Shown piece by piece: positions 1 to 64,000 of a DNA stretch of 64,000 nucleotides. The translations under genes were made by a program, and so were the position numbers. The notes beneath the pieces were generated by a model. It was not told the DNA's origin, searched no databases, and saw nothing but the letters and a program-made list of their open reading frames with translations. Origin of the DNA: Paraburkholderia sp. Tr-20389 (GTDB taxonomy: Bacteria; Pseudomonadota; Gammaproteobacteria; Burkholderiales; Burkholderiaceae); contig NZ_JAAGPD010000024.1 of assembly GCF_017104565.1 (NCBI RefSeq), positions 62,001 through 126,000 of the forward strand, in the 5' to 3' direction. Every line of letters begins with the position of its first letter. The first letter of the stretch is position 1.

Positions 1-1
1 C

Positions 2-58
2 GTGCTGGATGCGGAGCATTTCGCCGATTCGACGCTGTATGCGAAGGAAGCGGAGTAA
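2..58 (+). CDS. 3' end of an unidentified CDS (partial)
   Basis: Only the last 18 codons and a TAA stop are inside the window. The frame reads VLDAEHFADSTLYAKEAE and ends in an acidic, charged tail. This is too short to assign to a family. The next strong terminator on this strand lies about 340 bases downstream. Confidence 0.4.
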   Translation: MLDAEHFADSTLYAKEAE

Positions 59-136
59 AAAAAGTGGAGTAGCAACGAAGAGCGATGGCGACGCGCACAC
101 GCGAGCGCGTTACCGTGAGAAGGATGGGGACGTTGG

Positions 137-204
137 GTGCCGTGGGTAGGAACTCGCACTGACGGTGTGAGTCCGCGTTGTTTCCGGGGACACCCACGGG
201 GCAC
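137..204 (+). other. possible structured RNA element in a long non-coding leader
   Basis: The 520 bases between the partial gene and the CDI exoprotein hold no convincing gene. Positions 140-147 (CCGTGGGT) pair perfectly with 192-199 (ACCCACGG). The outer GTGC at 137-140 can extend the helix with GCAC at 201-204, leaving a small bulge. Inside, 152-159 and 165-172 form an eight-pair hairpin with one G-T pair and a five-base loop. The strand ends in a rho-independent terminator at 399-418. I do not recognise a known RNA family. It could be a small RNA, or the 3' UTR of the upstream gene. Confidence 0.3.
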
Positions 205-398
205 ACGCGGGTTGATCGCCAATCACTGTCGACAGACGACACAAGCGATTCGATTCGTCGCGCCTGCACGAGAGCGATTTTTCGAGCTGGTCCCATGGTG
301 GACCGAACGGCGATATCCCTAACCTGACTGCGCGCATATCCCGTATGCGCTTGAAGATTAAGGCTGCCCTACCTACCAGCCAAGCAAGCTTTCTTTAC

Positions 399-424
399 AG
401 CCCGCCTCCGAGCGGGCTTTCTTT
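399..424 (+). terminator. rho-independent terminator
   Basis: AGCCCGC at 399-405 pairs with GCGGGCT at 412-418 across a six-base loop, followed by a T-rich tract (TTCTTTC). It closes transcription from the upstream partial gene or from a non-coding RNA before the CDI locus. Confidence 0.75.
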
Positions 425-511
425 CGTCGGCCGGTTTGCAGCTTTTCCTCGCGCAATCAGAAAAGACCTATTTCGCTCGACGTGTTGCGCGTGCGTCAGC
501 CTTTGCAAACC

Positions 512-540
512 TTGACACTTCCGCCTTCGCGAGTCCGATA
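512..540 (+). promoter_or_regulatory. candidate sigma70 promoter of the CDI operon
   Basis: A perfect TTGACA at 512-517 is followed after 17 bases by CCGATA, a weak -10 match, at 535-540. It sits about 40 bases before the exoprotein start codon. The -35 is convincing; the -10 is not. Confidence 0.35.
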
Positions 541-578
541 GGTTTACCGATTCAGCTTAATTCGCATAACGAATAACA

Positions 579-3500
579 ATGAATCAGAGAAGCTATCGGC
601 TGGTATTCAGCAAACTGAGAGACATGCTGATCGCAGTCGAGGAGAACGCGACGGCCTCCGGAAAATCGGCCGGCGAAACACGCGTCTCCGGACGCGCATC
701 GAAGAAGACAACCCACTCACCACTGCAACGCCTGGCGGCACTGCTGCCCGCCGTCGCGCCGCTTCTGGCGTTCGCGCAGATCGTTCCGGGCGGCGCGCAC
801 GCGCCCGGCGTCATCAGTACGCAGAACGGCATTCCGCAGGTCAACGTCAATCGACCGTCCGGTGCAGGCGGTGTATCGATGAACACCTACAGCCAGTTCG
901 ACATATCGAAAAACGGCGCAATTCTGAACAACGCGAACCGGATCGCGAACACGCAGCTTGCGGGCTACATCAACGGCAACCCGAACTTCGGCCCGAACGA
1001 TGCCGCGAAGATCATCGTCAATCAGGTCAATTCCAGCAGCGCGAGCCAGATCAACGGCTATGTCGAAGTCGCCGGACCGCGTGCCGAAGTCGTGATCGCG
1101 AACGGCTCGGGCATCAGCGTGAACGGCGGCGGCTTTATCAACACGTCCCGCTCGATTTTGACCTCAGGCTCGCCGAACTTCGCGGCGGACGGGTCGCTCG
1201 CGGGTTTCAGTGTGACGGGCGGCAACGTCACGATTCAGGGCGCGGGCTTCAACGGCTCGAATATCGACCAGGTGGACCTGATTGCGCGCGCTGTTCAGGT
1301 CAATGCGGCCATCTACGCCGGCAAGAACCTGAACGTCATCACAGGCGCGAACAGCGTCGACCACGACACGCTCAATGCAACGCCCATCGCGGGCAGCGGC
1401 ACCGCCCCTGCTGTGTCCATCGACGTGAGCAATCTGGGCGGTATGTACGCCAACCGCATCCAGTTGGTCGGGACGGAATTGGGTGTCGGCATTTCACTCA
1501 AGGGCATCACGGCTGCGCAATCGGGCGACCTCGTGCTGACTACGGCGGGCAAGCTGGTATTGGCCGGACAGACCAACGCGAGCGGCAACATCAACGCTTC
1601 TGCACGCGACGGCATCGACAACAGCGGCACCACCTACGCACAGCAGAACGTCAACGCGACGACATCGGGCGCACTCTCCAACAGCGGTACGCTCGCCGCG
1701 CAGCAGAACACCAGCATCAGCGCGGGCAGCGTCGCATCGACGGGCACGCTCGGCGCGGGTGTGAACGGCGACGGCACGGTTACGAACACAGGCGACCTGT
1801 CGGTGAGTTCGGGCGGCGCGGTCACAGCAACCGGGCGCAACGAAGGCGGCGGCAATACAACGATTCAGGGCGCGTCGCTCAATCTCGCGGGCAGCAATAC
1901 GTCCGCAAATTCCACGCTTGCACTGACCGCCAGCGCGGGCGACATGAACCTGTCGAACTCGACGACCACGGCGGGCGGCACGCTCGCCGCGAATGCAGCG
2001 GGCACGCTCACGAACGACAGCGGCGAGCTATCGGGTAATGGCGTGCAGGTATCGGCGGCGAACATATCGAACGCGGGCGGCACAATGGTGTCCGGCTCGA
2101 CGGTGAACCTGAACACGGCGGGCGCGCTCAGCAACCGTCACGGCACGATCCAGTCGGCGGCCGGCTCGACGGTCAGCGCGGGATCGCTCGACAACACCGA
2201 GGGCCGCGTGGTGTCGCTCAACGCCGACGGCATGACCGTCACGACGACGGGCGTGCTCGTCAACGGCGCGGGCGGCACGCTCGGCTCGAATGGCGCGCTG
2301 AATCTAAGCACGGGCACGCTCGCAAATCAGGGGAGCGTCAGCGCAGCGAGCGATGCCACGGTGCGCGCGCAAAGCATCGACAATCACGCGGGCACGATCA
2401 GCGCGGGCGGTGCGCTGAATGTCGCGTCGAATGCTGCGCTGAACAACGCGGGCGGCACGCTCACGGGCGCGACCACCACCGCTTCCGCTTCGTCTATCGA
2501 CAACACGAACGGCGATATCGACGGCGACACGCTCAACATCTCGACGCCCGGTGCGCTGACCAATCGCGGCGGCAGCATCACGCAGTACGGCACCGCCAAC
2601 CAGATGGTCAGCGCGGGCGGAACGCTCGACAACACAGGCGGCACGATCGCATCGAACGCGGCGAACCTGACCGTCTCAGGACAGACCGTCACGAACGATA
2701 GCGGCACGATCCAGCACGCGGGAGCGGGTACGCTGAACGTTAAATCGGCGGGCGCGCTGTCAAACGTGGCGGGCAAGGTGCAGACCAACGGGGCGCTGAA
2801 CGCAACGGCTGCGAGTCTGAACAACAGCAACGGCACGATCACGGCGCAGAAGGCCGCGCAGATTAGCGCGACCTCGGGCATCGTAAACCACAGCGGTTCG
2901 CTCTACGGCGTGGGCGGACTGACAGCGACTACACAAGGCGACTTCGACAATACGGGCGGCTCGGCACAATCAGCGGGCGACCTGTCGCTGTCGGTGGGCG
3001 GCGCACTGTTCAACGCGCAAGGCACCATCGCAGCCAACGGCGCGCACGGCACGGCAAACGTCAGCGCGGCCAGCATCGACAACACGGGCGGCAAGCTGAC
3101 CAATGCGGGCGACGGCGCGACGACCGTCACTTCGTCAACGGGCATCACGAACACGGGCGGCACGCTCGGCGGCAACGGCGACGTGACGGTCAATGCACAG
3201 ACGCTGTCGAACGACGCAGGCGCGAACCTCGTTGCAGGCGGGGTGGCGAACCTGAACGTCGCGCAGAGCATCAACAACGCGGGCGGCACGCTATTCGGGG
3301 GCACGGGGCTGACGCTCAACCAGGCGAACGCATCCGTCATCAACGATGGCGGCACGATCCTCGGCGGGCTGGACGTGTCGGTCAACGTCGCGTCGCTGTC
3401 GAACGCGGGCGGCGCGATCCGCGCGAACCGCGACGTATCGACAAGTGGCGTCGTATCGGGCGATGGCGGGATGGTCGCGGGCCGCAACCTTTCGCTTGCC

Positions 3501-6500
3501 GTCAATGGCGACTACACCAACGATGCGGGCAACAACCTGCACGCGGACGGTGACATGGACGTGCGCGCCACGGGCACGCTCACCAACACGGGGACGCTCG
3601 CCGCCAATGGCGCGCTCACCGCGACGGGCGCGAACGTCGTCAACGCGGCTACGGGCGACATCAATTCGGCCAGCACGACCGTCAACGCATCCGGCACGCT
3701 GACCAACGCGGGACGCATCGAAGGCGATACTGTCACGACGAACAGCGCGAGCCTCACGAATACCGGTACGGTCATCGGCAACGATGTGACGGTCAATGCG
3801 AACGACGTGCAGAACACGGGCGCGACGGCCGTCATCGCGGGCGCGAACCGCGTCCACGTGTATGCGCAGAACTCCGTCACGAACGCGGACGGCGCACTCA
3901 TTTATAGCGCGGGCAATCTGGAGATTGCGAAGGACAGCACGCGCGATGCGTCCGGCCTGCTGGCGAACCAGACAGGCACGCTCACCAACAGCGCGGCCAC
4001 CATCGAGGCGGACGGCGATATCGACATCGCGGCGAAAACGGTCAACAACGTTCGTCCGGGCATCGTCACGCAGGCTGGCACGCCGCAGGACGCGGGATCG
4101 ACGACCCTGACGCTGTGGACGGCTGGCCTCGGAAGCGACCTGTCGGCTGGCGTATTCGGCAACTATCACAGCCTTGACTTCCCGCAATGGAACTGGAGCG
4201 CAGGCGCGATTTCCGACCAGACCATCCACGGCCTGGCGGTGCCGGTCACCGTCACGATTCCGGCCTCGCAGGTCACGAACCTGGACACGACCGCACAAAC
4301 ATTCTCGCTTACGCAGCCGATCTACGATCACTACCAGTCGGGCGCGACCGTGGTGGCGCGCAACGTTACGACCAACGCGACGCAGTGGTACAACAGCCTG
4401 ACGGATAACGGCGACGGTACGGTGTCGATCACGTTCTGGCCGGACTTCGATCCGAACAAGAACATGCGGCCGGACCCGTTACAGGTTCGCTGGGACATCG
4501 GCAACCATGACTACGTCGAGAAGTCGCGCACGACACAGACCACGACGACCACCGACCAGCTAGTGAGCGCGGGCAACGGCGCGACGATCCAGGCGCAGGG
4601 CGCAATCCGCATCAATGCCGACAACGGCAGCATCAGCAACGACGCGTCGACAATGGCCGCAGGCGGCGACCTCGTCCGTCGCGCGAACGGCGGCAGCGTC
4701 ACGGATACGGGTGTCGTGCTCCAGCAGAGCGTCGAGCAGGATACGTCTTCGATCTTTTACTGGCATCAGAAGACGGGCGGCAGCAGTTCCACGACGGCGC
4801 CCCGCAACGATGGCGCGTTCGACGGCATCAGCCAGTACACGACGACCGTCGATGCTCTCCCTGCAATTGCCACGTCGAACCAGAACGTCCAGACGGATGC
4901 GCAGACCATCAGCATCAACTCGGTGAACCGCCAGGGGCAGACAGTCGCCGGTTCCGGCGTGACAGGCGGCAGCGCGGACGGCACGCAGACGGGAACCATC
5001 AACGGGCAGTCGAACCGGCCCCAGACGGTCGGCGGTGCAACGGGCGGTATTCCGAACCTGAAACTGCCTGTCAATGGTCTGTACACGTACAACACCGCGC
5101 CCGGTGCGGATTACCTGATTGCGACCGACCCGCGTTTTACGCAATACACGAAGTTCATTTCGAGCGACTACATGCTCAACCAGTTGGGTCTCGATCCGAC
5201 GAAGATCGACAAGCGCCTGGGCGACGGGCTGTATGAGGAAACGTTGATCCGCAACCAGGTCACGCAACTGACGGGCCGCACGTTCCTTGCGGGCTTCACC
5301 GACAACCTGGACGAATACACGGCGCTCATGAACAGCGGCGTCACGTATGCGAAAACGTTCGGGCTGGAACCCGGCATTGCGCTGACGCCCGGGCAGATGC
5401 AGCAGCTAACAACCGACATGGTGTGGCTGGTGTCGCAGGACGTGACGTTGCCCGATGGCTCGCATCAGAGCGTGCTCGTGCCACAGGTGTATCTGGCGCA
5501 GTCGAGCACGGTTGATCTCACGCATAGCGGTGCACTCGTCGCGGGCAACGCGGTGAACCTGAACGCGAGCGGCGACGTGAACAACAGTGGGCACATCGTG
5601 AGCAATCTTGCGACGACCGTCATCGGCAACTACATCACGAATAGCGGGATTATCGGCAGCGCCGGGACGACGGCGGTCGTCGCGGTGCAGGACGTGCGCA
5701 ATTCAAGCGGGCGGATTGGCGGCGGCGATGTCGTCGTGCAGGCCGGGCGCGATGTCATCAACGAGACGCAGACCTACGGCGTGTCGAAGTCATTCACGGA
5801 TGGTCATTACGCGGGCAGCGCCAGCAGTACCAGCGTTGATGCGGTCGGCACGATTTCGGCGACGAACAGCGCGGCGGTGATCGCGGGCCGTGACGTGAAC
5901 CTGAACGGCGCACTGGTGCAGGCGGGCGGCAATGCGTCCGTTGTCGCGGGCCGTGATCTGAACGTCGGCACGACCGAACTGACCACGACGAAGGATTCAA
6001 GCGGCTACAGCGGGCAGGATTCGCTGCACGAGAAGCAGACGCAGAACCTGGGCAGCGCCATCGTCGCCGGCGGCGACGTGGCGACGGCGTCGGGCCGCAA
6101 CACGACACTGACCGACGCGACGGTTCGCGCGGGCGGCAACGCGACGATGATCGCGGGCGGCGATCTGACTGTGACGGCGGCGAAGGACGCGAGCACGCAC
6201 GCCGAACAGTCGATGAGCAACAACAGAAGCCAGCACACGGCTTCGAGCTATGACGAAACCGTCAAGGGTTCGGATGTGAGCGCGGGCGGCAACGTCACGC
6301 TAGCGGCCGGTCAGAACGGGACCGGCAATCTTGCCGTGCTTGGTTCGTCCGTGTCGACGGATGCGAATGGCGGCGGCGTCAAACTGGTATCCACGGGTAA
6401 CGTGACGATCGGCAGCGTGAACGAAACGCACGATTCTCAAAGCTGGTCGCACAACGAGCATTCGGGGTTCATGTCGAAACAGAAAGACACGGACACGGCG

Positions 6501-9356
6501 AGTTCGCATCAGGTAATCGCTAACGGTTCGACGGTATCGGGCGATACGGTGACGGGCGCGGCGGGTCACGATATGACCATCAGCGGCTCGACGGTTGCCG
6601 GGACGAACGATGTAACGCTTGCCGCGGGAAACAACCTTGCTATCAATACGACGCAGGATACGAAGGACAGTACACACTTCCACGAAAAGGAAAAGTCGGG
6701 CCTCGGTAGTTCGGGCGGCGCGGCCATTTCCTACGGCACGGTCGACCAGAAGGACACGGCTCACGACAGTTCGCTGACGAACAACGCAAGTCTCGTCGGC
6801 AGCACGGACGGTAGCGTCCACCTGTCGGCGGGCGCCGATCTGCACGTGACGGGCAGCGACCTGATCGCGGCACAGAACGTGACGGGCACGGGCGCGAACA
6901 TCACCATCGATTCGGTCGCGAACACCACGCATCACGACGAAACGCACGAGTTCAAAAAGAGCGGCGTGACGCTCGGCGTCGCGGGCGGCCTCGTCGACAT
7001 GATCCAGACTGCCGTGGATCAGGCGCAGGCATCGGGCAAGAGCCAGGACTCGCGCGCGTCCGTCCTGCACACGATTGCGGCGGTGGGTAACGTGGCAGGC
7101 GCGGCCGAATCGCTTGCGAACGGCACGCCTGATGTGAAGCTCGAACTGAGCTTCGGCAGCAGTAGCAGCAAGAACACCTTCACGGAAGACGGCACGCAGC
7201 AGCAGGGTTCGTCCGTCCGCGCGGGCGGCACGGCAACATTTGCGGCGACGGGTAACGGCACGCCGGGCAGCGGCAACCTGACCATCGCCGGTTCCGACGT
7301 GAATGCGAACGACGTGCTGCTGGCGGCAAAGAATCAGGTCAATCTCGTCTACTCCACCGACACGGACACGACCCTCAGCACCAACGAGTCGAAGAGCGCG
7401 AGCGTCGGCATCTCGTATGGCACGCAGGGATGGGGCGTGGATGCGGCGATGTCGAAGGCGCACGGCGATGCGAACAGCGACGCCGCTATGCAGAACAACA
7501 CGCACATCAACGGCGCGACCAGCGTCACGATTGCGTCGGGGGGCGACACGAACATCGTCGGCGCGAATGTGAACGGAAAGCAGGTTTCGGCCGACATCGG
7601 CGGGAATCTGAACATCGCGAGCGTCCAGGATACGACCGGCGGCAGCGCGCATCAGGAAAGCTCGGGCGGCGGCGTCAGCATCAGTCAGGCGGGAGGCGGC
7701 GGCAGCTTCAGCAACCAGCACGGTGACGCACACGGCAGGTATGCGGGCGTGAATGAACAGGCTGGCATCCGGGCCGGAGATGGTGGATTCAACCTCAACG
7801 TCAAGGGCAACACGGATCTGAAGGGTGCAGTGATCGCGAGCGATGCCGATGACTCGAAGAACACGCTGTCGACGGGCACGCTCACATTCTCCGATATCCA
7901 GAACCAGTCGAATTACGACGCGCATTCGGGTGGATTCAGCGGTGGCGCGTCGGTCGGCATGGCGCAGGACGGAACGGGACCGGCGTCGCGGAGCAACGGC
8001 GGCGGCTTCACGCCGATGTTAAGCCAGAGCGATAGCGGTAGCGGTAGCGCCACGACACGCAGCGCCGTCAGCGCGGGCACGATCAACGTCACAGATAAGG
8101 ATCACCAGACGCAGGACGTGGCGAGCCTGAATCGCGACACGGCGGATACCAACGGCACGGTCGCGAAGTTGCCCGATGTCAACAACCTGCTCGACAAACA
8201 GGCTGACATGATGAACGCGTCGAGCGCGGCGGGTCAGGCCGTTGCCACGCAGATTGGCGAGATTGCAAACGCGAAGCAGAAAGCAGCGAAGGATGCGGCG
8301 GATCAAGCGGCGGCGGACGGCAATCCCGAACTCGCGGCACAGTATCAGGCCGAGGCCGACAAATGGGATGAGGGGGGAGCGAATCGGGTGGCCCTTCACG
8401 TTGCTGGGGGCGCCCTGATGGGAGGACTTGGCGACGGTGGTTTCGGAAGTGCGTTTGCCGGGGCCACTGGAGCAGGGGTGTCGGCGGCGTTTGCGGGCAA
8501 GCTGAACGGGCTTGCAGACCAGATTGGCGATGCAACGGGCTCGATGACGCTAGGCAACGTGGCGTCGAACGTGCTGGTTGGTATGGGTGGTGCGCTGGTT
8601 GGCGGTAGTGCCGGTGCGTTCACTGCGTCGAATGCGGACCTGTATAACCGCAGCACCGGAAATGGTGATGGCAAGGGCGGCACGGGCAGCGAGTTCCTGG
8701 ACAGGCTGGGCGATGCGCTCGTGTCCACGGCGACAGATCCGCTTGGCGCGTTAAACCATGCACTGAACAGCATTCTTCCGTCACCTTCGGGTCAGCAGCC
8801 ACCCGCCGATCCCAATCCACTAGTGCAAGCCAATGATGGTGGCAATACTCCGTCTGGTCCTGCTGGAGCGGTCGTGACGCCGCCAGCCTATGCGATGACG
8901 CCTGAGGGTCCAGTGCCGGTTGCGCCGGGTATTGTTGTGCCGGGGTATGTGCCGGGTAATGCGATACTTAACAACGATGGCGGTGGCGACGCTCAGCAAG
9001 GTGCATCTAAATCATCGGGCGATGCAGCACGATTGACTGGGCAACAACGCGAGGAAACGGTCGCCAACATCGTCAACGGTGCAACTTCGGGCGAAAAGGT
9101 CGCTGTCCCCGGCATTGGATCGACGGACATCGATGTGGTTGCGCCAAACGGCGACCTGATCGCTGTCGGTGGGCCTGCCAAGGCGAACAATCTTGGGAAG
9201 TTGGGACAAGAGCTTCGTATCTATCAAACGATAGCTGATCAACGTGGCGTCTCTGCGCAGGTCTACTTCGCAGAGGGAACCCCGCAGTCGGCGATCAACC
9301 TTGCGACTAAGATTCTTGGCGAAGGCAACGTAAAAATATTCCCTGGGAGTAAATGA
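579..9356 (+). CDS. CdiA/BcpA-type contact-dependent inhibition exoprotein (FhaB family)
   Basis: Giant secreted beta-helix protein of 2925 aa delivering a toxic C-terminal domain to neighbouring cells. Residues 1-28 look like an extended signal peptide region (MNQRSYRLVF...), followed by a hydrophobic core and likely cleavage after AFA66. A TPS secretion domain follows, with an NPNFGPN motif near residue 135. Next come long runs of short glycine/asparagine-rich hemagglutinin repeats. A hydrophobic Gly/Ala pretoxin segment precedes a DLYN tetrad at 2687-2690, the Burkholderia-type boundary of the variable C-terminus. The end domain around D2850/D2852 (DIDVVAPNGDLIAVGGPAK) looks like a nuclease-type toxin, but I cannot name its family. 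No Shine-Dalgarno is visible before the ATG; that start is kept because the ESPR consensus begins there. Confidence 0.93.
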   Translation: MNQRSYRLVFSKLRDMLIAVEENATASGKSAGETRVSGRASKKTTHSPLQRLAALLPAVAPLLAFAQIVPGGAHAPGVISTQNGIPQVNVNRPSGAGGVSMNTYSQFDISKNGAILNNANRIANTQLAGYINGNPNFGPNDAAKIIVNQVNSSSASQINGYVEVAGPRAEVVIANGSGISVNGGGFINTSRSILTSGSPNFAADGSLAGFSVTGGNVTIQGAGFNGSNIDQVDLIARAVQVNAAIYAGKNLNVITGANSVDHDTLNATPIAGSGTAPAVSIDVSNLGGMYANRIQLVGTELGVGISLKGITAAQSGDLVLTTAGKLVLAGQTNASGNINASARDGIDNSGTTYAQQNVNATTSGALSNSGTLAAQQNTSISAGSVASTGTLGAGVNGDGTVTNTGDLSVSSGGAVTATGRNEGGGNTTIQGASLNLAGSNTSANSTLALTASAGDMNLSNSTTTAGGTLAANAAGTLTNDSGELSGNGVQVSAANISNAGGTMVSGSTVNLNTAGALSNRHGTIQSAAGSTVSAGSLDNTEGRVVSLNADGMTVTTTGVLVNGAGGTLGSNGALNLSTGTLANQGSVSAASDATVRAQSIDNHAGTISAGGALNVASNAALNNAGGTLTGATTTASASSIDNTNGDIDGDTLNISTPGALTNRGGSITQYGTANQMVSAGGTLDNTGGTIASNAANLTVSGQTVTNDSGTIQHAGAGTLNVKSAGALSNVAGKVQTNGALNATAASLNNSNGTITAQKAAQISATSGIVNHSGSLYGVGGLTATTQGDFDNTGGSAQSAGDLSLSVGGALFNAQGTIAANGAHGTANVSAASIDNTGGKLTNAGDGATTVTSSTGITNTGGTLGGNGDVTVNAQTLSNDAGANLVAGGVANLNVAQSINNAGGTLFGGTGLTLNQANASVINDGGTILGGLDVSVNVASLSNAGGAIRANRDVSTSGVVSGDGGMVAGRNLSLAVNGDYTNDAGNNLHADGDMDVRATGTLTNTGTLAANGALTATGANVVNAATGDINSASTTVNASGTLTNAGRIEGDTVTTNSASLTNTGTVIGNDVTVNANDVQNTGATAVIAGANRVHVYAQNSVTNADGALIYSAGNLEIAKDSTRDASGLLANQTGTLTNSAATIEADGDIDIAAKTVNNVRPGIVTQAGTPQDAGSTTLTLWTAGLGSDLSAGVFGNYHSLDFPQWNWSAGAISDQTIHGLAVPVTVTIPASQVTNLDTTAQTFSLTQPIYDHYQSGATVVARNVTTNATQWYNSLTDNGDGTVSITFWPDFDPNKNMRPDPLQVRWDIGNHDYVEKSRTTQTTTTTDQLVSAGNGATIQAQGAIRINADNGSISNDASTMAAGGDLVRRANGGSVTDTGVVLQQSVEQDTSSIFYWHQKTGGSSSTTAPRNDGAFDGISQYTTTVDALPAIATSNQNVQTDAQTISINSVNRQGQTVAGSGVTGGSADGTQTGTINGQSNRPQTVGGATGGIPNLKLPVNGLYTYNTAPGADYLIATDPRFTQYTKFISSDYMLNQLGLDPTKIDKRLGDGLYEETLIRNQVTQLTGRTFLAGFTDNLDEYTALMNSGVTYAKTFGLEPGIALTPGQMQQLTTDMVWLVSQDVTLPDGSHQSVLVPQVYLAQSSTVDLTHSGALVAGNAVNLNASGDVNNSGHIVSNLATTVIGNYITNSGIIGSAGTTAVVAVQDVRNSSGRIGGGDVVVQAGRDVINETQTYGVSKSFTDGHYAGSASSTSVDAVGTISATNSAAVIAGRDVNLNGALVQAGGNASVVAGRDLNVGTTELTTTKDSSGYSGQDSLHEKQTQNLGSAIVAGGDVATASGRNTTLTDATVRAGGNATMIAGGDLTVTAAKDASTHAEQSMSNNRSQHTASSYDETVKGSDVSAGGNVTLAAGQNGTGNLAVLGSSVSTDANGGGVKLVSTGNVTIGSVNETHDSQSWSHNEHSGFMSKQKDTDTASSHQVIANGSTVSGDTVTGAAGHDMTISGSTVAGTNDVTLAAGNNLAINTTQDTKDSTHFHEKEKSGLGSSGGAAISYGTVDQKDTAHDSSLTNNASLVGSTDGSVHLSAGADLHVTGSDLIAAQNVTGTGANITIDSVANTTHHDETHEFKKSGVTLGVAGGLVDMIQTAVDQAQASGKSQDSRASVLHTIAAVGNVAGAAESLANGTPDVKLELSFGSSSSKNTFTEDGTQQQGSSVRAGGTATFAATGNGTPGSGNLTIAGSDVNANDVLLAAKNQVNLVYSTDTDTTLSTNESKSASVGISYGTQGWGVDAAMSKAHGDANSDAAMQNNTHINGATSVTIASGGDTNIVGANVNGKQVSADIGGNLNIASVQDTTGGSAHQESSGGGVSISQAGGGGSFSNQHGDAHGRYAGVNEQAGIRAGDGGFNLNVKGNTDLKGAVIASDADDSKNTLSTGTLTFSDIQNQSNYDAHSGGFSGGASVGMAQDGTGPASRSNGGGFTPMLSQSDSGSGSATTRSAVSAGTINVTDKDHQTQDVASLNRDTADTNGTVAKLPDVNNLLDKQADMMNASSAAGQAVATQIGEIANAKQKAAKDAADQAAADGNPELAAQYQAEADKWDEGGANRVALHVAGGALMGGLGDGGFGSAFAGATGAGVSAAFAGKLNGLADQIGDATGSMTLGNVASNVLVGMGGALVGGSAGAFTASNADLYNRSTGNGDGKGGTGSEFLDRLGDALVSTATDPLGALNHALNSILPSPSGQQPPADPNPLVQANDGGNTPSGPAGAVVTPPAYAMTPEGPVPVAPGIVVPGYVPGNAILNNDGGGDAQQGASKSSGDAARLTGQQREETVANIVNGATSGEKVAVPGIGSTDIDVVAPNGDLIAVGGPAKANNLGKLGQELRIYQTIADQRGVSAQVYFAEGTPQSAINLATKILGEGNVKIFPGSK

Positions 9357-9760
9357 TGGCAACTCGCATCTTTCGTGTTTCAATCCCTGAGGGTTTGGAT
9401 CTGGCATTTACTTTCATAGCCGCCTGCATCGATTCCGCGGGCTTGACGATCAAAAATCCTGAGACTGACAAGATCACCTCTTGGTCAGACGAAGGGGAAC
9501 AGGTTGTGACCGCGTCGGAGAGGATATTGCCAAAAATTAATTCTGGTGAGCTGACAAACGTGCAGTTTTGGAGTTCTTCCAGTGACGACATGTTCGTGTC
9601 TTGGAGCAGGGACGGTTGCTTGAGCACTTTCTCCCTTCATCTTGATGGGGTGGATGTCACCCAGTCTGTGGCAGTGGCATCCAAGCTTATCGAAGGGTTA
9701 CTTACTAAGTACACCAGCAAGCAGATTGCGGGCGATGTCTTTGCCGTGAACTTCGAATAA
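9353..9760 (+). CDS. cognate CDI immunity protein (candidate CdiI)
   Basis: 135 aa. Its ATG overlaps the exoprotein stop by four bases (ATGA), so it is probably translationally coupled. Position directly after the toxin domain is the main argument for immunity function; the sequence is not one I recognise. It has no signal peptide or membrane segment, as expected for a cytoplasmic neutraliser that binds the incoming toxin. Its base composition is less GC-rich than the flanking core genes, as is common for exchanged toxin/immunity cassettes. Confidence 0.7.
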   Translation: MMATRIFRVSIPEGLDLAFTFIAACIDSAGLTIKNPETDKITSWSDEGEQVVTASERILPKINSGELTNVQFWSSSSDDMFVSWSRDGCLSTFSLHLDGVDVTQSVAVASKLIEGLLTKYTSKQIAGDVFAVNFE

Positions 9761-10170
9761 ATGCCACACCGGGGTATGGGGCCGGTAACGCTACGCTGAA
9801 CAGTGGCGACAATCAACAGTCGAGCAGCGGTTTTGATTCCACTCCTGGGCGAGTCCAGTCGCGTATTAACGTTACTAACGACGGCATGGATCACATCGGC
9901 GATCGTCACCTCGATCCGACAGTGAATGCAAGCCAATTTACAATCAGTGAAAACGATTTGCGCAATTTACTGCAAGATCCGAATACTGTCTCAACGCCGA
10001 TCAGCAAGACTGTTCAAAGCGGCGCCGATGTGAGCTATGTCCGCGAAGTGAATACTGGGCAAGTCATCGGAACAGATAAGTTCAATAACAATCAACCGAC
10101 TACCGTAATGACAGTTCTGACTGACCGATACGGGAACCTCGTGACAGCCTTTCCTGGGAAATTGAAATGA
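9760..10170 (+). pseudogene. displaced CDI toxin C-terminal module (orphan CT-2)
   Basis: The frame is open from the stop region of the previous gene. It starts with TPGYGAGNATLNSGD, matching the linker PGYVPGNAILNNDGG (nucleotides about 8941-8990) of the full exoprotein. It then carries a different toxin domain, from GMDHIGDRHLDP to LVTAFPGKLK, with an H-x3-RH motif typical of small RNase-like polymorphic toxins (family not assigned). It has no secretion domain and no credible own start, so it is a silent cassette that could be joined to cdiA by recombination. An internal ATG at 9886 would give only 94 aa. Confidence 0.75.
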
Positions 10171-10523
10171 GTATAGGCAAAAATGGAACATTGGAGGCTA
10201 TTCGACGCGACCTGCTTCAAAGCTCCGCAAGTTTGCTTGCTGGTAATGAAACAGATGCTCTAGGGCTAGCTCTGCGTCGCTTGTTTCCAGAAATAGCATA
10301 TGCGTTCGTGGTGCATTGGATACCGGAGCAAGCGGAGGATATTTACTGGGTACTGGTGAGTCCGACGGAGGTTGCGGAGATTGAGATTCCACGAGGTGAG
10401 TATGCAGAGGGGAACACTCCGTTGCTAAAGGTACTAGACGTTGCGGTCTATCAGAAGATGCGACATTCGCGCGACGTTCGACAGAGATTGGAAATTGGAC
10501 TTGAACTGATTAAGAGCATTTAA
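10167..10523 (+). CDS. orphan CDI immunity protein for CT-2
   Basis: 118 aa. It overlaps the stop of the displaced toxin module by four bases (ATGA), the same coupling seen for the first toxin/immunity pair. No known domain was recognised and there is no signal peptide. Keeping such a gene would protect the cell from siblings or relatives whose exoprotein carries the CT-2 toxin. Confidence 0.65.
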   Translation: MSIGKNGTLEAIRRDLLQSSASLLAGNETDALGLALRRLFPEIAYAFVVHWIPEQAEDIYWVLVSPTEVAEIEIPRGEYAEGNTPLLKVLDVAVYQKMRHSRDVRQRLEIGLELIKSI

Positions 10524-10525
10524 GC

Positions 10526-11392
10526 TCCGCAAACAACAAACCCGGCGTCTGCCGATTTTGGGGCGAAGGCGGGACCTATCGCGTTGCGATGCACACGGCA
10601 GGCGGCGCGCTGATCGCGGGCCTCGGTGGTGGCAGCGCGCTTGGCGGCGCGGCTGGCGCGGGCTTGTCGTCGGCGATTGGCGGCAAGCTGAATGCGCTGG
10701 CCGACCAGTTCGAGACGGGCAACGGCAGCGGTGCAGACCCCGGCCTGACGGCGGGCAACGTCGCCGCCAACATCATCGCGGGCGGGATTGGTGGACTGGT
10801 GGGCGGCAACTCGGGTGCGTTCACGGCATCGAATGCGGACCTGTATAACCGCAGTGAAACCAATGGACAGGGCAACGGCGAAACGAAAAGCGAGTTCATT
10901 AATAGCGCCAGGAATGCAAGTGCTGGTGCCTGGAATGGTCTTGTCGCCGTTGCTGAATTGGGTGTCAACTTGCCTAACGGTGGCCCGTTTGCTTCGCCAG
11001 GTGACCCCGGCTATATCTCGCTAGACGGGGCGCGATTGCCCTACACCCCGGGAGATCAGATTGGCACTGGTGTAGAGTTCTTTGCTGCAGCTCTTGCTAC
11101 GAGGGGTACAGGAAAAAGCGCTGCGGTTGAAGCAGTAGGTGATGCTGTTTAGTTCGGTAAGGTTGAAAACCAAATAAGTCACACATTCCGCCACATCGAA
11201 GCAACAGGATTCGATCGCGATATTGTGCAGAATGCGATCCAATCCGATCTATCTGGTATCGCCAGTTATCTTCCGCAAGGCCAATACAGCGGAGCAGTTG
11301 TGGTGAATGGTGTGAAGCTCGATTACAGCGCGTTTAAGTTGCCCGACGGAACAGTCAATGTCGGACGTATTACTCCACCGAGGACAAAATAA
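10526..11392 (+). pseudogene. displaced CDI pretoxin-toxin module with in-frame amber stop (orphan CT-3)
   Basis: From about 10556 the frame (FWGEGGTYRVAMHTAGGAL...) repeats the pretoxin segment of the full exoprotein (WDEGGANRVALHVAGGAL...). It includes the DLYN tetrad at 10838-10849, identical at that site. A different C-terminus follows. TAG at 11150-11152 interrupts it, but the same frame continues for 79 further codons (starting FGKVENQISHTFRHIEATGF) to TAA at 11390-11392. The immunity gene starts two bases later, so the natural toxin end is 11392. The product is therefore truncated unless the amber codon is suppressed or is a sequence error. Confidence 0.8.
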
Positions 11393-11394
11393 AA

Positions 11395-11712
11395 ATGCGC
11401 AAATTGCGACCAAGTGAACTTGCATTTGTCAAGGAAATGCTGAAAGGCGTGCCTGATGAAGAAAGAATCGCCTCAAGCTTGCCGGATAGATTGGTGGACG
11501 ACATGGACGATGGCGGAATGGGTGGATTAACGTTCATCTCGTCCAGGGAAAATCGCTCCTTAGGACCTGTTTTAGCGGAGAAACAGTTTGCTGACCAAGA
11601 CGGAGTGGCCGTTTTGGCGACTTTGAATATAGACGACAGCGGCGAGCTATACGAGCTTGACATTTTGAAAGTTGACTTTTCACCGTTGAAAAGCTTTCCC
11701 CCAAGTGAATAA
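11395..11712 (+). CDS. orphan immunity protein for CT-3 (DUF6984-like)
   Basis: 105 aa, starting two bases after the end of the third toxin module. The N-terminal MRKLRPSELAFVKEML pattern and overall length resemble small DUF6984-type immunity proteins; this is from memory and unverified. Acidic, no signal peptide. Its stop overlaps the GTG start of the next gene by eight bases, so the two are likely co-translated. Confidence 0.6.
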   Translation: MRKLRPSELAFVKEMLKGVPDEERIASSLPDRLVDDMDDGGMGGLTFISSRENRSLGPVLAEKQFADQDGVAVLATLNIDDSGELYELDILKVDFSPLKSFPPSE

Positions 11713-12037
11713 ATTGAACACTTGGCAAAAACTTATGGCTTCAACGAGTGAGCACATTGAACGTGGCTCCTTGCTTAGATTCGCAGCAGGCTATCCATTC
11801 GAGGAATATGTCGTGATGATGGTATGTGAGGCGCCAGATAAATCGGGCAGACTCGGATTGATCGCGATTAGCGGATACAAGGCAGGGATCAATTGCTACG
11901 TTGTATTCCCTGAAGAAGCGTCACCGTCGCAACTGTCGACTCGCTGGCTTATTGACAACTGGCACAACGGGGTCTGGCCTGGTGGTGACTTAAGTAATGT
12001 CGAATTCCGTGCCCCACTCGAAGCACATCAAATTTAA
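11705..12037 (+). CDS. second orphan immunity protein (Imm45-like)
   Basis: 110 aa from a GTG start overlapping the previous gene. The pattern LLRFAAGYPFEEYVVMMV, then GYKAG, then a late W-x5-W segment (WLIDNWHNGVWPGG) resembles the Imm45 family of polymorphic-toxin immunity proteins. There is no toxin module immediately upstream for it. It is probably what remains of an earlier toxin/immunity pair, or a second protector against toxin CT-3. Confidence 0.6.
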   Translation: MNKLNTWQKLMASTSEHIERGSLLRFAAGYPFEEYVVMMVCEAPDKSGRLGLIAISGYKAGINCYVVFPEEASPSQLSTRWLIDNWHNGVWPGGDLSNVEFRAPLEAHQI

Positions 12038-12084
12038 CTCTGCAGGCTCGGCACCGTAGTCGAGCCTAAGTTCCGATCGATTCT

Positions 12085-13866
12085 ATGAAGATAAGCAAGA
12101 GGCTGGCGGCGTTGCCGCTCACAGCCCTGGTCACACTCGCGTCCGCGCAACGCGCACCAGCGCCCGCCGATGAAGCGGCAGCGGCCCGCGCGAATGCCGA
12201 ACAGAACCAGCAGCTACAGCAGCAGCGCGACGCACAGCAGCGCACCCAACAGGTCAACGCGCCTGCCGTGCGCTCGACGGCACAGAAGGCCGAAGGCTTC
12301 CCTGTGTTGCCCGTCGAATTGCCGTGCTTTCGCATCGACACATTCGCGCTCGACGTGCCCGCGACACTGCCCGATATCGCACGCAAACACGGCGCATCGA
12401 ATCTGCCGCTTGATCCGTTCTGGTTCGCGCGCGAATGGCCTGACCACTACAAGGGTCAGTGCATCGGCAAGGTAGGACTCGATACGCTCACCAAGGGATT
12501 GCAGCAGACGATACTGTCGCGCGGCTATGTGACCACGCGCGTGCTGCTGCCAGAACAGGATCTGTCGACGGGCACACTCAAGGTCGCGCTCGTGCCAGGC
12601 GTCGTGCGCCATATCCGTTTCGCCGATCCTGACACACGCGGCACATGGAAGTCCGCGTTCCCCGCGCGCGACGGCGACCTGCTCGACCTGCGCGACCTTG
12701 AGCAAGGGCTGGAGCAAATGAAGCGTGTCGCGTCGCAGGACGTGGACATGAAGATCGAGCCGACAGAAACACCCGGCGAGAGCGATATCGTGCTGAACAT
12801 GAAGCGCGCGAAGCCATGGAGCTTCGTCGCATCGGTCGATAACTCAGGCACCAAGGCAACGGGCAAGTGGCAAGGCAACGTGAGCCTTGGTCTCGACAAC
12901 CCGCTCGGCCTGAACGACGTGCTTGCAGCAGGCGCGAACCAGGACCTGTCATTCGGCAACAAGGCACTTGGCTCGCACGGCTTTAACGGCTCGTACTCCG
13001 TGCCATGGGGCTACTGGACCGCGACGCTGTCGGGCAACACGAACACGTACTATCAGAACATCGCGGCGGTCAACGAGACGTTCGTATCGAGCGGCAATTC
13101 GCAGACAGCCGCGTTCAGGCTCGCGCGTGTATTGTCGCGCAGCCAGACCGACGTACTCGGTGCCTACATCCAGTTGTCGAAACGCTTCGGCGAGAGTTTC
13201 ATCGAAGGAACGACCATCCCGATCCAGGACCGCAACAACACGTTCATCGAAGCAGGCGCGACCGACCGTCATTATTTCGGCGCGGCACAGTTCGATGGCA
13301 CGCTCGCGTACCGCCAGGGCGTTCGCGGCCTCGGCGCGACGGGCGATCCGAACCCCGGCCTATACGACCAGACCAGCAAGCCCGCAACCTATCCGACGTA
13401 TCTGTTCAGGATGGCTGTACTCGACGCGAACCTGTCGATTCCGTTCGCTGTCGCGTCGCAAGCCTTCCGCTACGTGACGACCGTTCACGGTCAGTTCACG
13501 AACGACACGCTGTTCTATCTCGACGACCTGACCATCGGCAGCCGCTACACGGTGCGTGGCTTCGACGGCGAAACGATGCTCGCCGCAGAGAAAGGCTTCT
13601 ACTGGCGCAACGAACTGCAATGGCCGATCTTCCAGACCGGGCAGACGCTCTATGCAGGGATCGACTACGGCCGCGTGTTCGGTCCTAACACGGCGATTCT
13701 GGCGGGCACCCAACTCGCGGGCGCGGTGATCGGCATTCGCGGCCTCATACCGGCGAAGTACGCAGGAATCTCGTATGACCTGTTCGTGGGGACACCGATC
13801 TACAAACCGGCCGGATTTCCGACCGCACGCGTGACGGTCGGTGTGCAGGCGACGGCACAGTTCTGA
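12085..13866 (+). CDS. CdiB/BcpB-type outer-membrane transporter (two-partner secretion, Omp85 superfamily)
   Basis: 593 aa. The signal peptide probably ends at ASA21. A Gln/Ala-rich linker follows, then a POTRA region (about 70-240), where CIG and the segment from GYVTTRVLLPEQDLSTG to VALVPG are typical, then a C-terminal 16-strand barrel. The conserved TpsB motif VRGF occurs in RYTVRGFDGETML near residue 490. It recognises the TPS domain of the exoprotein and exports it. The order toxin, immunity genes, transporter last matches the Burkholderia bcpA-I-B arrangement rather than the enterobacterial cdiBAI order. No bcpO-like small lipoprotein was seen. Confidence 0.93.
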   Translation: MKISKRLAALPLTALVTLASAQRAPAPADEAAAARANAEQNQQLQQQRDAQQRTQQVNAPAVRSTAQKAEGFPVLPVELPCFRIDTFALDVPATLPDIARKHGASNLPLDPFWFAREWPDHYKGQCIGKVGLDTLTKGLQQTILSRGYVTTRVLLPEQDLSTGTLKVALVPGVVRHIRFADPDTRGTWKSAFPARDGDLLDLRDLEQGLEQMKRVASQDVDMKIEPTETPGESDIVLNMKRAKPWSFVASVDNSGTKATGKWQGNVSLGLDNPLGLNDVLAAGANQDLSFGNKALGSHGFNGSYSVPWGYWTATLSGNTNTYYQNIAAVNETFVSSGNSQTAAFRLARVLSRSQTDVLGAYIQLSKRFGESFIEGTTIPIQDRNNTFIEAGATDRHYFGAAQFDGTLAYRQGVRGLGATGDPNPGLYDQTSKPATYPTYLFRMAVLDANLSIPFAVASQAFRYVTTVHGQFTNDTLFYLDDLTIGSRYTVRGFDGETMLAAEKGFYWRNELQWPIFQTGQTLYAGIDYGRVFGPNTAILAGTQLAGAVIGIRGLIPAKYAGISYDLFVGTPIYKPAGFPTARVTVGVQATAQF

Positions 13867-13991
13867 GCAAAAGTCTGTCCAACGGGCACGAAGCGGCTCA
13901 CACTATCGGGCTACATGAAAGGCTCTCGATTGCCTTGCAACGGAACAGAAAGCGGGACCCTGAACGTACGAGCGACTGTACTACCGGACCG

Positions 13992-14025
13992 AAAAAAGGC
14001 CGTGCCTCTCCGCACGGCCTTTTTT
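13992..14025. terminator. bidirectional rho-independent terminator
   Basis: A perfect 14-bp stem (13992-14005 with 14012-14025), loop CTCTCC, flanked by A6 and T6. It lies between the converging CDI transporter and symporter genes and would stop both. Confidence 0.9.
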
Positions 14026-14037
14026 CCCAGAGAAAAA

Positions 14038-15516
14038 TCAATGCGTATGCACCTGCGACTGCTCAGCCCGCGCATGCGGCTGAGTCAGAGCACTGACAAC
14101 AACAAACACGACCACATTCAGCGCGAGCGCAACAAACCCGATATTCACATCCTTCAAAGCATCCGGCAAAAACGGCATCAATTGCGCGACAGTTAGCTTG
14201 AAGATAGTCGTCACAGCAACAACAGCGACGCCTACGAGAATCCCGCAAAACGCCCCTTGTTTCGTAGCACGATTTCGCGGCGCAAGACTGCAAACAACAG
14301 CAGGAAACAGCTGAGTAACAAAGCTATAACCCATCAACAGCAGCGCAACGATCGTCTCACCGCCGTGCAGCGTAAAGAGCACGGCAACCACCGCGACAAC
14401 AGGCACGAACATTCGCGCGAGCTTCGCGACAGTTTCATCAGCAGCATTACGCTGCACGAGCCCGCGATAGATATCGTTGGCGAGCAGCGTCGAAGCCGTC
14501 GTCAGAATCATCGATCCCGGCACCAGAGCAGTCAGCACGCCCGCGGCACCAATCACCCCGACGAACCACGGATCGAACGTCGCGAGCGACAGCTTGAACA
14601 GCGACAAATCGATATCGCCACCCTTGAGTCCCGGCACCTTCAACGCCGCGGCAAAACCGACGAAGAACACGAACAGAAGAATCAGCTGATACAGCGGCAG
14701 CACGATCGCATTGCGCCGGAAAATGCGCTCGTCCTTCGCGGTAAACACCGAGCCGAACGTATGCGGCCACATGAAGAAGCCGAGCGCAGTCAGCAGCACC
14801 GTCGACTGGAACCACGTCACGCTCGAGCCTTTTTCCGGGAACGTCAGGAAGCCGGGACGCGCCGCGTCGATCGCATGGAACATCTGGCCCAGCCCGCCAT
14901 AGTAGTGAATGGGCAGATAGATGCCGAGGAACAGCACGATGCCGAGGATCAGCATATCCTTCACGACGGAGTTCCATGCCGAGCCGCGCACGCCCGACAT
15001 CATCACGTAGATCGTGACCACGGCCGCGCCGATCCAGATGGCCGCCGACGAAGGAATCGCGCCATACGATGCCGTCGACACGATGATGCCGAGCCCCTTC
15101 AGTTGCAGCACGAGATAGGGAATCAACGCGGCCACGTCGACGATCGCGACCAGCACACCGAGCGAGGAACTCTCGTATTTGCGCGTGAAGAAGTGCGGCT
15201 GCGACACCACGCGATGCGCCTTCGCGAAACGCCACACGGGCGGCAGCATCCAGTACGACAGGATATAGGCGAGGGTGCCGTACGCAAGAATGTAGTAGAC
15301 GGGCGCGCCCTTGCCGTACGCAAAGCCGCTGCCGCCGAGGAACGTGAACGTCGTGTAGATTTCACCCGCCATCAGCAGGAACACGAATGCCGTGCCGAAG
15401 CTGCGGCCGCCCACCGTCCATTGCTCCAGACTCATGTCGTGACCATGACGGGCGCGCACGCCGAGATACAGCGCGAACAGCGTGACGGCGGCGATGATTG
15501 CGAGGGCGCTGCTCAT
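14038..15516 (-). CDS. sodium:solute symporter (SSS family, MctP-like)
   Basis: 492 aa with about 13 hydrophobic segments. The N-terminal pattern WTVGGRSFGTAFVFLLMAGE, then GGSGFAYGKGAP, is typical of SSS permeases. The central GVRGSAWNSVVKDMLILG matches the SSS signature region. The substrate is probably a small organic acid (lactate, pyruvate or an amino acid), inferred from resemblance to MctP-type permeases. The gene overlaps the upstream DUF3311 gene by four bases, a pairing common in proteobacterial SSS loci. Confidence 0.9.
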   Translation of the reverse strand: MSSALAIIAAVTLFALYLGVRARHGHDMSLEQWTVGGRSFGTAFVFLLMAGEIYTTFTFLGGSGFAYGKGAPVYYILAYGTLAYILSYWMLPPVWRFAKAHRVVSQPHFFTRKYESSSLGVLVAIVDVAALIPYLVLQLKGLGIIVSTASYGAIPSSAAIWIGAAVVTIYVMMSGVRGSAWNSVVKDMLILGIVLFLGIYLPIHYYGGLGQMFHAIDAARPGFLTFPEKGSSVTWFQSTVLLTALGFFMWPHTFGSVFTAKDERIFRRNAIVLPLYQLILLFVFFVGFAAALKVPGLKGGDIDLSLFKLSLATFDPWFVGVIGAAGVLTALVPGSMILTTASTLLANDIYRGLVQRNAADETVAKLARMFVPVVAVVAVLFTLHGGETIVALLLMGYSFVTQLFPAVVCSLAPRNRATKQGAFCGILVGVAVVAVTTIFKLTVAQLMPFLPDALKDVNIGFVALALNVVVFVVVSALTQPHARAEQSQVHTH

Positions 15517-15725
15517 GAACGCACCTCCTCGCCCGACGAAGCCTGACGGTTAGCAGGATCGAACCGGTAGATGAGTCCCATGATGACCGAGCTCAGCACC
15601 ACCCACATGACGATCCACGCAAGCACGAACGGCATGCCGAGCACGAGCGGTTCGACGCGGTTGACGAACGGAACGCCGAGCAGAATGCCGATGAACGGCA
15701 GCACGGCGAGCAGACGAAATGACAT
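15513..15725 (-). CDS. DUF3311 small membrane protein, symporter partner
   Basis: 70 aa with two hydrophobic segments (LLAVLPFIGILLGVPFVN and the segment around MPFVLAWIVMWVVLSS). The start is supported by GAGGAG about 8 bases upstream on the minus strand. DUF3311 proteins usually sit directly before an SSS-family permease, and the ATGA overlap with the downstream symporter gene suggests coupled translation. An auxiliary or stabilising role is inferred. Confidence 0.88.
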   Translation of the reverse strand: MSFRLLAVLPFIGILLGVPFVNRVEPLVLGMPFVLAWIVMWVVLSSVIMGLIYRFDPANRQASSGEEVRS

Positions 15726-16046
15726 GGGACAACTCCTCGAATGGGAATGAGTCGGTCTCGATGAACGTCAATTCCTGAAGCAATGACTGGGTGCCGCGCA
15801 CCGACTGTATGCCTCTTGCCACATTTCGGTAAAGGTCGCCAAAAATATGCAGGTATATTGAAAGGATGTTGCGCAAACGCAGTGCCTGCATGCATCGGCA
15901 CGCATCGGCATGCATCGAACCCGTGCTGCATTGCATGAAGAAGGTGCCCGCGAATAGCGTGCGGATTTCGTTGCATTTACACTGATCGGCCTTCATGCTC
16001 CGTTGCGCGGCGCAAAAAACAAAACCATTCAAGAGCGAATTCATCG
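15726..16046. other. divergent intergenic region with three 10-bp direct repeats
   Basis: 321 bases between divergent genes, without a convincing gene. At 15891-15920 a ten-base unit is present three times in tandem (TGCATCGGCA, CGCATCGGCA, TGCATCGAAC). The spacing of about one helix turn would suit a regulator binding one DNA face. No factor can be named. Confidence 0.4.
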
Positions 16047-16718
16047 ATGATTGCGAGCCTCATTTCGGAGATTCTGTTTGGCTTCACAGGGTTGATCAGC
16101 ATCATCAATCCGATCGCGATCGCCTTCGTGTTTCTCGACCGTACGGACTCGCTGACGGACGCCGAACGCGCCGCGCTCGCGAGGCGCGTCGCCATCAATG
16201 CGTTCTTCGTGCTGCTGGTCGTATTCTTTGTCGGCACGCCGATCCTGCATTTCTTCGGCATCTCGATGGAGGCATTGCGCATCGGCGGCGGACTGGCCGT
16301 TGCCGTCAGCGCATGGAACATGCTCAACGCGCCCGAACGGCAGCCGAACGAAGCCGCCGTCAAGCCCGTCGATCCCGACAACGCGATGTCGAAGGCATTC
16401 TTCCCGTTGACGGTGCCGCTCACGACAGGCCCCGGCACGATGGCGACGGCAATCGCGCTGAACGCGAACCGCAGTCACAAGCTGTCGGAGTTCCTGATGT
16501 CGTCGATTGCCTCCGTGACGATTTCGTTTCTTGTCATGCTCGCGATCTGGTTCACGTATAACCATGCTGCTACGTTCGGACGTCTGCTCGGCAAGGAAGG
16601 GACGAAGGTGGCCTTGCGGGTGTCCGCGTTCCTGCTCTTGTGCATCGGCGTGCAGATCATCCTGACGGGGCTGTCCGAGTTTCTTGCGCCGATTGCGGCC
16701 GGGCGGCTGAACAACTGA
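16047..16718 (+). CDS. MarC family integral membrane protein (UPF0056)
   Basis: 223 aa with six predicted hydrophobic segments and the MarC hallmark INPI near the N-terminus (GLISIINPIAIAFVF), then FFPLTVPLTTGPGT in the middle. MarC proteins are inner-membrane proteins of uncertain function; the original link with multiple antibiotic resistance was not upheld. Single gene, divergent from the symporter operon, with a weak ribosome binding site. Confidence 0.9.
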   Translation: MIASLISEILFGFTGLISIINPIAIAFVFLDRTDSLTDAERAALARRVAINAFFVLLVVFFVGTPILHFFGISMEALRIGGGLAVAVSAWNMLNAPERQPNEAAVKPVDPDNAMSKAFFPLTVPLTTGPGTMATAIALNANRSHKLSEFLMSSIASVTISFLVMLAIWFTYNHAATFGRLLGKEGTKVALRVSAFLLLCIGVQIILTGLSEFLAPIAAGRLNN

Positions 16719-16778
16719 GCGCCGCGCTGTGTTTCAAAGCGGCGCGTGCATAGACGTTTTTCATCGAGGAGAGCGATC

Positions 16779-17612
16779 ATGTGCCGCTGGCTGGCTTACA
16801 CAGGGAACCCCATTCAGCTCGAAGCCGTCCTGTTCAGGGCGAAGCACTCGCTGATCGACCAGAGCCTGCACTCGCGGCTCGGCCAGACCACCACCAACGG
16901 CGACGGCTTCGGCGTCGGCTGGTACGGCCAGCCAACCGACATTCCGTTCCGCTACCGCTGCGCGCATCCCGCGTGGAGCGACCGCAATCTGCGCGATGCC
17001 GCGCGTGCCGTGCGCGCGGCGCTGTTCGTCGCGCATATCCGCGCGGCGACAGATACGCCGTCGCAGGAAACCAACTGCCATCCGTTTCGCTACGGCCGCT
17101 GGCTGTTCATGCACAACGGGCTCATACGCGACTATCCGAAAGTGCGGCGCGACCTGATGCTCGGGATCGACCCGGACCTGTTCGCATCGATCGAAGGCTC
17201 GACGGATTCGGAGGTGATGTTCTATCTCGCGCTGACGTTCGGGCTGGAAATCGATCCCGTACTGGCGCTCGAACGCATGGCCGGTTTCGTCGAGGAAACG
17301 GGGCGGCGGCACGGCATCGAGGCGCCGCTGAACATGACCGTCTGCGCGACGGACGGCGAGCAGATCGTGTCGGCGCGTTATTCGAGCGAACGGCAGTCGC
17401 GCTCGCTCTATCACAGCACGTCGATCCGTCATCTGATGGAGTTGTATCCTGATGATCCGCGTCTGGCCGCCGTCGGCGAAGACGCGTTTCTCGTGCTGTC
17501 GGAACCGCTCGTCGATCTGGAAGGGTGGTGGGAAGAAATTCCGGAGTCGACGGCGATCGTCGCGCGGCGCGGCACGATCGACTCGCGGTCATTCGATCCG
17601 CATGGAACGTAG
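16779..17612 (+). CDS. class II glutamine amidotransferase (YafJ-like)
   Basis: 277 aa. The ATG at 16779 is chosen because it gives MCRWLAY, placing the catalytic cysteine at residue 2 as class II enzymes require, and GAGGAG lies just upstream. The glutamine-binding and oxyanion elements are present: RLGQTTTNGDGFGVGWYG, HIRAATDTPSQETNCHPF and FMHNGLIRD. Only the glutaminase domain is present, so the ammonia acceptor is unknown, as for other YafJ/EgtC-like proteins. Expression is probably monocistronic. Confidence 0.9.
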   Translation: MCRWLAYTGNPIQLEAVLFRAKHSLIDQSLHSRLGQTTTNGDGFGVGWYGQPTDIPFRYRCAHPAWSDRNLRDAARAVRAALFVAHIRAATDTPSQETNCHPFRYGRWLFMHNGLIRDYPKVRRDLMLGIDPDLFASIEGSTDSEVMFYLALTFGLEIDPVLALERMAGFVEETGRRHGIEAPLNMTVCATDGEQIVSARYSSERQSRSLYHSTSIRHLMELYPDDPRLAAVGEDAFLVLSEPLVDLEGWWEEIPESTAIVARRGTIDSRSFDPHGT

Positions 17613-17704
17613 GGCCTTTTGCACGTCCAGGCACGCGCGACTCGTGTAAACCCTGATACGCGACGCGCGTCCGTCTGCCGTTGTTGCATGAAGGGAGTGC
17701 AACC

Positions 17705-20005
17705 ATGAGTCGTCAAGTGACTGCAGACATCGCGACTGACAAGCCAGCCGGCCGCACTCACCACGGCGCGGATCTGGCCGCCGAAGTGCTCGCGTCCGAG
17801 CAGAGCGTGTTGCGCCTGCTCACGCGCAGCACACCGTTGCCCGAATTGCTCGCAGAGGTGTGCCGCCGCGCCGAGACGCTGCTTGGCGAAGGCGCGCGAT
17901 GCTCGATACTCGTGCTCGACACGGATGGCATCACCGTGCGCGTCGGCGCGGCGCCGTCGATGCCGCAGCAGTACAGCGCGGCCATCGACGGTATGCACAT
18001 CGGTCCATGCGCCGGCTCTTGCGGCACGGCGATGCACGACCGGCGGCTGGTGATCGTCGAGGACATCGAACGCGATCCGTTGTGGGCCGACTATCGGCAT
18101 CTCGCGCTGCCGCTCGGGCTACGCGCCTGCTGGTCGGTGCCGTTCGAAGACGACGCGGGCCAGGTGCTCGGCGCGTTCGGCGTCTACTACGACCGGCGCC
18201 GCCGCCCCAACGACGACGAACAGGCGCTGCTGCGCGAAATCGGCCAAGGCGTCGGGCTGGCCGTCCATCAGGATCTGATGCGCAAGCGTCTCGCGGAAAG
18301 CGAGGAACATCACCGGCTCGTCGTCGATCATCTGAATGAAGGCATTGTCGTGCAGTCGCGCGAAGGCATCGTGCTGGCCTGCAATCCGAGCGCGCGGCGC
18401 ATGCTGCGCGCCACGGGCGATGTGATCGGCCAGGACATCTACAAGGTGATTCGCGCCGCGTACTGGGACGACGGCTCGCGCGTCGAGACGAGCGAGCAGC
18501 CGACGCGGCGCGTGCTGCGCACGGGCCGGCCCGTGGTCGGCATGACGCTGCGCCTCGAACTGGTGGGCGGCGGTTCGATCTGGATCACCGAGAACGTCGT
18601 GCCCATCTTCAAGCCGGGCGAAACGGAACCAGGCGCCGTGCTCGTGTCGTTCAACGACATCAGCGCGGTGCAGGCTGCGCGCGCGCAACTGCAGCATCTC
18701 GCGACGCGCGATTCGCTGACGGGTCTTTATAACCGTGCGTATCTTGCCGACCGGATGAGCGAGCGTCTTGCGCCCCGCGAGCGCACGGAACCACAGGCCG
18801 CTGCGCCCAGGCTGGCCGTGCTGTTCGTCGATCTGGACGGCTTCAAGAAGGTCAACGACATCGCCGGCCATGAAGCGGGCGATGCGCTGTTGTGCAGCGT
18901 CGCCGCGCGGCTTGCGGGCTGCGTACGCAGCGAGGACACGCTCGCGCGCGTCGGCGGCGACGAGTTCGTGATCGCGACGGGCGACTACGGCGACGTGTCG
19001 TTCCTGACTACGCTCGCGCAACGGGTGCTCGACACGATCGCGCTGCCGTTCGCGGTCGGCGGCAACGAGTATTACCTCGGCGCGTCGATCGGCATCAGCC
19101 TCTTTCCCGACGACGGACGCGACGCGCAGACGTTGATGCGCAATGCCGATTCCGCGATGTACGACGCGAAGCAGCGCGGCCGCAACAACTTCCAGTTCTT
19201 CACGGCCGAGCTGAGCCAGCGTCTGCAGCGGCGCTTCGCGATCGAGCAATCGTTGCGTCGCGCGCTCGCGGCCAATGAACTGAGCCTCGCCTATCAGCCC
19301 ATCGTCGAGGGCGCGACGGGACACATCGTCGGCGCCGAAGCGCTGCTGCGCTGGCACAACGACGAGCTGGGCCAGGTGTCGCCCGTCGAATTCATCCCCG
19401 TCGCCGAAGACACGGGGCTCATCATCGATATCGGCCGCTGGGTGCTGGAGAACGCGTGCCGCCAGGCCGTGGAGTGGCGCAGGACGATCACGCCGCATCT
19501 GATGATCGCGGTGAATCTCTCGCCGCGGCAGATCAACGGCGAGCTGATCGGGCATGTCGCGGCGAGTCTCGAGCGGGCGGGACTGGAGCCGTCGGCGCTC
19601 GAACTGGAGATCACGGAAGGCGTGCTGATGAGCGACAGCGACTCCGTCATGCCGCTTCTGACGACGCTCGCGCGCATGGGCGTGCGCATTTCCGTCGACG
19701 ATTTCGGCACCGGCTATTCGTCGCTGTCGTATCTGAAGCGCTTTCCGCTGCATAGCCTGAAGGTCGACCGGTCGTTCGTCGCCGGCTTGCCCGAGCATCG
19801 CGATGCCGTGGCGATCACGCATGCCGTCGTCGCGATGGCGCACTCGCTCGGCATGAACGTGACGGCCGAAGGCGTCGAGACGAACGAGCAGTCGGCGTTT
19901 TTGCGCTCGATCGGATGCGAGCGGCAGCAGGGCTATCTGTTCGGACGGCCCGTCGTGCCGGGCGATTTCGCTCGCGAAGCGCAGCGGCTGCAGGCGGGCA
20001 TCTGA
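17705..20005 (+). CDS. GAF-PAS-GGDEF-EAL cyclic di-GMP turnover protein
   Basis: 766 aa from ATG 17705, with AAGGGAG upstream. Domains: GAF (about 30-195), PAS (about 205-325), GGDEF (about 335-495), EAL (about 505-755). The cyclase motif is intact (RVGGDEF) and preceded five residues earlier by RSED, an allosteric I-site. The phosphodiesterase residues are also intact: EALLRW, ELEITEG, DDFGTGYSSL, AEGVET and QGYLFGRP. Both synthesis and breakdown of c-di-GMP are therefore possible; the net activity cannot be read from sequence. The absence of membrane segments suggests a cytoplasmic sensor. Confidence 0.94.
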   Translation: MSRQVTADIATDKPAGRTHHGADLAAEVLASEQSVLRLLTRSTPLPELLAEVCRRAETLLGEGARCSILVLDTDGITVRVGAAPSMPQQYSAAIDGMHIGPCAGSCGTAMHDRRLVIVEDIERDPLWADYRHLALPLGLRACWSVPFEDDAGQVLGAFGVYYDRRRRPNDDEQALLREIGQGVGLAVHQDLMRKRLAESEEHHRLVVDHLNEGIVVQSREGIVLACNPSARRMLRATGDVIGQDIYKVIRAAYWDDGSRVETSEQPTRRVLRTGRPVVGMTLRLELVGGGSIWITENVVPIFKPGETEPGAVLVSFNDISAVQAARAQLQHLATRDSLTGLYNRAYLADRMSERLAPRERTEPQAAAPRLAVLFVDLDGFKKVNDIAGHEAGDALLCSVAARLAGCVRSEDTLARVGGDEFVIATGDYGDVSFLTTLAQRVLDTIALPFAVGGNEYYLGASIGISLFPDDGRDAQTLMRNADSAMYDAKQRGRNNFQFFTAELSQRLQRRFAIEQSLRRALAANELSLAYQPIVEGATGHIVGAEALLRWHNDELGQVSPVEFIPVAEDTGLIIDIGRWVLENACRQAVEWRRTITPHLMIAVNLSPRQINGELIGHVAASLERAGLEPSALELEITEGVLMSDSDSVMPLLTTLARMGVRISVDDFGTGYSSLSYLKRFPLHSLKVDRSFVAGLPEHRDAVAITHAVVAMAHSLGMNVTAEGVETNEQSAFLRSIGCERQQGYLFGRPVVPGDFAREAQRLQAGI

Positions 20006-20076
20006 TTCGCGGCGCTTCCTTTATCTTCACGCGACGCAGGTACACTGGCGCTCGTTTTTTCCTTGCGAGCGATCGA

Positions 20077-21027
20077 GTGGACGGACAGTTGAAGCGGGTC
20101 TTCGCAGGCGTGTTCGCGGCGTTCGTGTTGTCGCTGGCAGGCGCGCATGCCGCGGATCGAACCGCCGTCGTCGAGTCGCGCGCGTTCGACCCGTCGCCGT
20201 GGATGTCGTACTACGGCGACGCGGCCGGTCTCGGCAATCTCGCGCGCGTCGCGTCGACGTTCCGCGTGATCGACGTCGACCTCGATCCCGACGCAGACAA
20301 CTTCACACCCGCCGAAATCGCCACGCTCAAGAACGGCGGCCGCAACATCGTGCTGAGCTACCTGAACCTCGGATCGTGCGAGACCTGGCGTTCGTACTGG
20401 CGCGACGTGCCGGAAGGCTTCGTGTCCTGCGGGGCGAATACGGCGGCGTATGCGGGCGCGTATCGCGGCTACCGGCAGGAAGTGTGGATGAACTTGTCGA
20501 ACGCCGCTTACCAGCGGCTCATCGTCGATTACGTCGCGCCGCGTCTCGTTGCGCAAGGCGCCGACGGCTTCTATCTCGACAACCTCGAAATCGTCGAGCA
20601 TGGCACGGCGACGCGCAATGGTCCGTGCGATGCCGCGTGCGCGCAAGGCGGCCTCGATCTGGTGCGTGAGTTGCGCGAGAAGTATCCGGGGCTCGTGTTC
20701 GTGATGCAGAACGCCACGGGCCGCACGACGCGCGAAGGCTCGACGGGCGGCGTTGCGTTTGCGTCGCTGCTGGACGGCGTTGCGCACGAGGAGGTGTACG
20801 CGCCGGAGTACGACGCATCGGTCGAAGCGGAACTGGCTGCGTGGAAAGTGCTGGCGTTGAGGCCGAATGGCCACGCGTTCTGGATCGCGACGCTCGATTA
20901 CGTCGGCGGCTGCGATGCCGCGGCAAGTGCGCGGCGAGTGTTCGCGCGCAGCCGCGCGAAGGGTTTCGTGCCGTATGCGTCGGATAGCAGCGCGCGGCAG
21001 GGCGTCGTGTGCTACTGGGGGAAATGA
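20077..21027 (+). CDS. secreted GH114-like glycoside hydrolase (endo-alpha-1,4-polygalactosaminidase family)
   Basis: 316 aa from GTG 20077 (a TTG at 20089 is also possible). A signal peptide ends near AHAADR. The body matches the TIM-barrel GH114/TM1410-like family: it starts with WMSYYG, then VIDVDLDPD, LSYLNLGSCETWRSYW, GFYLDNLEIV and FVMQNATG. Acidic residues in DGFYLDNLE and the late PEYD are the likely catalytic region. GH114 enzymes cleave galactosamine-containing exopolysaccharide, so a role in biofilm matrix turnover next to a c-di-GMP protein is plausible but inferred. Confidence 0.8.
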   Translation: MDGQLKRVFAGVFAAFVLSLAGAHAADRTAVVESRAFDPSPWMSYYGDAAGLGNLARVASTFRVIDVDLDPDADNFTPAEIATLKNGGRNIVLSYLNLGSCETWRSYWRDVPEGFVSCGANTAAYAGAYRGYRQEVWMNLSNAAYQRLIVDYVAPRLVAQGADGFYLDNLEIVEHGTATRNGPCDAACAQGGLDLVRELREKYPGLVFVMQNATGRTTREGSTGGVAFASLLDGVAHEEVYAPEYDASVEAELAAWKVLALRPNGHAFWIATLDYVGGCDAAASARRVFARSRAKGFVPYASDSSARQGVVCYWGK

Positions 21028-21036
21028 GCGCCTTGG

Positions 21037-21675
21037 TCAGGCGCGCGAAGTCAGCAGCTTCAAACCCGCCAGCCCGAACACCACGGCGAGACCGCCATCG
21101 AGCCAGCGGCGGATCGACAGATACACGCGGCGTGCGAGCGGCGTCGAGAAGAGGGCGGCGTAGCTGCCGAACACCAGCATGCCGATTGCGAGACAGCCGG
21201 CGACGATCGTCAGCATATGCGGCGCACCGCCGTTCGTCGGCGAAGCCAGCGCGACGACGGAAATCCACACGAGAATCGCCTTCGGGTTCGTGAGATGCAG
21301 CAGCAGGCCGCGCGTATAGAGACGACGCAGCGACGGATGGCCGTCCGCAGTCTGCGTCTGCGCGACACGCGGTTGCAACGCCGAGCGGCCTGACTTGAAC
21401 GCGAGCCACAGCAGATAGCATCCGCCGAAAATCTTCAGCCCGGCCATCAGCCCCGAAAACGCCAGCAGCGCCGCCGACAGACCGAGTGTCGCGAGCATCG
21501 CCCAGAAGCACGAGCCGCACACGACGCCCGCGGCGAACGAGAACGCGGCCTTGCGGCCGTCCGTGGTCGCGATCGACATGATGGCGAGATTGCTCGGGCC
21601 CGGGCTCGCCGTACCGACGAAATAGGCGGAGTAGGCGAACAGGACGTTGGCGGAGAGGATCGGCAGGCTGGTCAT
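21037..21675 (-). CDS. LysE/RhtB family amino-acid exporter
   Basis: 212 aa with six hydrophobic segments. The family signature near the N-terminus is present (TASPGPSNLAIMS), followed by GLLLHLTNPKAILVWIS in the centre. Members export amino acids or related metabolites; the substrate cannot be predicted. It converges with the preceding GH114-like gene with only nine bases between them. Confidence 0.92.
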   Translation of the reverse strand: MTSLPILSANVLFAYSAYFVGTASPGPSNLAIMSIATTDGRKAAFSFAAGVVCGSCFWAMLATLGLSAALLAFSGLMAGLKIFGGCYLLWLAFKSGRSALQPRVAQTQTADGHPSLRRLYTRGLLLHLTNPKAILVWISVVALASPTNGGAPHMLTIVAGCLAIGMLVFGSYAALFSTPLARRVYLSIRRWLDGGLAVVFGLAGLKLLTSRA

Positions 21676-21801
21676 GGGATGGGCGCGCGTTCAGTGAGTT
21701 TTCGAAAATTGTCGCTGCGGGATGCATCGGGCGGAATAGACAGTTGGCCATTCGCGAGTCAGGCCAGCCGCACGCGCGAAGCCGGACAGTTCATGACGGA
21801 T

Positions 21802-22560
21802 TCAGCGCCGTGCCGCTCGCGCCAGGTTCGGCCAGCAGCGCGCGGCGATGCGCTCGTGATACGCCATCAGCGCGGGTTGCGTCGAGACGAAATCGTGCAC
21901 CGGGCTCTCAAATGGATGCACGGCCGTCGTGTGGACCCACGCGAAACCCGTTGCGTCGATCGTCGACGGTTCGTCTCCTAGCAGAAAGGGCTGGTCGCCG
22001 AGCAGATCGGCGATGGCCTGCCATCCGTCGATGCCCATCCGCGCGACTTCGTCGTAGCTATGCCTTCCGGTGCCTTGCTCCCACGTCTGACGCAGCACCT
22101 TGCGGCGGATCGTGGGCAGCAGCAGCGGCGCGAACGCGCCGACCAGCGGCCGTGCGAACGCCGGCGCGGTGAGCCGCGCATAGTCGACCAGAAGCGGTTT
22201 GTAGAGGGCCATGTTGCCGTCGACGGCCCAGCGAAAATACACGATCACGAAATACAGGTGCGTTTCCAGCAGCGCCTTGATCGCCGCCGACTGCGCGCGT
22301 TGCTTCGGATCGAGCAGCGCGTCGTTCAGTGCGTGCGGATAGCGGCTTTGCAGATAACCGATGATCGCGGACGAATCGCACACGGTCACGCCGTCGATGT
22401 CCGCCACGGGCAGTTTCTTGTTCGGCATCGCATTGAGATTGCCGATGCGTCCTTCGTACGGAATGTTCGACAGTCGAAGCCATGTTTCCAGCTTGACGAC
22501 GAACGGACTGAGATCGGGCGGCATCGCGCCCGAGCCGTCTCCGAACTTGTACACGATCAT
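21802..22560 (-). CDS. glutathione S-transferase-like protein (FAX/metaxin-like architecture)
   Basis: 252 aa. ATG 22560 is chosen over a start 25 codons upstream because GAGGGGA lies at the right distance. The N-terminus is a thioredoxin-like domain (IVYKFGDGSG, LPVADIDGVTVCDSSAIIGYL) and the C-terminus is all-helical (DQPFLLGDEPSTIDATGFAWV). The pattern resembles failed-axon-connection-type GSTs. It is a paralogue of the gene at 42189-42887. Activity is unknown. Confidence 0.83.
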   Translation of the reverse strand: MIVYKFGDGSGAMPPDLSPFVVKLETWLRLSNIPYEGRIGNLNAMPNKKLPVADIDGVTVCDSSAIIGYLQSRYPHALNDALLDPKQRAQSAAIKALLETHLYFVIVYFRWAVDGNMALYKPLLVDYARLTAPAFARPLVGAFAPLLLPTIRRKVLRQTWEQGTGRHSYDEVARMGIDGWQAIADLLGDQPFLLGDEPSTIDATGFAWVHTTAVHPFESPVHDFVSTQPALMAYHERIAARCWPNLARAARR

Positions 22561-22879
22561 GGCGTCCCCTCGTGCGCAGTGATTCCGATGGCGATGCGTC
22601 GTGGTCTTGCCGTGCCCGTCGTGCAGGTGCGGCAACGGGAATGCTACAGGCAGGCGCGTGCGCGCGGTGAATCCGGAGTATCAGCGGGCCTGGAAGCGGG
22701 CTCAAACGCGGACTTAACTTTCGTGCCAGCACGGCCCGCGGATTGTTGTGCCCACGCAAACATAGATTCCCTGCGCATGCGATTGATGCTTGACGAGAGA
22801 TTCATAGAATAGTCATCAAGGGGCGCCGGATGACGTGGCGCCAGGCGATTCAGGAATCGGACGGATTGTGGAGGTTGAG
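22561..22879. other. divergent intergenic region, no gene seen
   Basis: 319 bases without a convincing gene. The only notable element is a short inverted repeat, GGCGCC at about 22822-22827 and again at 22837-22842, flanking GGATGACGT. Promoters for both flanking genes must lie here, but no strong consensus was found. Confidence 0.35.
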
Positions 22880-23050
22880 ATGGACATCCTCGATGTGGCG
22901 CGGCAAGCAGGCATGACGGTCGTGCTCGAAGCCCGGATCGGGCGGCAGGAATATCACAGCGTGCATGGATCGCTGGCGGCGTTGCAAAGCTTCGCCGAGC
23001 GGGTGCGGGCGTCGACGATGGAAGAGGCGCACGCTGTCGAGCAGGAGTGA
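22880..23050 (+). CDS. hypothetical small protein, 56 aa
   Basis: Short, slightly acidic protein (MDILDVARQAGMTVVLEARI...). GAGGTTGAG lies immediately before the chosen ATG; a GTG at 22868 would add four residues. It has no membrane segment, and no family was recognised. The VARQAGMTVVLEARIGRQEY segment reads like a small alpha/beta fold. It converges with the tiny gene at 23120-23200. Confidence 0.55.
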   Translation: MDILDVARQAGMTVVLEARIGRQEYHSVHGSLAALQSFAERVRASTMEEAHAVEQE

Positions 23051-23051
23051 A

Positions 23052-23085
23052 AAAAGGAAGAGCCGTCGGCTCGCGACGGCTCTTC
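23052..23085 (-). terminator. rho-independent terminator (minus strand)
   Basis: A perfect 12-bp stem (23057-23068 with 23074-23085) with a five-base loop. Read on the minus strand, the stem is followed by CTTTTTT, so it best serves the small gene transcribed leftward from 23200. Confidence 0.8.
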
Positions 23086-23119
23086 GGTGCCACGTGGTCT
23101 CACGCGCTCGATCTGACGA

Positions 23120-23200
23120 TCAGCCACTAAACAGTTCGACGAGACAGACGATCGTCGTGAACAGTCCAATGCAGCCGCCCAATGCGACTGCACCTTGCAT
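23120..23200 (-). CDS. 26-residue hydrophobic membrane peptide
   Basis: Reads MQGAVALGGCIGLFTTIVC..., a single hydrophobic segment ending in VELFSG, with two cysteines. A consensus AGGAGG lies four bases before the ATG on the minus strand, and a matching minus-strand terminator follows 35 bases after the stop. The combination of ribosome binding site, hydrophobic reading frame and terminator supports a real small inner-membrane protein, although no family is known to me. Confidence 0.6.
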   Translation of the reverse strand: MQGAVALGGCIGLFTTIVCLVELFSG

Positions 23201-23381
23201 GAAACCTCCTAAATTCCCCATATAGCGCTCCGTGATGTTCTGGATGGTGGCGCTAGTCTAAATCGAAAGAAATAAGAAAGGTAAAAGAAAGTATCGGCGA
23301 AGTTCTCGCCGAATCACGTTCGTCGGCATGGTGGGCATCCGTCACGCCTTCTGACAGCTGCCATCCAGTCGTCAACGATTG

Positions 23382-23418
23382 AACGCCGGGCGTCGCGAGA
23401 TTGCGACGGCCCGGCGTT
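23382..23418. terminator. terminator-like hairpin
   Basis: AACGCCGGG (23382-23390) pairs with CCCGGCGTT (23410-23418), with an inner GTCGC/GCGAC helix, followed by TCTTC. The T tract is weak. The surrounding 23201-23569 region has no gene other than the regulatory site listed separately. A second short inverted repeat (CGGCGA/TCGCCG) lies near 23295-23311. Confidence 0.5.
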
Positions 23419-23521
23419 TCTTCGTCCGCTGTCCGGCCATGCGCGTTAGACTGCTGCGCGCCGGCTGAGGCGAAGCGCCCGGCATCCGCGCAACGCCGTG
23501 TCGGAGCAATTGCACAAAAGG

Positions 23522-23537
23522 CTGTATGGATATACAG
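23522..23537 (+). promoter_or_regulatory. LexA (SOS) box overlapping a promoter
   Basis: CTGTATGGATATACAG is a perfect CTGT-N8-ACAG palindrome, the LexA operator pattern known in beta- and gamma-proteobacteria. A -35-like TTGCAC at 23510-23515 and a -10-like TACAGT at 23533-23538 are 17 bases apart, so a bound repressor would cover the -10. The first start codon is 32 bases downstream of the box. Confidence 0.75.
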
Positions 23538-23569
23538 TATCGATGTGCGATTGAACAGGAACGTGCGTC

Positions 23570-23788
23570 ATGGATATGCGTGTGCATCAACCCGCGGGTC
23601 ATCCCATGCCGGAGATTGCGGCGTTTGTCGCAACCCTGAAGTCCGCGTTTGGTGAGCGGGAAATCGACGAGGCCATCCGCCGGGGCAAGGCGGGCGAGCC
23701 AACCTTCTATGCATGCGAAAACGGCAGGTCGGTGGGCACCGCGGGTTTGTCCGTGGCGGCAAGCGCGGCACAGGAGAGTGAGCAATGA
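23570..23788 (+). CDS. putative SOS-inducible small protein, 72 aa
   Basis: Small soluble protein (MDMRVHQPAGHPMPEIAAFV...) with an amphipathic N-terminal half and a short C-terminus. AGGAACG precedes the ATG. It is the first gene behind the LexA box, and its stop overlaps the next start by four bases. No family recognised. Position and regulation would suit a damage-response factor such as a division inhibitor or polymerase accessory protein, but nothing in the sequence proves this. Confidence 0.65.
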   Translation: MDMRVHQPAGHPMPEIAAFVATLKSAFGEREIDEAIRRGKAGEPTFYACENGRSVGTAGLSVAASAAQESEQ

Positions 23789-24090
23789 ATGCAGGTCGTC
23801 TGTGGGTTGGACTCGTCGCGCTGGTGTTGACTTCCGCAGCGCACGCGGAAAAGTACGTCGAGATCTGGAATCCGCCGGAGGCACGCGGCCACTCGGCGGG
23901 TTCCACTGCGCAAAAGCCGGTTCGTCAGCATGCTCAAAAACCCGCTGCGCCGCGGCTCGCCAGAAAGGTGACCGAACCGGGCGATACGCCGGCTGTGCAG
24001 GGCGCGTCGTCGGTGGTGTCGACCAAGCGGCCCGGCAACCGGAGCATTCCGCGCAAAATCGGTCCTGATGGCAACGTGTTTCGCGTGTGA
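23785..24090 (+). CDS. secreted basic protein of unknown function, 101 aa
   Basis: Signal peptide MNAGRLWVGLVALVLTSAAHA with a clear AHA cleavage site, then a short conserved start (EKYVEIWNPPEARG) and a low-complexity, lysine/arginine/proline-rich tail ending in IPRKIGPDGNVFRV. Co-translated with the upstream gene through an ATGA overlap and therefore probably under the same LexA box, which is surprising for an exported protein. Confidence 0.65.
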   Translation: MNAGRLWVGLVALVLTSAAHAEKYVEIWNPPEARGHSAGSTAQKPVRQHAQKPAAPRLARKVTEPGDTPAVQGASSVVSTKRPGNRSIPRKIGPDGNVFRV

Positions 24091-24250
24091 GGGGAGCGAT
24101 GAAGCGGCGGCCGTCGCTTCAATCCGGGTCGCGCGGGCAACTTGCTAAACTGCTTATCCCTGCCCGTATGGGCGTGCGCGGGCGCATCGCCGCACGTGTC
24201 CGCCGTGCTCGCCGCAGCGCAATCCTCCATCGCCAACCGCATCAAGCATC

Positions 24251-25405
24251 ATGAGTGTCACCGTTCGCCGTATCGCGCATCTCGACATGGACGCGTTCTA
24301 TGCATCCGTCGAGTTGCTGCGTTATCCGGAGTTGCGTGGCAAGCCGGTGGTGATCGGCGGAGGGCGTAATGCGGCGCCCGAAACGCTGGCTGACGGCACA
24401 CGCCGTTTCGCGCGACTGAAAGACTACGCGGGGCGCGGCGTCGTCACGACGTCGACGTACGAGGCGCGCGCCTTCGGCGTCTTCTCGGCGATGGGCATGA
24501 TGAAGGCCGCGCAGCTTGCGCCGGACGCCATCCTCCTGCCCACCGACTTCGATTCCTACCGCCATTACTCGCGCCTCTTCAAGGCCGAAGTGGCGAAGTT
24601 TACGACGCGCATCGAAGATCGCGGCATCGACGAAATCTATATCGATCTGACCGACGTATCCGGCGATGCCGCCGACATCGGCTCGCGTATCAAAGAGGCG
24701 GTCCGTTCGGCGACGGGCCTGACCTGTTCGATCTGCGTCGCGCCGAACAAGCTGCTCGCGAAGATCGGCTCAGAACTGGACAAGCCCGACGGCCTGACCA
24801 TCCTGACGCCCGAGGACATCCCTTCGCGCATCTGGCCGTTGGCCGCACGCAAGATCAACGGCATCGGGCCGAAGGCCAGCGAGCGGCTGGCCACGCTGGG
24901 CATCAATACGGTCGGCGATCTGGCGCACGCCGCGCCGGATCTGTTGCAGTCGAACTTCGGCCTCAAGTATGCGACGTGGCTCACGCACGTCGCGCAGGGT
25001 GCGGACGAGCGTCCTGTGGTCGTCGAATCGGAACCGAAGTCGATGAGCCGCGAGACGACCTTCGAACGCGATCTGCATCCGCGCCATGACCGGCCCGCGC
25101 TGTCGGAGTCGTTCACGCGGCTGTGTGTGCGCGTCGCGGAAGACTTGCAGCGCAAGGGCTACGTCGGACATACCATCGGCATCAAGCTGCGCTTCGACGA
25201 TTTCTCCACCGTGACACGCGATCTTACGCTGCCCGCCGCGACGTCGGATGCGGGCGCCATCCGGCGTGCGGCCACCGAATGTCTGAAGCGCGTCGCGCTG
25301 ACGCGCAAGCTGCGGCTGCTCGGTGTGCGCGTGAGTGGCTTGTCTCTAGCAAGCGAACAGGCGCCGCCGCTGCCGATCCAGGCCGAACTGCCGTTCACGG
25401 CTTGA
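24251..25405 (+). CDS. dinB: DNA polymerase IV (Y family)
   Basis: 384 aa translesion polymerase. Catalytic acidic residues are visible in HLDMDAFYASVE (N-terminus) and GIDEIYIDL (about residue 125). NGIGPKASERLATLGI is the helix-hairpin-helix of the thumb, and the little-finger domain follows. The C-terminal QAELPF fits a beta-clamp binding peptide. No LexA box was found in the 160 bases directly upstream; the one at 23522 precedes two other genes on the same strand and could only reach dinB by read-through. Confidence 0.95.
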   Translation: MSVTVRRIAHLDMDAFYASVELLRYPELRGKPVVIGGGRNAAPETLADGTRRFARLKDYAGRGVVTTSTYEARAFGVFSAMGMMKAAQLAPDAILLPTDFDSYRHYSRLFKAEVAKFTTRIEDRGIDEIYIDLTDVSGDAADIGSRIKEAVRSATGLTCSICVAPNKLLAKIGSELDKPDGLTILTPEDIPSRIWPLAARKINGIGPKASERLATLGINTVGDLAHAAPDLLQSNFGLKYATWLTHVAQGADERPVVVESEPKSMSRETTFERDLHPRHDRPALSESFTRLCVRVAEDLQRKGYVGHTIGIKLRFDDFSTVTRDLTLPAATSDAGAIRRAATECLKRVALTRKLRLLGVRVSGLSLASEQAPPLPIQAELPFTA

Positions 25406-25561
25406 GTGCGGTGCGGCGGACAAACGTCGCGCGCGCCCGCGACCTCAAATGCGCCGGAACCGCGTGCCGTTCAACCGGCCCACCGACACACACCATCGAG
25501 CGACACGCGCGGCGATCGCACGTTTTCGTCTGCAGAGAGCAAGCGGCGCCGATCGCTTCAT

Positions 25562-25579
25562 CCGTCACCGCATTGTCAC
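25562..25579 (+). promoter_or_regulatory. PHO box upstream of pstS
   Basis: CCGTCAC at 25562-25568 and TTGTCAC at 25573-25579 are two 7-mers spaced 11 bases start to start, matching the PhoB direct-repeat pattern CTGTCAT-N4-CTGTCAT. TAATTT about ten bases downstream could be the -10. The pstS start codon is 113 bases further on. Confidence 0.65.
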
Positions 25580-25692
25580 GAAGCGCGACTAATTTCGAAA
25601 CGCACCCCATACAAAGCTTTCAGCAGCGATCTTGCATGGGACCAGAGCCACGCTCCAACGAAGCCGCTCTTCCCGACAAAAGGAGGTGAACC

Positions 25693-26724
25693 ATGAAACT
25701 CGCATTGTTAGCGGCGGCCGGCCTGCTCGGAGCGCTGTCGTTTTCCTTCGCGCACGCAGCCGACGTCACGGGCGCAGGCAGCACCTTCGCGGCGCCGATC
25801 TACACGAAATGGGCCGACGCGTATCAGAAGACAGGCGGCGGCCGCATCAACTACCAGGGCATCGGCTCGTCGGGCGGCATCAAGCAGGTGCTCGCGAAAA
25901 CCGTCGATTTCGCCGGCTCCGATGCGCCGCTCAAAGACGACGAACTCGCGAAAGACGGCCTGTTCCAGTTTCCGACGGTGGTCGGCGGCGTGGTGCCCGT
26001 GGTCAATCTGCCCGGTATGAAACCGGGTTCGCTGGTGCTGTCGGGCCCCGTGCTCGGCGATATCTACCTCGGCAAGATCAAGAAGTGGAACGACCCGCAA
26101 ATTGCCGCGCTCAATTCGGGCGCGAAGCTGCCCGACACCGACATCGCCGTCGTGCGCCGCGCGGACGGCTCGGGCACGAGCTTCATCTGGACGCACTATC
26201 TCTCGCAGGTGAGTCCGGAATGGAAGAGCAAAGTGGGTGAAGGCTCGACCGTCAACTGGCCGACGGGCACGGGCGGTAAGGGCAACGACGGCGTCGCCGC
26301 GTTCGTGCAGCGGTTGCCGGGCGCGATCGGCTATGTCGAATGGGCGTATGCGAAGCAGAACAAGATGACTTACACGTCGCTGAAGAACGCGGCGGGCGCC
26401 GTCGTCGAGCCGAAGACGGACACCTTCAAGGCGGCGGCAGCGGGCGCCGAGTGGTCGAAGTCGTTCTATCAGATCCTCACCAACGAGCCGGGCAAGGACG
26501 CGTGGCCCGTCGTTGGCGCGACGTTCGTGCTCGTGCATTCGGCGCAGGACAAGCCGGATCGCGGCAAGGAAACGCTCAAGTTCTTCGACTGGGCGTTCAA
26601 GAACGGTAGCCAGACGGCGCAGGAACTCGACTACATCACGCTGCCGGATGCCGTCGTGTCGCAGATTCGCACGCAGTGGAAGGCCAAGGTCAAGGACGCA
26701 TCGGGCAAACCGATCGCCGATTGA
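25693..26724 (+). CDS. pstS: phosphate ABC transporter substrate-binding protein
   Basis: 343 aa. The signal peptide ends at AHA22, AGGAGGT lies just before the start, and the mature protein begins [15 protein letters not shown]. Phosphate-binding elements are visible: [23 protein letters not shown] and RADGSGTSF. It binds inorganic phosphate in the periplasm for the PstCAB permease. The usual pstC-pstA-pstB genes are not downstream, so it is an orphan copy that would have to work with a permease encoded elsewhere. The Pho box indicates induction under phosphate starvation. Confidence 0.94.
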
Positions 26725-26897
26725 TCAGACAAAACGCACAAAAACGGGCCGGTGTGCGAGAACGCCGGCCGTCATTGAACAGTAACGGGGCATCGCGATA
26801 ATGCGGATCCTGGCCTGAGAGCAATCGGGACGGGCGTGAAGCGCGGCGTGGGTTGCGTGGATCGCCAGCAATCTCGATTGAAGCCAGAGACGTATCA

Positions 26898-27110
26898 ATG
26901 ACCATTCCCATGCTGACCACACACCGAGGCTATCGCCTTCAAGCCAGCGCTGCTATTCGCGACGATGGCCTGCACGCGGCGGATCTGACCATCGAAAAAC
27001 CGGGTCTGCCTCCTCGCATCTTCAACGCACTCGACTACTTCTACGACGGCGAACAGGCGCTCAAGTACGCGACCGCCTGGGGCCGCATCTGGGTCGACAT
27101 GAAGGGTTGA
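26898..27110 (+). CDS. conserved hypothetical small protein, 70 aa
   Basis: Begins MTIPMLTTHRGYRLQASA and ends in ALDYFYDGEQALKYATAWGR. The pattern HRGY-(...)-ALDYF-(...)-A-x-YA-x-x-WGR-x-W is one I associate with small DUF6566-like proteins abundant in Burkholderiales; this is from memory. Soluble, with no catalytic motif seen. The ATG at 26898 is preferred although its ribosome binding site is weak. Confidence 0.65.
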   Translation: MTIPMLTTHRGYRLQASAAIRDDGLHAADLTIEKPGLPPRIFNALDYFYDGEQALKYATAWGRIWVDMKG

Positions 27111-27328
27111 TCGGCGGCGCGCGCCTGGATGGCCAGGCCCGACGCGAACTCCGAGTGAACGCTCTGCGTGAAAACGATTTCAGTAAAATTTTCCTCCCAA
27201 ATATTGGGGTGCAATTCAGAATCCCCCTGAACGAACCGTAAGAGGCGAGAGCAAACGTTGGCTTTCACTGCCAACGCGCGCGCGAACCATTGCGCCGCGC
27301 CGGGCCGCGCATCCTCCCTCTATCGTTC

Positions 27329-28881
27329 ATGAAACTCACATTCAAGCTTCCCCTTGCTTTTGCCGCAGCGCTCTTCCTGATGTTCGCCGGCGCGATGTAC
27401 GGCCTGTACGCGATGCATCGCTCGATCGACGAATACAACGACCTCGTGCGTGTGCACGTCGCCAACGAGCGGACGGCGTCGAACGTCCTCGTCAACTTCA
27501 AGCTTCAGGTGCAGGAGTGGAAGGACATCCTGCTGCGCGGCAAGGATCCCGCGAAGCTCGACAAGGGCTGGGCCGCATTCGAGAAGCAGGAAAGCATCGT
27601 CGATACGCAGACGAAGGCGCTGCTCTCGTCGCTCGACGACGGCGGCACGCGCTCGCTCGTCGAACAGTTCGCGACGGCGCACGTGGCGATGGGCGGCGGC
27701 TATCGCAAGGGACTCGAAGCCTTCAAGGAGGCCGGCTTCGAGCCGACGGCGGGCGACAAGGCGGTCGCGGGTGTCGACCGTGAACCCGCGCGCCTGCTCG
27801 GCGAAGCCGTCGAGCAGATCGCGACCCGAACGGCGGCGATGTCCGCGCAAGCCGCCGACGATGCGCGCCGAGCGGGCGCGATCAGCCTCGTGCTGATGAT
27901 GGCGGCATTCGCCGCGGGCCTGGGCGGCGCGTTCCTGTTCAGCCGCTCGATCACGTCGCCGCTGACGCGTGCGGTCGATGTCGCGCGCAGCGTTGCACAA
28001 GGCGATCTGACGACGCGCATCGAAGCACACGGCAACGACGAAATCGGCGCGCTGCTCAACGCGCTCGCCGAGATGCAGGCGAGCCTCTCGAACGTGGTGA
28101 GCCGCGTGCGCCGCAATGCGGACGGCGTCGCGACGGCCAGTTCGCAGATCGCGGCGGGCAATATGAGCCTGTCGGCGCGCACGGAAAAGAACAGGCTGCA
28201 TCGCTCGAGGAAACGGCGGCGAGCATGGAAGAACTCACGGGCACCGTGCGGCAGAACGCGGGCAACGCAAGTCACGCCGCGACGCTGGCCGAAAAGGCAT
28301 CCGACACGGCCGTGCACGGCGGCGACGTGATGCGGCGCGTGGTCGATACGATGGCGGGCATTACGGAAAGCTCGTCGAAAGTCGGCGAGATCATCGCGGT
28401 GATCGAAGGCATCGCGTTTCAGACCAACATCCTTGCGCTGAACGCGGCCGTCGAGGCGGCGCGCGCGGGTGAAGACGGACGGGGCTTCGCCGTCGTCGCG
28501 GGTGAAGTGCGTGCGCTTGCGCAGCGCAGCGCGACAGCGGCGAAGGAAGTGAAGGCGCTAATCGATCAATCTTCGACGCGCGTTGCGGCGGGCTCGGATC
28601 TCGTGCGCGACGCGGGCGGCATTATCGGAGAGATCGTCGGCTCCGTGCAGCAGGTGACGGCCATCATCGCCGAGATTTCGGCGGCATCGAACGAACAGAG
28701 CACGGGTATCGAACAGGTCAATCTCGCCGTCACGCAGATGGACGAAGTGACCCAGCAGAACGCGGCGCTCGTCGAAGAGGCATCGGCGGCCGCGCAGTCG
28801 ATGGCGGAGCAGGCGCGCTCGCTGCGCGAAGCCGTCGCTGTGTTCACGACAGCCGACACCGACTATTCGCTCGCGCGATAA
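27329..28881 (+). pseudogene. methyl-accepting chemotaxis protein with a frameshift
   Basis: Class Tar/Tsr-like receptor: TM1 at residues 5-30, a periplasmic four-helix sensor of about 160 aa, TM2 ([18 protein letters not shown]), HAMP, then the cytoplasmic signalling domain. The frame breaks between 28184 and 28191. The upstream frame ends in ...[10 protein letters not shown] and the next frame resumes with [17 protein letters not shown], the canonical continuation. Two extra A bases (giving [11 protein letters not shown]) or one missing base explain it. The hairpin tip is intact in the second part ([20 protein letters not shown]). It is either a true pseudogene or a sequencing error in the GAAAAGAA tract. 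Confidence 0.88.
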
Positions 28882-29191
28882 GTTCACACGATTAGCAGCG
28901 CGAAGTGTGTGGCAAAAGTGCCGAATGTATGGCGTCGCACACAGTCAATTTTTCTACACTCGACCCGCCCGTTTATGCCCTATAAGATGGCGCGTGACGC
29001 AACACGTCTATTTGCTGGCCGATTTTGCATCGGGCCGGCGGTCCGATTCGTATGACGAACGAGGCGCGCAGGGACAGGCCTGCATGATGGACGCCTCGCG
29101 GCCGTCGCACACCGCACCGCATCTCGCCTGATTTCTTCGAACACAGACGGCTTGCCGGGAAGGGCTGCCCGGCGCATGAGAGGGACGTGGC
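28882..29191. other. intergenic region, no gene seen
   Basis: 310 bases between the receptor and the glycosyltransferase-like gene. Short open frames here have no credible ribosome binding site or protein character. A TATAAGAT sequence near 28980 could be a -10 element without a convincing -35. Confidence 0.3.
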
Positions 29192-30190
29192 ATGTTGAAC
29201 AAGTTGATCGACATTGCGAGACACATCCGACGTAGCGAGCGCTTCAAACATTCGATCAGCACGCCAGGCCGCATCACGCTGCACGCGCAACAACGTCTGA
29301 ATCGCGGCTACTTCGCGATCGAGATTCGCGCGCACTCGGGCTTCTTCTCGGTCATGCAGATGGTGCTGTTCATCCTGATGTATTGCGATGAAAAGCGCCT
29401 CACGCCGCTCATCTCTGCGCGCGGCGGCATTTACGGCGACCCGGAGGGCCAGGTCGACTGGTTCGGCGAATACTTCGATACCGTCGGCGTGCCGGCCTCG
29501 CCGGCGTCGAACATGCGGCTGCGCACGTCGGTCGTGCACGATCTCGGCGGACTCGGATTTCGCCGCCGTTACGAGTCGAAGCTCGAACTGCGCCACGCGA
29601 GCGCGCTATTCCGCGCGCACTATCAGCCGACCGCGCCGATCCGCGCGGAAGTCGACGCAATCCGCCGGCGAACCGGCATCGGCGCTGCGACGCTCGGCGT
29701 GCATTTTCGCGGCACCGACAAGAAGCTCGAAGCACATACCATCGGTTGGGACGAATTTTGCCGTCTCGTCGAGCGCACGCTCGCCGAAGAACCGCAACTG
29801 ACGAACATCTTCGTGTCGAGCGACGAACAGGCGTTCCTCGATTTCTTCGTCAAGTGGGGCTTCCGGGTGCCCGTCAGCGTCGCGCCCGCCAGGCTGCTCG
29901 CGACGGGCGGCACGCCCGTGCATTTCAGCGGCCATCCGGGGCTGGCGATCGGCCGCGAGGCGCTCGTCGCGAGTCTGCTGCTCGCGAACTGCGGATATCT
30001 GTTGAAGACGCCGTCATATCTGTCGGCGTGGTCGAAAATATTCAATCCGTCGTTGCCCGTCAGGCTGGCCGTGCCGCCGCGCGAGGGCGCGTTCTGGTTT
30101 CCGGACAGCCAGATCTGGACCGAGCAGAAGGCGCGTCGCCGCGATGTCCCGGAGGCGGAGGTGCGGATGCCCGATCAGAAAACCGCCTGA
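29192..30190 (+). CDS. putative fucosyltransferase-like glycosyltransferase (NodZ/GT23-like fold)
   Basis: 332 aa, GAGAGGGA before the ATG, no signal peptide. The motif GVHFRGTDKK near residue 170 matches the H-x-R-x-TDK donor-binding signature of NodZ, FUT8 and protein O-fucosyltransferases. IFVSSDEQAFLDFF later fits the family's sugar-nucleotide binding segment, and ALVASLLLANCGYLL near the C-terminus matches the typical late helix. It probably transfers a deoxyhexose to a surface glycan. It stands alone with no polysaccharide genes nearby. Confidence 0.7.
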   Translation: MLNKLIDIARHIRRSERFKHSISTPGRITLHAQQRLNRGYFAIEIRAHSGFFSVMQMVLFILMYCDEKRLTPLISARGGIYGDPEGQVDWFGEYFDTVGVPASPASNMRLRTSVVHDLGGLGFRRRYESKLELRHASALFRAHYQPTAPIRAEVDAIRRRTGIGAATLGVHFRGTDKKLEAHTIGWDEFCRLVERTLAEEPQLTNIFVSSDEQAFLDFFVKWGFRVPVSVAPARLLATGGTPVHFSGHPGLAIGREALVASLLLANCGYLLKTPSYLSAWSKIFNPSLPVRLAVPPREGAFWFPDSQIWTEQKARRRDVPEAEVRMPDQKTA

Positions 30191-30365
30191 AGCGGCATCG
30201 CATCGGCAGTACGACGGACACGACCGGTCCGGCGCGGCACGAAATGTGCGGCCTGGGCCACAACGGCGCTCAAAAAGGCGGCATCCGGCTGGGTCTGCGA
30301 CCGGCCGGGGCGTTTGCGCTCGCGTAGAATCACACAAAAGACCAGCACGGCAATCGGGGAAGGGC

Positions 30366-31508
30366 GTGAAGATTCACAGCCATTACGACAATCTGAAAGT
30401 CTCGCGGGATGCCCCTCAAGAGGTGATCCGCGCGGCCTACAAGACCTTGTGTCAGAAATATCATCCTGACCGGCGGATCGACGATCCCGATGCCGAGCGG
30501 GTGATGAAGATCATCAACGCGTCCTACGCGGTGCTGAGCGATCCCGTGCAACGCAAGGAGCACGACGAATGGCTCGCGCGCAAGGAACGCGAAGCGGCAG
30601 CCGCCGCTGCGCCGCCACCTCCGCCGCGTCCCGCGACCCCGGCACAGCAGAAGAATCAGCAGAAAACCCAGCAGACGAACTGGCAGGCCGCCACGCAGAC
30701 GAAGCGCGATGCTTCGCCGCGTCCGCAGCCCCGTTCCAGCGCGTGGACCTCGCAGGCGCGCATCGATCCGCGCGCTGCGCCGCAGAAGCCGCGCGCGGCA
30801 GCGGGGTTTGCACTGCGCAAGATTTCGCTGCGCAGCTGGATCGCGATCGGCGTCTGCGCCTTCTTCGGTTACGTCGCGATATCGGAATCGATGACGCCGT
30901 GGCCGTTCACGCGCAACACGTCGACGTCGTACGGCTCGCCTTATGGTGCGCGCGATGAAGGCGACGGCGACGGTGGGGCATCGACGGAAGGCAAGCGACG
31001 CGCGCTGGCCGCGATGTCGTCGGCACAGGCGGCGACGTCGCCGTGGACCAACGATGCCTCCGCCGGCAGCGATGCCGCCTCGTCTGCACGGCCTGCGTTC
31101 GCCAGGCCGACAGCCGCGCCGAACGGCCTGCCGTGGCCGTCGACGGCGTCTTACCTCGACGGCATGCCTGTCGGCGCGGACGGCGGGCATTCGTCCGTCA
31201 CGATCGACAACACGTCCAACCGCTTCGACGTGTTCGCCAAGCTCGTCTTCAATGCCTCCGTGTTCGACCAGCCGGTGCGGCACTTCTTCATCCCGGCGGG
31301 GAAGAGCTTCACGCTGCTCGGCGTCGCGCCGGGCAGCTACGACGTCCGCTATCAGAACCTCGACGACGGCGGCCTGTACAAGTCGCAGAACTTCGCCGTC
31401 ACCGAACAGGACAGCGGCAACGGCATCGACGCGACCAACGTGAGCATCACGCTCTACTCGGTGCCGGGCACCGTGCAGCCGACGACGATCGGCCGCGGCG
31501 ACTTCTGA
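30366..31508 (+). CDS. membrane-anchored J-domain protein
   Basis: 380 aa from GTG 30366, preceded by GGGGAAGGG; the frame is open further upstream but has no protein-like content. J domain at residues 4-70 (HYDNLKVSRDAPQEVIRAAY, then KYHPDRR with the essential HPD). A Gln/Pro/Ala-rich low-complexity linker follows, then a transmembrane helix near residue 165 (SWIAIGVCAFFGYVAIS). The C-terminal domain ends in a beta-rich module (VTIDNTSNRFDVFAKLVF...). It could recruit an Hsp70 to the membrane; the client is unknown. Confidence 0.87.
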   Translation: MKIHSHYDNLKVSRDAPQEVIRAAYKTLCQKYHPDRRIDDPDAERVMKIINASYAVLSDPVQRKEHDEWLARKEREAAAAAAPPPPPRPATPAQQKNQQKTQQTNWQAATQTKRDASPRPQPRSSAWTSQARIDPRAAPQKPRAAAGFALRKISLRSWIAIGVCAFFGYVAISESMTPWPFTRNTSTSYGSPYGARDEGDGDGGASTEGKRRALAAMSSAQAATSPWTNDASAGSDAASSARPAFARPTAAPNGLPWPSTASYLDGMPVGADGGHSSVTIDNTSNRFDVFAKLVFNASVFDQPVRHFFIPAGKSFTLLGVAPGSYDVRYQNLDDGGLYKSQNFAVTEQDSGNGIDATNVSITLYSVPGTVQPTTIGRGDF

Positions 31509-31535
31509 TCGCCCCCGCAGCCGCGCAACGTCACG

Positions 31536-32486
31536 TCACTGCAGCGTCGCGCCGGCACCCCGAACCACCACGCTCTGCCGCCCGTTGATACTCACGGGCA
31601 CGTCGCCGTGCACCGTTGCGCGCCGCACGACGCGGTGCGCATCGCTATAGTCGTTGATCGCGTAGTGCTGGGTCGCGCGGTTGTCCCAGATCGCGACGTC
31701 GCCTTGCGTCCAGTTCCAGCGCACGGTGTTTTCGAGGCGCGTGACGTGGTCGTGAAAGACCTGCAGCAGATGCGTCGATTCGCTCGCCGACAGCCCCTTC
31801 AGTCGCTGCACGAAATGACCGAGCACGAGCGAGCGTTCGCCCGTTTCCGGATGCACGCGCACGACGGGATGCTCGGTCTCGTAGACCGTCGACGTGAACA
31901 CTTCGCGGTAGCGCTTCAACTGCTCGCCATCGGCGTTCGCATGCGACGACGCGTAGTCGTACGCGTTCGTGTGCAGCGCCCACAGCGTGTCGGCCAGACG
32001 GCGCAGTGGCTCAGGCAGATGCTCGTACGCGGCGGCTGTATTGGCCCAGACGGTGTCGCCGCCATACGGCGGAATCACCACTGCGCGCAGGATCGAAATC
32101 TTCGGATAGGCGTCGACGAAGGTAACGTCCGTGTGCCACGAGTTGGCCCGTGCGCCGTGCTGCGAATCGAGTTCGAGCAGATGGCGGCTGCCATCGACGG
32201 ACGGCACGGTCGGATGCGCGACGGTCTCGCCGAAGCGTCGCGCGAAGGCTTCTTGCCCTGCGTCGTCGAGATGCTGCTGGCCACGGAAGAACAGCACCTT
32301 GTGCTTCAGCAGCGCGGCGTGGATCGCGTCGAAGGTCGGCGCGTCGATCGAGCCGGATAGTTCGACGCCGCGAATCTCCGCGCCGATGCGGCCGGCGACG
32401 CGGCGCACGTCGAGCGTTTCGGGTGTCGCATGCGCGGCGATGGCGCCTGCGTTCGATGCGGCGATGGCCGCTTGCGTATTCGACAT
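31536..32486 (-). CDS. TauD/TfdA family Fe(II)/2-oxoglutarate dioxygenase
   Basis: 316 aa from ATG 32486 (GGAG eight bases upstream); a start at 32516 would add ten residues but lacks a ribosome binding site. Iron ligands are the H and D of SWHTDVTFVD and the H of ATQHYAINDY, and the 2-oxoglutarate-binding R is in HRVVRRATV. Typical substrates are taurine or other sulfonates, alkylsulfates or phenoxyacids; the substrate cannot be chosen from sequence. No sulfonate transporter genes are adjacent. Confidence 0.92.
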   Translation of the reverse strand: MSNTQAAIAASNAGAIAAHATPETLDVRRVAGRIGAEIRGVELSGSIDAPTFDAIHAALLKHKVLFFRGQQHLDDAGQEAFARRFGETVAHPTVPSVDGSRHLLELDSQHGARANSWHTDVTFVDAYPKISILRAVVIPPYGGDTVWANTAAAYEHLPEPLRRLADTLWALHTNAYDYASSHANADGEQLKRYREVFTSTVYETEHPVVRVHPETGERSLVLGHFVQRLKGLSASESTHLLQVFHDHVTRLENTVRWNWTQGDVAIWDNRATQHYAINDYSDAHRVVRRATVHGDVPVSINGRQSVVVRGAGATLQ

Positions 32487-32687
32487 CTGACGTCTCCATG
32501 TAGGGGGAGCGTTCATTCAAGCAGCCCGCCCGCGCAAAGAGAACTGATGATTCGTGCGAACGTGTCCATGCGGGCTGCGCTATCGATAGCGGGTTTCGTG
32601 CTATGGCCGGTGCATCGCGAGCCGATGTGCGAAGCGCTGTCCCGGCCGGGCGATCGAGCGTTCGACGGGACAGCGCCTGGGTAAAGC

Positions 32688-32716
32688 AGCGCGCTAGTGC
32701 GCGCTAATGCGTTAGC
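32688..32716. repeat. two adjoining short hairpins
   Basis: AGCGCGC-TAGT-GCGCGCT (32688-32705) is immediately followed, sharing bases, by GCTAA-TGCG-TTAGC (32703-32716). They overlap the end of the TerB-like gene. They could form alternative structures or a weak terminator, but there is no T tract. Confidence 0.4.
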
Positions 32717-33167
32717 CGGGCGGCGTCCGGGCAAGTGTCAGTCTTTCGCGCGAGCGCGGGCTTTCGTATATCTCGCGCGCGCCGGGCATGTACCACGCGG
32801 CGTGCAGGGTCCGGATGAACAGCGCTTCCGGGTCGGAGATGTGGCCGTCCGCCTGCGCGCCTTCCTCGCACAGCGCGATGATCTCGCGGCGCAGCCGCCA
32901 GTCCTTGATGTCCTGCGCGAGCCCGAAGACCACGGCGGGATCCAGCCGGCAAGCGTCGCCCCAGTTGAGATAGGCCGTCGTGGTGAGGTCCTCGCACATC
33001 TGCTGCATGACGGCGAGCAACTGTCCGCGGTTCATCTGCAGACGCTCTTCCATCCCGTAGCGGTCCAGTGCTTCGAGTTCGTCGATACCCACGTGTCCGT
33101 CCGACAGCAGGCACGCTGCCACGATGCGGGCTGCCGCTTCGGGACTGTCGCTTCGATAGTGACGCAT
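32712..33167 (-). CDS. TerB-like protein
   Basis: 151 aa from ATG 33167, which has GGAG upstream; the frame continues 21 codons further but without support. The helical pattern with acidic residues (LLSDGHVGIDELEALDRYG, CEEGAQADGHISDPEALFI) resembles TerB/DjlA-type domains, which bind metal ions and are linked to stress and tellurite responses. No other ter gene is present. Follows the DUF3563 gene on the same strand by about 60 bases and may be co-transcribed. Confidence 0.72.
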   Translation of the reverse strand: MRHYRSDSPEAAARIVAACLLSDGHVGIDELEALDRYGMEERLQMNRGQLLAVMQQMCEDLTTTAYLNWGDACRLDPAVVFGLAQDIKDWRLRREIIALCEEGAQADGHISDPEALFIRTLHAAWYMPGAREIYESPRSRERLTLARTPPG

Positions 33168-33226
33168 TTCAGATCTCCATTCCTTTGCTTTGCTTCGATT
33201 CGGTTCGATTGACGACGCAGTCCGCG

Positions 33227-33412
33227 TCACGCGATCCAGTCGCGCGGCATCACGCTCGAGTGCACATGAAACGGATAGTCCGCGTCGTCGACCGTGCGCA
33301 TGCGGCGTTCGAGATCGGCCAGATCCGTCGACGACGCGAGCCAGGCTTCGCGTTCGCTTTCGCGGGAATGGGTGAGCAGCGTGCCGAAACGGCGTGCGAT
33401 TTCGCTAAACAT
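33227..33412 (-). CDS. DUF3563 family small protein
   Basis: 61 aa. AAGGAG lies before the ATG. The segment SEREAWLASSTDLADLERRM is the hallmark of DUF3563, a family common in Burkholderiales with no known function. Soluble and helical. Probably the first gene of a two-gene unit with the TerB-like protein. Confidence 0.8.
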   Translation of the reverse strand: MFSEIARRFGTLLTHSRESEREAWLASSTDLADLERRMRTVDDADYPFHVHSSVMPRDWIA

Positions 33413-33680
33413 GATGTTCTCCTTCAGTAGTGCGATGAGAGATGAGTGCGATGCGCAGGCCTGGTTTCAAGTGTCTGTGGTCGCCTGAGATCAGGGACGC
33501 TGCATCGACGGAATGCATCGTAGGCGGGCTGAATTAGCGGGAAATGAGAGCCGTGCGCATGTGCGTTTCGACGCGCTGTCCGATGCGGAACGCGCGCTAA
33601 TTCTTTGCTCACTCTCGATGCACAGAATGCGAATCAACCGATGCGTCAATGACACGGCATCGGATGTCAAGGAGAACAAC

Positions 33681-33944
33681 ATGAAAGGGATTCGCCACGT
33701 TGCCGTTGCCGCTGCGCTCGGCCTGGGGCTCGTGAGTGCGGCGCAGGCGCATGTGTTCGTCGGCGTCGGCATCGCACCCGCCTTAGCACCCGTCGTAGCT
33801 GTCGCTCCCGTCGTGCCCGTGTATGCGCCGCCGCCGCCCATGTATTACGCGCCGCCTCCGCCTGTCTACACGCCGCCCGTCGTGGTCGGCTATTGGGGCC
33901 ATCCGCATTGGGCGTATCGCGGTTACTACGGTTACTGGCGCTGA
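33681..33944 (+). CDS. secreted proline/tyrosine-rich protein, 87 aa
   Basis: AAGGAG precedes ATG 33681. Signal peptide to AQA (about residue 23), then V/A/P-rich sequence with PPPPMYYAPPPPVY and a C-terminal aromatic stretch (YWGHPHWAYRGYYGYWR). Such short Pro/Tyr-rich exported proteins are frequent in Burkholderia and presumably envelope-associated. Function unknown. First of three small envelope genes on this strand. Confidence 0.75.
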   Translation: MKGIRHVAVAAALGLGLVSAAQAHVFVGVGIAPALAPVVAVAPVVPVYAPPPPMYYAPPPPVYTPPVVVGYWGHPHWAYRGYYGYWR

Positions 33945-33989
33945 GCGCGCGATGCACCGCAATCAACTTCATCGAATGGAGCACACGTC

Positions 33990-34259
33990 ATGAACTCACG
34001 ACACCTTGCAACGATCGCCGCCGCAGCCTGCGTACTTTCCTTCGTTTCAGGATGTGCGGTCGCCGGCGAAGGCTATTTCCTGAGCCGTCATCCGAACATC
34101 GCGACGGCCGACTTCGACGCGCAGCAGGCGATCGAACGCATGCGCGCCGCGCAGCGTGCCAATGGCTACGACATGGGCGGACATGCGGGACGCGCGATCC
34201 AGTTGCTGCAGGACGCGCGCTATGAAATGCAGGCGGCCGCCGAGGTGGCCAGCCGTTGA
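33990..34259 (+). CDS. putative small lipoprotein, 89 aa
   Basis: N-terminal signal with lipobox VSGC (Cys22), then a short helical body (ATADFDAQQAIERMRAAQRA... ending AAAEVASR). Likely lipidated and membrane-attached. No domain recognised. Lies 45 bases after the previous secreted-protein gene. Confidence 0.72.
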   Translation: MNSRHLATIAAAACVLSFVSGCAVAGEGYFLSRHPNIATADFDAQQAIERMRAAQRANGYDMGGHAGRAIQLLQDARYEMQAAAEVASR

Positions 34260-34367
34260 TCCGCGCATGAACGCGCCGCAAACGGCCGCTCATTTTCTTC
34301 TCATTCTCGGGCTCTACGATGAGCTTCATCGCAAGGCTCACTTGATCGACATCTGGAGGGAAACATC

Positions 34368-34676
34368 ATGAAAACGCTGATTCGTACGGCCGCTGTCGCG
34401 ATGGCGCTGGCGTTGCCCATCGCCGCATTCGCACAATCGAGCGCACCTGTCACGCGTGCCGACGTTCGGGCGCAACTCGCGCAACTGGAAAGCGCGGGCT
34501 ACAGCCCGGCGGGCGACAACGCGCACTATCCGACGGGCATCGAAGCCACGCAGGCGCGAATCGATTCGCAGCACGCGGATGAATACGGCGGCGTGATAGA
34601 CCACACGTCGCAGGCGGGCGCGGCTTTTCATCCGCAATATGACGTCGGATTGAAGTCGATTTATGTCGGGCATTGA
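34368..34676 (+). CDS. DUF4148 family exported protein
   Basis: 102 aa. Signal peptide ends AFAQ, GGAGGGA lies before the ATG. The mature N-terminus VTRADVRAQLAQLESAGYSP is the DUF4148 signature; these are small periplasmic proteins numerous in Burkholderiales, of unknown role. Monocistronic or the last of the small envelope gene group. Confidence 0.88.
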   Translation: MKTLIRTAAVAMALALPIAAFAQSSAPVTRADVRAQLAQLESAGYSPAGDNAHYPTGIEATQARIDSQHADEYGGVIDHTSQAGAAFHPQYDVGLKSIYVGH

Positions 34677-34789
34677 AGGCTTGCGGAACGCCATTCTCCG
34701 CACGATGAAACGCGCGGGCGCGCAGAGAAATCTGCGCGTCCGCATCATTGCGTTCGCAACCGGGAGAGCATGCCGTGCGGTGTAGAATC

Positions 34790-34849
34790 GGCTCGCCAAC
34801 AGGCTCGGCAGCAGGCTCGCCGACTGGCTCGGCAACAGCGTCGTCAACA
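34790..34849 (+). repeat. five tandem 12-bp repeats upstream of the histidine kinase
   Basis: Consensus GGCTCGSCARCA: copies start at 34790, 34802, 34814, 34826 and 34838 (the last degenerate). The array ends about ten bases before the kinase start codon. It is in frame with an upstream TTG and could encode a Gly-Ser-Ala/Pro-Thr tail if that start were used. Copy-number change would alter the leader spacing. Confidence 0.7.
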
Positions 34850-34858
34850 GGATCATCC

Positions 34859-36181
34859 ATGCCCAAGATCCGCTCGCTCAGAAACCAACTCGTGCTCGCC
34901 CTGTGTGTGCTGGTGAGCGTCGTCGGCGTGGTGCAGGGCGTCAGTTCGTGGCAGCTGGCGAAAGCCGGCATGAGCGCGTTGCTCGATCTGCGTCTCGAAC
35001 AGGCGGCGTCGCGGCTGTACAAGAGCGGGCTCGCTGAATCATTGCCCGCCATTCCCGCGCGCGGCTCGCAGCCGGAACGCGATATCTACGTCACGGTCTG
35101 GAGAGACGACATCGCCACGCCGTATCGTTCGACGGATCCCGCGCTCGCATTGCCGCGCAACGCCGACCCCGGCTTCACGACGGAAATGGTGGATGGCGAA
35201 AGCTGGCGCATCTACACGCTGCGCGAGCCGTCGATGGTGATCCAGGTCGCGCAGCGCTCGCGCGTGCGGCATGAACTCGCGCAGGCGCGTTCGCTGAATA
35301 CGCTGTGGCCGATGATCGTGCTGGTGCCGCTGGTCTGGATCGCCGTGCTGCTCGTCGTGCGGCGCGCGCTGCGCCGGTTGACGCGCCTCGGCGCGCAGGT
35401 GAAGGCCATCGACATGACGCATTTCGAGCAATTGTCCACCTCGGGCGTGCCGACGGAGATCCGCCCGTTCATCACGTCGATCAACACGATGATCGGGCGT
35501 CTCGAACAGTCGATCGAGAGCGAGCGCAAGTTCATCTCCGACGCCGCGCATGAACTGCGCACGCCGCTTACCGCGCTTCAGTTGCAGGCAGACAATCTGC
35601 AGCCGCATATCGCGCCCGGCAATCAGGAGCGCTTTCGCGAGCTGCAAAGCGGCATCCGGCGCAGCGGCCGGCTGATCGCGCAACTGCTGCGGCTCGCGCG
35701 CGCCGATGCGGCGCTGAAGGCGGACACGCTGATGCGCGTCGACGTGTCGGCCGTCGTCGTCGATGCCGTCGCCGAAGTGTTGCCCATTGCGATGCAACGC
35801 GGCATCGACATCGGCGCTGATGAAATGACGAGCGCCCATGTGTACGCGAATGACGCCGATATCGGCATTGCGCTGCGCAACCTCGTGAGCAACGCGATCC
35901 GCTATACGCCGGACGGCGGCAAGGTCGATCTGAGCGTGCATCTGCGCGATGGAATGGCGTGGATCGAAGTCGTCGATACGGGGCCGGGCATCGACGAGGC
36001 GCAACTGCCGCGCGTGTTCGATCGCTTCTTCCGGGCCAATACGCAGATCGAAGGCAGCGGACTGGGTCTGTCGATCGTGCAGGCCATCGCGAACCGGTAC
36101 GGCGGCGCAGTGCATCTGCGCAATCGCACGGACGGGCAGTCCGGCATCGTCGCATCGATCGGTTTCGCCGCCGTACCCTGA
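34859..36181 (+). CDS. sensor histidine kinase (QseC/TctE-like)
   Basis: 440 aa from ATG 34859. TM1 near residues 10-30, a periplasmic sensor of about 110 aa, TM2 (MIVLVPLVWIAVLLVV), HAMP, then the kinase core. H-box DAAHELRTPLTAL, N-box RNLVSNAIRYTP, G1 DTGPGI and G2 GSGLGLSI are all intact, so it should autophosphorylate. The probable partner is the OmpR-type regulator at 36517. Unusually, the kinase comes first and a terminator separates the two. The signal is unknown. Confidence 0.93.
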   Translation: MPKIRSLRNQLVLALCVLVSVVGVVQGVSSWQLAKAGMSALLDLRLEQAASRLYKSGLAESLPAIPARGSQPERDIYVTVWRDDIATPYRSTDPALALPRNADPGFTTEMVDGESWRIYTLREPSMVIQVAQRSRVRHELAQARSLNTLWPMIVLVPLVWIAVLLVVRRALRRLTRLGAQVKAIDMTHFEQLSTSGVPTEIRPFITSINTMIGRLEQSIESERKFISDAAHELRTPLTALQLQADNLQPHIAPGNQERFRELQSGIRRSGRLIAQLLRLARADAALKADTLMRVDVSAVVVDAVAEVLPIAMQRGIDIGADEMTSAHVYANDADIGIALRNLVSNAIRYTPDGGKVDLSVHLRDGMAWIEVVDTGPGIDEAQLPRVFDRFFRANTQIEGSGLGLSIVQAIANRYGGAVHLRNRTDGQSGIVASIGFAAVP

Positions 36182-36302
36182 ACGACGAGACCAGAAGGGC
36201 CAACGCGCTCATTCTTCGCTAAGCCTGCGCGCATAGCATGAGAACGGTTGGAGCAGGCCCCTCTGGTTCTGGCACGGCAATGGGTGCAGGCCAGAATCCT
36301 TC

Positions 36303-36332
36303 GGCCGGCTGCGCAAGCGGTCGGCCTTTTTT
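36303..36332 (+). terminator. rho-independent terminator with GCAA tetraloop
   Basis: Ten-pair stem (two G-U pairs) from 36303 to 36326 closed by GCAA, followed by six T. It ends the kinase transcript and leaves the response regulator to its own promoter or to read-through. The rest of 36182-36516 shows no gene. Confidence 0.85.
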
Positions 36333-36516
36333 GTCATCCCCTTGCGCGGCGTGGGCCATGCGGGCTCGGTTATCATGCGATCAGGCCGACGCGGGAGTGG
36401 GACGCGCCGGCGGCTACGGCCCGGAATCGCACACCGCCAGAGCAATGACGCCGCGCGGTCGATCGGTCCTCGCGCCGCAGCCGACGACAACGCTTCGTTG
36501 CTGTGGAAACGACATC

Positions 36517-37191
36517 ATGCGAGTGCTACTGGTTGAAGACGATCTGCAGATCGGTCAAAGTCTGATGCGCGCGCTGCAGGACGCGGACTACAGCGTCGAC
36601 TGGGTGCGCGACGGCAATGCGGGCAGCGCGGCCATCGCCGCCGCCGAATACACCGTCGTGCTGCTCGATCTCGGTTTGCCCGGCATGGGCGGCATCGAAT
36701 TGCTGAAGACGGCGCGTAGCGCGGGCAATACGGTGCCCGTGCTGATCCTCACCGCACGCGACGATCTCGAAGCGCGCGTGCAAGGCCTCGACGTCGGCGC
36801 CGACGACTACGTGCTCAAACCCTTCGACGTGCCCGAACTGATGGCGCGCATGCGCGCCGTGCTGCGCCGCAAGGCGGGCTACGCGTCGTCGCGTCTCGGC
36901 GACGATGCGCTGAACCTCGATCTCGACAAGCGCACGCTGTGCTGCAACGGCGTGTCGTCGGTGCTGTCGGCGCGCGAATTCGCGCTGATGCTCGCGTTTC
37001 TCGAACGGCCCGGCACGATCCTGTCGCGCGATCAGCTCGAAGACAAGCTGTACGGCTGGGGCAAGGAAGTGGAGAGCAATGCCGTCGACGTGCTGATCCA
37101 TTCCGTGCGCAAGAAGTTCGGACAAGCGGTGATCCGCAACGTGCGCGGCCTCGGGTGGACCGTGATGCTCGGCGACACGCCGAAAACCTGA
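36517..37191 (+). CDS. OmpR/PhoB-family response regulator (QseB/PmrA-like)
   Basis: 224 aa. Receiver domain 1-115 with acidic pocket EDD (8-10), the phosphorylated Asp in VVLLDLGLPG (about residue 51), Thr in LTARD and Lys in VLKPFD. The winged-helix DNA-binding domain is about 130-220 (LSAREFALMLAFLERPG, DVLIHSVRKKFG, IRNVRGLGW). Likely partner of the kinase at 34859. Confidence 0.93.
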   Translation: MRVLLVEDDLQIGQSLMRALQDADYSVDWVRDGNAGSAAIAAAEYTVVLLDLGLPGMGGIELLKTARSAGNTVPVLILTARDDLEARVQGLDVGADDYVLKPFDVPELMARMRAVLRRKAGYASSRLGDDALNLDLDKRTLCCNGVSSVLSAREFALMLAFLERPGTILSRDQLEDKLYGWGKEVESNAVDVLIHSVRKKFGQAVIRNVRGLGWTVMLGDTPKT

Positions 37192-37233
37192 CGGCGCATG
37201 TCGTTGCGACGCGTGCAGTAAGCACGTAAAAAA

Positions 37234-37255
37234 GCGGACGGCGCAAGCCGTCCGC
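37234..37255. terminator. bidirectional terminator
   Basis: GCGGACGGC pairs with GCCGTCCGC across a GCAA loop. A6 on the left serves as a T tract for the leftward MFS gene. For the rightward regulator gene the tail is weak (ATAAAAAG). Confidence 0.8.
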
Positions 37256-37296
37256 ATAAAAAGCCGCTGCCGATACTGGCCGGCCTCTGGAAAGCA

Positions 37297-38544
37297 TCAC
37301 GCACGTGCAGGTTCTGCGCTCGCGTGAACGGTATCGTCGATGGGAAAATGCAGCAGCGCGGCGAACAGTCCCGCTAGCGCGGTCGCGGCCCAGATCGGCG
37401 TGTACGAACCCGTCGCGTCGAACACGTAGCCGCCGAGCCACGCGCCGAGAAACGAACCCAACTGGTGGCTGAGAAACACCACGCCGAACAGCGTGCCCAG
37501 ATGCCGCGTGCCGAACACCTTGGCGATCAGGCCGCTGGTGAGCGGCACGGTGCCGAGCCAGGTCAGGCCCATCACGGCTGCGAACAGCACGACGGATAGC
37601 GTCGATTTCGGCAGCAGGAAGAACGCGGCAATCGTCGCACCGCGTATCAGATACAGCCAGCCGAGCACGTGCTGCTGACGAAACCGCCCGCCGAGCCAGC
37701 CGCAGGCCCAGCTGCCCGCCATGTTGAAGAGACCGATCAGCGCGAGCGCGGTTGCGCCGAGCCCCATGGGCATGTGGCACAGCGTCAGATAGCCGGGCAG
37801 ATGCGTCGCGATGAACGCGAGCTGGAAGCCGCAGGTGAAGAAGCCGAGCGTCAGCAGCCGGTAGCCGCGATGCTGAGTCGCGTAAGCGAGCGTTTCGCGC
37901 AACGACACGGCAACGGGCGATGCAGCCGCCTGCGATGCGCGCGTGTCGCGCTGGCGGTCGAGCAGAATGCCGAACGGCGCCGCGACGAGCATCAGGAACG
38001 CGAGCGCGAAGAGCGACGTCGACACGCCCGACGTTTCGCGCACCAGTTGCGCGAACGGCACCATCAGCACCTGTCCAAGCGAGCCGCCCGCGCTCGCGAT
38101 CCCCATCGCCATGCTGCGTTGCGCGGGTGTCGCGACGCGTCCGACGGCCGTGAGCACGACGCCGAACGTCGTGCAGCTCACGCCGATGCCGACCAGCAGC
38201 CCGAGCCCCGCGATCAGCGCGATACCGGAAGGCGCGCTCGCCGCCAGCGCGAGGCCTGCGGCGAAGGTCGTTGCGCCGAACGCGACCACGGGCGCGGCGC
38301 CGTAGCGGTCGGCGGCGGCGCCTGCGAACGGTTGCGCGAAGCCCCACACGAGATTGTGCAGCGCGATGGCAAACGCGATCAGCGTAACGGGCAGACCACG
38401 ATCATATGAAAACGGCCCGATGAACAGGCCGAAGGTCTGGCGGATGCCCATTGCCGCGCTCAGGATCAGCGCGGCGGCGACGATCACATAGAACGTCGGG
38501 TTTTTCAGGGGGGCTGCATAAGCGGATGATCTGCTCGTCGACAT
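37297..38544 (-). CDS. MFS transporter
   Basis: 415 aa from ATG 38544 with AAGGAGG upstream; the long in-frame extension beyond it runs through the LysR gene and is not real. About 12 hydrophobic segments, with the motif-A-like loop GAAADRYGAAPV between TM2 and TM3. The N-terminus (GIRQTFGLFIGPFSYDRG) resembles the oxalate/formate antiporter-type and CynX-like branch. Substrate unknown. A LysR gene lies immediately upstream on the same strand and is the natural candidate regulator. Confidence 0.9.
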   Translation of the reverse strand: MSTSRSSAYAAPLKNPTFYVIVAAALILSAAMGIRQTFGLFIGPFSYDRGLPVTLIAFAIALHNLVWGFAQPFAGAAADRYGAAPVVAFGATTFAAGLALAASAPSGIALIAGLGLLVGIGVSCTTFGVVLTAVGRVATPAQRSMAMGIASAGGSLGQVLMVPFAQLVRETSGVSTSLFALAFLMLVAAPFGILLDRQRDTRASQAAASPVAVSLRETLAYATQHRGYRLLTLGFFTCGFQLAFIATHLPGYLTLCHMPMGLGATALALIGLFNMAGSWACGWLGGRFRQQHVLGWLYLIRGATIAAFFLLPKSTLSVVLFAAVMGLTWLGTVPLTSGLIAKVFGTRHLGTLFGVVFLSHQLGSFLGAWLGGYVFDATGSYTPIWAATALAGLFAALLHFPIDDTVHASAEPARA

Positions 38545-38560
38545 GTTTCGTTTCCTCCTT

Positions 38561-38587
38561 GCCGCATCGTCGCAATAGCGATGCGGC
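38561..38587. promoter_or_regulatory. inverted repeat between the lysR and MFS genes
   Basis: GCCGCATCG (38561-38569) and CGATGCGGC (38579-38587) form a perfect nine-base dyad with a nine-base spacer, just upstream of the MFS ribosome binding site. It could be an operator for the LysR protein or a hairpin in the MFS leader. Confidence 0.45.
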
Positions 38588-38648
38588 ACGACAAACGAAA
38601 AGTTTTCGGCGACGGGTGAAGAAAATTCACTCGTGATGAGCGCTGTTG

Positions 38649-39587
38649 CTAACGGCTGTCCGCAGCGGACGCGGTGAGGTCGTGTGTCGAGAAGTCTTCG
38701 AATGCCAGCGCTTCGTGCAACAGCCAGCGTTTGAACGCCTGCAACTCCGGCCGCTCGTCCGCGCCTTCCGAACCGACGAGCCAGTACGCCGTTTTTGCAT
38801 CGACGCTCAGCGTGCTCGCTTCGACGAGCATGCCGGCATCGAGTTCGCGGTTCACGAGCGGCCGTCTGCCGATCGCGACGCCCATTCCCGTCGTCGCCGC
38901 TTCGAGCGCGAGCTGGATCGTGTCGAAGCGCAGACCGCCCGTCGCGTCGATATCGTGGATGCCCGCGCCGTCGAGCCACGCCTGCCAGTCGTCGCTCGCG
39001 GTATCGACGTGGATCAGCGTCGCGCGGCGCAAGTCGACGTCGCCGTGCGCGTCGAGCAATGTTTCGCGATACGCGGGACTGCACACGGGCACGAGCCTTT
39101 CGCCGAACAGCCGGTTCCAGTCGGTGCCGGGCACGGGGCCGCGACTCAGACGGATGCCGAAATCGAAGCCGTCGACGGGAAAGCCGACCTGACGGCGCGA
39201 CGTATCGACGGACACATCGATGTTCGGCCACTGCGCGCGAAAGTCGTGCAGGCGCGGCACGAGCCAGCGTACGGCGAGCGTCGGCGCGCAGCTCACGGAG
39301 ATCGTGCGATGCGTGCGGCCGTCGGGCAGCCGCTGCGTGCCGAGCAGGATCAGCGAAAACGCTTCGGCGATATAGGGAAAATACAGTTCGCCCGCAGGCG
39401 TCAGCGACAGCTTGCGAGGCTCGCGCACGAACAGCGCGACGCCGAGCGTCTCTTCGAGCGCGACGATGCCGTGACTCACCGCGCTCGGCGTGACGTTGAG
39501 TTCCGCGGCGGCGAGCTTGAAGCTGCCGAGCCGCGCGGCTGCCTCGAAGAAACGCAGCGAATTCAGCGGCGGCAGGCGTAGGGGCAT
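38649..39587 (-). CDS. LysR-family transcriptional regulator (GcvA-like)
   Basis: 312 aa. N-terminal HTH at residues 8-65 (LNSLRFFEAAARLGSFKLAA, NVTPSAVSHGIVALEE), then the two-lobed effector domain (RTISVSCAPTLAVRWLVPRL). The sequence is GcvA-like: short linker and a SAVSHGI recognition helix. It precedes the MFS gene on the same strand and probably controls it; the ligand is unknown. Confidence 0.92.
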   Translation of the reverse strand: MPLRLPPLNSLRFFEAAARLGSFKLAAAELNVTPSAVSHGIVALEETLGVALFVREPRKLSLTPAGELYFPYIAEAFSLILLGTQRLPDGRTHRTISVSCAPTLAVRWLVPRLHDFRAQWPNIDVSVDTSRRQVGFPVDGFDFGIRLSRGPVPGTDWNRLFGERLVPVCSPAYRETLLDAHGDVDLRRATLIHVDTASDDWQAWLDGAGIHDIDATGGLRFDTIQLALEAATTGMGVAIGRRPLVNRELDAGMLVEASTLSVDAKTAYWLVGSEGADERPELQAFKRWLLHEALAFEDFSTHDLTASAADSR

Positions 39588-39692
39588 GGCGCGACCTTCG
39601 GGCGGTGGAGGTGAGGGGGCGTCGTTGGCGTCAGGCGGCGCACGGACGCGATGCGGCTGTTCGAATGAAAAGGGCCCGCGTGGCCGGTCCGG

Positions 39693-39923
39693 TCACGGGC
39701 AGCATGAACAGCCGCGATGCCGCATTCCATAGCCGCCCTCGCTACCGGATGCGTCACCCGATGAGCCTCCCGAAGCACCGCCCAACAAAGCGGGCGCGCC
39801 GATCCGCACGCGTTCCGCGAGCGTGCCGCAGCGGGGGCAGGCAGCGGGCTCGTCGCGCTCGGCGATGCGCCGCACTGCTTCAAACGCGCCGCAATCGGCG
39901 CAGGTGTAGTCGTACACAGGCAT
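39693..39923 (-). CDS. FmdB-family zinc-ribbon protein
   Basis: 76 aa beginning MPVYDYTCADCG, which fixes the start at 39923 rather than six codons upstream. Two CxxC knuckles (CADC, CPRC) would bind zinc, and a Gly/Ser-rich tail ends in CSCC. FmdB proteins are thought to be regulatory; the acetamidase/formamidase gene they were named with is absent here. Confidence 0.85.
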   Translation of the reverse strand: MPVYDYTCADCGAFEAVRRIAERDEPAACPRCGTLAERVRIGAPALLGGASGGSSGDASGSEGGYGMRHRGCSCCP

Positions 39924-39962
39924 AACTCGTTCCGTCGTCATCGCACGGTGCGCGATCGTGTT

Positions 39963-40283
39963 TCAGCGCTTGCGCCGGCTGCTGCGCGTGCGTTCATGAA
40001 ACCCGACCGGCTTCGTGCGTACCCAGTTCACGAAAGCTCTGACTTGCTCATTGTCGAGCAGGCGATCGACCGATGCGTAGGTCGTGGCCAGCTCGCGCTC
40101 CGAAAAGAGCGCATGCAGCTGCCGATGGCAGATCCGGTGCAGCGCGACCGTTTCGCGGCCGCCTTCCGCCTTCGGGATCAGATGATGCTCGTCGCGCTGG
40201 TCAGGTGGAATCGCGCGGCCGCACAGCGGACAGACTTCATCCGGCGGCGGCCGATACCACGATTCCACTTCGCGCTTTGCCAT
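39963..40283 (-). CDS. HNH-domain protein
   Basis: 106 aa. Zinc-knuckle and HNH pattern: CPLCGR, then DEHHLIPKAEGG, then LHRICHRQLHALFS. The His-His pair, the Lys-x-x-Gly-Gly and the late His/Cys are as in small HNH proteins, some of which are endonucleases. It stands beside a divergent SLATT-domain gene; whether they work together is unknown. Confidence 0.8.
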   Translation of the reverse strand: MAKREVESWYRPPPDEVCPLCGRAIPPDQRDEHHLIPKAEGGRETVALHRICHRQLHALFSERELATTYASVDRLLDNEQVRAFVNWVRTKPVGFHERTRSSRRKR

Positions 40284-40411
40284 CGATGCTCCTGCGATCC
40301 CGCCATCCCCTTATCCTACCAAGATTCGCCGGGGACGCCGGCGGGGCTCGCGACGTCGGCGTCACGCGGCGATGCTATGCTGGCCTCTCCCCGTCGAAGA
40401 AGGGCAATGGC

Positions 40412-41005
40412 ATGACGATGCTCGATACGGATGCGCAGGCGCGCGCCGCTGCTGGCTCACGTTCCGATGCCGCTGCGGGCGTGCAGAGCGAATACAGGCC
40501 GCCCGCCAACGAGAACGAGCTGCTGTTGAAGTGGATCCGCCGCGCGCGCGAATCGCAGAAGAGCCACTACGACATGGCCGACCTGCTCGCCGCCCGCAAC
40601 CGGCTGTTCGGTATCGGCGTGACGGTGCTGTCGGCCGTGGTCGGCACGACGGTGTTTCTGTCGCTGGTGGTATCGGAAGATTCGCCCTGGGGGCGGCTCG
40701 TCGTCGGACTGGTCAGCATTGCGGCGGCTGCGTCGGCGGCACTGCAGACGTTTCTGCGCTACGCGGAGCGGGCTGAAGCGCATCGCGCGGCGGGCGCGCG
40801 TTATGGCGCGGTGCGGCGCCGCCTCGAGGCAATCTATGCGGGCGACCCGGGCGCGCGCGACGGCCGCTATGTCAGCGAAGTGCGCGAGATGCTCGATCGT
40901 CTCGCGGAAGACGCACCGAGCGTGCCGCCGCGCGTGTTCCGGCGCACGCAGCACACGTTGCGCGATGCGGCGCTGCATGGCCGCGACGAAAACCGCTGGG
41001 AATGA
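40412..41005 (+). CDS. SLATT-domain two-transmembrane protein (DUF4231-like)
   Basis: 197 aa from ATG 40412. A charged N-terminal helix (ENELLLKWIRRARESQKSHY) precedes two membrane helices (FGIGVTVLSAVVGTTVFLSL and VVGLVSIAAAASAALQTFL). Then comes a helical coil (YAERAEAHRAAGARYGAVRR) that matches SLATT domains. SLATT proteins are predicted pore-forming effectors in nucleotide-triggered conflict systems. No cyclase or SLOG sensor is adjacent, so it is an orphan here or has a housekeeping role. Confidence 0.75.
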   Translation: MTMLDTDAQARAAAGSRSDAAAGVQSEYRPPANENELLLKWIRRARESQKSHYDMADLLAARNRLFGIGVTVLSAVVGTTVFLSLVVSEDSPWGRLVVGLVSIAAAASAALQTFLRYAERAEAHRAAGARYGAVRRRLEAIYAGDPGARDGRYVSEVREMLDRLAEDAPSVPPRVFRRTQHTLRDAALHGRDENRWE

Positions 41006-41048
41006 AGCACGGTTAGCGCGCGGCGTTGCGCGGAGGAACGGTCGGTTC

Positions 41049-42002
41049 TCAGGCCCTGAGTTGTGCGCCGGATGCGTCGCCACGTGAGGTGGCGTGGGGT
41101 ATCGCCGACGGCGGTCCGGACGCTTCAGCCGCGTTGGCGAACAGCCGGCAGACTTCGCTTGCACTGCCGCATGCATGCAGGCGCTCGCGAAAATGCTGAT
41201 TGCAGAAGCGTTGCGCGACATCCGCGAGCAGATTCAGATGCATCGTGTTCGCGCCTTCGGGCACGAGCAGCGCAATGACGTCGCTGACGGGCTTCGCATC
41301 CGGTGCGTCGAAATCGAGCGGCACGCGCGGCCGCACATAGAGCACCACGGCGCTGAACAGGCCCGCAATCTGGCTGTGCGGCACGGCCACGCCTTGTCCG
41401 AGCCCGGTCGAGCCCAGCGCTTCGCGCGTGTTCAGGCCGTCGATCACCTGGCCGGCGGGCACGCCATAGCGGCTTTCGCAAAACGCGCCGAGTTGCGCGA
41501 AGAGTGCGTCGCGATCGGCAATGTCCGCATCGAGCAACACGTTGTCGGCGCTCAGCAGATGGTCGAGCGTGTCGATGCCGTCGTCTTCGCCTGCCCTGGC
41601 GGTCGTCTTCGCCGGACGCAGCACGCTCGCGGCATGAGCCCATGACGTCGCGCGCAGCAGATCGCGCCAGCCGTCCGTCGGAGTATCGGGAATCTCGAAC
41701 AGATGACCGAATTGCGCAGCGGGCGCGATCTTCGTCACCTGCTGGATCGCACCGTTGACTGCGTCTTTCGGCAGATAGAGCGACAGTTGCACACGCTCCG
41801 TATGCGGCAACGTCGCGATCCGGATCGTCCACGGCTGGCCCGCGCAATCGCGCGTGAGCGCGCGGCGCAACGGCGTCACATGTTGCGCGTCGAGCGTCAC
41901 GCGCATCATCACGCTGCGGCTTGCCGCGTGACGTCGCGAGGCCGGTTCGGGAGCGTGATGGATGCCGAAAATGGCGCGCAGGATCGCTCGGGTCTTCGTC
42001 AT
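41049..42002 (-). CDS. PTS IIA (PtsN-type) domain protein with extra N-terminal domain
   Basis: 317 aa from ATG 42002 (GGAGAAAGGG upstream). Residues about 165-310 are a fructose/nitrogen-type EIIA domain with phosphorylatable His in GQGVAVPHSQI and the LLSADNVLLDADIADRDALF start typical of PtsN. The first 160 residues are of a different kind and not recognised; they contain a beta-rich segment (PWTIRIATLPHTERVQLSLY). No sugar permease is nearby, so a regulatory role is likely. Confidence 0.82.
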   Translation of the reverse strand: MTKTRAILRAIFGIHHAPEPASRRHAASRSVMMRVTLDAQHVTPLRRALTRDCAGQPWTIRIATLPHTERVQLSLYLPKDAVNGAIQQVTKIAPAAQFGHLFEIPDTPTDGWRDLLRATSWAHAASVLRPAKTTARAGEDDGIDTLDHLLSADNVLLDADIADRDALFAQLGAFCESRYGVPAGQVIDGLNTREALGSTGLGQGVAVPHSQIAGLFSAVVLYVRPRVPLDFDAPDAKPVSDVIALLVPEGANTMHLNLLADVAQRFCNQHFRERLHACGSASEVCRLFANAAEASGPPSAIPHATSRGDASGAQLRA

Positions 42003-42188
42003 GCCCTTTCTCCAGACTGACATTAGGGCTAGCGTAGCGCGATTCGCATCAAAACCGAATAAAAAAGCACGTCCGCCGAATGTGGGCTGTCGCACGCGAA
42101 ACGTCGCCGGAAGGTGTTAAAGAACGCATGCTGCAGCGCCACGCTTGCGCAGCCGGATCTCGAACCGATTCACATGGAGACTGCTTTC

Positions 42189-42887
42189 ATGCTGACGCTC
42201 TACTCGTACCCCGATCTGTTCGGCGTCGCCGACAACAACGCGTTCGGGCTGAAGGTCTACGCGTTCATGCGGCTGTGCGGACTCGAATTCGAGCACCGGC
42301 ACATTCTCGACACGTCGCATGCGCCGCGCGGCCAGTTGCCGTATCTGTCGGATGACGGCGAGACGGTCGGCGACAGCGACGCGATCATCGCGTATCTGAA
42401 GGACAAATACGATCTGCGGATCGACGCTGCGCTGTCGCAAGGGCAGACCGACCTCGACTTTCTGGTGCGCCGCACACTCGACGATCTCTACTGGCCGATG
42501 AGCTATTCGCGCTGGCGCGACGAACGCTATTGGCCGGCGTTTCGCGATGCCGTGCTGCGCGAGCACGCGGATGTCACGGCGAGCGCGCTCGAAGCCGCGC
42601 GCGAGTACAACCGGCAGCGCTATCACTATCAGGGCATCGGCCGCTACGATCCGGATCAGGTGTACGCGCGCGGGATCGGCGATCTGCGCGTCGTCGCCGA
42701 TCTGCTCGGCGACAGCGGCTTCGTGTTCGGCCCGGAACCGGCGACCATCGACGCGGCGATTTACGGTTTTGTCGCGAACATTTACTTCTATGAAATCGAC
42801 ACGCCGCTGAAGGCGTATGTGATATCGCGGCCCGAGCTGGTTCGTCATTGCCTCGCGATGCACGAGCGTATCGCAGCGGAGGCTTGA
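42189..42887 (+). CDS. glutathione S-transferase-like protein (FAX-like)
   Basis: 232 aa from ATG 42189, with GGAGA eight bases upstream; an ATG at 42174 would add five residues. N-terminal thioredoxin-like fold (MLTLYSYPDLFGVADNN, GQLPYLSDDGETVGDSDAII) and helical C-terminal domain (GFVFGPEPATIDAAIYGFV). Similar architecture and end motif to the protein at 21802-22560. Reaction unknown. Confidence 0.82.
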   Translation: MLTLYSYPDLFGVADNNAFGLKVYAFMRLCGLEFEHRHILDTSHAPRGQLPYLSDDGETVGDSDAIIAYLKDKYDLRIDAALSQGQTDLDFLVRRTLDDLYWPMSYSRWRDERYWPAFRDAVLREHADVTASALEAAREYNRQRYHYQGIGRYDPDQVYARGIGDLRVVADLLGDSGFVFGPEPATIDAAIYGFVANIYFYEIDTPLKAYVISRPELVRHCLAMHERIAAEA

Positions 42888-42988
42888 GACAGGCGACGTA
42901 AGGAACTCCCGCGTCGCATTCGCTGTCATCGGATAGATCGCCATTCCCGATATCGGAATCAACAACGGAATCAAGCAAGGAACGAACA

Positions 42989-43585
42989 ATGACAATGCAC
43001 CGCCGCCGATTCATCGCGATGACCACCGCCACGCTCGCCACGGGCGGGCTGGCCCTTGCGGGCTGCACGACCACGGGGCCGTCGTCGGATGCGTCGCCCG
43101 AAGCGAATGCGGGCAAGCGCCAGTCGATCGACGCCGACGTCAATGCGACACTCACGCGCCTGTTCAACGCCATCGGCGGCTCGCGCGAACTCGCAGACAA
43201 GGCGCGCGGCATCCTCGTGTTTCCATCGGTGCTTTCGGCGGGCTTCTGGTTCGGCGGACAGTACGGGCAGGGCGCATTGCGCGTCGGCGGGCAGACGTCG
43301 GGCTACTACAGCATCGCGGCCGCGTCGTTCGGCTTGCAGATCGGCGCGCAATCCAAAGCGATCGTCATGCTGTTCATGACGGACGAGGCGCTCAGCAGCT
43401 TCACGCGCAGCCAGGGCTGGGCGGCGGGCGTCGATGCGACGGTCGCGCTCGTGAAGGTCGGCGCGAACGGCAATGTCGATACGTCGACGGCGATGAGTCC
43501 CGTCGAAGCATTCGTGCTGACCAATGGCGGGCTGATGGCGGGCGTGTCACTGGAAGGCTCGAAGATATCCCGTCTGATCATCTGA
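42989..43585 (+). CDS. SYLF/YSC84-domain lipoprotein
   Basis: 198 aa. Signal peptide with lipobox LALAGC (Cys26), then a SYLF domain: ADKARGILVFPSVLSAGFWF, GGQYGQGALRV, SYGL-like ASFGLQIGAQSKAIVMLF, and a glycine-rich C-terminus. Eukaryotic SYLF domains bind phosphoinositides; bacterial homologues are exported proteins of unclear function. Monocistronic. Confidence 0.87.
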   Translation: MTMHRRRFIAMTTATLATGGLALAGCTTTGPSSDASPEANAGKRQSIDADVNATLTRLFNAIGGSRELADKARGILVFPSVLSAGFWFGGQYGQGALRVGGQTSGYYSIAAASFGLQIGAQSKAIVMLFMTDEALSSFTRSQGWAAGVDATVALVKVGANGNVDTSTAMSPVEAFVLTNGGLMAGVSLEGSKISRLII

Positions 43586-43672
43586 TTCGTTCATTACGTC
43601 TTGCTCATTTGCCGCTAAGTCTCGCGTCGCATCATGCACTGCATGAACTGACGTACTGACGGAGGCACTCAA

Positions 43673-44194
43673 ATGATCAAGCACATTCTGGTGGCGGTCG
43701 GCGCACACAGGAACGACCAAGTACTGAAGACGGCCATCGACAAGGCACGCCACACGGGCGCACGGCTGACGGCCGTGTATGTCGTCGACACAATGCCCTG
43801 GTGGGCGTTGGCGGGCGTCGAGTACGGCTGTCTCGACACGCTGCAGATGGTCGAGGAACTCGAACGCACGGTCGAACGCCGCTGCAACGAGACCTTCGAA
43901 CTCGACGCGTGGGACATTCACACGCGTGCGATGACGGTGCCGCTGCACGGCGGCGTGGGCCGCACGATCGCGAGGCTCGCCGACGAACTCGACGCGGACA
44001 TGGTCGTCGTCGGCGCGGGCCGTGGTCCGAAATGGCGCTTCTGGGAAGAGCGGATGAGCGACGTGATCGCGCGCTGCACGCGCCGCCCGGTGCTGATCGC
44101 GACGTCGGCGCAGGCACGTCAGGATCGGGATACAAAGGCGAGCGACGATGCCCGTCGCCATGCGCAAGGCCGGGCGAGCGCACAGCCGCTTTGA
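43673..44194 (+). CDS. universal stress protein (UspA family)
   Basis: 173 aa, GGAGG before the ATG. Single Usp domain: HILVAVGAHRNDQVLKTAID at the start and DADMVVVGAGRGPKWRFWEE near the end, where the family's G-x2-G-x9-G nucleotide loop is found only in degenerate form. ATP binding is therefore uncertain. A basic tail follows. It converges with the Hsp70 operon. Confidence 0.87.
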   Translation: MIKHILVAVGAHRNDQVLKTAIDKARHTGARLTAVYVVDTMPWWALAGVEYGCLDTLQMVEELERTVERRCNETFELDAWDIHTRAMTVPLHGGVGRTIARLADELDADMVVVGAGRGPKWRFWEERMSDVIARCTRRPVLIATSAQARQDRDTKASDDARRHAQGRASAQPL

Positions 44195-44209
44195 AAACCG
44201 CCTTGAAAA

Positions 44210-47050
44210 CTACAGTCCGCCGATCAGCTTCAGCCCCGCCGGCAACGACTCGCCGAATACGCGGCCGCTGTCGGCATCGTCGAGCGTGACGGTCTCGCGG
44301 ACCATCTGGATCCACGTGGGCGCCGCGCCGAGCGTTTCCAGCCGCCGTATCACGGCTTCGCGAGCGTCGTCGGGCAGATCGCGCGAACGGTCGCCCGTCA
44401 TGCGCGACAGCTGCACGGCCGCGAACGCGGCGGGCTCGACTTTCTTCCAGTCGAGCGCGAGTACGGCGTCGAGCCACTCGCGTGCGACTTCGGGCGGCAC
44501 GACGCCATGCGCGCTGCCATAGAACGGCAGGCGCGCGCCGATACGTCCGATCGCCCACCACGTCTGATGATTCTCCGAAGGCTTGCGCAGCCTCTCCAGC
44601 AACTGCTGCGCGAGCGCGATTTTCCGCTCGACGGAAATACGCTCCAGCGACGCCTGCACGCGAATCATGTCCGCATAGCCGACCTTCGCGGGATCGAACG
44701 GCAGCTTCTGTTTCCTGATGCTTGCCGCCTGCAGGAACTCCATCGCGTCGAGCAACTGCAACTGCGCATCCTCGTTCAGACCGCCCGCCGCGCGACGCCA
44801 CAGCGTCCACCATTCGGACCAGACCTGGCTTTCCTGGATGTATTGAATGCCGTCGTCGAAGATCGACCACAACTGCTCGACACGCCATTCGTCGAGCGGA
44901 TAGCCGAAGCCCGGCCGCAGGCAATACCCCGTGAGGTTGAGCCACAGCCGTTCGTGATCCGCCGAGCGCCGCCGGCGTTTCGCGCGCTCCCACAACGCGC
45001 CGAACAGTTCGCGCAGCAGCGCGACGTCCCAGTTGTCGCGTGCGCCGAGCGTCTGTTCGAGTTGCGCGCGCAGCCGCTTCACTTCGTTGGGTCCGACGTT
45101 CGACGAACGCGCGCCGAACGAACGCTCGATCAGTTCGATCGCATGATCGAGCTGCGGATGGCGTTGCGCTTCGCCTGGCGCATTTGCGCCGGCTTCATCC
45201 GTGGCTCCTGCTTCATCGCGGCGCAGCTCGAATTGCAGGAGCCACCTTTGCGAAGGATCATCGGTCGCGATGCACGTCACTTCGAGCGTGCCGACTTCCG
45301 TGATCGACGTGGTGATCCTGACGGCACGTTCGTCGGCATCCGATGCATGCCGGCGCTGCACGACGGTTGCGATGGGCGGCAGGCGGACGAAATCGCCTTG
45401 CGACAGATCGGCGAGTTCGCCAGGCGCGAAGCGCATATCGGCGACCGTCGACATCAGGTGAAAACGCACCGGCTGCCCGAGCCGCAGCGCGAACACGCGT
45501 TTGTCGAGATGCACTTCATGCGCTTCTTCCGTGCCGCGCGGCAGCAGGCAGATGCCCTGATCGCCGTCGAGCACGAGGAAATAGCTGCGCGCCGAGCCGC
45601 CGCCGATACGCGGCGCATTGCCCGCGCGCGCAAGACCATAAGCGACAGCGCCGCGCGCGACGGCGACATCGGGATGATCGTTCTGCAGCACATGCAACGG
45701 CTTGCCGCGCCATCCGCCGAGCGTGCCGGCGAGCCGCTGGGTCAGCGCCTGTGCACGGAACACGCCGCCGTTGAGCAACAGCGTGTCGGGCACGGCGAGC
45801 GTTTGATCGGCGGTGCTTTCGCCCGTCATACCCAGCGCGTCGCGGGACGGCGCCGCCAGCCGCTTCAGAAACGCCGCGACGTGGCGCGTGACGGCGGCAT
45901 CGCTCGCATATGGCAGCCCGAATTCGACGATCGCCGCGCGCGAGCGCCGCGGCATCTCGTCGGCAGAGACCTGCGGAAAGAATCCGTCGACGACGACCTG
46001 TTCGATCTCGTCGCGCGTGAGATGTGTGGTGCGCGAACCGCCGATCACGCGCGAGCCCGAACCGAGCAGCGTGATCGCCACGGACGCGGGCGCGTTCGTA
46101 TCGAGCAACTGTTCCTTCGCGACGCGGCAGCGCTCGACGAGTTGCGACAGGCTCGCTGCCGACAGCCGTGCCTGGCCGTCCTGCGCTGCGCCAAGCCGTG
46201 TCTCGGCGAGGCGCGCGAGCGCGAGATCCATGTTGTCGCCGCCGAGCATCAGATGATTGCCGACGCCGATGCGCGTCAGTTGCGGCTCGCCGTTCGCGTC
46301 GACATGAACCTTGATCAGCGTGAGATCGGTCGTGCCGCCGCCGACGTCGCAGATCAGCACGAGCTTCGTGTCGGCCAGTTCGGCGCCGAGGTTCGCGCGA
46401 TGATGGAACAACCAGTCGTAGAAGGCGGCCTGAGGTTCTTCGAGCAGCCGCAGCTCGGGCAGCTTCGCGAGACGCGCGGCTTCGAGGGTCAACGCGCGCG
46501 CGCCTTCGTCGAACGATGCGGGCACCGTGAGCACGACGTTCTGCTGTTCGAGCGGCGCATCGGGAAAGCGCGTGTTCCAGGCCGCGCGCACGTGCGCAAG
46601 GTAGCTCGCGCTCGCGGCGACGGGCGAGATTTTGGCGACTTCGTCGGGCGCACCCCACGGCAGGATGGGCGCGAGCCGGTCCACCGAGGCATGCGACAGC
46701 CAGCTTTTCGCGCTCGTGACGAGCCGTCCCGGCACCTGCGCGCCGAGCGTGCGCGCAAGCTGGCCGATGACGGGCGGCGGCGCATCGCCGGGCTGCAGGT
46801 CGGTGCGCGACCAGGGCAGTTGCAGATCGCCCGGATTCAGCTCGCCCGCAGCCGCGTGATAGCGCACGGACGGCAGCAGCGGCCGCGCGCCCACTTCGCC
46901 GGGCGCGACCAGTTGCTCGACGTCGAACACGCGGATGTCGTCGGAACCTCTCTCCACATACGCGACGACCGTGTTGCTCGTGCCGAGATCGATGCCGACC
47001 GTGTAGCGGCTCGCCGGCCGCCGTTGTTCGCCCTTCAGCTTGCCCTTCAT
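44210..47050 (-). CDS. large Hsp70-family protein with long C-terminal extension
   Basis: 946 aa, starting MKGKLKGEQ 14 bases after the stop of the neighbouring Hsp70 gene. The actin-like ATPase domain is intact: VGIDLGTSNTVVAYV, LICDVGGGTTDLTL and GGDNMDLALARLAE. The C-terminal half is not a classical DnaK substrate domain; it is helical and Arg/Trp-rich (WLNLTGYCLRPGFGYPLDEW), matching what I remember as DUF3731-type proteins. Last gene of a three-gene unit. Probably a specialised chaperone or assembly ATPase rather than DnaK. Confidence 0.85.
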   Translation of the reverse strand: MKGKLKGEQRRPASRYTVGIDLGTSNTVVAYVERGSDDIRVFDVEQLVAPGEVGARPLLPSVRYHAAAGELNPGDLQLPWSRTDLQPGDAPPPVIGQLARTLGAQVPGRLVTSAKSWLSHASVDRLAPILPWGAPDEVAKISPVAASASYLAHVRAAWNTRFPDAPLEQQNVVLTVPASFDEGARALTLEAARLAKLPELRLLEEPQAAFYDWLFHHRANLGAELADTKLVLICDVGGGTTDLTLIKVHVDANGEPQLTRIGVGNHLMLGGDNMDLALARLAETRLGAAQDGQARLSAASLSQLVERCRVAKEQLLDTNAPASVAITLLGSGSRVIGGSRTTHLTRDEIEQVVVDGFFPQVSADEMPRRSRAAIVEFGLPYASDAAVTRHVAAFLKRLAAPSRDALGMTGESTADQTLAVPDTLLLNGGVFRAQALTQRLAGTLGGWRGKPLHVLQNDHPDVAVARGAVAYGLARAGNAPRIGGGSARSYFLVLDGDQGICLLPRGTEEAHEVHLDKRVFALRLGQPVRFHLMSTVADMRFAPGELADLSQGDFVRLPPIATVVQRRHASDADERAVRITTSITEVGTLEVTCIATDDPSQRWLLQFELRRDEAGATDEAGANAPGEAQRHPQLDHAIELIERSFGARSSNVGPNEVKRLRAQLEQTLGARDNWDVALLRELFGALWERAKRRRRSADHERLWLNLTGYCLRPGFGYPLDEWRVEQLWSIFDDGIQYIQESQVWSEWWTLWRRAAGGLNEDAQLQLLDAMEFLQAASIRKQKLPFDPAKVGYADMIRVQASLERISVERKIALAQQLLERLRKPSENHQTWWAIGRIGARLPFYGSAHGVVPPEVAREWLDAVLALDWKKVEPAAFAAVQLSRMTGDRSRDLPDDAREAVIRRLETLGAAPTWIQMVRETVTLDDADSGRVFGESLPAGLKLIGGL

Positions 47051-47064
47051 CGAAGCCTTGCGGG

Positions 47065-48924
47065 TCAGCCTTGCGCGCCGCCGCGCACGTCGAACTCGAC
47101 TTTCCAGCGCTCGTCCGTGCCGCGCGGAATCGCTTCGAGTTCGAGTGTGCCCGCTTCCGTCACGCGCGCGTGCAGCTTGACGGGCACGACTTCGCCGACG
47201 GTGCGGCCGTCGGCGGGCAGCGTCGCCTGAATCTCTTCGAGTTCCTGCAGTTCGTCGGGCGACCAGTAGTCGAGCATCGTGCCGACCTGATCGAGCCGCC
47301 GCACCGACGAGCCGAAGAAGCGGAAGTGCACCGGCTCGCCGACGACAAGGCCGAACTCCTGTTCCGGCAGCGGCGCGTCGGTGCCTTCCTCCATACCGAA
47401 CGGCGCGACGCACAGCGCGGAAATGGGCGGCTCCATGCCGGGCACGGCGGGCATCGCCGATTCGATCGCGACGTAGTACGCGCGTGCAGTGCCGCCGCGA
47501 ATGCGCACGCCGCGGCCGCGCTTCACGTAGCCGTAATAGGCGGCGCCGCGCGCGACGGCGAGGTCGAGGTCCGCGCCTTCGAGCAGGCGCGCGGGCGCGC
47601 CGCCATCGGCTGCGAGCCAGCCGTTGAGCGTCGACATGATGCGCTCGACGAGCAGCGGCGACTTGAACACGCCGCCGTTGAACAGCACGGCCGTCGGATG
47701 GAGGAACGTCGTATTGGCTTCGAGCGGCTGCTGGCCGGATCCCTGCATGCCTTGCAATTCCGCGAGCGCCGCGACCTGGCGCCCGAGAAACGCGGCGAGA
47801 TGGCGCGTGACGCCCGCGTCCTGCGCGTACGGCAGGCCGAGTTGCGTGAGACCGGCGCGCGTGCGGGCGACGGGCCGCGCGCTCGCGTCGACTTGCGGGA
47901 AGAAGCCTTCGAGGATCGTCTGCGTGAGTTCGTCGCGCGTCAGCTCGGTGCGGATCGAGCCGCCGATCAGTTTCGAACCGCGGCTCGGCACGACGAGGGG
48001 AACGGTATCCGTCGACGGATCGGACAGCAGCGTTTCCTTCGCGCCGCGGCAGGCGTAGGTGAGGGCGCGCAGCTGCCACGGATCGGCCTGCGTGCCTTGC
48101 GACGCCAGCTTGCGCGCGACGACGTGCGCGAGCGCGAGGTCCATGTTGTCGCCGCCGAGCAGGATGTGCTCGCCGACGGCGACGCGATGCAGTTCGAGAT
48201 TGCCGTCGCGCTCGATCACGGCGATCAGCGAGAGGTCGGTCGTACCGCCGCCGACGTCGACGACGAGGATGATGTCGCCGAGCTTGACCTGCTTGCGCCA
48301 GCCGCCCGTGCTCTTCTGGATCCAGCTATAGAGCGCGGCCTGCGGCTCTTCGAGCAGCGTCATCTGGCCGTAGCCGGCGGCGTTGGCGGCTTCCGCCGTC
48401 AGTTCGCGCGCGGCGGGGTCGAACGAGGCGGGAATCGTCACCGTGATTTCCTGCTGGTCGAACGGCGCGTCGGGATGCGCGTGGTTCCATGCTTCGCGCA
48501 GGTGCGTCAGATAGCGCACCGAGCTTTCGAGGGGCGACACGCGGGCGACTTCGGGCGGCGCGTCGCTGGGCAGGATCGCCGCGCGGCGGTCGACGCCCGG
48601 GTGGCACAGCCAGCTCTTCGCGCTCGACACCAGCCGGATCGGCGTGCCTGCGCCACGTGTGCGCGCCATCTCGCCCACCACGAAATTGCGCTCGCCCGTC
48701 CACGGCAGCGCAAGGTCGCCCGCCGTCAGCTCGCTTTCGTGCGGCAGATACAGAAACGACGGCAGCAGATCGAGGTCTTCGAGCGCGCCGGGCGCGGTCA
48801 GTTGCGTGACGGGCATTACCTGCTGATCGGTCTTCTCGCCGTCGCTGGCGGCGAGATCGACATACGACAGCGCGCAGTGCGTCGTGCCCAGATCGATGCC
48901 GATCGAATAGCGCGGATCGCTCAT
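47065..48924 (-). CDS. Hsp70-family protein
   Basis: 619 aa. ATPase motifs: SIGIDLGTTHCALSYVDL, VVDVGGGTTDLSLIAV and LLGGDNMDLAL. It lacks the acidic EEVD-like end of DnaK and has a beta-rich C-terminal part of about 120 residues (VEFDVRGGAQG end). It shares the domain order and the landmark GGVFKSPLLVERI with the neighbouring 946-aa protein, so the two are related by duplication. Its start overlaps the upstream DUF2760 gene by four bases. Confidence 0.88.
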   Translation of the reverse strand: MSDPRYSIGIDLGTTHCALSYVDLAASDGEKTDQQVMPVTQLTAPGALEDLDLLPSFLYLPHESELTAGDLALPWTGERNFVVGEMARTRGAGTPIRLVSSAKSWLCHPGVDRRAAILPSDAPPEVARVSPLESSVRYLTHLREAWNHAHPDAPFDQQEITVTIPASFDPAARELTAEAANAAGYGQMTLLEEPQAALYSWIQKSTGGWRKQVKLGDIILVVDVGGGTTDLSLIAVIERDGNLELHRVAVGEHILLGGDNMDLALAHVVARKLASQGTQADPWQLRALTYACRGAKETLLSDPSTDTVPLVVPSRGSKLIGGSIRTELTRDELTQTILEGFFPQVDASARPVARTRAGLTQLGLPYAQDAGVTRHLAAFLGRQVAALAELQGMQGSGQQPLEANTTFLHPTAVLFNGGVFKSPLLVERIMSTLNGWLAADGGAPARLLEGADLDLAVARGAAYYGYVKRGRGVRIRGGTARAYYVAIESAMPAVPGMEPPISALCVAPFGMEEGTDAPLPEQEFGLVVGEPVHFRFFGSSVRRLDQVGTMLDYWSPDELQELEEIQATLPADGRTVGEVVPVKLHARVTEAGTLELEAIPRGTDERWKVEFDVRGGAQG

Positions 48925-49505
48925 AGTTCCACCTCCGCAGGGGCGAGCACGGTGGCGTCGTGGCTTTGCGTGAGCTTCGGCAGACGCACCTCGGCGGCGC
49001 GCCAGCCGCGATGGCTGATGCTGCCCGAGAACGGCGCCTTGCCGACGACGTTGCCCGTCAGGCGGATGGCCGTCGCGTCGAAGCCTTCATTGATGGTCAC
49101 GCGGCTGCCTTCGGCTTCGTCGCGCACCGGCTTGATCGTGAAGTGCTCGCGCAGCGTCGCGCGGCAGCCGTCATGGACGAGGCGCGCGGCCGCGCCGATG
49201 TCGGCGTCCGAATACTTCGCGATGTCTTCCTCGACGAAATCGATGAAGCGCGCATCGCGCTGCAGGAGGCCGAGCAGTTGCAGCGCGGCTTCGGGCGTGG
49301 CCTCCTTGATGACGACGGGAGCGGGAGCCGGCGCGGGTGCAGGCGGCGTCACGGGCGTGGCCGCCGGAGCCGGGGTCGGGGCGGGCACGGTGCCGCTGCG
49401 CAGGCGCAACACGCTCGCTGCGAACTCGCGGTCGCCCAGAATGCTGAAAAACGTGCCGAAAGCAAGCGACAGCCTGCCCAGCAACGAAACGTTCGGTTCG
49501 GTCAT
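48921..49505 (-). CDS. DUF2760 domain protein
   Basis: 194 aa from ATG 49505, with AGGAG upstream. An N-terminal hydrophobic/amphipathic segment (LSLAFGTFFSILGDREFA), an Ala/Pro-rich linker, then the DUF2760 domain (EAALQLLGLLQRDARFIDFV, then SDADIGAAARLVHDGCRATL). This family is typically encoded immediately before atypical Hsp70 genes, as here, which suggests it is a partner or regulator of the two chaperone-like ATPases. Confidence 0.87.
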   Translation of the reverse strand: MTEPNVSLLGRLSLAFGTFFSILGDREFAASVLRLRSGTVPAPTPAPAATPVTPPAPAPAPAPVVIKEATPEAALQLLGLLQRDARFIDFVEEDIAKYSDADIGAAARLVHDGCRATLREHFTIKPVRDEAEGSRVTINEGFDATAIRLTGNVVGKAPFSGSISHRGWRAAEVRLPKLTQSHDATVLAPAEVEL

Positions 49506-49864
49506 GAAAGATCGCTCCTGATTCTTTGGATACTGCTGCGTCGCGCCCGGTTGGTGCACAGGGTTCGCGCGGCCGCGTGGGATTCGGGGCGGATGGCCGT
49601 GGCCGCCGCAAACGGGCGGACGCGCAGTCGCTGATTCCGCGTCAAAACCCGTATTTTGCCTTGTTGTGAGCCTTCGCCGGTTCAGAGTCCGATCAGAGTC
49701 CGATTCCTGCGCAAGATTGGCGGCCGGATTTTACGTCCTCAAGAAAGATTGAGCGGCATGGCGCTGTCATTTTTTTCGGCGAGGATAATGGTTCGCCCGC
49801 GTGCAAGCGATGCGCGTCGGCCTTGCCACGCTGACACCTTCAACCGATTGTCCGGAGGAAAGCC
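49506..49864. other. divergent promoter region, no gene seen
   Basis: 359 bases separating the DUF2760-Hsp70 operon from the DUF3597 gene. No convincing coding frame. A directly repeated TCAGAGTCCGAT occurs at about 49681-49702. Both operons must be driven from here, but no confident promoter was found. Confidence 0.35.
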
Positions 49865-50272
49865 ATGAGCATTTTCAGCACCATCCTGAGCAAGATCTTC
49901 CCGTCGAGCCATCCTGCCGTGCAGGCCGCCGCGGCACCCGATGCGGCGCCTGTCGCGGATGCCGCGCCTGATTCGCCGCCCGCCGATGCGGCGCCTGCGG
50001 CGGCACCCGCCGAGCCTGTCGATGTCGAGGCGATCCTGACGGCGCTCGCTGACCAGAACCCGGAGAAGCTGAACTGGCGCACGTCGATCGTCGATCTGAT
50101 GAAGCTGCTGGACCTGGACAGCAGCCTCGCCGCGCGCAAGCAGCTCGCGGAGGAGCTGGACTACAGCGGCGACACCGGCGATTCGGCTTCGATGAACATC
50201 TGGCTGCACAAGCAGGTGATGACGAAGCTGGCGGAAAACGGCGGCAAGGTGCCGGACGACCTGAAGAACTGA
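49865..50272 (+). CDS. DUF3597 domain protein
   Basis: 135 aa, CGGAGGA before the ATG. N-terminal MSIFSTILSKIFPSS, an Ala/Pro/Asp-rich linker, then the DUF3597 domain (WRTSIVDLMKLLDLDSSLAA, ARKQLAEELDYSGDTGDSA). Structures of this family show a small helical fold; function unknown. No signal peptide. Confidence 0.88.
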   Translation: MSIFSTILSKIFPSSHPAVQAAAAPDAAPVADAAPDSPPADAAPAAAPAEPVDVEAILTALADQNPEKLNWRTSIVDLMKLLDLDSSLAARKQLAEELDYSGDTGDSASMNIWLHKQVMTKLAENGGKVPDDLKN

Positions 50273-50345
50273 GCCCGGCTGTCGTGGCGGCCCGCCGCGG
50301 CCAGCATCCGCTCGCGGGTATGCGACTTGCGAAGCCGCGGGGATC

Positions 50346-51332
50346 ATGAAGCTCGCCACGTTCAACATCAACGGCATCCGTTCGCGGCTGCCGGCCTTGC
50401 TCGCATGGCTCGAACGGGAATCGCCCGATGTCGTGTGTCTTCAAGAGTTGAAGGCGCCCGACGCGGGCTTCCCCGAAGCCGAACTCAACCATGCCGGTTA
50501 TGGCGCGATCTGGCATGGGCAGGTGTCGTGGAACGGCGTCGCGATTCTCGCGAAAGACACCCAGCCGGTCGAAACCCGCCGGGGCCTGCCCGGCGATCCC
50601 GACGATACGCATAGCCGTTACATCGAGGCGGCCGTCGACGGTGTGCTGATCGGCTGTCTGTATCTGCCCAACGGCAATCCGCAGCCGGGGCCGAAATTCG
50701 ACTACAAGCTCGCGTGGTTCGAGCGGCTCATCGTGTATGCGAAGAAGCTGCTCGACAGCGGGCATCCCGTCGTGCTCGCGGGCGACTACAACGTCGTGCC
50801 CACCGATTTCGATATCTACAATCCGCGCTCGTGGCTCAAGGATGCACTGCTGCAACCGGAAAGCCGCGCGTGCTATGCCCGGTTGCTCGAACAAGGCTGG
50901 ACGGATGCGTTGCGCGCGCGCTTTCCCGACGAGCAGATCTTTACGTTCTGGGATTATTTCCGGCAGCACTGGGAGCGCAATTCGGGTTTGCGCATCGATC
51001 ACCTGCTGTTGAACGAGACGGTGACGGCCATGATGCGCGACGCAGGTGTCGACCGATGGGTGCGAGGCGAGCCGCATGCGAGCGACCATGCGCCAGCGTG
51101 GGTTGTGCTCGATCTCGGAGGGGCGGCGGGGGGTGTGAAGAAAACTGCAGTGAAGAAGAGTGCGGTGAAGAAAACTGCAGTGAAGAAAAGTGCAGTGAAG
51201 AAAAGTGCAGTGAAGAAAAGTGCAGAGAACAAGAGTGCAGTGAATGAAGCTGCATCGGGGAGCACGACGGCTGCAAAAAAGAGCACTGCCCGATCGACCC
51301 GCGCTGCTGCGTCAAAGAAGACCGGAAAATAA
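50346..51332 (+). CDS. xthA: exodeoxyribonuclease III with lysine-rich repeat tail
   Basis: 328 aa. Residues 1-258 are a complete ExoIII/AP endonuclease: LATFNINGIRSRL, Glu in VVCLQELKAP, GDYNVVPTDFDI (D/N pair), LRIDHLLLN and the catalytic His in ASDHAPAWV. It removes 3' blocks and cuts abasic sites. Residues 264-303 are eight copies of a five-residue unit (VKKTA/VKKSA type) encoded by a 15-bp tandem repeat, followed by another Lys/Ala/Thr/Ser-rich end. The tail resembles histone H1/AlgP tails and probably raises DNA affinity. Confidence 0.93.
   Translation: MKLATFNINGIRSRLPALLAWLERESPDVVCLQELKAPDAGFPEAELNHAGYGAIWHGQVSWNGVAILAKDTQPVETRRGLPGDPDDTHSRYIEAAVDGVLIGCLYLPNGNPQPGPKFDYKLAWFERLIVYAKKLLDSGHPVVLAGDYNVVPTDFDIYNPRSWLKDALLQPESRACYARLLEQGWTDALRARFPDEQIFTFWDYFRQHWERNSGLRIDHLLLNETVTAMMRDAGVDRWVRGEPHASDHAPAWVVLDLGGAAGGVKKTAVKKSAVKKTAVKKSAVKKSAVKKSAENKSAVNEAASGSTTAAKKSTARSTRAAASKKTGK
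51135..51254 (+). repeat. 15-bp tandem repeats in the xthA 3' end
   Basis: Eight in-frame 15-base units of the form GTGAAGAAAAGTGCA; the central three are identical and the last two degenerate. Unit changes keep the frame, so tail length can vary between strains without losing the gene. Confidence 0.9.
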
Positions 51333-51360
51333 CTTCACGTCCGACCGAACGACACGGCCA

Positions 51361-52302
51361 TCAGTCGTGAAATGCAGGCAGCACGTCGGCGGCCAGTTCC
51401 GCCATCGCGTCGCGCACGGGCCGCTCCGATGCCAGGTTCAGCGTCACATGATGTGTGCCCGTTTCGCGCATGTCGGCCAGCAGCGCGAGCAATGCATGCC
51501 GTCCCGCGCGATAGCCGAGCGATAACGGCGTCGCAGGCTCATGTGGATCGTCGCTGAGATCGAGCCGCATCGCGACGCCGAATGCGCGAAACGCCGGCAC
51601 GGGCAGACGCTCCACGGCCGCGCGCCACATGCTGTGTCTTGAGCGCTGCGTCTCCGGCTCGCGGTGATAGGTCATCCAGCCGATCGAATGCCGCGCAATC
51701 CAGTCGACGCTCTGTCCGCCCGATCCGACGGCGAGCATCGGCACGGGCAACGGCGGCCGTGGCAGCAGCATGAATTCGGGTGCATCTTCTGGCCGCAGAT
51801 CAGGTATCACGCGTGGGGCTTCCCCCAGCGCTGCCGCGACCGTCTCCCAGTGCGCGCGATACAGTTCGCGGCGCGCTTCGGCATCGCGTCCGAACGCCGC
51901 GTACTCGGGCGGCCGGTCGCCCGAACCGAGGCCCAGGATGAAGCGGCCATTCGACAGGGCCTGCACCGACCCCGCACTCTTCGCGATATGCAACGGATGA
52001 CGCAGCGTCAGCACGATCGCGCCGCTTGCGAGCGCGATCCGCGTCGTATGCGACGCCAGCGCGCCGAGCAGTACCCAAGGGTCGAGATGGCCGACGGGGT
52101 CGGGATAGTCGGCGCTGTTCAACGGCACGTCGCGCACCCACAGTGCGCGAAATCCGAGCGTGTCGGCGAGTGTCGCGAGCGCGACCTGCTCGCGGAAGTC
52201 CGCGACGATCGTTCCCGCGCGCAAGAGCGGCAGCGTCAGTCCGATCGACAGGCGGCCTGCTGAAAATACCCGGCGATCGATAGTGGCTTCGACAGTGGTC
52301 AT
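51361..52302 (-). CDS. LLM-class flavin-dependent oxidoreductase (BA3436-type luciferase-like)
   Basis: 313 aa luciferase-like TIM barrel. Strongly diagnostic stretch: ALWVRDVPLNSADYPDPVGH, then LDPWVLLGALASHTTRIALA, LRHPLHIAKSAGSVQALSNG and LGLGSGDRPPEYAAFG. FMN or F420-type monooxygenases of this class act on varied substrates; none can be assigned. Single gene, converging with xthA. Confidence 0.9.
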   Translation of the reverse strand: MTTVEATIDRRVFSAGRLSIGLTLPLLRAGTIVADFREQVALATLADTLGFRALWVRDVPLNSADYPDPVGHLDPWVLLGALASHTTRIALASGAIVLTLRHPLHIAKSAGSVQALSNGRFILGLGSGDRPPEYAAFGRDAEARRELYRAHWETVAAALGEAPRVIPDLRPEDAPEFMLLPRPPLPVPMLAVGSGGQSVDWIARHSIGWMTYHREPETQRSRHSMWRAAVERLPVPAFRAFGVAMRLDLSDDPHEPATPLSLGYRAGRHALLALLADMRETGTHHVTLNLASERPVRDAMAELAADVLPAFHD

Positions 52303-52609
52303 CGTCGGTGCGCCGCGCTCGCCTCGTCACGAGGCGGCATGTGCCGGCGGCAATTGAGCGGAAGCTGATCCTAGCATCGCCCGGCGAATCCCACCCGCCA
52401 GTGGACACACAACCGCTGAAAGCGGCATGGATAAAGGCTGCGGCGTGTCCGCACGCGATTTCCGATTGTTTGAAATTTGGGAACTGTGATTTCAATCTAT
52501 GAGCATAGAAATTCGATAGCTCTCGTCTACACTCTCTCTCAATCGACGCCGCACCGAATCATCCTGATGCGACGCTCTTCCCTGATTCAACATTCTCTGG
52601 AGTTTCATC
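52303..52609. other. intergenic region with a small dyad
   Basis: 307 bases without a gene, with an AT-rich part near 52460-52510 that likely holds the promoter of the next gene. TCTATG-AG-CATAGA at 52496-52509 is a perfect short palindrome that could bind a regulator. Confidence 0.35.
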
Positions 52610-52888
52610 ATGAAGACCCGTCTTATCGCCGCCTTGCTGGTTGCCGTGTCCGCAGCTGTTGCCGCTCCCGCGTTCGCCTCGGGTTATGGCCCGGCACCGT
52701 TCTATCGTCCGTCCGTGGGCGCACCCGCATCGCAACGCGGCGTCAGCTCGCAGACCGTTGCTGCGGAACGCAACGCGGCCAATGCTGCCAACGATGCCGT
52801 CGGTGGCGTGAACGGCGCATCGTCGGAATCGGGCAGCCGTCAGCCCGCGCAAGACGCTCACGATGTCAACGTGTTCAAGGCTCATTGA
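52610..52888 (+). CDS. secreted small protein, 92 aa
   Basis: Signal peptide MKTRLIAALLVAVSAAVAAP with cleavage near AFA, CTGGAG before the ATG. The mature part is low-complexity Ala/Asn/Ser/Gly-rich (SQTVAAERNAANAANDAVGG) ending DAHDVNVFKAH. The layout is like DUF4148-type exported proteins but the signature is missing. Function unknown. Confidence 0.72.
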   Translation: MKTRLIAALLVAVSAAVAAPAFASGYGPAPFYRPSVGAPASQRGVSSQTVAAERNAANAANDAVGGVNGASSESGSRQPAQDAHDVNVFKAH

Positions 52889-52948
52889 TCGCTTTGCGCG
52901 GCAGGCCCATGTGTCGCCGCGCAAATGATGCTGGCAGGAGGTGAAGCC

Positions 52949-53257
52949 ATGAGAGCATTCTTCGAAGGACTGGTGTTGCTGGCGGCAGTGGTGGTGTACT
53001 TTCTGCCCGCCATCGTCGCCGATGCACGCGAACGCGAAGACGCCTTCGCACTGACGATTTTCAACGTGCTGTTCGGTTGGACGGTGATCGGCTGGATTGC
53101 AGCGTACGTGTGGGCGCGTCATCGCGTGAGCGACAAGCGGCTGGCGAACCTCACGACGAACACGCGTCGTTCGCTGGGTCGCGTGACGATTGCGAAGATC
53201 GTGGCGCGTTCGCGCCGGGTGCGTGCGGCGCGGCGTCAGTCGACGCTATCCGCGTAA
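52949..53257 (+). CDS. superinfection-immunity-like membrane protein
   Basis: 102 aa from ATG 52949, with AGGAGGTG upstream. Two transmembrane helices (LVLLAAVVVYFLPAIVADAR and FNVLFGWTVIGWIAAYVWAR) flank a polar loop. LFGWTVIGW in particular is the mark of the Imm-superinfect family first seen in phage T4 Imm. A basic cytoplasmic tail follows. In chromosomes these small proteins are common and need not be phage-derived; no phage genes are near. Confidence 0.78.
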   Translation: MRAFFEGLVLLAAVVVYFLPAIVADAREREDAFALTIFNVLFGWTVIGWIAAYVWARHRVSDKRLANLTTNTRRSLGRVTIAKIVARSRRVRAARRQSTLSA

Positions 53258-53275
53258 GGAAGATCTGCTTTGATG

Positions 53276-53312
53276 AAACCGCCGGCCAATATCAGGCCGG
53301 CGGTTTTGTTTT
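53276..53312. terminator. bidirectional rho-independent terminator
   Basis: A perfect 12-bp stem AAACCGCCGGCC / GGCCGGCGGTTT (53276-53287 and 53295-53306), followed by TGTTTTT. Lies between the converging membrane-protein and Nudix genes. Confidence 0.88.
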
Positions 53313-53402
53313 TGTCCCGACACTCGACGTAATTCGATGCGCGCAATCGTTATGGATAGCGAAGCAAATTCGAATGCGGGCAAGAATGCATTTCAAACCG
53401 GC

Positions 53403-53876
53403 CTACCACAGCGCCCTCGTCCATCCTCGCAAGCGGACATCCTGCAGCGCCTCGCGCAGGTTCTGCACGAACGCATCGGCGCGCTGATAGCGGCTCTGCA
53501 CGCGCGGGTCATAGCTGCGGTTCAGTGCGAGCACATCGACGATGCCGCGCGTCGAGACGCTCGTGTCGAGATCGGAGATGTCGGTGACCTTGGCCCATGT
53601 GCAGCGCGTGATTTCGTTGTTGGGCGTGGCCGTTTGCTGTTCGTCGACGTGAGCGGCAAACACATGATGGCAGGTCCGCGTGCCCGCGAACTCGAACAGA
53701 TACTGCATGCCTATCGCCTGAAGGCGCGTTTCTTCCATCAGTTCGCGCACGGCGGCGGCTTCGAACGTCTCGCCGGCGTCGGGTTTGCCGCCCGGCAGCG
53801 ACCAGCGCGAATTCGCCTTGCCGACCAGCAGAATGCGCGTGCCCATCCGGCACACGACAGTCGCACGTTGCTTCAC
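53403..53876 (-). CDS. Nudix hydrolase
   Basis: 157 aa from GTG 53876, which has GGAAGAG upstream; an ATG 27 codons earlier has no such support. A complete Nudix box: GGKPDAGETFEAAAVREL followed by MEETRL. Typical substrates are nucleoside diphosphates linked to another moiety. The start KQRATVVCRMGTRILLVGKA is typical of housekeeping Nudix proteins. Divergent from the protease/nuclease fusion gene. Confidence 0.9.
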   Translation of the reverse strand: MKQRATVVCRMGTRILLVGKANSRWSLPGGKPDAGETFEAAAVRELMEETRLQAIGMQYLFEFAGTRTCHHVFAAHVDEQQTATPNNEITRCTWAKVTDISDLDTSVSTRGIVDVLALNRSYDPRVQSRYQRADAFVQNLREALQDVRLRGWTRALW

Positions 53877-54174
53877 AGTGTCTCTTCCATGTAGGGACGC
53901 GAAAGCAGGGCTAGCACGCCGCACGCCGCTCGATCCGGTGGCGCTCTCAGTCGCCATGTGGCCATATTGTCCGCCGATGTTGAGTACGCGGCGTGACATC
54001 TTTATGACAGCGCTCGCGAAAATTGACCCAACGCTGTCATCTACGTCGGACAACCTTGAACGCGACCACGCGCCGCCACGCGTTACGCGATGCATCCCAT
54101 GCGTCGTGAATACGCGTACGGCGGCGCGCCTGCAACGGCCGGTCGAAGCGACCGGCGAGCGTCGAGGTGAATCG
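53877..54174. other. divergent intergenic region, no gene seen
   Basis: 298 bases between the Nudix gene and the protease/nuclease fusion gene. The frame of the latter is open through this region, but its translation (many Arg/Ala, no motif) does not look like protein. No consensus promoter was identified with confidence. Confidence 0.3.
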
Positions 54175-56481
54175 ATGAATCCACTGTCCACGCAGCACAA
54201 CTTCCAGAGCCTGTCGCTGAAGGATCTGCTCGAAGCACGCGATCTTTATCACTGGCATCTGACGAACAAGGCCAACGTCGTCGGCACGGCCGTCGGCCTG
54301 TATCTGATCCGCAGTGACGAACCGTGGCCCGATCGGGAGCGCCGCTCGAACGGTCACGCAAAGGCGCGTGCGGAAGGCAAGGGCATCCGCACGTTTGGCA
54401 ACTCGGAAGTGCGTCCGTATTCGTGGCCGGCCGTGATCGTGCTGGTACGCGACTGGGTCGACGCAACCGAGTTCGGTCATGGCAAGGTCGATCCCGATCA
54501 CATGGTGCCGCGTACGCTCTACATGCCAGACGGGCGTGCGGTGCCCGTCTGCGTGGTGGCCGTCGAGCCGACTGCGCCTGCCACCGGCGCGCCCGCGGCT
54601 GCGCGCTGGCCGTCGACGTACATCGGCGGCGGCTGTCCGTTGATCGCGGATACGCAAGGCATCGAACGTACGGCGAGCGTCGGCTGCCTCGTGACGGACG
54701 GCCATACGACTTATGCGCTCACCAACCGGCATGTTTGCGGCGAACCCGGTTCGCCCGTGAAGGCGCTGTTGCGCGGCGCGGTGAATGAAGTGGGTATCGC
54801 CTCCGACCGGCAACTTACGCGCGAACCGTTCACGGCTGTGTTCCCCGAGTTCGCGGGCAGCCGCAGCTTTCTGACGCTCGATGTCGGCCTCGTCGAGGTA
54901 CACGACGCGAATGACTGGTCGAGCCAACCGTTCGGCATCGAAGGCAGCATCGAGTCCGTCGCCGACATCAACGAATTGAGCCTCAGCCTGCAGTTGATCG
55001 ACCAGTCCGTTACGGCGTTCGGCAGTGCATCGGGTGCGCTCGACGGCACGATCAAGGCGCTTTTCTATCGGCACAAGTCGCTTGCGGGCTACGACTACGT
55101 TTCGCAGTTTCTGATCGCGCCCGCGAGCGGCAGTCCGCAGACACAGCCGGGCGATTCGGGAACGCTGTGGTATCTCGTGGCGCCCGCGAACGAGCACGCT
55201 GACGACGAAGGGAATCGCGATGTCCCTGCGCGCAACGGCAGAAAGTCCGACCAGCAGAAGCGTGCGCGCCATCTGTATCCGCTTGCGATCGAATGGGGTG
55301 GACAGACGCTTGCGAGCGACGACGGCCAACGTCTGAACTACGCACTCGCGACGGGGCTGAGCACAGCCTGCCAGTTGCTCGACGTGGATCTCGTGCGCGC
55401 GCAAAACGTCGGCGCCAACCCGTACTGGGGACAAACGGGGCACTACAGCATCGCGACGGCGGCGATCCAATCCGTTAAACAAGGGCCGCTGCGCGATTTC
55501 CTCGAAGCGAACGTCGAGCGCATCAGCTTCCGTCCCGACCAACTGACACCGGAGCAGATTCGCGAGAAGCTGGCGCGTGGCGATTTCGTCGAACTCGCCG
55601 ACGTGCCCGACCTCGTGTGGAAGAAGACGCCCAGCCGTGTGCCGGGTGGACGCGACTATGCGCAGAATGCCGGGCCCGAGCATCCAAATCACTACGCGGA
55701 TATCGATCAGCCCGATGGCGACGGCAAGACGCTGCGCGACGTGACGCTCGGCAATATTGCCAACATGAGCGTTGCCGTGTGGTCGAAGTGGTACGCGGAC
55801 GAGGGCGACACGGATGCGCGCTCCGAAGGTCTGTTGCCGTTCCGCGTGTGGCAAATTTTCGACGAGATGGTCACGCAACTGAAGAAACGTAACGACACGA
55901 ACTTCCTCTGCGCGGCGGGCGTGCTCGCGCACTACGTCGGCGATGCGTGTCAGCCTTTGCATGGCTCGTATCACGCCGACGGCTACAAGGACGCACCCGA
56001 CGCGACGCCGAAGAAGTGGCCCGGCAAGGGCGTGCATGCCACGTATGAAGACAAGATGGTCGACCGTCATTCGAACGAACTGCTGTCGCAGATCGGGCCG
56101 CAGGCCAACGCGTTCGAAGGCGAGATTCCGAAGATCGGCGATGGCCGCGGCGCCGCGTTCGCGACGGTCGCGCTGATGGCCGAGGCCGCGAAAATCCTTG
56201 CGCCTTCGACGCTGATCGACGAGTACATTCGCTTGGGCGGCGGCAGTTCGGCGCGGGTCGTCGATGGTCTGTGGGACGCGTTCGGCGAAGACACCGCGAA
56301 GCTGATGGGCGCGGGCGCCCGCTATCTCGCCGCGATGTGGGAAGCCGCGTATGCCGTCGCCGATACGTCGCTGCCCGCCGGCGAGCGGGAAATCAGCGAG
56401 AAGGCGCTCGCGAAGGTGTATCAGGACAAGACGTTTCTGCCTTCGCTGACGCTCGACAAGATCGGGCCGGTGATCGGCTGA
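54175..56481 (+). CDS. trypsin-like serine protease fused to an S1/P1 nuclease-like zinc domain
   Basis: 768 aa from ATG 54175 (CGAGGTGA upstream). No signal peptide and no membrane segment. N-terminal half: chymotrypsin-fold protease with a complete triad in order, His186 (ALTNRHVCG), Asp236 (LTLDVGLV) and Ser328 (QPGDSGTLW). C-terminal half (about 490-768): HPNHYADID near residue 503, then LAHYVGDACQPLHGSYHADG with His586, Asp590, His596 and His600. These are the zinc-ligand patterns of S1/P1 nucleases and zinc-dependent phospholipase C. A long insert with a charged strip separates the domains. The combination suggests a protease-gated nuclease or lipase effector, but that is inference. Confidence 0.8.
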   Translation: MNPLSTQHNFQSLSLKDLLEARDLYHWHLTNKANVVGTAVGLYLIRSDEPWPDRERRSNGHAKARAEGKGIRTFGNSEVRPYSWPAVIVLVRDWVDATEFGHGKVDPDHMVPRTLYMPDGRAVPVCVVAVEPTAPATGAPAAARWPSTYIGGGCPLIADTQGIERTASVGCLVTDGHTTYALTNRHVCGEPGSPVKALLRGAVNEVGIASDRQLTREPFTAVFPEFAGSRSFLTLDVGLVEVHDANDWSSQPFGIEGSIESVADINELSLSLQLIDQSVTAFGSASGALDGTIKALFYRHKSLAGYDYVSQFLIAPASGSPQTQPGDSGTLWYLVAPANEHADDEGNRDVPARNGRKSDQQKRARHLYPLAIEWGGQTLASDDGQRLNYALATGLSTACQLLDVDLVRAQNVGANPYWGQTGHYSIATAAIQSVKQGPLRDFLEANVERISFRPDQLTPEQIREKLARGDFVELADVPDLVWKKTPSRVPGGRDYAQNAGPEHPNHYADIDQPDGDGKTLRDVTLGNIANMSVAVWSKWYADEGDTDARSEGLLPFRVWQIFDEMVTQLKKRNDTNFLCAAGVLAHYVGDACQPLHGSYHADGYKDAPDATPKKWPGKGVHATYEDKMVDRHSNELLSQIGPQANAFEGEIPKIGDGRGAAFATVALMAEAAKILAPSTLIDEYIRLGGGSSARVVDGLWDAFGEDTAKLMGAGARYLAAMWEAAYAVADTSLPAGEREISEKALAKVYQDKTFLPSLTLDKIGPVIG

Positions 56482-56499
56482 GGACGCGACCGTCGAAGG

Positions 56500-57840
56500 C
56501 TAGGCCGTCGCGAGCTTTTTGCTTTGCTTCGACATGCCTTCGAAGATTGCGGACGCGAGGTCGCGCGGAAAGTCGTGCGGAAGCTGCGCAGCAACGGTGT
56601 CGATGACCTGCTGCGTGGCGTCCGTCACGGCGGCGATCAGGTCGTCGACGGTTTCGCGCGACAAGCCCGCTTGTTGACCTTGCGCGACCCAGTGCCGCCG
56701 CACTATCTGACTGATCAGATAATGATTGCTCGTGCCGCGCACGGCCATCGCCATCTTCGCTTTCTGCATCGGCACGCGATTCGCGCCGCGCCCGATGATG
56801 GGATGCGCGGACAGCACGTCGTAGAGCGGTGTCGCGCGATAGCGGTTGCCGGGCAAATGCGCGATGCTGAAGTTCTTTGCGTGGCCATCCGTTGCGGCAA
56901 GCAGCCAGAAGATCAACTGCGTCTTGAAGAAGCGTGCGCTGTCTCCGGCGGCGTCGACGGAACCGGCCAGAACGTGCATCACGGCATCGATGCCCGGGCC
57001 GCCGTCGGCCTGATATTTCGCAATGGGTGGCGTGCCCGTTGCCTGACACATGTCTTCCTGTGGAAGACGCACGATCCATGTGCCGTCGCTCGACGGCCTG
57101 CGGTCGAAGCGTTCGACGACGAGCGCTTTCCGGTCGCCGAAGTGCCCGATCTCGCAAGCGGCGACAGGCAGGCCGTAGGCGGCGACGATCCGCGAACAGA
57201 GCCATTCGTTTTCCACCGACGTGCGCATGTCGGCCTGCATGTTGCCGACGAGCCCCAGCGGAAGCTTGAGGATGTGCGTGGTCGGGGTGCTGCCCTCGGG
57301 CAGCACCCAGCGGCCCTTGTGGCGCAGCAGCGCCGTTTTCTCCTGTGCGCCCGCGATGGACAGCCGCAGATCGGCGGCACGATCGTGCTGGCCGAGCGGC
57401 GCCGCCGAGGTCGTGTCGCGCAATAACCGGCCGATGTCGGTTGCCGTCAGCGTGTCGCCGCCGATCCGGTAGAGGTCGGAGGGCGCCTCGCCCGGCGGCA
57501 GCAGCTGGATGGCGCCGACGCAGTCGCGCCCGAGCGCGGCAAGCAGGTCGAAGGGCGCCGTGCCGCCCGTCTTGTAGCGCTGCGCCATTCTGCGGCGGAT
57601 CGGTTCGCTATCGGGCAGCAGATTGTCGAAGAACGCCGACACGAGGGCCCCTCGGTACGGCTGGTTGCCCGGCGTGAAAGGCAGGGACAACGACAGCGGG
57701 CGCCCCTGTTCGTCGCCGATCCAGTCGTCGAAATAGACGAGCTGCTCGCCGCTGCCGGACTTTTCCCAGTAGCCGACGGCGAGGCCGTTCATCCACAGAT
57801 CGAGACGTTGGGTGTGCGAGCGGCGCCCCATGCCTACCAT
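56500..57840 (-). CDS. hipA: HipA-family serine/threonine kinase toxin
   Basis: 446 aa. N-terminal HipA domain (LWMNGLAVGYWE, then FFDNLLPDSEPIRRRM), then the kinase-like body: SIAGAQEKTALL (the Gly/Ser loop phosphorylated in E. coli HipA), HILKLPL, and the catalytic ATDGHAKNFS with its D-x-x-x-K-N core. HipA phosphorylates glutamyl-tRNA synthetase in E. coli, causing growth arrest; a related target is likely. Its ATG overlaps the antitoxin stop by seven bases, so the pair is co-translated, antitoxin first. Confidence 0.9.
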   Translation of the reverse strand: MVGMGRRSHTQRLDLWMNGLAVGYWEKSGSGEQLVYFDDWIGDEQGRPLSLSLPFTPGNQPYRGALVSAFFDNLLPDSEPIRRRMAQRYKTGGTAPFDLLAALGRDCVGAIQLLPPGEAPSDLYRIGGDTLTATDIGRLLRDTTSAAPLGQHDRAADLRLSIAGAQEKTALLRHKGRWVLPEGSTPTTHILKLPLGLVGNMQADMRTSVENEWLCSRIVAAYGLPVAACEIGHFGDRKALVVERFDRRPSSDGTWIVRLPQEDMCQATGTPPIAKYQADGGPGIDAVMHVLAGSVDAAGDSARFFKTQLIFWLLAATDGHAKNFSIAHLPGNRYRATPLYDVLSAHPIIGRGANRVPMQKAKMAMAVRGTSNHYLISQIVRRHWVAQGQQAGLSRETVDDLIAAVTDATQQVIDTVAAQLPHDFPRDLASAIFEGMSKQSKKLATA

Positions 57841-58325
57841 TGCTCCCGCTTTCTGGATGCGCTTGCTGGGCGCTTGCGCGTTGCATCGGCGCGCCTGTCC
57901 GATCCCGGTGGAGATTGGCGCACGCCTGTCGCGCCGGCACCGGTTTTCGCGCGCTGGCCCGTCTTGATGGCGGGCGTCTGGCGGGCGGTCGTGGTCGTGG
58001 TCGGGGCGGCAGGTTTGCGCGGAACGGCCTTGGCGGCCGCGGGGCCTTGCGCGGCGGCACGGTTCGACGGCGCGATTTTGGCAGCGGGCGCTGCATTCGC
58101 GGGCGCAGGCTCGTCCTGGCTGAGCGTGATTCCGGCGTTCAACAGGCGCAGGACCTTGAATAGCCGCTCGACGCCGGCGGCGGCCGGGTTGGCCTCGAAC
58201 TGCGCATAGCTTTGCTGCGTGATGCCGAGCCGCTCGGCGAGCATCGCCTGCGTGAGTCCAGCGGCTTTGCGAAAGCCGCGCAGAACGGGCCGCAACTGGC
58301 CAAGCGTCTTGACGGAATAATCCAC
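57834..58325 (-). CDS. hipB: HipB-like Xre-family antitoxin with long basic tail
   Basis: 163 aa from GTG 58325 (GAGG six bases upstream). HTH at residues 10-65: RPVLRGFRKAAGLTQAMLAE and RLGITQQSYAQFEANP. The remaining 90 residues are an Ala/Pro/Thr/Lys/Arg-rich disordered tail ending in SASRKREQW. E. coli HipB has only 88 residues, so the tail is an addition. It should neutralise HipA and repress its own promoter at the dyads just upstream. Confidence 0.85.
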   Translation of the reverse strand: MDYSVKTLGQLRPVLRGFRKAAGLTQAMLAERLGITQQSYAQFEANPAAAGVERLFKVLRLLNAGITLSQDEPAPANAAPAAKIAPSNRAAAQGPAAAKAVPRKPAAPTTTTTARQTPAIKTGQRAKTGAGATGVRQSPPGSDRRADATRKRPASASRKREQW

Positions 58326-58410
58326 GGCGGGCCTCAAGAGAGACGGGTTGAACGCGGGGCAGGGCGTCGATCCGGCACGGGCAGCGTCCGCACTGCCGTC
58401 CTTCGGAAGC

Positions 58411-58439
58411 AGGATACAGGTCGCAGACTGTATTGACAA
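58411..58439 (-). promoter_or_regulatory. hipBA promoter
   Basis: On the minus strand, TTGTCA (complement of 58434-58439) and TATCCT (complement of 58411-58416) are 17 bases apart. The -35 sits in the centre of the operator dyad, so HipB binding would block RNA polymerase. Confidence 0.55.
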
Positions 58440-58449
58440 TATACAGTCT
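58425..58449. promoter_or_regulatory. hipBA operator dyads
   Basis: AGACTGTAT (58425-58433) and ATACAGTCT (58441-58449) are a perfect nine-base inverted repeat with a seven-base spacer. A second, imperfect pair (AACTGTA ... TACAGGTT) follows at about 58453-58475, and a further CTGTAC near 58485. The repeated CTGTA/TACAG half-sites are the likely HipB binding sites. Confidence 0.7.
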
Positions 58450-58664
58450 ATGAACTGTAAATTAAAAATACAGGTTAAAAGCTGTACAAACTTCCCGCGG
58501 CGGCAGCACATTGGATTGCGAGGGTTTCGCAAACTGCCCGTGCGTTGCGCTGCAACGCAAGCATTCCGTCAGCACGGGTACGTGAAGTGCTGACGAACGC
58601 TCATTCGGCCGCACGATCAGGCGACGGCGACCCGATCGACAGTCACAACAAGGGAGGTAAAGCC

Positions 58665-60125
58665 ATGAGCGATCATCAGTCTTCGAATGCACCCGATCCC
58701 ACCCGTCGCAAGATCCTGGCGGCGCTCGCGGGCAGTGTCGCGTTGTCGGCTTGTGGCGGGGGTGGTGGCGGATCGTCGGGAAGCACGGGCTCGACGAGCG
58801 GCATTCCGCCCGATCGCGCGAACCTGCCGCGGCCGGCGCTGCCGGATCCCGCCACGTCGGGCGTGGATCACATCGTCCTCGTCACGATGGAGAACCGTTC
58901 GTTCGATCACATGTTCGGCTGGGTACCCAACGCGGAGCATCAGCAGACCCGCCAGTTCAAGGACGCCTTCGGTCAGACGCAAACGTCGTTCGGCTTGACC
59001 TCGAATGCCTCATACGGATTCCAGGCCTGTTCGTTCTCCGATCCGAACCATATGTATGACGCAGGGCGCGTTCACCTCGCGAACGGCGCGATGAACGGCT
59101 TTCTGTTGACGCCCGGCACGAGCGTCGTGCGCGGCGACCTGCTGCCCATCGGCTATTTCGGCGCAGCGGATCTCGACTTCTACCGCGGGGCCGTCACGCA
59201 ATACACGGTTTGCGATTACTACATGAGCGGTATTCTCTCGGCCACGTTTCCGAACCGTCTCTATCTGCACAGCGGCGAGACCGACCGCCTCGACGACAGC
59301 GTCGATACGTCGTCGCTGCCGACCATCTGGGACCGGCTCGACGCAAAGAACATCTCGTCAACGTATTACTTCCACGATGTCCCGTTCACTGCGCTCTATG
59401 GCTCGCGCTATGTCGGCCGCTCGAGGCTGTTCGCGGAGTTCCTCGCGGATGCGGCCGCCGGCAATCTGCCGTCTTTCTGCATGGTCGATCCGAGTTTCGC
59501 GGGGGAAGCGCAAGGCACGTCGAACGACGATCATCCGCATGCCGACGTGCGCAACGGGCAGGTGCTGCTCGGCCAGATCTATGACGCGCTGCGCACCGGT
59601 CCGAACTGGAGCAAAACGCTGATGATTCTCGTGTATGACGAATGGGGCGGTTTCATGGAGCATGCGGTGCCGCCCGTCAAGCCGGTGTCGACGGCGGAGC
59701 ACACCGTCGGCAACGACGGGCGCCTCGGCTTCCGTGTGCCGTGCATGCTGTTCGGGCCGCGCGCACGTGCGAACTTCGTGTCGCGCTACCCGTTCGATCC
59801 CAGCTCGATTCATCAGTTGCTGGCGTGGCGCTTCGGCCTCGATCCGCTCGGCGTCCGAGCGAGCGACGCGACCACCTTCAACATGGCTTACGCGCTCGAC
59901 TTCAGCGACGCGGCGCGAACCGACGCGCCCGCCATTGCGGTGACGCAAGGCACGTTCGGCGTCGCGTGTTCGGTTGCGGGCATCATTCCCGGACTTGGCG
60001 GCGTCGATCACAGCCAGCAGGTTCCGTCCACTGCCGCTTCGGAACCTGCGGCCAACGCGCCCGGCGGACGCTTTGCGGACCTTCGCGCGAAAGCGACCGC
60101 GCTAGGCTTCCCGGGTGGTATGTAA
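58665..60125 (+). CDS. exported phosphoesterase (phospholipase C/acid phosphatase family)
   Basis: 486 aa from ATG 58665, with AGGGAGGT upstream. A twin-arginine-like signal (TRRKILAALAGSVALSACGG) that also contains a lipobox LSAC. Phosphoesterase domain: VTMENRSFDHMFGWVPN, PDHM-like DPNHMYDAG, NDDHPHADVRNGQVLL and DEWGGFMEHAVPP, as in AcpA-type acid phosphatases and PLC. The PLC C-terminal domains are absent, so a phosphatase is the more likely activity. Periplasmic or secreted, perhaps lipid-anchored. Confidence 0.88.
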   Translation: MSDHQSSNAPDPTRRKILAALAGSVALSACGGGGGGSSGSTGSTSGIPPDRANLPRPALPDPATSGVDHIVLVTMENRSFDHMFGWVPNAEHQQTRQFKDAFGQTQTSFGLTSNASYGFQACSFSDPNHMYDAGRVHLANGAMNGFLLTPGTSVVRGDLLPIGYFGAADLDFYRGAVTQYTVCDYYMSGILSATFPNRLYLHSGETDRLDDSVDTSSLPTIWDRLDAKNISSTYYFHDVPFTALYGSRYVGRSRLFAEFLADAAAGNLPSFCMVDPSFAGEAQGTSNDDHPHADVRNGQVLLGQIYDALRTGPNWSKTLMILVYDEWGGFMEHAVPPVKPVSTAEHTVGNDGRLGFRVPCMLFGPRARANFVSRYPFDPSSIHQLLAWRFGLDPLGVRASDATTFNMAYALDFSDAARTDAPAIAVTQGTFGVACSVAGIIPGLGGVDHSQQVPSTAASEPAANAPGGRFADLRAKATALGFPGGM

Positions 60126-60184
60126 TTTCTGCGCGACGTGCACGACCTATGCGCGGCTCGATGAAATTGCGGCTCCGGTTCGAC

Positions 60185-60210
60185 TGAACCGACCCCCGGA
60201 AGTTGGACAG
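60185..60210. mobile_element. insertion-sequence-end-like remnant
   Basis: The stretch beginning TGAACCGACCCCCGGAAGTT and continuing GGACAG resembles terminal inverted repeats of IS3-family elements (TGAAC...CCCCCGAAAGTTGGACA type, from memory). No transposase frame remains. It marks the boundary between the phosphoesterase gene and the arsenic operon. Confidence 0.35.
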
Positions 60211-60283
60211 TTTAACCGGGGCGGTGAGCATCGGTCGATCGCTTACTACGACGGTCCACGCTGCGGAGCAATCTCCTATCGTT

Positions 60284-60312
60284 GTTAGCCGCCGGCATTG
60301 CCGGCGGCTAAC
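60284..60312. repeat. perfect 13-bp palindrome with ATT loop
   Basis: GTTAGCCGCCGGC (60284-60296) and GCCGGCGGCTAAC (60300-60312) are separated by ATT. There is no T tract, so it is either a weak terminator or part of a mobile-element end. It lies in the 307-base region between the phosphoesterase and arsR. Confidence 0.7.
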
Positions 60313-60385
60313 TCTTCATCCCAGCCTCTCCTCCCGCGCAGATAGCCGGATCGATCTGTCCAAGGATTCGCTGGTTCATCCATCA

Positions 60386-60411
60386 TTTCAACAATCCTTG
60401 AACTATTGAAA
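60386..60411. promoter_or_regulatory. probable ArsR operator
   Basis: A dyad of TTTCAA (60386-60391) and TTGAAA (60406-60411) with internal TTGAA half-sites, ending about 20 bases before the arsR start. Position and TTCAA/TTGAA half-sites suit an ArsR-family operator. Confidence 0.5.
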
Positions 60412-60432
60412 CGATGGATCTATGATGCCGTC

Positions 60433-60765
60433 ATGGACTCGAACCTTGTCGTACGCGCGCTTGGCGCGCTAGCTCATGAATCCCGGCTCGCGATCTTCCG
60501 TGCGCTCGTCGTTGCGGGTCCGGAGGGCATGCCTGCGGGCGAGATAGCACAACAGCTCGGACTGTCGCCATCGAGCCTGTCATTCCATCTGAAGGACCTT
60601 TCGCACGCCGGACTCGTTACGGGTCTGCAGGAAGGGCGCTTCATCTACTACTCGGCCAACTTTGACGCGATGAATGGACTCATCGGGTTTCTCACCGAGA
60701 ACTGTTGTGCGGGTGCAGCCTGTGGAGTTGGGGCAGCCCCGCAATGCCGGGGAGCGGCAACATGA
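60433..60765 (+). CDS. arsR: arsenic-responsive ArsR repressor
   Basis: 110 aa from ATG 60433; a TTG at 60406 would lie inside the operator dyad. Winged helix: RALGALAHESRLAIFRALVV, then QLGLSPSSLSFHLKDLSHAG. The metal site is C-terminal: Cys91-Cys92 plus Cys97 (ENCCAGAACG), like the Acidithiobacillus ArsR type and unlike the CVC-in-helix type of R773. It should leave DNA on binding As(III). Its stop overlaps arsI by four bases. Confidence 0.92.
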   Translation: MDSNLVVRALGALAHESRLAIFRALVVAGPEGMPAGEIAQQLGLSPSSLSFHLKDLSHAGLVTGLQEGRFIYYSANFDAMNGLIGFLTENCCAGAACGVGAAPQCRGAAT

Positions 60766-61220
60766 AGCGTATGCACATCCACATCGCTGTTGAGAACCTT
60801 GAGGCGAGTACCCGCTTCTACACCGCCATGTTCGGAGGCGCCGAGCCGACAGTATCGAAGTCCGACTATCGCAAATGGGAACTGAGCGACCCGAAGGTCA
60901 ACTTTGCTATTTCGCAGCGAGGCGTAAAGCCGGGAGTCGATCATCTTGGCATTCAGGTCGAGACTGACGAGGAACTGGCTGAGATGCGAGAGCGTTTCGC
61001 AAGCGCCGAATTGCCTGTGATGGACCAGACGGCAACTACCTGCTGCTATGCGAAGTCGGATAAATCATGGACCGTCGACCCTCAAGGAGTGGCTTGGGAG
61101 ACCTTCCGCACATTGGAGACGGCGCCGACTTACGGACAGTCGCGACGCGATCCTGAGCCCGATGCGGCGGCATGTTGTGCACCTGCCCCTGCGACGATCA
61201 CCTTCCGGAGCCGCGCGTGA
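60762..61220 (+). CDS. arsI: ArsI-type C-As lyase (VOC superfamily, CadI-like)
   Basis: 152 aa from ATG 60762. Vicinal-oxygen-chelate fold. His5, His61 and Glu113 match the Fe(II) ligands of ArsI, and the Cys94-Cys95 pair in ATTCCYAKSDKSW matches its trivalent arsenical binding site. Such enzymes demethylate methylarsenite and other trivalent organoarsenicals. The tail has an extra CC near residue 141. Overlaps both neighbours by four bases, so translation of arsR-arsI-acr3 is tightly coupled. Confidence 0.88.
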   Translation: MKRMHIHIAVENLEASTRFYTAMFGGAEPTVSKSDYRKWELSDPKVNFAISQRGVKPGVDHLGIQVETDEELAEMRERFASAELPVMDQTATTCCYAKSDKSWTVDPQGVAWETFRTLETAPTYGQSRRDPEPDAAACCAPAPATITFRSRA

Positions 61221-62287
61221 GCAGTGTGGATCGAGCGGCAGACCGCTCTCGTACGCCAACGATCGGCTTCTTTGAACGTTACCTGACAGTATGGGTCGCG
61301 CTTTGCATCGTTACCGGCATCGTCCTCGGCCACTGGCTGCCGCCAGTGTTCCAGGCGATTGGTCGCATGGAGGTGGCGCAGGTTAACATTCCCGTCGGTG
61401 TACTCATCTGGGTCATGATCGTGCCGATGCTCATCAAGATCGACTTCGGTGCGATGGCGCAGGTAAAGGGACACTGGCGCGGCATCGGCGTCACGCTGTT
61501 CGTGAACTGGCTCGTCAAGCCGTTTTCGATGGCACTGCTCGGCTGGATCTTCGTTCGCCATGTTTTCGCCGGGTGGTTGCCGTCGGCACAGCTGGACAGC
61601 TACATCGCAGGACTGATTCTGCTTGCAGCTGCGCCGTGTACCGCGATGGTGTTTGTCTGGTCGCAGCTTTGCAAGGGCGACCCGTACTTCACACTCTCAC
61701 AGGTCGCACTCAACGATGCCATCATGATCGTCGCCTTTGCGCCGATCGTTGCGCTGTTGCTGGGCCTGTCAGCGATCACGGTGCCGTGGGACACGCTCAT
61801 CACTTCGGTTGGCCTCTACATCATCATTCCGGTTGTTATCGCACAGCTCATGCGTCGCCAGTTGCTTGCGCATGGGGATGCACACTTCAAACGCACGGTC
61901 TCGCGGCTGGGCCCGTATTCGATCAGTGCGTTGCTCGCGACGCTCGTACTGCTCTTCGCGTTTCAGGGACAGGCCATTGTCAGTGAGCCGATGGTGATCG
62001 CGATGCTCGCGGTACCAATCCTGATCCAGGTGTTCCTGAACTCGAGCCTTGCCTATCTGCTCAACCGCAGGCTGGGTGTCGCGCACTGCGTAGCCGGTCC
62101 ATCGAGCCTGATCGGCGCAAGCAATTTCTTCGAGCTGGCCGTGGCAACTGCAATCAGCCTGTTTGGATTCCAGTCGGGCGCCGCGCTCGCGACGGTTGTA
62201 GGTGTGCTGATCGAAGTGCCTGTCATGCTGCTGGTTGTCGGCGTCGTGAACCGGTCGCAGCATTGGTATGAAACCCGGACGCATTGA
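61217..62287 (+). CDS. acr3: arsenite efflux permease Acr3
   Basis: 356 aa from GTG 61217, which overlaps the arsI stop. Ten hydrophobic segments. The conserved cysteine of ACR3 proteins is in LLAAAPCTAMVFVWSQLCKG, and the family signatures FVNWLVKPFSMALLGWIF and AIMIVAFAPIVALLLG are visible. It exports As(III) using the proton gradient. Confidence 0.94.
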   Translation: MSSVDRAADRSRTPTIGFFERYLTVWVALCIVTGIVLGHWLPPVFQAIGRMEVAQVNIPVGVLIWVMIVPMLIKIDFGAMAQVKGHWRGIGVTLFVNWLVKPFSMALLGWIFVRHVFAGWLPSAQLDSYIAGLILLAAAPCTAMVFVWSQLCKGDPYFTLSQVALNDAIMIVAFAPIVALLLGLSAITVPWDTLITSVGLYIIIPVVIAQLMRRQLLAHGDAHFKRTVSRLGPYSISALLATLVLLFAFQGQAIVSEPMVIAMLAVPILIQVFLNSSLAYLLNRRLGVAHCVAGPSSLIGASNFFELAVATAISLFGFQSGAALATVVGVLIEVPVMLLVVGVVNRSQHWYETRTH

Positions 62288-62296
62288 GGATTGACG

Positions 62297-63124
62297 ATGA
62301 GCATCACCATCTATCACAACCCCGACTGCGGCACCTCGCGCAATGTACTCGCGCTCTTGCGCGAAGCAGACGAGAACCCGCTTGTTATCGAATACCTGCA
62401 GAACCCGCCCGATCGAGCGACGCTTGAGCGCCTCATTGCCGACAGTGGAATGGCGGTCAGAGATGTGCTGCGGGTCAAGGGCACCCCCTACAAGGAACTG
62501 CGGCTCGGTGATCCGGCGTTGAGCGACGCTCGACTCATCGATGCAATGCTGGCCCATCCGATTTTGATCAACCGGCCTTTCGTCGTGACGCCACGTGGCA
62601 CGCGTCTTTGCAGGCCGTCTGATGAAGTGGTTGGCCTGCTTGGGATCACACCCGAGCGGGAGATCCTGAAGGAGGAAGGCGTGCCATTCGTAGTTGGCCG
62701 CCCGATCTCGGGTGACGATCCTGGCTTTGTGCAGGCACTGCGCGATGCTGAGCTTCCCAGCGTCGATCTGAAGGAGCCGGGCCGCTCGTTCTTCGCCTTT
62801 TCAACCCTGACAGGTTCCCATTTAGGCTACGGCGGTTTCGAGCAATTCGGTCAGGATGGACTCATCCGGTCGCTCGTCATAGCGTCGGAGCATAGGGGTA
62901 AAGGTATCGGTCGCAACGTGCTTGCCGTCCTGCTGCGTGCAGCGTTCGATGCGGGCTCCCGTACCGCGTGGCTGCTCACAACGAACGAATCGGCGTTCTT
63001 CGAGAAGTCCGGTTTCAAGCCGGTCAACCGCGGCGCGGCTCCCGCCGCGATCGTGGGCTCGCGTCAGGCTGCAGACCTGTGTCCGTCAAGTGCCGTCCTG
63101 CTCTCGCGCGCCATCACCCTTTAA
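62297..63124 (+). CDS. arsC: arsenate reductase fused to an ArsN-like GNAT acetyltransferase
   Basis: 275 aa from ATG 62297. Residues 1-115: glutaredoxin-type ArsC, with catalytic Cys11 in HNPDCGTSRN, then KGTPYKEL and LINRPFVVTPRGTRLCRP. Residues about 135-275: GNAT acetyltransferase, with acetyl-CoA loop RSLVIASEHRGKGIGRNVL and the late segment SAFFEKSGFKPVNR. In separate genes the GNAT is annotated ArsN, implicated in arsinothricin resistance. The fusion joins arsenate reduction with possible acetylation of an arsenical; stop-to-start spacing to arsH is 12 bases. Confidence 0.9.
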   Translation: MSITIYHNPDCGTSRNVLALLREADENPLVIEYLQNPPDRATLERLIADSGMAVRDVLRVKGTPYKELRLGDPALSDARLIDAMLAHPILINRPFVVTPRGTRLCRPSDEVVGLLGITPEREILKEEGVPFVVGRPISGDDPGFVQALRDAELPSVDLKEPGRSFFAFSTLTGSHLGYGGFEQFGQDGLIRSLVIASEHRGKGIGRNVLAVLLRAAFDAGSRTAWLLTTNESAFFEKSGFKPVNRGAAPAAIVGSRQAADLCPSSAVLLSRAITL

Positions 63125-63136
63125 TCGCCAGCTCCA

Positions 63137-63928
63137 ATGCAGACCGATCTTCCGAACATCAGTGCTCTTCATCTGGACACACCCGACCTCGCGAAGCTGG
63201 AACCACGCGCGATATCGCAACACCCGCCACGCATTCTTCTTCTGTACGGTTCATTGAGGCCGACGTCATACAGCAGGTTGCTGACACTAGAGGCCGAGCG
63301 AATCCTTCAGCAGTTTGGAGCGGAGACGAAGGTGTTCGATCCGCACGGCCTGCCGCTGGCCGATAGCGTGCCTCTGGATCATCCAAAGGTCGTCGAGCTG
63401 CGCGCGCTATCAGTGTGGTCCGAGGGACAGGTGTGGTGCAGCCCGGAGCGTCATGGCGCACTCACCGGGGTTTTCAAGAACCAGATCGATTGGCTTCCAC
63501 TGGATTCCGGCAGCATCCGCCCGACGCAGGGTCGCACGCTGGCCGTCATGCAGGTATCCGGTGGCTCGCAATCATTCAACGCAGTCAACGCGCTGCGCGT
63601 GCTAGGCCGCTGGATGCGCATGGTGACGATCCCGAACCAGAGTTCCGTTGCCAAGGCGTATCAGGAGTTCGATGAGAATGGACGGATGAAGCCCTCGTCG
63701 TACTACGATCGCGTGGTCGATGTGATGGAAGAACTCTACAAGTTCACGCTGCTCGTACGTGACCGTTCGGATTATCTGACCGACCGATACAGTGAGCGAA
63801 AGGACCGGGCGCCTGCAAACGTCACCGAGCTCGCCAACGCAGCCATGAGCCATGAGCACGACGCTCAAATAGCCGAACCAGTACCTTTTGCGGCGAATCA
63901 CGGATTTCAGCTTCAACACGCCCATTAA
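63137..63928 (+). CDS. arsH: ArsH NADPH-dependent FMN oxidoreductase
   Basis: 263 aa flavodoxin-like protein. FMN loop [17 protein letters not shown] near residue 34, then [20 protein letters not shown] and [20 protein letters not shown], all ArsH hallmarks. ArsH oxidises trivalent methylated and aromatic arsenicals to less toxic pentavalent forms. Last recognisable gene of the operon; the 72 bases after it hold no feature I can support. Confidence 0.93.
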
Positions 63929-64000
63929 CCGTTGCACGAGTTTATGGTTGACGGTTCGGCCTATCTGTCTGATCGCCGCCGTGACGCGACGATAGCCATA

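What the first reader, a model, noticed from the sequence alone, without database searches (positions are those of the whole stretch)
54175..56481. Cytoplasmic trypsin-like protease fused to an S1/P1-nuclease or phospholipase C-like zinc domain
One 768-aa protein contains a complete His186-Asp236-Ser328 triad and, further on, the H-x3-D-x5-H zinc pattern of S1/P1 and zinc-PLC enzymes, without any signal peptide. Both enzyme classes are normally exported. A protease domain that controls a nuclease or lipase inside the cell is an architecture expected of a conflict or suicide effector, and I know of no described system with it.
Basis: partly seen in the sequence, partly recalled or inferred. Interest (0 to 1): 0.7.

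Follow-up and report, generated by a model that had tools for sequence, protein, structure and literature searches.

The report
Protease fused to a zinc pro-nuclease
A soil bacterium makes one protein that joins a protein-cutting enzyme to a zinc enzyme of the S1/P1 nuclease family, and the evidence suggests that the first part cuts the second loose to switch it on, probably as an emergency or self-destruct device.

Summary
The 768-aa ORF (54175-56481, +) is a NAL1-type trypsin-fold protease (residues 1-409, triad H186/D236/S328) followed by an S1/P1-nuclease / zinc-phospholipase-C domain (418-768), with no visible signal peptide. Structure prediction plus Foldseek supports both folds. Fifty sequences with both domains (the window's included), from eight phyla, keep all nine zinc ligands, including Trp418. 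In characterised members of this superfamily the equivalent Trp is the free N-terminus and joins the zinc cluster; in the eight free-standing relatives my searches returned it directly follows a signal-peptide-like leader. In the fusion the protease takes that place, with a low-confidence linker of nearly constant length before Trp418. My reading: a cytosolic zymogen whose protease frees Trp418 to complete the zinc site. Cleavage, substrate and trigger are untested. A conflict or suicide role is likely but inferred. PADLOC already holds a full-length model, named only 'trypsin-like', and one family member lies beside the solved Bradyrhizobium tropiciagri gasdermin; the window's genome has no gasdermin match. 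I found no description of this combination or maturation logic in the searches listed; three key papers were not held. New variant of a known kind: the protease-activated nuclease.

The parts
54175..56481 (+). Fusion gene, 768 aa: NAL1-type protease + S1/P1-PLC zinc domain
54175..55401 (+). NAL1-type trypsin-like protease module, residues 1-409 (conserved N-terminal part ~1-130, then chymotrypsin fold)
   Evidence: Foldseek ranks 1-34 are rice NAL1; profile A4 vs PDB NAL1 E 6e-17
54730..54732 (+). Catalytic His186
   Evidence: H in 49 of 50 two-domain sequences, one gap
54880..54882 (+). Catalytic Asp236
   Evidence: D in 49 of 50, one gap
55156..55158 (+). Catalytic Ser328
   Evidence: S in 50 of 50
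55300..55302 (+). Residue 376, after W374-G375 (taken by eye as chymotrypsin W215-G216 at the S1 pocket); co-varies with the residue before Trp418
   Evidence: G in 33 of 33 rows with Y/F at 417, never G in 16 rows with T/S
55402..55425 (+). Linker, residues 410-417; residues 413-418 have pLDDT < 50; putative cleavage between Y417 and W418
   Evidence: 13 residues between V404 and W418 in 48 of 50 rows, 14 in 2
55426..56478 (+). S1/P1-nuclease / zinc-PLC domain, residues 418-768, beginning WGQTGH
   Evidence: Model pLDDT 92.2, pTM 0.93; Foldseek; Pfam match starts at 418 = profile position 1
55426..55443 (+). W418-G-Q-T-G-H423: Trp1 and His6 equivalents of P1 nuclease (numbering recalled)
   Evidence: W418 and H423 50 of 50; aligns to residue 1 of AtBFN2
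55609..55692 (+). Zinc ligands D479 and H506
   Evidence: 50 of 50 each
55930..56049 (+). Zinc ligands H586, D590, H596, H621, E625
   Evidence: 50 of 50 each
56500..58532 (-). HipA gene (56500-57840) and HTH/HipB-like gene (57834-58532): absent together with the fusion at the empty site in one relative; functional link not shown
   Evidence: HipA_C 4e-50, Couple_hipA 2.9e-21, HTH_3 1.9e-11; empty site

Best explanation
The protein is a cytosolic zymogen. The C-terminal domain is a three-zinc phosphodiesterase of the S1/P1-PLC superfamily, more likely a nuclease than a phospholipase. It stays inactive while 417 residues precede Trp418, because Trp418 can complete the zinc site only as a free N-terminus. 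On an unknown trigger the NAL1-type protease domain cuts its own chain, or a neighbour's in an oligomer, before Trp418 and releases the active hydrolase, which damages the cell's (and an invader's) nucleic acid or membrane. It thus does in the cytosol what signal peptidase or a propeptide protease does for exported relatives. Shown here: predicted folds, active sites, invariance of the nine ligands, linker position, the signal-peptide comparison, family spread. Inferred: cleavage, its site, the substrate, the trigger, and the conflict/suicide role.
For: (1) W418 and the other eight ligands are invariant in 50 of 50 two-domain sequences, window included, although W418 lies mid-chain. (2) In 8 of 8 free-standing relatives returned by my searches (L010; L078-L084), WGxxGH directly follows a hydrophobic leader with A, G or S just before the Trp (by eye and hydropathy). 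An S1/P1 gene next to the fusion in L055 shows the same. (3) Literature passages: one residue added before W1 turns off Listeria PC-PLC, whose propeptide a protease removes (PMC10576769); N-terminal Trp26 of S1 nuclease and Trp27 of SmNuc1 join the zinc cluster (PMC5201275, PMC11705217). (4) Residues 413-418 are a low-confidence linker; V404-W418 spacing is 13 residues in 48 of 50. (5) Residue 417 varies less than 414-416 (1.74 vs 2.67-2.84 bits), and of 411 N-terminal positions only 376 separates Y/F from T/S at 417 completely (33 vs 16 rows). (6) The protease module came with the zinc domain in 4 of 4 plasmid records, and no protease match other than the window's own appeared in 369 genomes of the class. 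(7) For conflict: PADLOC whole-length match; one member about 190 bp upstream of a gasdermin identical over residues 2-259 to PDB 7n50; remnants in 4 of 59 relatives against 4 of 59 full-length; empty site in G021.
Against: No cleavage was observed or modelled; the domain arrangement is uncertain (pTM 0.57) and coordinates could not be measured. Residue 417 is not one residue (Y 25, T 14, F 8, S 2, R 1 of 50); its variability is ordinary for the whole protein (43% of positions are as conserved or more), and 413 and 411 are about as constrained or more (1.34 and 1.77 bits). The 417/376 co-variation may reflect only one or two evolutionary switches. Two Leifsonia relatives encode the zinc domain alone with a 17-residue leader, beside an NlpC/P60 gene, and their genomes gave no NAL1-type match, so the Trp can be preceded by a leader without this protease. 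L028 has a broken frame and lacks H186 and D236. The genome scan used patterns from the zinc domain only, so it could not find the protease module alone; one weak partial match to the protease part of the PADLOC model (G266, E 6.9e-4) was not resolved. Gasdermin occurs in 1 of 49 searched genomes and not in the window's own. No partner gene stood out, and defence enrichment of neighbours was not tested against a control.
Confidence: 0.6

Rival explanations
1. The protease is the executioner of a gasdermin-type or other trans substrate, and the zinc domain is a second effector or a targeting module that is cut or freed incidentally.
For: In Bradyrhizobium tropiciagri the fusion gene is followed on the same strand by the gasdermin solved as 7n50, and that fusion gives 853 bits to PADLOC's 'trypsin-like' model. 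A commentary says that caspase-like proteases are clustered with and cut bacterial gasdermins and that C-terminal truncation of the Bradyrhizobium gasdermin causes cell death (PMC9079055, passages).
Against: Only 1 of 49 searched genomes with the family has a gasdermin match, and the window's genome has none. All nine zinc ligands are kept in 50 of 50 sequences, so the zinc enzyme is under its own selection.
Confidence: 0.15
2. The zinc domain works uncleaved, with two or three metals and an internal Trp; the protease has an unrelated regulatory or quality-control role, and the protein is a housekeeping hydrolase.
For: No cleavage shown; Leifsonia zinc domain with a leader and no NAL1-type match in the genome; the 25 neighbour families shown of 118 are mostly metabolic or transport.
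Against: W418 is invariant in 50 of 50 although mid-chain; one extra residue inactivates Listeria PC-PLC; patchy presence, remnants and an empty site are unlike a housekeeping gene.
Confidence: 0.15
3. The released domain is a phospholipase C that attacks the membrane from inside rather than a nuclease.
For: Foldseek gives PC-PLC of Bacillus cereus and Listeria next to SmNuc1 and S1; the last ligand is Glu (E625), as recalled for PC-PLC, where P1 has Asp; Zn_dep_PLPC gives a weak Pfam hit.
Against: The sequence profile hits only nucleases in PDB (8 of 8 listed, best AtBFN2 6.5e-6, several above 0.05); Pfam S1-P1 scores better than PLPC (5.5e-5 vs 0.0068).
Confidence: 0.25
4. The protein is exported by a route without a Sec signal and is matured outside the cell.
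For: The characterised relatives cited here are exported enzymes (and recalled).
Against: No N-terminal hydrophobic segment; no secretion genes recur in the capped neighbour lists.
Confidence: 0.05

Closest known systems
PADLOC-DB PDLC03017 'trypsin-like' / the protease gene beside the Bradyrhizobium tropiciagri gasdermin (L065)
   Same: Same architecture over the whole length.
   Different: The window gene has no gasdermin nearby, and its genome gave no gasdermin match. The PADLOC name covers only the protease. That the model belongs to the gasdermin system is my inference.
Nuclease-protease pairs of Hachiman, AVAST, Lamassu, DRT (Tuck et al., PMC12799240; outline, first of six text parts, and passages)
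   Same: Trypsin-like protease activates a pro-nuclease; [quoted passage not shown]
   Different: There the nuclease is an MBL-fold enzyme in a separate gene, unmasked by site-specific cleavage, and the protease is fused to a defence enzyme. Here the enzyme is S1/P1-type, in the same chain, with a ligand-generating logic and no known sensor.
NucA-trypsin systems (Kaur et al. 2020, PMC7159879, passages) and LypC of Caulobacter (PMC13236601, section 9 and passages)
   Same: Trypsin-like protease and endonuclease in one protein; a proteolytic cascade was predicted for NucA.
   Different: NucA/HNH endonuclease, with STAND or CARD-NLR genes in operons; LypC endonuclease residues were dispensable for lysis. 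Here the zinc S1/P1 fold and no such operon seen.
Rice NAL1 (7y77, 8pmg, 8hau and others)
   Same: Same protease fold over ~430 alignment columns and homologous sequence.
   Different: A plant protein; no zinc-hydrolase domain in the listed structures.
Exported S1/P1 nucleases and zinc phospholipases C (S1, P1, SmNuc1, AtBFN2, PC-PLC)
   Same: Fold, nine ligands, Trp1-His6 motif.
   Different: Those have leaders or propeptides removed by other proteases (recalled in general); here a resident protease stands in front.

Membership tests
NAL1-type trypsin-like protease | NAL1 fold and sequence homology | tested here: met
NAL1-type trypsin-like protease | Complete His-Asp-Ser triad | tested here: met
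NAL1-type trypsin-like protease | Hexamer (recalled for rice NAL1) | not testable with these tools
   Single-chain prediction only
S1/P1 nuclease - zinc PLC superfamily | All-helical fold | tested here: met
   Ranks 1-29 in PDB for the domain model; E-values modest (2.7e-3 at best)
S1/P1 nuclease - zinc PLC superfamily | Nine zinc ligands (positions recalled from P1/PLC) | tested here: met
   50 of 50 sequences
S1/P1 nuclease - zinc PLC superfamily | Trp1 is the actual N-terminus | not testable with these tools
   Needs processing in the fusion; inferred only
S1/P1 nuclease - zinc PLC superfamily | Pfam PF02265 gathering score 29.5 bits | tested here: not met
   20.8 bits whole protein, 23.6 bits domain: a divergent member by fold and ligands, not by this cut-off
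S1/P1 nuclease - zinc PLC superfamily | Nuclease (not phospholipase) activity | not testable with these tools
   Profile leans to nucleases
PADLOC 'trypsin-like' (PDLC03017) | Match over the whole model | tested here: met
   15-764 vs 10-608 of 611, 4.4e-61; all three pieces match
Bacterial gasdermin system | Gasdermin gene with the protease | tested here: not met
   No match in the window's genome; 1 of 49 searched genomes with the family
Hachiman/AVAST-type nuclease-protease pair | Separate MBL-fold pro-nuclease gene and protease fused to a core immunity enzyme | tested here: not met
   Partner domain is S1/P1-PLC fold in the same chain; neighbours are NUDIX, HipA, HTH, phosphoesterase
NucA-trypsin / LypABC CARD-NLR | NucA-type endonuclease domain | tested here: not met
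NucA-trypsin / LypABC CARD-NLR | STAND/CARD-NLR gene in the operon | tested here: inconclusive
   Not among the window's nearest neighbours. For 135 neighbour ORFs of relatives, the 25 PADLOC families shown of 33 include none

The most novel reading that the evidence does not exclude
A self-contained death switch in one polypeptide: a NAL1-type protease acts as an internal stand-in for signal peptidase and switches on a zinc nuclease by creating one of its metal ligands, the free amino group of Trp418. This would be a third chemistry of proteolytic activation in prokaryotic immunity, beside gasdermin tail removal and MBL-nuclease unmasking. It would work alone in most genomes and together with a gasdermin pore in at least one.
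Probability: 0.4. Interest if true: 0.8.

Novelty: new variant of a known kind. Interest (0 to 1): 0.62.

Why it matters
It makes a general question testable with one purified protein: can a cytosolic protease domain arm an enzyme class that is otherwise armed by export? Tuck et al. think further proteolytically activated enzyme classes in prokaryotic immunity possible; this family is a concrete candidate, with a precise predicted cut (Tyr417/Trp418), a predicted chemistry, a natural specificity swap (Y/F versus T/S lineages), and one member next to a gasdermin with a solved structure whose native activating protease may be this protein.

Tried and rejected
Rejected: 'undescribed architecture', because PADLOC PDLC03017 matches end to end. 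Rejected: LypC as the same fusion, because its endonuclease is NucA-type. Rejected: a conserved partner gene. All-against-all clustering of 3416 flanking ORFs from 58 loci (56 genome loci, 2 plasmid loci, recounted) gave 317 clusters, 92 with three or more loci and 14 with five or more; of these 14, eleven are the fusion gene or frames overlapping it, and three are generic and scattered (SDR-like and ABC ATPase by eye, sensor kinases by Pfam for one member). Rejected as support: PADLOC PycC hits among neighbours, most likely ordinary guanylate cyclases. Phage records gave no match (0 of 50,697) and IMG/VR none that was confirmed (69 pattern stretches). Geometry between Ser328 and the 417-418 bond could not be measured (no model coordinates in the box). 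Foldseek against viral proteins gave nothing at E <= 0.001. The GC3-based neighbour gene calls missed at least one gene (NlpC/P60 in L068). A search aimed at NAL1 structure papers gave nothing useful; one search gave nothing on NAL1 in bacteria but led to the Kaur paper. Two weak plasmid hits to the zinc domain (H15, H16, E 0.04) were not examined.

Rows dropped: from the 56 genome loci, L026 (frame break), L027 (masked bases over the Trp region) and L028 (frame break; Tyr at 186 and no Asp at 236) were left out of alignment A3 (53 of 56 kept, plus the window). Of its 54 rows, 50 have both domains; the other four are L040 and L073 (cut by contig ends) and L068 and L069 (zinc domain only). L028 is a result against strict triad conservation, or a decaying copy. 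In one search itself several loci were read in a wrong frame; the counts replace it. For the neighbour scan, ORFs farther than 2.5 kb or longer than 620 aa were left out (136 kept), and I dropped one more, giving 135. For the gasdermin search, L033 and L050 were not held, and L031, L034, L040, L066, L072 and L073 were not given.
Full report
WHAT IS THERE. The ORF at 54175-56481 (+) encodes 768 aa. The genome is a Paraburkholderia: G014, listed as same genus, has a contig of the same length and a match at the same position as the plasmid record of Paraburkholderia sp. PREW-6R. Pfam gives only weak hits (S1-P1_nuclease 20.8 bits, Nal1_C 15.5, Zn_dep_PLPC 15.1; all below gathering scores); NCBIfam gives none. 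PADLOC gives one strong hit over the whole length, PDLC03017 'trypsin-like' (4.4e-61; residues 15-764, model 10-608 of 611); the N-terminal part, the protease part and the zinc part each match their own stretch of that model.

FOLDS. A full-length AlphaFold2 model on a 54-row family alignment has mean pLDDT 83.7 and pTM 0.57, so domains are mostly confident and their arrangement is not. Ranks 1-34 of its PDB matches are rice NAL1 (best E 1.5e-19), followed by alpha-lytic-type proteases among the 50 rows shown. A profile of the protease part finds NAL1 at 6e-17. A separate model starting at Trp418 has pLDDT 92.2 and pTM 0.93. Ranks 1-29 of its PDB matches are S1/P1 nucleases or proteins of the zinc-PLC/alpha-toxin fold; E-values are modest (2.7e-3 at best, above 0.1 from rank 24), but the list is unmixed down to rank 29. 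A profile of this domain finds AtBFN2 (6.5e-6), SmNuc1, S1, P1 and TBN1, the later ones weakly.

FAMILY. Full-length relatives occur in 4 of 59 relatives besides the window's genome; remnants occur in 4 of 59 (G005, G014, G017, G019); G049 has a free-standing S1/P1-like gene. In 300 genomes of the order, 3 match PDLC03017 including the window's own, one of them weak and partial (G266). Among 72,556 plasmid records 5 match, 4 over at least 80%; two of these four are annotated as split genes. One scan of the genome collection (84,980 species) with two patterns from the zinc domain gave 94 stretches and 56 confirmed loci; it could not have found the protease module alone. A tree of 49 rows spans eight phyla by record title and needs five changes for Pseudomonadota, which fits transfer but does not prove it. 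In 50 sequences with both domains, the window's included, S328 and all nine zinc ligands are 50 of 50; H186 and D236 are 49 of 50 with one truncated row.

THE TRP ARGUMENT. In S1 nuclease and SmNuc1 the N-terminal Trp takes part in the zinc cluster (PMC5201275, PMC11705217; passages). In Listeria PC-PLC one extra residue before W1 turns activity off, and a protease removes the propeptide (PMC10576769; passages). In the window protein the equivalent W418 lies mid-chain, directly after the protease module, in WGQTGH. In 8 of 8 free-standing relatives that my searches returned (L010; L078-L084), WGxxGH directly follows a hydrophobic leader with A, G or S before the Trp (by eye and hydropathy). 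The most hydrophobic 12 residues of those leaders average 1.88-2.86, against a median of 1.24 and a maximum of 1.71 in the first 50 residues of the fusions. A ninth case, the S1/P1 gene beside the fusion in L055, agrees. So the protease occupies the place of the leader. The junction fits a cut: residues 413-418 have pLDDT below 50; there are 13 residues between V404 and W418 in 48 of 50 sequences and 14 in 2; residue 417 is Y, F, T or S in 49 of 50 and less variable than 414-416. Against this, 417 is of ordinary variability for the protein as a whole, and 411 and 413 are as constrained or more. Of 411 N-terminal positions, 376 alone separates Y/F rows (33, always G) from T/S rows (16, never G) without overlap. 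By the W374-G375 match to chymotrypsin W215-G216 (by eye, recalled numbering) it lies at the S1 pocket. The tree needs two switches, and one is not excluded, so this is suggestive only.

CONTRARY RESULTS. Two Leifsonia genomes carry the zinc domain as its own gene with a 17-residue leader, next to an NlpC/P60 gene (PF00877) and without a NAL1-type match in the genome, while the same search rang in 3 of 3 other family genomes. L047 has Arg before the Trp and Asn at 327. L028 has a broken frame and lacks H186 and D236. No cleavage has been seen.

CONTEXT AND ROLE. The window's neighbours are a NUDIX gene upstream and, downstream, a HipA gene, an HTH gene and a phosphoesterase. No partner gene stands out across loci. 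Scanning 135 neighbour ORFs from 43 loci with PADLOC gave 33 families, 25 shown; one is a bacterial gasdermin: L065:10550-11326, about 190 bp downstream of the fusion in Bradyrhizobium tropiciagri, identical to PDB 7n50 over residues 2-259. That fusion scores 853 bits against PDLC03017, so the PADLOC model was probably built on the gasdermin-associated protease (inference). A gasdermin match occurs in 1 of 49 searched genomes and not in the window's genome. In one relative (G021) the upstream flank (to window 54076) continues after about 160 bp with window 58542, so the fusion and the HipA/HTH genes are missing together; in G005 the fusion is reduced to its ends while the downstream HipA region remains. 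This picture of gain and loss fits a costly conflict gene, but I ran no enrichment control.

WHAT IT MOST LIKELY IS. A cytosolic zymogen in one chain, in which the NAL1-type protease frees Trp418 and thereby completes the three-zinc site of a nuclease-like hydrolase (0.6). Nuclease is more likely than phospholipase (sequence profile and Pfam scores), but the last ligand is Glu as recalled for PC-PLC. The trigger is unknown.

KNOWN OR NEW. Proteolytic activation of a nuclease by a trypsin-like protease is published (PMC12799240; outline, first of six parts and passages), and so are trypsin-NucA fusions (PMC7159879; passages) and LypC (PMC13236601; section 9 and passages). Ten literature searches were answered; eight bear on this architecture and two on its parts. 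In their listings, which show at most 30 titles each, and in the papers opened I saw no trypsin plus S1/P1 fusion. The library lacks Johnson 2022, Johnson 2024 and Wein 2025, which may mention it. I file it as a new variant of a known kind.

Noticed in passing
L068:8001-9107 and L069:8001-9107 (+), with L068:7127-7939 and L069:7155-7952 (+): In two Leifsonia genomes the zinc domain is a separate gene with a short non-signal leader before the invariant Trp, directly after an NlpC/P60 gene (PF00877) that looks secreted by eye: possibly a swapped activating partner.
   Followed up: partly
L065:8001-11326: The fusion gene is followed about 190 bp downstream by the B. tropiciagri gasdermin (PDB 7n50); the fusion may be that gasdermin's native protease.
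   Followed up: partly
window 54077-58541; L090:1307-1466 (G021): Empty site: the fusion and the HipA/HTH pair are absent together, with the NUDIX and phosphoesterase flanks about 160 bp apart.
   Followed up: yes
L091 (G005), L093 (G019), L092 (G017): Decayed copies: in G005 the two ends of the gene remain in one open frame; in G019 and G017 only a C-terminal piece remains.
   Followed up: partly
L055:10335-11195 (+): In Mesorhizobium sophorae an S1/P1 nuclease gene (PF02265, 4.9e-48, match starting at its Trp29) with a leader lies directly downstream of the fusion gene.
   Followed up: partly
L079:1288-3261 (G683): A free-standing S1/P1-like relative is fused to a C-terminal cyclophilin-type domain (PF00160, 2.8e-20).
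   Followed up: partly
window 60406-63928 (+): Arsenic-resistance-like cluster read by eye: ArsR-type regulator, glyoxalase-type protein, arsenite permease, ArsC-like and ArsH-like genes.
   Followed up: no
window 52925-53257 (+): Small membrane protein matching Pfam 'Superinfection immunity protein' (PF14373, 1.5e-19).
   Followed up: no
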